Assembly: GCA_003557485.1 (NCBI GenBank)
Contig: PWOI01000006.1
Coordinates: 1 to 8,690, forward strand
Direction: 5' to 3'
From: Elusimicrobiota bacterium
GTDB lineage: Bacteria; CG03; SLGR01; PWQF01
Length of the DNA: 8,690 bases
Under the pieces are notes generated by a model. It searched no databases and was not told where the DNA came from. It saw only the letters and a list, made by a program, of their open reading frames with translations. Shown here one piece after another: positions 1 through 8,690 of this stretch (position 1 is its first letter; the number at the start of each line of letters is the position of its first letter). A program made the position numbers and the translations under genes.

Positions 1-425
1 ACCGAAAGGGCAACGAAAACCATAAATATACCCGCTCCTACTTTAAGCCATACGGCAAGGTTGAGGGGAGGTATGATCCCTCCCGAAAGCAGTGAAAATT
101 CCTGCCCTTTCCAGAGGCTGAAATCAAAAACACCCCGGTATAGCGCAACAATAAAAAGAATAAATACTCCGATAAGCCCGGTAACATTAATCTTTCGGAT
201 AAAATGATACGGAAGTCTTTTTACCGCCTTTTCCTGACCGTATGCCAGAAAAAGAAGAATAAAGAGGAAAGCGATTATCAATCCCCCGGCAAACCCTCCT
301 CCGGGGGAAAGGTGCCCGTAGAAAACTATATATATACCGAAAACCGCTATCGCATCCATGACCAGTGAAGTTACGGTTTTTACTATCTCTGACATTCCGT
401 TATTGTTTTTTTCTGGATGACTCAT
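1..425 (-). CDS. mnhB: MnhB/MrpB-like antiporter subunit (partial, runs off left edge)
   Basis: This gene is cut by the window edge; about 141 codons are visible. My translation begins MSHPEKNNNGMSEIVK and contains the MnhB/MbhF signature YGHLSPGGGFAGG at about residues 36 to 48, followed by hydrophobic segments near residues 49-62, 80-95 and 122-140. MnhB/MrpB is a small membrane subunit of multisubunit Na+/H+ antiporters, and its homologue MbhF sits in the ion-translocating arm of Mbh hydrogenases. The ATG at 425 overlaps the stop of the previous gene as ATGA and follows a purine-rich AAAGAAGAA stretch, so I prefer it over the internal ATG at codon 11. The gene is the last visible member of the operon. 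MrpC-, E-, F- and G-like genes would be expected beyond position 1, but this cannot be seen. Family assignment is firm; the C-terminus is missing. Confidence 0.88.
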   Translation of the reverse strand, partial: MSHPEKNNNGMSEIVKTVTSLVMDAIAVFGIYIVFYGHLSPGGGFAGGLIIAFLFILLFLAYGQEKAVKRLPYHFIRKINVTGLIGVFILFIVALYRGVFDFSLWKGQEFSLLSGGIIPPLNLAVWLKVGAGIFMVFVALS

Positions 426-943
426 TTCTTCTTTCTCAGAATTACAACAGCTCCCAGAATTGCCGAAAATAAAACCGTTACTTCACCGAATGTATCATAA
501 GCCCTGTAATCAAGAATGACCGCAGTTACTATATTGGCAATACCGGTTTCTCGGAGCCCGTGAGTAAGATACCACTCAGAGGGCACTGTTATATTTACGG
601 CAGTTTCGGGAAAAGAACCGAAAGACGGCAGGGAAATGAGGCCCCAGGCAATCCCGAACAATAAAGCGCCTACAGCAACCATCCCGAAAACTTTGACAAA
701 AAACTCCCGTTTTCCTTTAAGATCCGTAAGATCACGGTGAAGAGTTGCACGGACAAGTATGATCAGAAGAACAACTTCAACAAGTACCTGCACTATGGCA
801 ACATCCGGAGCGTTAAGAAAGACCATTATTATTGCCAGCGCAAAACCAACCGCTCCCAGCGAGACAATCGCAGAGAGAAGGTTTTTGCTTTCAATTGCTA
901 TTATTGCAGCTATTATTTTGAAAAAAAGTATCAGTTCTATCAT
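422..943 (-). CDS. Fused MbhD-MbhE protein (MrpA C-terminal / DUF4040-like), ion-arm subunit
   Basis: A 173-residue membrane protein. Its N-terminal half has the DUF4040/MbhD pattern: LNAPDVAIVQVLVEV at residues 43-57, with the acidic residues D47 and E56 that are conserved in MrpA C-terminal regions. Its C-terminal half matches MbhE or the end of MrpA: TGIANIVTAVILDYRAYDTF, then GEVTVLF. In Mbh these are two proteins; in Mrp antiporters they form the end of the large MrpA chain. Here they are one small protein without the NuoL-like part of MrpA. I place the start at the ATG at 943, which overlaps the transporter stop as ATGA. An in-frame ATG further upstream, at 1027, would add 28 residues with no family likeness, entirely inside the previous gene. 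The likely role is to link the hydrogenase module to the cation-transporting subunits. Confidence 0.88.
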   Translation of the reverse strand: MIELILFFKIIAAIIAIESKNLLSAIVSLGAVGFALAIIMVFLNAPDVAIVQVLVEVVLLIILVRATLHRDLTDLKGKREFFVKVFGMVAVGALLFGIAWGLISLPSFGSFPETAVNITVPSEWYLTHGLRETGIANIVTAVILDYRAYDTFGEVTVLFSAILGAVVILRKKK

Positions 944-2709
944 TTTAAAAGAAGTATATAAAAAACAACTACGCTGCCGGCCAGCATCCATATTAGATAC
1001 ACCGAAAGAACTCCCGAATGAGCCCACCTTAGAATTTTAATCAGGTAGAAGATGAAACCTTTAAGTACTTCATATATATCAAAAAATTTTCTTTCGGCCC
1101 AGCCGTACATTTTTTTGAATATACCTATATTCTCAATAGTTGTATAAAACTGAACTCCCGAGACTCTCATTTGCGGGGTCAGTTTTTCCCCCCCTATATA
1201 AGGACCCGACTTTCTCATATTCTTAACGCCTGTCATCAGGTATATAAGAAGCACCAATGCCACTCCGGCGGTCATAAGCCCGGCGGCAATTGAAGGCTGC
1301 CAAAGCGCCGGCGCTGCAAAACCTGGCACGGCAATTTCAAGAATGGGATATACCGTATACTGAGGAAAAACACCTATTAGAATACACATCAAGGGAAGCA
1401 ATACCAGTGCAGGGATTTCCCAGCCCAGCTTTTCACGCGCTGTTACAGTACCTGAAGAGGGCTGCCCCAAGAACGCGGCATGTGTAATTTTAACAAAAGA
1501 AGCCAGCGTAAGCACCGAGCCGAAAAGCGCTGCAGTAAACCATATAATCCAGAGGCCTGAGGGCTGTGAAGAAACTATGCCGTGGTAAACAATCCATTTA
1601 GAGACAAAACCGTTAAGCGGAGGCAGTCCGGATATTGCTACGGCCATTATTGTAAAACTTGCAAATGTAACCGGAAAATTTTTAAATAGCCCCCCTAGCT
1701 TCTCAAGCATTGCAGACCCGGCCTTTTTTTCAACAACGGAACCGGCAAGAAAAAGACCCTGTTTATATATGGAATTATTAATCATATGGAGCAGGCCGCC
1801 TGCAATTCCCAAGGCGTTCCCTGTTCCGAGGCCTATAACCATATAACCGACCTGGGAAACAGCGTGATAACCCAGGAGACGACGGAGGTTATGCTGAGAA
1901 AGAGCCATAAATACCGCAGCGATAATTGTAATTGAACCGGTGGCCATAAGAACCGTATTTCCGCCGGCTGAAACATTGAACCAGTCAGTAACTATTAACT
2001 TAAGAAGATATATTCCCACAAGTTTATCAACGCAGGCCGGAAGTATGGCTGCAACCGGCGCGGGAGCGTCTCTTGCAGTATCGGGAATCCAGGTATGAAA
2101 AGGCATAGCTCCGGCTTTTGCAAAGGCGGCCACCAGCAGTGAGAGGAAAATAACCCAGCGGAACGGGCCTCCCAGGTCTGATGATATTCCGGAAAATAAA
2201 AAACTGCCTGACCCTATAACATAAAGCCCCATTAGCCCCAGTACAAGAAAAGCGTCTGATCCACCTACGATAATAAGGGTTTTCTTTCCTATATCAACGC
2301 AGCCTGCCTGCCAGATAAGCAGGGAGAGTACAACCCCGCTTATTCCCCATGAAATCAGAAACGGAAACATATGAGCGGAAAGAAAGACTCCTGAAGCGGA
2401 AGCTGTCATCCAGCAGAAAAGGCTCCAATAAAATACAGGGTAGCCTTCCTTCAGATATTCAATTGAATAGAGCGCAACCAGAAGCGAAAAGAGTCCGGCA
2501 AGAAATACAAGCACCAGAGAGAACAAACCTCCGGCAAAAAGTCCAGACGGGCAAACATATTCCGGGAATCCCCTGACAGCACCCGCAATTGCGCTAACAG
2601 CAGACACCGCAGCAAGCACTCCACCTACCTTAAAGAACCTACCCGGAAGAAAAGCAGCAACCGCGCCCAGAAAAATCGGCACATATATTGCCAGAGCAAC
2701 CGGCATCAT
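940..2709 (-). CDS. NuoL/MrpD/MbhH-like proton or cation transporter subunit
   Basis: A 589-residue polytopic protein of the proton-conducting transporter family (NuoL/M/N, MrpA/D, HyfB, EchA, MbhH). Recognisable landmarks are FAKAGAMPFHTWIPD with K198 on TM7, VDKLVGIYLL with K229 on TM8, HAVSQVGYMVIGLG, HMINNSIYKQGLFLAG with K316, and GLPPLNGFVSKW with K371. These lysines match the central ion-conducting axis of the family. The TM5 glutamate expected in a W-E-x-x motif is a glycine here (W121-G122). After about residue 490 there is a charged stretch, a long helix-like segment around YGWAERKFFDIYEVLKGF, and a final hydrophobic segment; this tail is longer than in simple MrpD proteins. The start overlaps the previous stop as ATGATG with AAAAGGGG upstream; the second ATG, at 2706, is equally possible. 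The likely role is ion translocation coupled to hydrogenase redox chemistry. Confidence 0.93.
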   Translation of the reverse strand: MMPVALAIYVPIFLGAVAAFLPGRFFKVGGVLAAVSAVSAIAGAVRGFPEYVCPSGLFAGGLFSLVLVFLAGLFSLLVALYSIEYLKEGYPVFYWSLFCWMTASASGVFLSAHMFPFLISWGISGVVLSLLIWQAGCVDIGKKTLIIVGGSDAFLVLGLMGLYVIGSGSFLFSGISSDLGGPFRWVIFLSLLVAAFAKAGAMPFHTWIPDTARDAPAPVAAILPACVDKLVGIYLLKLIVTDWFNVSAGGNTVLMATGSITIIAAVFMALSQHNLRRLLGYHAVSQVGYMVIGLGTGNALGIAGGLLHMINNSIYKQGLFLAGSVVEKKAGSAMLEKLGGLFKNFPVTFASFTIMAVAISGLPPLNGFVSKWIVYHGIVSSQPSGLWIIWFTAALFGSVLTLASFVKITHAAFLGQPSSGTVTAREKLGWEIPALVLLPLMCILIGVFPQYTVYPILEIAVPGFAAPALWQPSIAAGLMTAGVALVLLIYLMTGVKNMRKSGPYIGGEKLTPQMRVSGVQFYTTIENIGIFKKMYGWAERKFFDIYEVLKGFIFYLIKILRWAHSGVLSVYLIWMLAGSVVVFYILLLK

Positions 2710-3911
2710 TTATTTTTTCCCCTTTTCATAGAAAAAGTCTTCTCCCTGCAGATGTCTATAAGCTGCTTTGAAGTGTAAACCTGCCTGCCGGCACCGTCAA
2801 CGGCCTGCATCCTCTCGGTGCAGCAGTAACATGGATCAACCGCTGCAAGAGTAATGGCAGCATCCGGTATAGTTCCCCCGACTACGGCATATTCATTTGT
2901 AAACACATTCATATATGAAGGCGCCCTTATTTTATGCCTGTAGGGGACTGTACCTCCGCGGCTCTTAATATAATGAAAGACTTCCCCGCGCGGCGCTTCA
3001 TGGCGCCCTATTCCCTCCCCCGGGGGAACTTCCTTTATCTGAACGCTAATATCTCCTTTAGCTTTTTTAAGGGCCTCGGCGCATTGCTTTATAATCAGAA
3101 CCGACTGCCTCATTTCTTCAAGCCGGATCATAGTTTTAGCATACACGTCGCCTTCAGTGCGGACCGGAACCGTCCAGTCTACCATTGAATAGGCCGCATA
3201 AGGCTCATCCCGGCGTACATCTATATCTATACCCGACGCCCTGGCCATCGGGCCGACAGCGCAAAATGAAACAGCCTCTTTCTTCGGAAGCGTTCCGGCT
3301 ATTTTAAGGCGGGCGCGCAGGACAGGATCATCCTCTATTGCTTTCTGAAGCATATCCAGTTTAGGAAGTAGCAGGTTCATTTCCCTGCAGAAAGCGCTGC
3401 CGCCCGCATTGTCGATATCCCTGCGCACCCCTCCTATTTTCATCATGGCGTAATGCTGGCGGTTCCCGAAGAGTTTTTCACAGAGTTCCAGCAACGGCTC
3501 GCGGTATTTCCAGCACCACATCCAGACAGTATTGTATCCCAGGAAATGCCCAGCAAGGCCGAGCCATAGCATATGAGAATGGATTCTTTCCATCTCCCCT
3601 ACAATACTCCTTATATATTTAGCCCGCAGCGGAATATCCAGTCCGCATATTTCTTCAACACAGTTCACATAGGCGAAAGGATGTGAGGTCGAACAGATCC
3701 CGCAGATACGCTCCACAAGAAAAAGAACCTGGTCGTAATGTTTGCTTTCGGCAAGTTTTTCAATTCCGCGGTGGTTATAGCCTATCTCTATATCAAGCCC
3801 AACGACCTTTTCACCTTCCACTTTGAGACGAAAAAATTCCGGCTCCTCCTGAAGAGGATGATAAGGGCCTATAGGTATTTCTGTTATCTGTCTTTTCTCT
3901 TCCTTGCTCAT
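2706..3911 (-). CDS. Group 4 [NiFe] hydrogenase large (catalytic) subunit, NuoD-like
   Basis: A 401-residue protein of the NuoD/HycE/EchE/MbhL family that carries the Ni-Fe active site for reversible H2 oxidation or proton reduction. Both nickel-binding motifs are complete: RICGICSTSH with C70 and C73, and DPCYCCTER with C361 and C364. The extra C363 is not a standard ligand. Complex I NuoD and the Mbx-type relatives lack the full set, so this should be a true hydrogenase. The N-terminal IPIGPYHPLQEEPEFFRL is the usual start of group 4 large subunits. A 34-residue tail follows R367 and begins with Met, as in E. coli HycE, where HycI cleaves at the matching R/M position; processing here is therefore likely but inferred. 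The start overlaps the NuoC-like stop as ATGA. No maturation gene is in the window. The exact group 4 subgroup needs a phylogeny. Confidence 0.95.
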   Translation of the reverse strand: MSKEEKRQITEIPIGPYHPLQEEPEFFRLKVEGEKVVGLDIEIGYNHRGIEKLAESKHYDQVLFLVERICGICSTSHPFAYVNCVEEICGLDIPLRAKYIRSIVGEMERIHSHMLWLGLAGHFLGYNTVWMWCWKYREPLLELCEKLFGNRQHYAMMKIGGVRRDIDNAGGSAFCREMNLLLPKLDMLQKAIEDDPVLRARLKIAGTLPKKEAVSFCAVGPMARASGIDIDVRRDEPYAAYSMVDWTVPVRTEGDVYAKTMIRLEEMRQSVLIIKQCAEALKKAKGDISVQIKEVPPGEGIGRHEAPRGEVFHYIKSRGGTVPYRHKIRAPSYMNVFTNEYAVVGGTIPDAAITLAAVDPCYCCTERMQAVDGAGRQVYTSKQLIDICREKTFSMKRGKNK

Positions 3912-4330
3912 TTTTTTCTCAGAGGATGCTTCGGTCCCCTGTAATCCCGGGACAACAAAAGATTTCCAAGTTCTTCATTACCCTTAAAATTTACTCCCAA
4001 AAGTTCATGCATTTCTCTTTCTATCCAACGGGCTCCTTTTATAATGTCAGATATGGTATCAACTTCAGGCTTTTTCCTCTCTGTTTTTACGCGAAGATTT
4101 ATAAAAATGCCCTTTGAATCAAGTGAAAAATGATAAAGAATTTCAAAATGTTCTTCCTCATCCATCCCGGAAGCTGTTGAAAACCGGCATTTCATTGAAT
4201 TAAAAAGAAATTCCGCCGCAAACCTGAGATCTTCAGGAGAAATTTCAATATATATCCTTTTTTCGCGGGGCCGGTCTAAGGATTTTATCTTCTTACCGAG
4301 ATTTTTTTCAAGAAGTTCTATCAGCTCCAT
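3908..4330 (-). CDS. NuoC/MbhK-like hydrogenase subunit (30 kDa subunit family, short form)
   Basis: A 140-residue soluble protein matching the NuoC / complex I 30 kDa family. The signature lies at the C-terminal end: RWIEREMHELLGVNFKGNEE at residues 101-120, then LLLSRDYRG at about 124-132, closing with PLRK at 136-139. It has no cofactor ligands and is a scaffold that packs against the large subunit in complex I and group 4 hydrogenases. The length fits stand-alone MbhK or EchD proteins rather than NuoCD fusions. Its ATG shares one base with the preceding stop (TAATG), and AAAGGAG lies about 12 bases upstream, so this start is well supported. Its stop overlaps the large-subunit start as ATGA, and the pair is probably translated in a coupled way, as befits direct partners. 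Confidence 0.92.
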   Translation of the reverse strand: MELIELLEKNLGKKIKSLDRPREKRIYIEISPEDLRFAAEFLFNSMKCRFSTASGMDEEEHFEILYHFSLDSKGIFINLRVKTERKKPEVDTISDIIKGARWIEREMHELLGVNFKGNEELGNLLLSRDYRGPKHPLRKK

Positions 4331-4770
4331 TATATTTCTCTAACTCCTTTTTTCTTTGTAGCGTCAATTTTTTCCATAAGCTTAACAATACCCGAAATCA
4401 TCACCTCAGGCTTTGGTGGACAACCCGGAACATAGACATCAACAGGTATATGCCTGTCAGCCGGGCCGGCGGCGTTATATGAATGTTTGAAAATACCCAG
4501 GGCTACACTGCATGTGCCTATAGCTATCACATAAAAAGGTTTAGGAGCCTGGGAATAGATTTCTCTGAGACGGGGCAGGTTTTTTGAATTAATTACACCC
4601 GTAACCAGCATGCAGTCCGCATGCCGGATGCTGCCTACCAGTTTTATTCCGAATCTTTCAGCATCAAACTTTGGAGTAAGTGTATCAAGTATCTCAATGT
4701 CGCAGTTATTGCAGGAAGCAGCACCGAAATGATATACCCATATGGATTTTTTAAGTGCGTTCTTTATCAT
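4330..4770 (-). CDS. Group 4 [NiFe] hydrogenase small subunit, NuoB-like, one [4Fe-4S] cluster
   Basis: A 146-residue protein of the NuoB/HycG/EchC/MbhJ family. Four cysteines fit the ligands of the proximal [4Fe-4S] cluster: C20 and C23 in ASCNNCDIEIL, C87 in IGTCSVALG, and C117 in VPGCPPKPE. There is no extra ferredoxin-like domain, as is usual in energy-converting hydrogenases, so the protein hands electrons to the Ni-Fe site through one cluster. There is no twin-arginine signal, so the hydrogenase module should face the cytoplasm. The N-terminus begins MIKNALKKSIWVYHFGAAS, close to the usual start of the family. It overlaps the NuoH-like stop as ATGA, with AGGA just upstream. The four ligands are intact and the assignment is secure. 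Confidence 0.95.
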   Translation of the reverse strand: MIKNALKKSIWVYHFGAASCNNCDIEILDTLTPKFDAERFGIKLVGSIRHADCMLVTGVINSKNLPRLREIYSQAPKPFYVIAIGTCSVALGIFKHSYNAAGPADRHIPVDVYVPGCPPKPEVMISGIVKLMEKIDATKKKGVREI

Positions 4771-5672
4771 AATCCTAAAAGCGCCAGCAATACTCCGGCA
4801 GCCGCCGCAAGCGTCACCGGGCCCCAGAAAAGGCGCAGCGTCTGATTAATACGCAGCCTGGGGTTTGTATTCTTTATAAGAATTGCAATCACCAGGACAG
4901 CTATATACTTAATGACACCCGTAAAGCTCCCTATCCCGCCCATAAAAAGAATCACGGCCAGCAGGGGCAGCAAGGCCATAAGCATCCATCTTGAAACCAC
5001 AAAGAACCCCAGCGGCGGCCCTGAATATTCAATGATCGCCCCGCCCATTATCTCCTGTTCGGCTTCAGATATATCAAACGGAACCTGCATCATCTTTGCC
5101 TGGAAACAGAGTATAACCACGGCAAATGCTATTATCCCTGAAAGAGAATATATTACGGGGCCGCTTAGCCTCTGCACTGAAATTATTTCCCCTATATCAA
5201 GCGCACCGCCCGTCTTTATTATTACCACGCCCAGTGCAAGTATGAAGGGAAGTTCGTATGAAAGAGCCGTTTTCATCTCCCTGGAAGCGCCCAGAGAGGC
5301 AAGCGGGTTTGCTGATGAAGCTCCCGCCATTATCAGAGAAAAAACAGGCACTACGAGAAGGTAAACCACAACAAGTATATCCCCTATAAAACCGGAGGCA
5401 TAGAGGTTGCTGTTGAATAATATAAGCGATACAAGCCCCAGGGCCGCAAAACTGAAAGCCGGGGCCAGCAAAAATACCACCGGACTCGCACCTGAGGGAA
5501 TAAGAGTCTCTTTTTTCATAAGCTTGATTAAATCATATACAGGCTGCATTACGGGCGGACCGACTCTCCACTGAACAAGCGCGCTTACCTTACGATCAAT
5601 CCAGCTAACCGCAAGCGAGACTACAAGAGCAAACAAAATCCCGGGATAGAAAAAATACTCAAAAATTATCAT
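4767..5672 (-). CDS. NuoH/EchB/MbhM-like membrane anchor subunit
   Basis: A 301-residue membrane protein with about eight hydrophobic segments, matching the respiratory-chain NuoH family (HycD, EchB, MbhM). The hallmark loop is WIDRKVSALVQWRVGPPVMQ at residues 24-43, followed by PVYDLIKLMKKE. A second conserved acidic loop is FDISEAEQEIMGGAIIEYSG, just before the GPPLGFF segment. In the family this subunit anchors the NuoB/NuoD-like module to the membrane and forms the first part of the polar ion path, joining redox chemistry to the transporter arm. It overlaps the ferredoxin gene as ATGA with GGGTGG upstream, and overlaps the small-subunit start as ATGA. Its place directly before the NuoB, C and D genes is typical of group 4 hydrogenase operons. 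Confidence 0.95.
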   Translation of the reverse strand: MIIFEYFFYPGILFALVVSLAVSWIDRKVSALVQWRVGPPVMQPVYDLIKLMKKETLIPSGASPVVFLLAPAFSFAALGLVSLILFNSNLYASGFIGDILVVVYLLVVPVFSLIMAGASSANPLASLGASREMKTALSYELPFILALGVVIIKTGGALDIGEIISVQRLSGPVIYSLSGIIAFAVVILCFQAKMMQVPFDISEAEQEIMGGAIIEYSGPPLGFFVVSRWMLMALLPLLAVILFMGGIGSFTGVIKYIAVLVIAILIKNTNPRLRINQTLRLFWGPVTLAAAAGVLLALLGL

Positions 5673-6097
5673 TTACGCCACCCGTCAGCTTTAACGGCAA
5701 ATCTTTTGCCTACCATCTCATAACCTTCACCGGCTTGACCGGTTATTTCAACTGCCCCTTTTTTACACATTTTAACGCATTTCTGAAAATCCGTACCGTG
5801 AACCGGAAAATTACGGTAAGAAAGAATTTCTCCCGGATTTGCCCCTACGGGGCAGGCAGCGGCGCAATATTTACAGGATACACATATCATATCATGCCTT
5901 TTAAGGTCTTTTCCCTTTTCCTTTTCAAGAGCCTCTACCGGACAGGCAGCCACGCAGGGCGGGTTTTCGCAATGGCGGCATACAATCATTCTTATACCCT
6001 GCTCTATAATGCGGTATATACCCGGGAAATCATCCGCACAGCGGCGGCATCCGTAGCATTTGTCAAGGTCGATATTTATTATTTCAGTCCCAGACAT
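5669..6097 (-). CDS. HycB/CooF-type polyferredoxin with an incomplete fourth cluster site
   Basis: A 142-residue iron-sulfur protein that probably carries electrons between the diaphorase subunits and the hydrogenase small subunit. Cysteine motifs in order: C14, C17 and C20, where Phe24 stands in place of the fourth cysteine; C40, C43, C48 and C52 in CRHCENPPCVAACP, the pattern of DmsB/HycB proteins; C72, C75, C78 and C82 in CVSCKYCAAACP; then C107 and C111 in KCVKMCKKGAVE. By the ligand-sharing rule of paired [4Fe-4S] motifs, C14, C17, C20 and C111 can still form one cluster while its partner is lost, giving three clusters. The start at 6097 has AAAGGA about eight bases upstream and overlaps the FAD-protein gene by 14 bases. 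A NuoI/MbhN-like ferredoxin would be usual in an Mbh operon, so this type is a notable replacement. No transmembrane segment is seen. Confidence 0.9.
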   Translation of the reverse strand: MSGTEIINIDLDKCYGCRRCADDFPGIYRIIEQGIRMIVCRHCENPPCVAACPVEALEKEKGKDLKRHDMICVSCKYCAAACPVGANPGEILSYRNFPVHGTDFQKCVKMCKKGAVEITGQAGEGYEMVGKRFAVKADGWRK

Positions 6098-6896
6098 CCG
6101 GCAAATCCTTTACCTGTCCGTACTCAAAAACAGGGCCGTCCTTGCAGACATAATAAGGGCCTACAAGACAGTGGCGGCATTTCCCAAAACCGCAGGTCAT
6201 GTTCTTTTCAAGGGAAACAATTATTCTGTCATCTGAAACTCCCATCTTTGACAATTCAAGAGACGCGAATTTCATCATCACCGGGGGTCCCACTACAACA
6301 GCAACACACTTTGCGGCATCAACTTTTATATCCTTAAAAAGCTCTGTGACAACGCCCTGCTTTCCATCCCAGGAAGAATCGGCTTTATCCGCAGCTTTAT
6401 GAATCTCAAACTCTTCTCCCCACTCCCCGAAGCTGTCCCCGTAGAGCATATCCCGGGGGGTTTTGCATCCGTAAAGCATAATTACCCTTGGATACCTGTT
6501 CCTATCTGAAAGTATTTCGTGAAGAAGAGACCGCAGAGGCGCCATCCCGCACCCTCCTCCTACAATTAACAGTTCCCTGTCACGCAGACGGTCAAGAGGG
6601 AACCCGTTACCGTACGGACCCCTCACATAAACGATATCGGATGGTTTTTTTTCGTGAAGAACCGCCGTTGCCGCCCCCGCTTTCATAACCGTAATATCCA
6701 TCAAGGCGGTTTTTCCCGTCTTTGATGAAGGAGTAAAAGGGCATTCTCCGGCACCGGGAACAGTAAGCTGGACGAACTGCCCGGTAGAGAACTCCATTTC
6801 TTCTTCAAGTTCTATTACAAAAGTCTTTATATTCGGCGTCTCATCTATGACTTCTTTAATCTGTGCCTTTATCGGACTGTAAGGGTTTTTATTCAT
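6084..6896 (-). CDS. FAD/NAD(P)H-binding [2Fe-2S] oxidoreductase, HydG/AsrB/PyrK-like
   Basis: A 270-residue flavoprotein of the ferredoxin reductase superfamily, resembling the gamma subunit of sulfhydrogenase (HydG), AsrB and PyrK. The N-terminal FAD barrel (about residues 8-102) includes TGQFVQLTVPGAGECPFTPSS and VRGPYGNGFPLD. The NAD(P)-binding half begins with LLIVGGGCGMAPLRSLL (109-125) and includes VVGPPVMMKF (201-210). The C-terminal [2Fe-2S] ligands are C235, C240, C243 and C251 in CGFGKCRHC plus YYVC. It should exchange electrons between NAD(P)H and the HydB-like partner encoded just upstream. NADH versus NADPH preference cannot be read with confidence. The start at 6896 has AAAAGGG upstream and overlaps the preceding gene by 8 bases. 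AsrB of anaerobic sulfite reductase is the main alternative, but no AsrC/siroheme subunit is nearby and the genes that follow are hydrogenase genes. Confidence 0.92.
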   Translation of the reverse strand: MNKNPYSPIKAQIKEVIDETPNIKTFVIELEEEMEFSTGQFVQLTVPGAGECPFTPSSKTGKTALMDITVMKAGAATAVLHEKKPSDIVYVRGPYGNGFPLDRLRDRELLIVGGGCGMAPLRSLLHEILSDRNRYPRVIMLYGCKTPRDMLYGDSFGEWGEEFEIHKAADKADSSWDGKQGVVTELFKDIKVDAAKCVAVVVGPPVMMKFASLELSKMGVSDDRIIVSLEKNMTCGFGKCRHCLVGPYYVCKDGPVFEYGQVKDLPDVWD

Positions 6897-7875
6897 ACAG
6901 CCCTTTTATGGTATCTCTCATATCTATTTCACCGGGACAGGTTTTTATGCATCTTCCGCAGCCCGTACATCCCGGCATATCAAACTCCCCCTGCATAAGG
7001 CTGAATTTACAGTAGTACCTGTGCCTGAACCCCTGCCAAAGGTGAGGCCGCGGCGTAGCGCCCCCGGCAACGCGGGCATACCCCGACAGCTGGCACGAAT
7101 CCCATTGAAGAGCCTTGAGAACTTTCCTGCTGTCGGACATTTCATTAAGCACGTTGCAGTAACAACTGGGGCAGCTGAAATTACAGCCGCCGCACTGCAT
7201 GCATGTCTTTGCTTTTTCGTCCCAGTAGGATTTGTTTAAATTATTTTTTATTTTTTCTCCTATCAGGTCTTTCTGTGAATCAAGGCTGAAGTTTGATTTA
7301 ACCATTTTAACTGCCGCATCTTTTCTGTCGGAATATTTTCTTTCGTCTGAAGCGGATATTTCATCAAGTTCAACGCCTCCGAGAAGCCTTTTTCCCTCTT
7401 CGGATAATGCCTCGGCTATATACCCGTCCTTTACTGCGGAAAGATGTAAATCAGAACCTGACGCCCCGTAAGGGGAACCTCCGGTAGAAACACAGAAACA
7501 GGTCTCTGCAGGTGAGTTGCAGTCAACGGAAATAAGGGTAACTCTATCCCTGAAACTCTTATAGACCGTATCAACGGGCTCCTGCTCAATCATTATGCTG
7601 TCAAAAATTCCTTTCAGGGCATTCAGATCACAGCCTCTTACACCAAGAAGAATCACCGGACCGGGAGCAAATTTTTCTTTACCTGCAACTGCATTCCTTG
7701 AAGGGAAAACAAACTCTTTTATCCCTCCCCAAACAGGAACCTTTTCAAGGTCATATTTGAAATCGTCACCGTATTCCTCAAGCAATCCGGATTCTCCGGG
7801 CAGGAAAAGCGGTTTTTCAGCGGCCCATTTTTTAAGAATCGAATCAAATTTGTCTCTTTTTATCTTTCCTTTCAT
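6889..7875 (-). CDS. HydB/AsrA-like electron-transfer subunit with two [4Fe-4S] clusters
   Basis: A 328-residue protein resembling the beta subunit of group 3b sulfhydrogenase (HydB) and anaerobic sulfite reductase subunit A. The N-terminal domain carries the family motif LLGVRGCDLNALKGIFD at residues 76-92 and a cysteine cluster VDCNSPAETCFC at 117-128. The C-terminal domain has two complete [4Fe-4S] motifs: C225, C228, C231 and C235 in CMQCGGCNFSCP, and C303, C306, C309 and C313 in CTGCGRCIKTCP. In the known enzymes it relays electrons between the FAD subunit and the hydrogenase or reductase core. Here it is followed by that FAD subunit and a full group 4 hydrogenase, so it is probably part of a diaphorase arm. 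The start at 7875 overlaps the rex stop as ATGA with only a weak GGA upstream, which suggests translational coupling to rex. Confidence 0.92.
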   Translation of the reverse strand: MKGKIKRDKFDSILKKWAAEKPLFLPGESGLLEEYGDDFKYDLEKVPVWGGIKEFVFPSRNAVAGKEKFAPGPVILLGVRGCDLNALKGIFDSIMIEQEPVDTVYKSFRDRVTLISVDCNSPAETCFCVSTGGSPYGASGSDLHLSAVKDGYIAEALSEEGKRLLGGVELDEISASDERKYSDRKDAAVKMVKSNFSLDSQKDLIGEKIKNNLNKSYWDEKAKTCMQCGGCNFSCPSCYCNVLNEMSDSRKVLKALQWDSCQLSGYARVAGGATPRPHLWQGFRHRYYCKFSLMQGEFDMPGCTGCGRCIKTCPGEIDMRDTIKGLYE

Positions 7876-8495
7876 TTTTTTTCCGTTTCACAAAGATGGC
7901 AGGACAGGTTTTCCATATCCATTGCCAGGTCCGTATGGCGCAGGTATACATCTTCAGGAAGATCAAGCGGAACCGGGGCAAAATTAAGAACTGCCTTGAC
8001 TCCGGCGCCTACAAGAGTTCCGGCAACCTCACTTGCTGCTTCTGAAGGAACAGCAATAACTCCCATATCAATATTTTTTTCTCTGACAAGTTTTTTCAGT
8101 GTATCCGGAGAGGTTATAGTCACGCCGCTCCAGTTCCGCCCTATCTTTGAAGGATCCGCATCAATAACCGCCCTGAACTCATAGCCCTCTTTTTTAAAAC
8201 CCGGGTAATAAAAAAGAGCCCTTCCAAGGTTCCCGGCGCCGATCAGTGCAAGCCCCCATTTTCTTTTAAGCCCGAGTACTTCGTCCAGAGAATCAATAAG
8301 CTCCTCAACAAAGTATCCGACACCGGGCCTGCCTTTCTTTCCCACTTCAGAAAGGTCTCTGCGTATCTGGCTGGAGGTTTTGGAGAGACGCTCTCCGAGT
8401 TGCTCGGAAGTTATCTGTGAGATGTTACGGACGCGCAGGTCTTTCAGGACCCTATTGTAAACAACTAGTCTTTCTATGGTATGTTTATTAAGCAT
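7872..8495 (-). CDS. rex: Redox-sensing transcriptional repressor Rex
   Basis: A 207-residue Rex protein, which senses the NADH/NAD+ ratio and leaves DNA when NADH is high. The N-terminal winged helix (about residues 1-78) includes TIERLVVYNRVLKDL, ITSEQLGERL, the recognition-helix region SSQIRRDLSEVGKKG, and the wing GRPGVGY. The Rossmann fold begins at GLALIGAGNLGRALF, with the dinucleotide loop GAGNLG at 86-91, followed by AVIDADPSKIG with acidic residues D112 and D114, as in NAD-binding members. The family LNFAPVPLDLP segment follows. The C-terminus carries an unusual C199-x-x-C202. A near-perfect Rex operator touches the start codon, so autorepression together with the downstream operon is likely. 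No Shine-Dalgarno sequence precedes the ATG at 8495, yet the N-terminus matches the family, so I keep this start. Confidence 0.96.
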   Translation of the reverse strand: MLNKHTIERLVVYNRVLKDLRVRNISQITSEQLGERLSKTSSQIRRDLSEVGKKGRPGVGYFVEELIDSLDEVLGLKRKWGLALIGAGNLGRALFYYPGFKKEGYEFRAVIDADPSKIGRNWSGVTITSPDTLKKLVREKNIDMGVIAVPSEAASEVAGTLVGAGVKAVLNFAPVPLDLPEDVYLRHTDLAMDMENLSCHLCETEKK

Positions 8496-8513
8496 TTGTG
8501 AATGTTTTCACGA
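8496..8513. promoter_or_regulatory. Rex operator at the rex start codon
   Basis: The plus strand reads TTGTGAATGTTTTCACGA. This matches the known Rex consensus TTGTGAA-N4-TTCACAA at 13 of 14 fixed positions; the only difference is G for A near the end of the second half. The site abuts the ATG of rex and lies about +6 to +23 relative to the start predicted from the promoter just upstream. Rex bound here would block transcription of rex and the whole hydrogenase operon when NADH is low. The match is seen directly; the binding is inferred. Confidence 0.85.
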
Positions 8514-8522
8514 ACTACATCT

Positions 8523-8536
8523 TTTTAGTACTAAAA
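8523..8536. promoter_or_regulatory. Perfect 14-bp palindrome over the rex -10 region
   Basis: TTTTAGTACTAAAA is fully self-complementary over 14 bases and overlaps the proposed -10 box of the rex promoter. It differs from the Rex site and may be an operator for a second regulator. A related copy, TTTTACTACTAAGC, lies at 8596-8609. No known regulator is recognised. It could be chance in AT-rich DNA, but the exact symmetry and position favour a function. Confidence 0.45.
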
Positions 8537-8553
8537 TACCCTGATATTGTCAA
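8525..8553 (-). promoter_or_regulatory. Sigma-70-type promoter for the rex-hydrogenase operon
   Basis: On the minus strand a perfect -35 box, TTGACA (8553 to 8548), is followed after exactly 17 bases by TACTAA (8530 to 8525), a weak -10 box matching 3 of 6 consensus positions. Transcription would begin near 8518, giving a leader of about 23 bases that consists mostly of the Rex operator. A perfect -35 box, correct spacing and the position of the operator support the call; the poor -10 box lowers confidence. Confidence 0.55.
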
Positions 8554-8561
8554 GCTCAATA

Positions 8562-8590
8562 TTGACATTTGTTGTTACAATACATAAATG
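8562..8590 (+). promoter_or_regulatory. Candidate promoter for the divergent plus-strand gene
   Basis: A perfect TTGACA lies at 8562-8567 on the plus strand. Possible -10 boxes are CATAAA at 8583-8588 (15-base spacer, 4 of 6 matches) or TAAATG at 8585-8590 (17-base spacer, 3 of 6 matches). It stands back to back with the minus-strand -35 box, with eight bases between them. The -10 box is uncertain. Confidence 0.4.
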
Positions 8591-8595
8591 TTAAG

Positions 8596-8609
8596 TTTTA
8601 CTACTAAGC
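8596..8609. repeat. Degenerate second copy of the 14-bp palindrome
   Basis: TTTTACTACTAAGC shares 11 of 14 positions with the perfect palindrome at 8523-8536, and 11 of the first 12. The two copies start 73 bases apart, close to seven helical turns, and would lie near the start regions of the two divergent promoters. A role as a pair of sites for a shared regulator is inference. Confidence 0.3.
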
Positions 8610-8637
8610 CAAAATGTTAATTTTTAGAAAGCTATTT

Positions 8638-8659
8638 TTTTGCAATAATTGTTGCAAAA
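8638..8659. promoter_or_regulatory. 22-bp near-perfect palindrome before the divergent gene
   Basis: Two TTGCAA blocks (8640-8645 and 8652-8657) flank TAATTG. Extended by TT on the left and AA on the right, the 22 bases pair at 10 of 11 positions. The site overlaps the first bases of the ribosome binding site of the plus-strand gene. An operator, perhaps for a Fur/PerR-like dimer, is possible, but the regulator is not identified. A stem in the mRNA that hides the ribosome binding site is an alternative reading. Confidence 0.5.
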
Positions 8660-8671
8660 GGAGGCTTTCAA

Positions 8672-8690
8672 ATGAATAACCAAAAAATTC
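8672..8690 (+). CDS. Start of a divergent gene, product unknown (partial)
   Basis: The ATG at 8672 lies seven bases after a very strong Shine-Dalgarno sequence, AAAAGGAGG (8656-8664). Only MNNQKI and one further base are visible, so the product cannot be named. It is transcribed away from rex, and the shared 176-base control region suggests it may answer to related redox or metal signals; that is inference. The quality of the ribosome binding site, compared with none at rex, suggests strong translation. Confidence 0.65.

Follow-up and report, generated by a model that had tools for sequence, protein, structure and literature searches.

The window, by which we mean the whole stretch of DNA analysed here (8690 bases), is the entire contig C93 of a metagenome-assembled genome (2.07 Mb, 86.6% complete) from an uncultured anaerobe, with nearest relatives in records titled 'Elusimicrobia bacterium'. 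On its minus strand, the genes for Rex, an AsrA/HydB-like and an AsrB/HydG-like subunit, a CooF/HycB-like polyferredoxin, NuoH, NuoB, NuoC and a NuoD-like large subunit are followed by those for an antiporter-like subunit, an MbhD-MbhE fusion and MnhB:

8496–8513, no strand assigned: predicted Rex operator TTGTGAATGTTTTCACGA, matching the consensus at 13 of 14 positions and placed immediately ahead of the rex start codon
7872–8495, minus: Rex, NADH-sensing repressor (scores 222.9 bits in NCBIfam Rex subfamily NF003995, where 126 is the cut-off)
6889–7875, minus: AsrA/HydB-like 4Fe-4S diaphorase subunit (Fer4_22; ShyB, HydB and AsrA under cut-off; matches solved HydB 9nez_B)
6084–6896, minus: AsrB/HydG-like subunit for FAD, NAD(P) and 2Fe-2S (FAD_binding_6, NAD_binding_1, DHODB_Fe-S_bind; solved HydG 9nez_C, E 9.9e-49)
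5669–6097, minus: CooF/HycB-like polyferredoxin between diaphorase and core (Fer4_7; closest PDB entries: the HDCR subunits HycB3 and HycB4 and FHL HycB)
4767–5672, minus: NuoH-like membrane subunit (NADHdh, E 3.5e-62)
4330–4770, minus: NuoB-like small subunit (Oxidored_q6; NuoB subfamily NF005012 over cut-off)
3908–4330, minus: NuoC-like subunit (Complex1_30kDa)
2706–3911, minus: group 4 [NiFe] large subunit with C-terminal extension (Complex1_49kDa, NiFeSe_Hases; all four Ni-binding Cys)
940–2709, minus: first antiporter-like subunit, NuoL/M/N- and MbhH-like (Proton_antipo_M; best PDB match MbhH; Gly122 in place of the TM5 Glu)
422–943, minus: MbhD-MbhE fusion (MbhD and MbhE domains; start inferred at the ATG overlapping the preceding gene's stop)
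1–425, minus: MnhB/MbhF-like subunit (MnhB domain), truncated by the contig end and continuing on G000:C156

Adjacent genes overlap by 1–14 bases throughout, so that the genes of the window can be read as a single operon. An earlier sequence-only reading of this DNA had proposed one operon extending over positions 1–8495, and all genes it named indeed lie on the minus strand at the places it gave, including a group 4 core with all four nickel-binding cysteines (C70, C73, C361 and C364) and an Mrp-type module (antiporter-like subunit, MbhD-MbhE and MnhB, with more on contig C156). Its gene list passed over the CooF/HycB-like polyferredoxin (6097–5669), however, and its range was drawn too narrowly, as the operon runs on into C156 and the Rex operator lies outside. 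Contig C93 terminates within MnhB, and the first 121 bases of the window are identical to the last 121 bases of C156, a contig reached via the NuoI-like protein of a relative. Exact overlaps of this kind are the usual mark of neighbouring contigs; the operon thus carries on into C156 with MnhC, a second antiporter subunit, MnhE, MnhF, MnhG, a NuoI-like 2[4Fe-4S] protein, a HycI-type protease and HypA, and is complete across the two contigs. Here, the small Mnh genes, HycI and HypA were assigned by order, length, sequence and the Pfam matches of the corresponding genes of locus L020. The idea of an absent NuoI/ferredoxin subunit was dropped once the gene was found on C156: its product carries two 4Fe-4S motifs, and the usual ferredoxin-side subunit is therefore present.

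The hydrogenase itself falls into group 4, as its large subunit is NuoD-like with two CxxC motifs and is accompanied by NuoB-, NuoC-, NuoH- and NuoI-like partners. The four nickel-binding cysteines, which complex I NuoD lacks, are invariant among 84 aligned relatives (one row being gapped at the last two). Identity amounts to 40.7% with P. furiosus MbhL, the best-matching solved large subunit, to 34.9% with HycE and to 56–75% with the relatives. In a tree with long deep branches and an unsure deep order, the protein lies within the clade of its relatives, separate from Mbh, FHL and complex I. This separation from MbhL, subject to the same uncertainty in deep order, and the presence of diaphorase genes set the enzyme apart from the Mbh type (group 4d), and it differs from the group 3b sulfhydrogenases in its NuoD-like large subunit and in scores for ShyB, HydB, ShyC and HydG that all stay under cut-off. 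Members from Omnitrophota and Endomicrobia (~60–63% identity) group with the window's large subunit; homologues in Omnitrophota (PMC8542988) and Endomicrobium (PMC11257099) have been named group 4g, and kinship to these lineages suggests that the enzyme belongs to HydDB group 4g as well. The C-terminal extension follows a DPCYCC motif, which fits the HycI-type protease encoded in the operon. A search of this genome (86.6% complete) for a second [NiFe] large subunit found none. In two other families of the phylum (L021, L022, L024, L025 and L027), NuoC and the large subunit form a single fused protein, and no rex was seen beside the operon.

The two genes behind rex had been interpreted as a HydB/HydG pair typical of soluble group 3b sulfhydrogenases. 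While the resemblance is real, the pair is equally AsrA/AsrB-like and reaches the curated cut-off of neither family (114 of the required 323 bits for AsrA, 218 of 289 bits for AsrB), and the AsrB-like proteins form a clade of their own, apart from the group 3b HydG rows and from a HydG-like neighbour. In the AsrB-like subunit, the motifs for FAD, NAD and the 2Fe-2S cluster are kept in 58 relatives; in the AsrA-like subunit, the set of cysteines is kept in 53. P. furiosus sulfhydrogenase I (3b, 9nez) likewise uses relatives of HydB and HydG with the same kinds of cofactor motifs as its diaphorase, but is soluble, has other large and small subunits, and its HydG falls outside the clade of the AsrB-like proteins studied here. 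Resemblance to AsrA/AsrB and to ShyB/HydB could also be taken to indicate that a membrane hydrogenase is attached to an AsrABC- or sulfhydrogenase-like system for reducing sulfite or polysulfide; with AsrA and AsrB under cut-off, no other family cut-off reached, and neither AsrC nor any other catalytic subunit of a sulfite reductase encoded in the operon or by the genes of the adjoining contig, we regard this as highly improbable. The third gene of the group encodes a CooF-like subunit that, among PDB matches, comes closest to HycB subunits. In formate hydrogenlyase, HycB joins formate dehydrogenase to the hydrogenase chain. The E. coli enzyme (4a, 7z0s) thus resembles the window's system in that a HycB-like adapter links an outside dehydrogenase to the NuoI/NuoB/NiFe chain, but it has formate dehydrogenase where our operon has the diaphorase and lacks an Mrp module.

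Whether the diaphorase genes travel with the hydrogenase was the point on which the sequence-only reading had staked its hybrid complex, and the adjacency held up. Of 80 relatives fetched, 43 with more than 5 kb upstream were counted as readable; CooF, NuoH and NuoB lie upstream in all 43, and AsrA and AsrB precede cooF-nuoH-nuoB in 41. One exception, L050, keeps AsrA/AsrB but has three genes inserted between AsrB and CooF; two genes of this insertion (L050:3912-6847), of 668 and 310 residues, gave no Pfam match. In the other, L081 (CP070807.1), AsrB residues 4–213 and AsrA are found 0.6 Mb away and residues 214–270 beside CooF, a rearrangement or an assembly fault in this single-contig MAG (loci L081 and L124); L081 was hence rejected as a relative without diaphorase, its AsrB being split at residues 213/214 between two places. 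A less selected sample of 145 Omnitrophota genomes was screened for a large subunit with ≥56% identity and for an AsrB match with E <1e-80, the two lists being cross-matched by hand. The large subunit was found in 31 genomes, and all 27 AsrB matches fell among these, 24 adjacent and 3 on another contig. The 4 of 31 genomes without an AsrB match <1e-80 comprise one split AsrB, two loci near contig starts and one masked locus. The last of these, G039, was discarded as an exception, its upstream 6.5 kb consisting of masked N that also gave a false 2312-residue frame. Pairwise distances of the large subunit correlate with those of AsrB at 0.87 versus 0.78 for NuoB, shared species history contributing to both values; AsrB distances follow those of the large subunit no less closely than the distances of core subunits. 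The diaphorase genes do not stand beside the hydrogenase by accident. More distant group 4 enzymes (43–46% identity) are common in Omnitrophota, and the one inspected had no adjoining diaphorase. Elsewhere, a more divergent system of the same order (L029:651-5085, large subunit ~44% identical) has AsrA, AsrB and CooF directly upstream. In one Omnitrophota genome, a PhoU-domain gene lies between Mnh-like and NuoI-like genes (L132:15728-16375).

Rex control, as originally proposed, gained support both here and in relatives. The protein exceeds its subfamily cut-off, and the predicted operator agrees with TTGTGAA-N4-TTCACAA at 13 of 14 positions. Counting sites with 13 or 14 of 14 positions, 22 of the 52 relatives that could be tested (window included) have an operator before the operon. 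Among 909 control upstream regions there is 1 match, and this one is again the same site, approached from the divergent gene. Sites occur under the record titles Elusimicrobia, Endomicrobia, Omnitrophota, Latescibacterota, Nitrospirota and Clostridia bins, relatives that are not independent of one another; in about half of the 52 relatives tested, the operator was not found. Most relatives with an operator have no rex gene within the operon. A promoter scan of the window gave no hit above threshold; a TTGACA box is located at 8553–8548. Since Rex responds to the NADH/NAD+ ratio, an operator before the operon ties the enzyme to NADH, and NADH rather than NADPH may be its partner.

Taken together, we favor, with a probability of roughly two in three, a membrane-bound group 4 [NiFe] hydrogenase with ion coupling and a dedicated diaphorase for electron exchange with NAD(P)H, expressed at NADH excess. 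In such a complex, electrons from NAD(P)H would enter at the FAD and 2Fe-2S cluster of the AsrB-like subunit, pass through the 4Fe-4S clusters of the AsrA-like subunit to the CooF/HycB-like polyferredoxin, and from there reach the Ni-Fe site via the NuoI-like and NuoB-like clusters, with NuoH and the Mrp-type subunits coupling electron flow to H+ or Na+ movement. By analogy, the layout would be that of formate hydrogenlyase with the diaphorase replacing formate dehydrogenase. A high NADH/NAD+ ratio is predicted to make Rex leave its operator and thereby switch the operon on, and de-repression at high NADH suggests that the main direction is from NADH to H2. Under standard conditions, this reaction is uphill by ~18 kJ/mol according to textbook potentials; it would thus be paid for by the ion gradient unless H2 is kept low, and the reverse direction would store energy. 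The first antiporter subunit has Gly122 at the position of the MbhH TM5 glutamate, as have 62 of 75 subunits directly following the large subunit (Gly), and coupling may therefore be reduced; the second antiporter subunit keeps the TM5 glutamate, leaving perhaps only one full pump. In several relatives, an additional antiporter-like gene with Glu is present there (loci of observation: window 940-2709 and L117:8538-10034).

The NuoI-like subunit speaks against our preferred reading insofar as ferredoxin could also feed the enzyme. It would suit an ordinary ferredoxin-driven, Mrp-linked hydrogenase, in line with the best-matching solved large subunit being P. furiosus MbhL and with HydDB listing 4g as putatively ferredoxin-coupled (PMC5037454); the diaphorase would then be only co-expressed, as a ferredoxin:NAD(P) unit that stands apart or has an auxiliary role. 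We consider such an arrangement unlikely: in many phyla asrA-asrB-cooF keep their place immediately upstream, their covariation with the large subunit is as strong as that of core subunits, the HycB-like polyferredoxin adapter would be left without obvious use, and the operator of an NADH-sensing repressor precedes the operon. P. furiosus Mbh (4d, 6cfw) shares the NuoH/B/C/D-like core, the NuoI-like subunit and Mrp-type subunits, MbhD/E among them, but has neither diaphorase nor HycB-like subunit and only one MbhH-type subunit versus two here. The contrast drawn previously with ferredoxin-type Mbh enzymes is weakened by the NuoI-like subunit on C156.

Both inputs might also act jointly, NADH at AsrAB and reduced ferredoxin at the NuoI-like subunit driving H2 formation in a bifurcating/confurcating enzyme. 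Both input sites are encoded, and the genome contains an RnfD homologue and a pyruvate:ferredoxin-type (POR-type) oxidoreductase, a fermenter's equipment for which such coupling would be thermodynamically attractive. We nevertheless deem it improbable, as a single flavin site is predicted and as we know of no bifurcation by the related sulfhydrogenase diaphorase. Moreover, the same genome already encodes two [FeFe]-hydrogenases, with NuoF-like genes close by. The latter also argue against NADH-driven H2 formation by the group 4 enzyme, as they would provide a cheaper H2 route.

Extending the NADH-driven reading to a broad clade of group 4g-type hydrogenases, which is spread over Omnitrophota, Elusimicrobiota, WOR-3, Latescibacterota and other uncultured lineages, would make its members Rex-regulated NADH:H+ lyases that vent NADH electrons as H2 at the expense of an ion gradient. 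To our knowledge, this coupling has no counterpart in any characterised group 4 enzyme, and we put the generalization at somewhat less than even odds. If true, fermenting bacteria could draw on an ion gradient to get rid of NADH by way of H2, an NADH-driven case would be added to the enzymes related to complex I, and the modelling of H2 transfer in anoxic sediments and groundwater would change. Group 4g has no known function in HydDB, where it is described as loosely clustered, of undetermined function and putatively ferredoxin-coupled (PMC5037454). The conserved diaphorase together with a conserved NADH-responsive operator now provides a specific, testable electron donor, in lineages without cultured models. 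The Omnitrophota paper describes 'group 4g' as Mrp-linked (PMC8542988), as is the window's operon; in the portions available, the group 4g descriptions mention neither a diaphorase nor Rex.

The initial notion of four parts usually found apart was overstated, since the arrangement recurs across many candidate phyla and has a precedent from 2019 in Saganbacteria (PMC6349859). The region described there, from Saganbacteria RX5A, combines a group 4 hydrogenase and Mrp-like subunits with asrA, asrB, cooF and a molybdopterin oxidoreductase, and its closest relatives are said to occur in Omnitrophica and Zixibacteria; an 'oxidoreductase module' was suggested and the electron donor left unknown (PMC6349859). 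Compared by description, RX5A differs from the window in the molybdopterin oxidoreductase that is also in the region and in that the main text mentions no Rex (PMC6349859). Within the literature searched, without most subscription journals and without preprints, we found no paper linking Rex or NADH to this hydrogenase type. The cluster type is thus already published yet uncharacterised, and new are the measured conservation of the diaphorase linkage and the conserved Rex operator. Among our relatives, L036:588-2657 ('Clostridia' bins) recalls the RX5A cluster in having, ahead of rex, both a molybdopterin oxidoreductase and an additional AsrA-like gene, and L040 has a molybdopterin oxidoreductase upstream, as judged by matching length and order.
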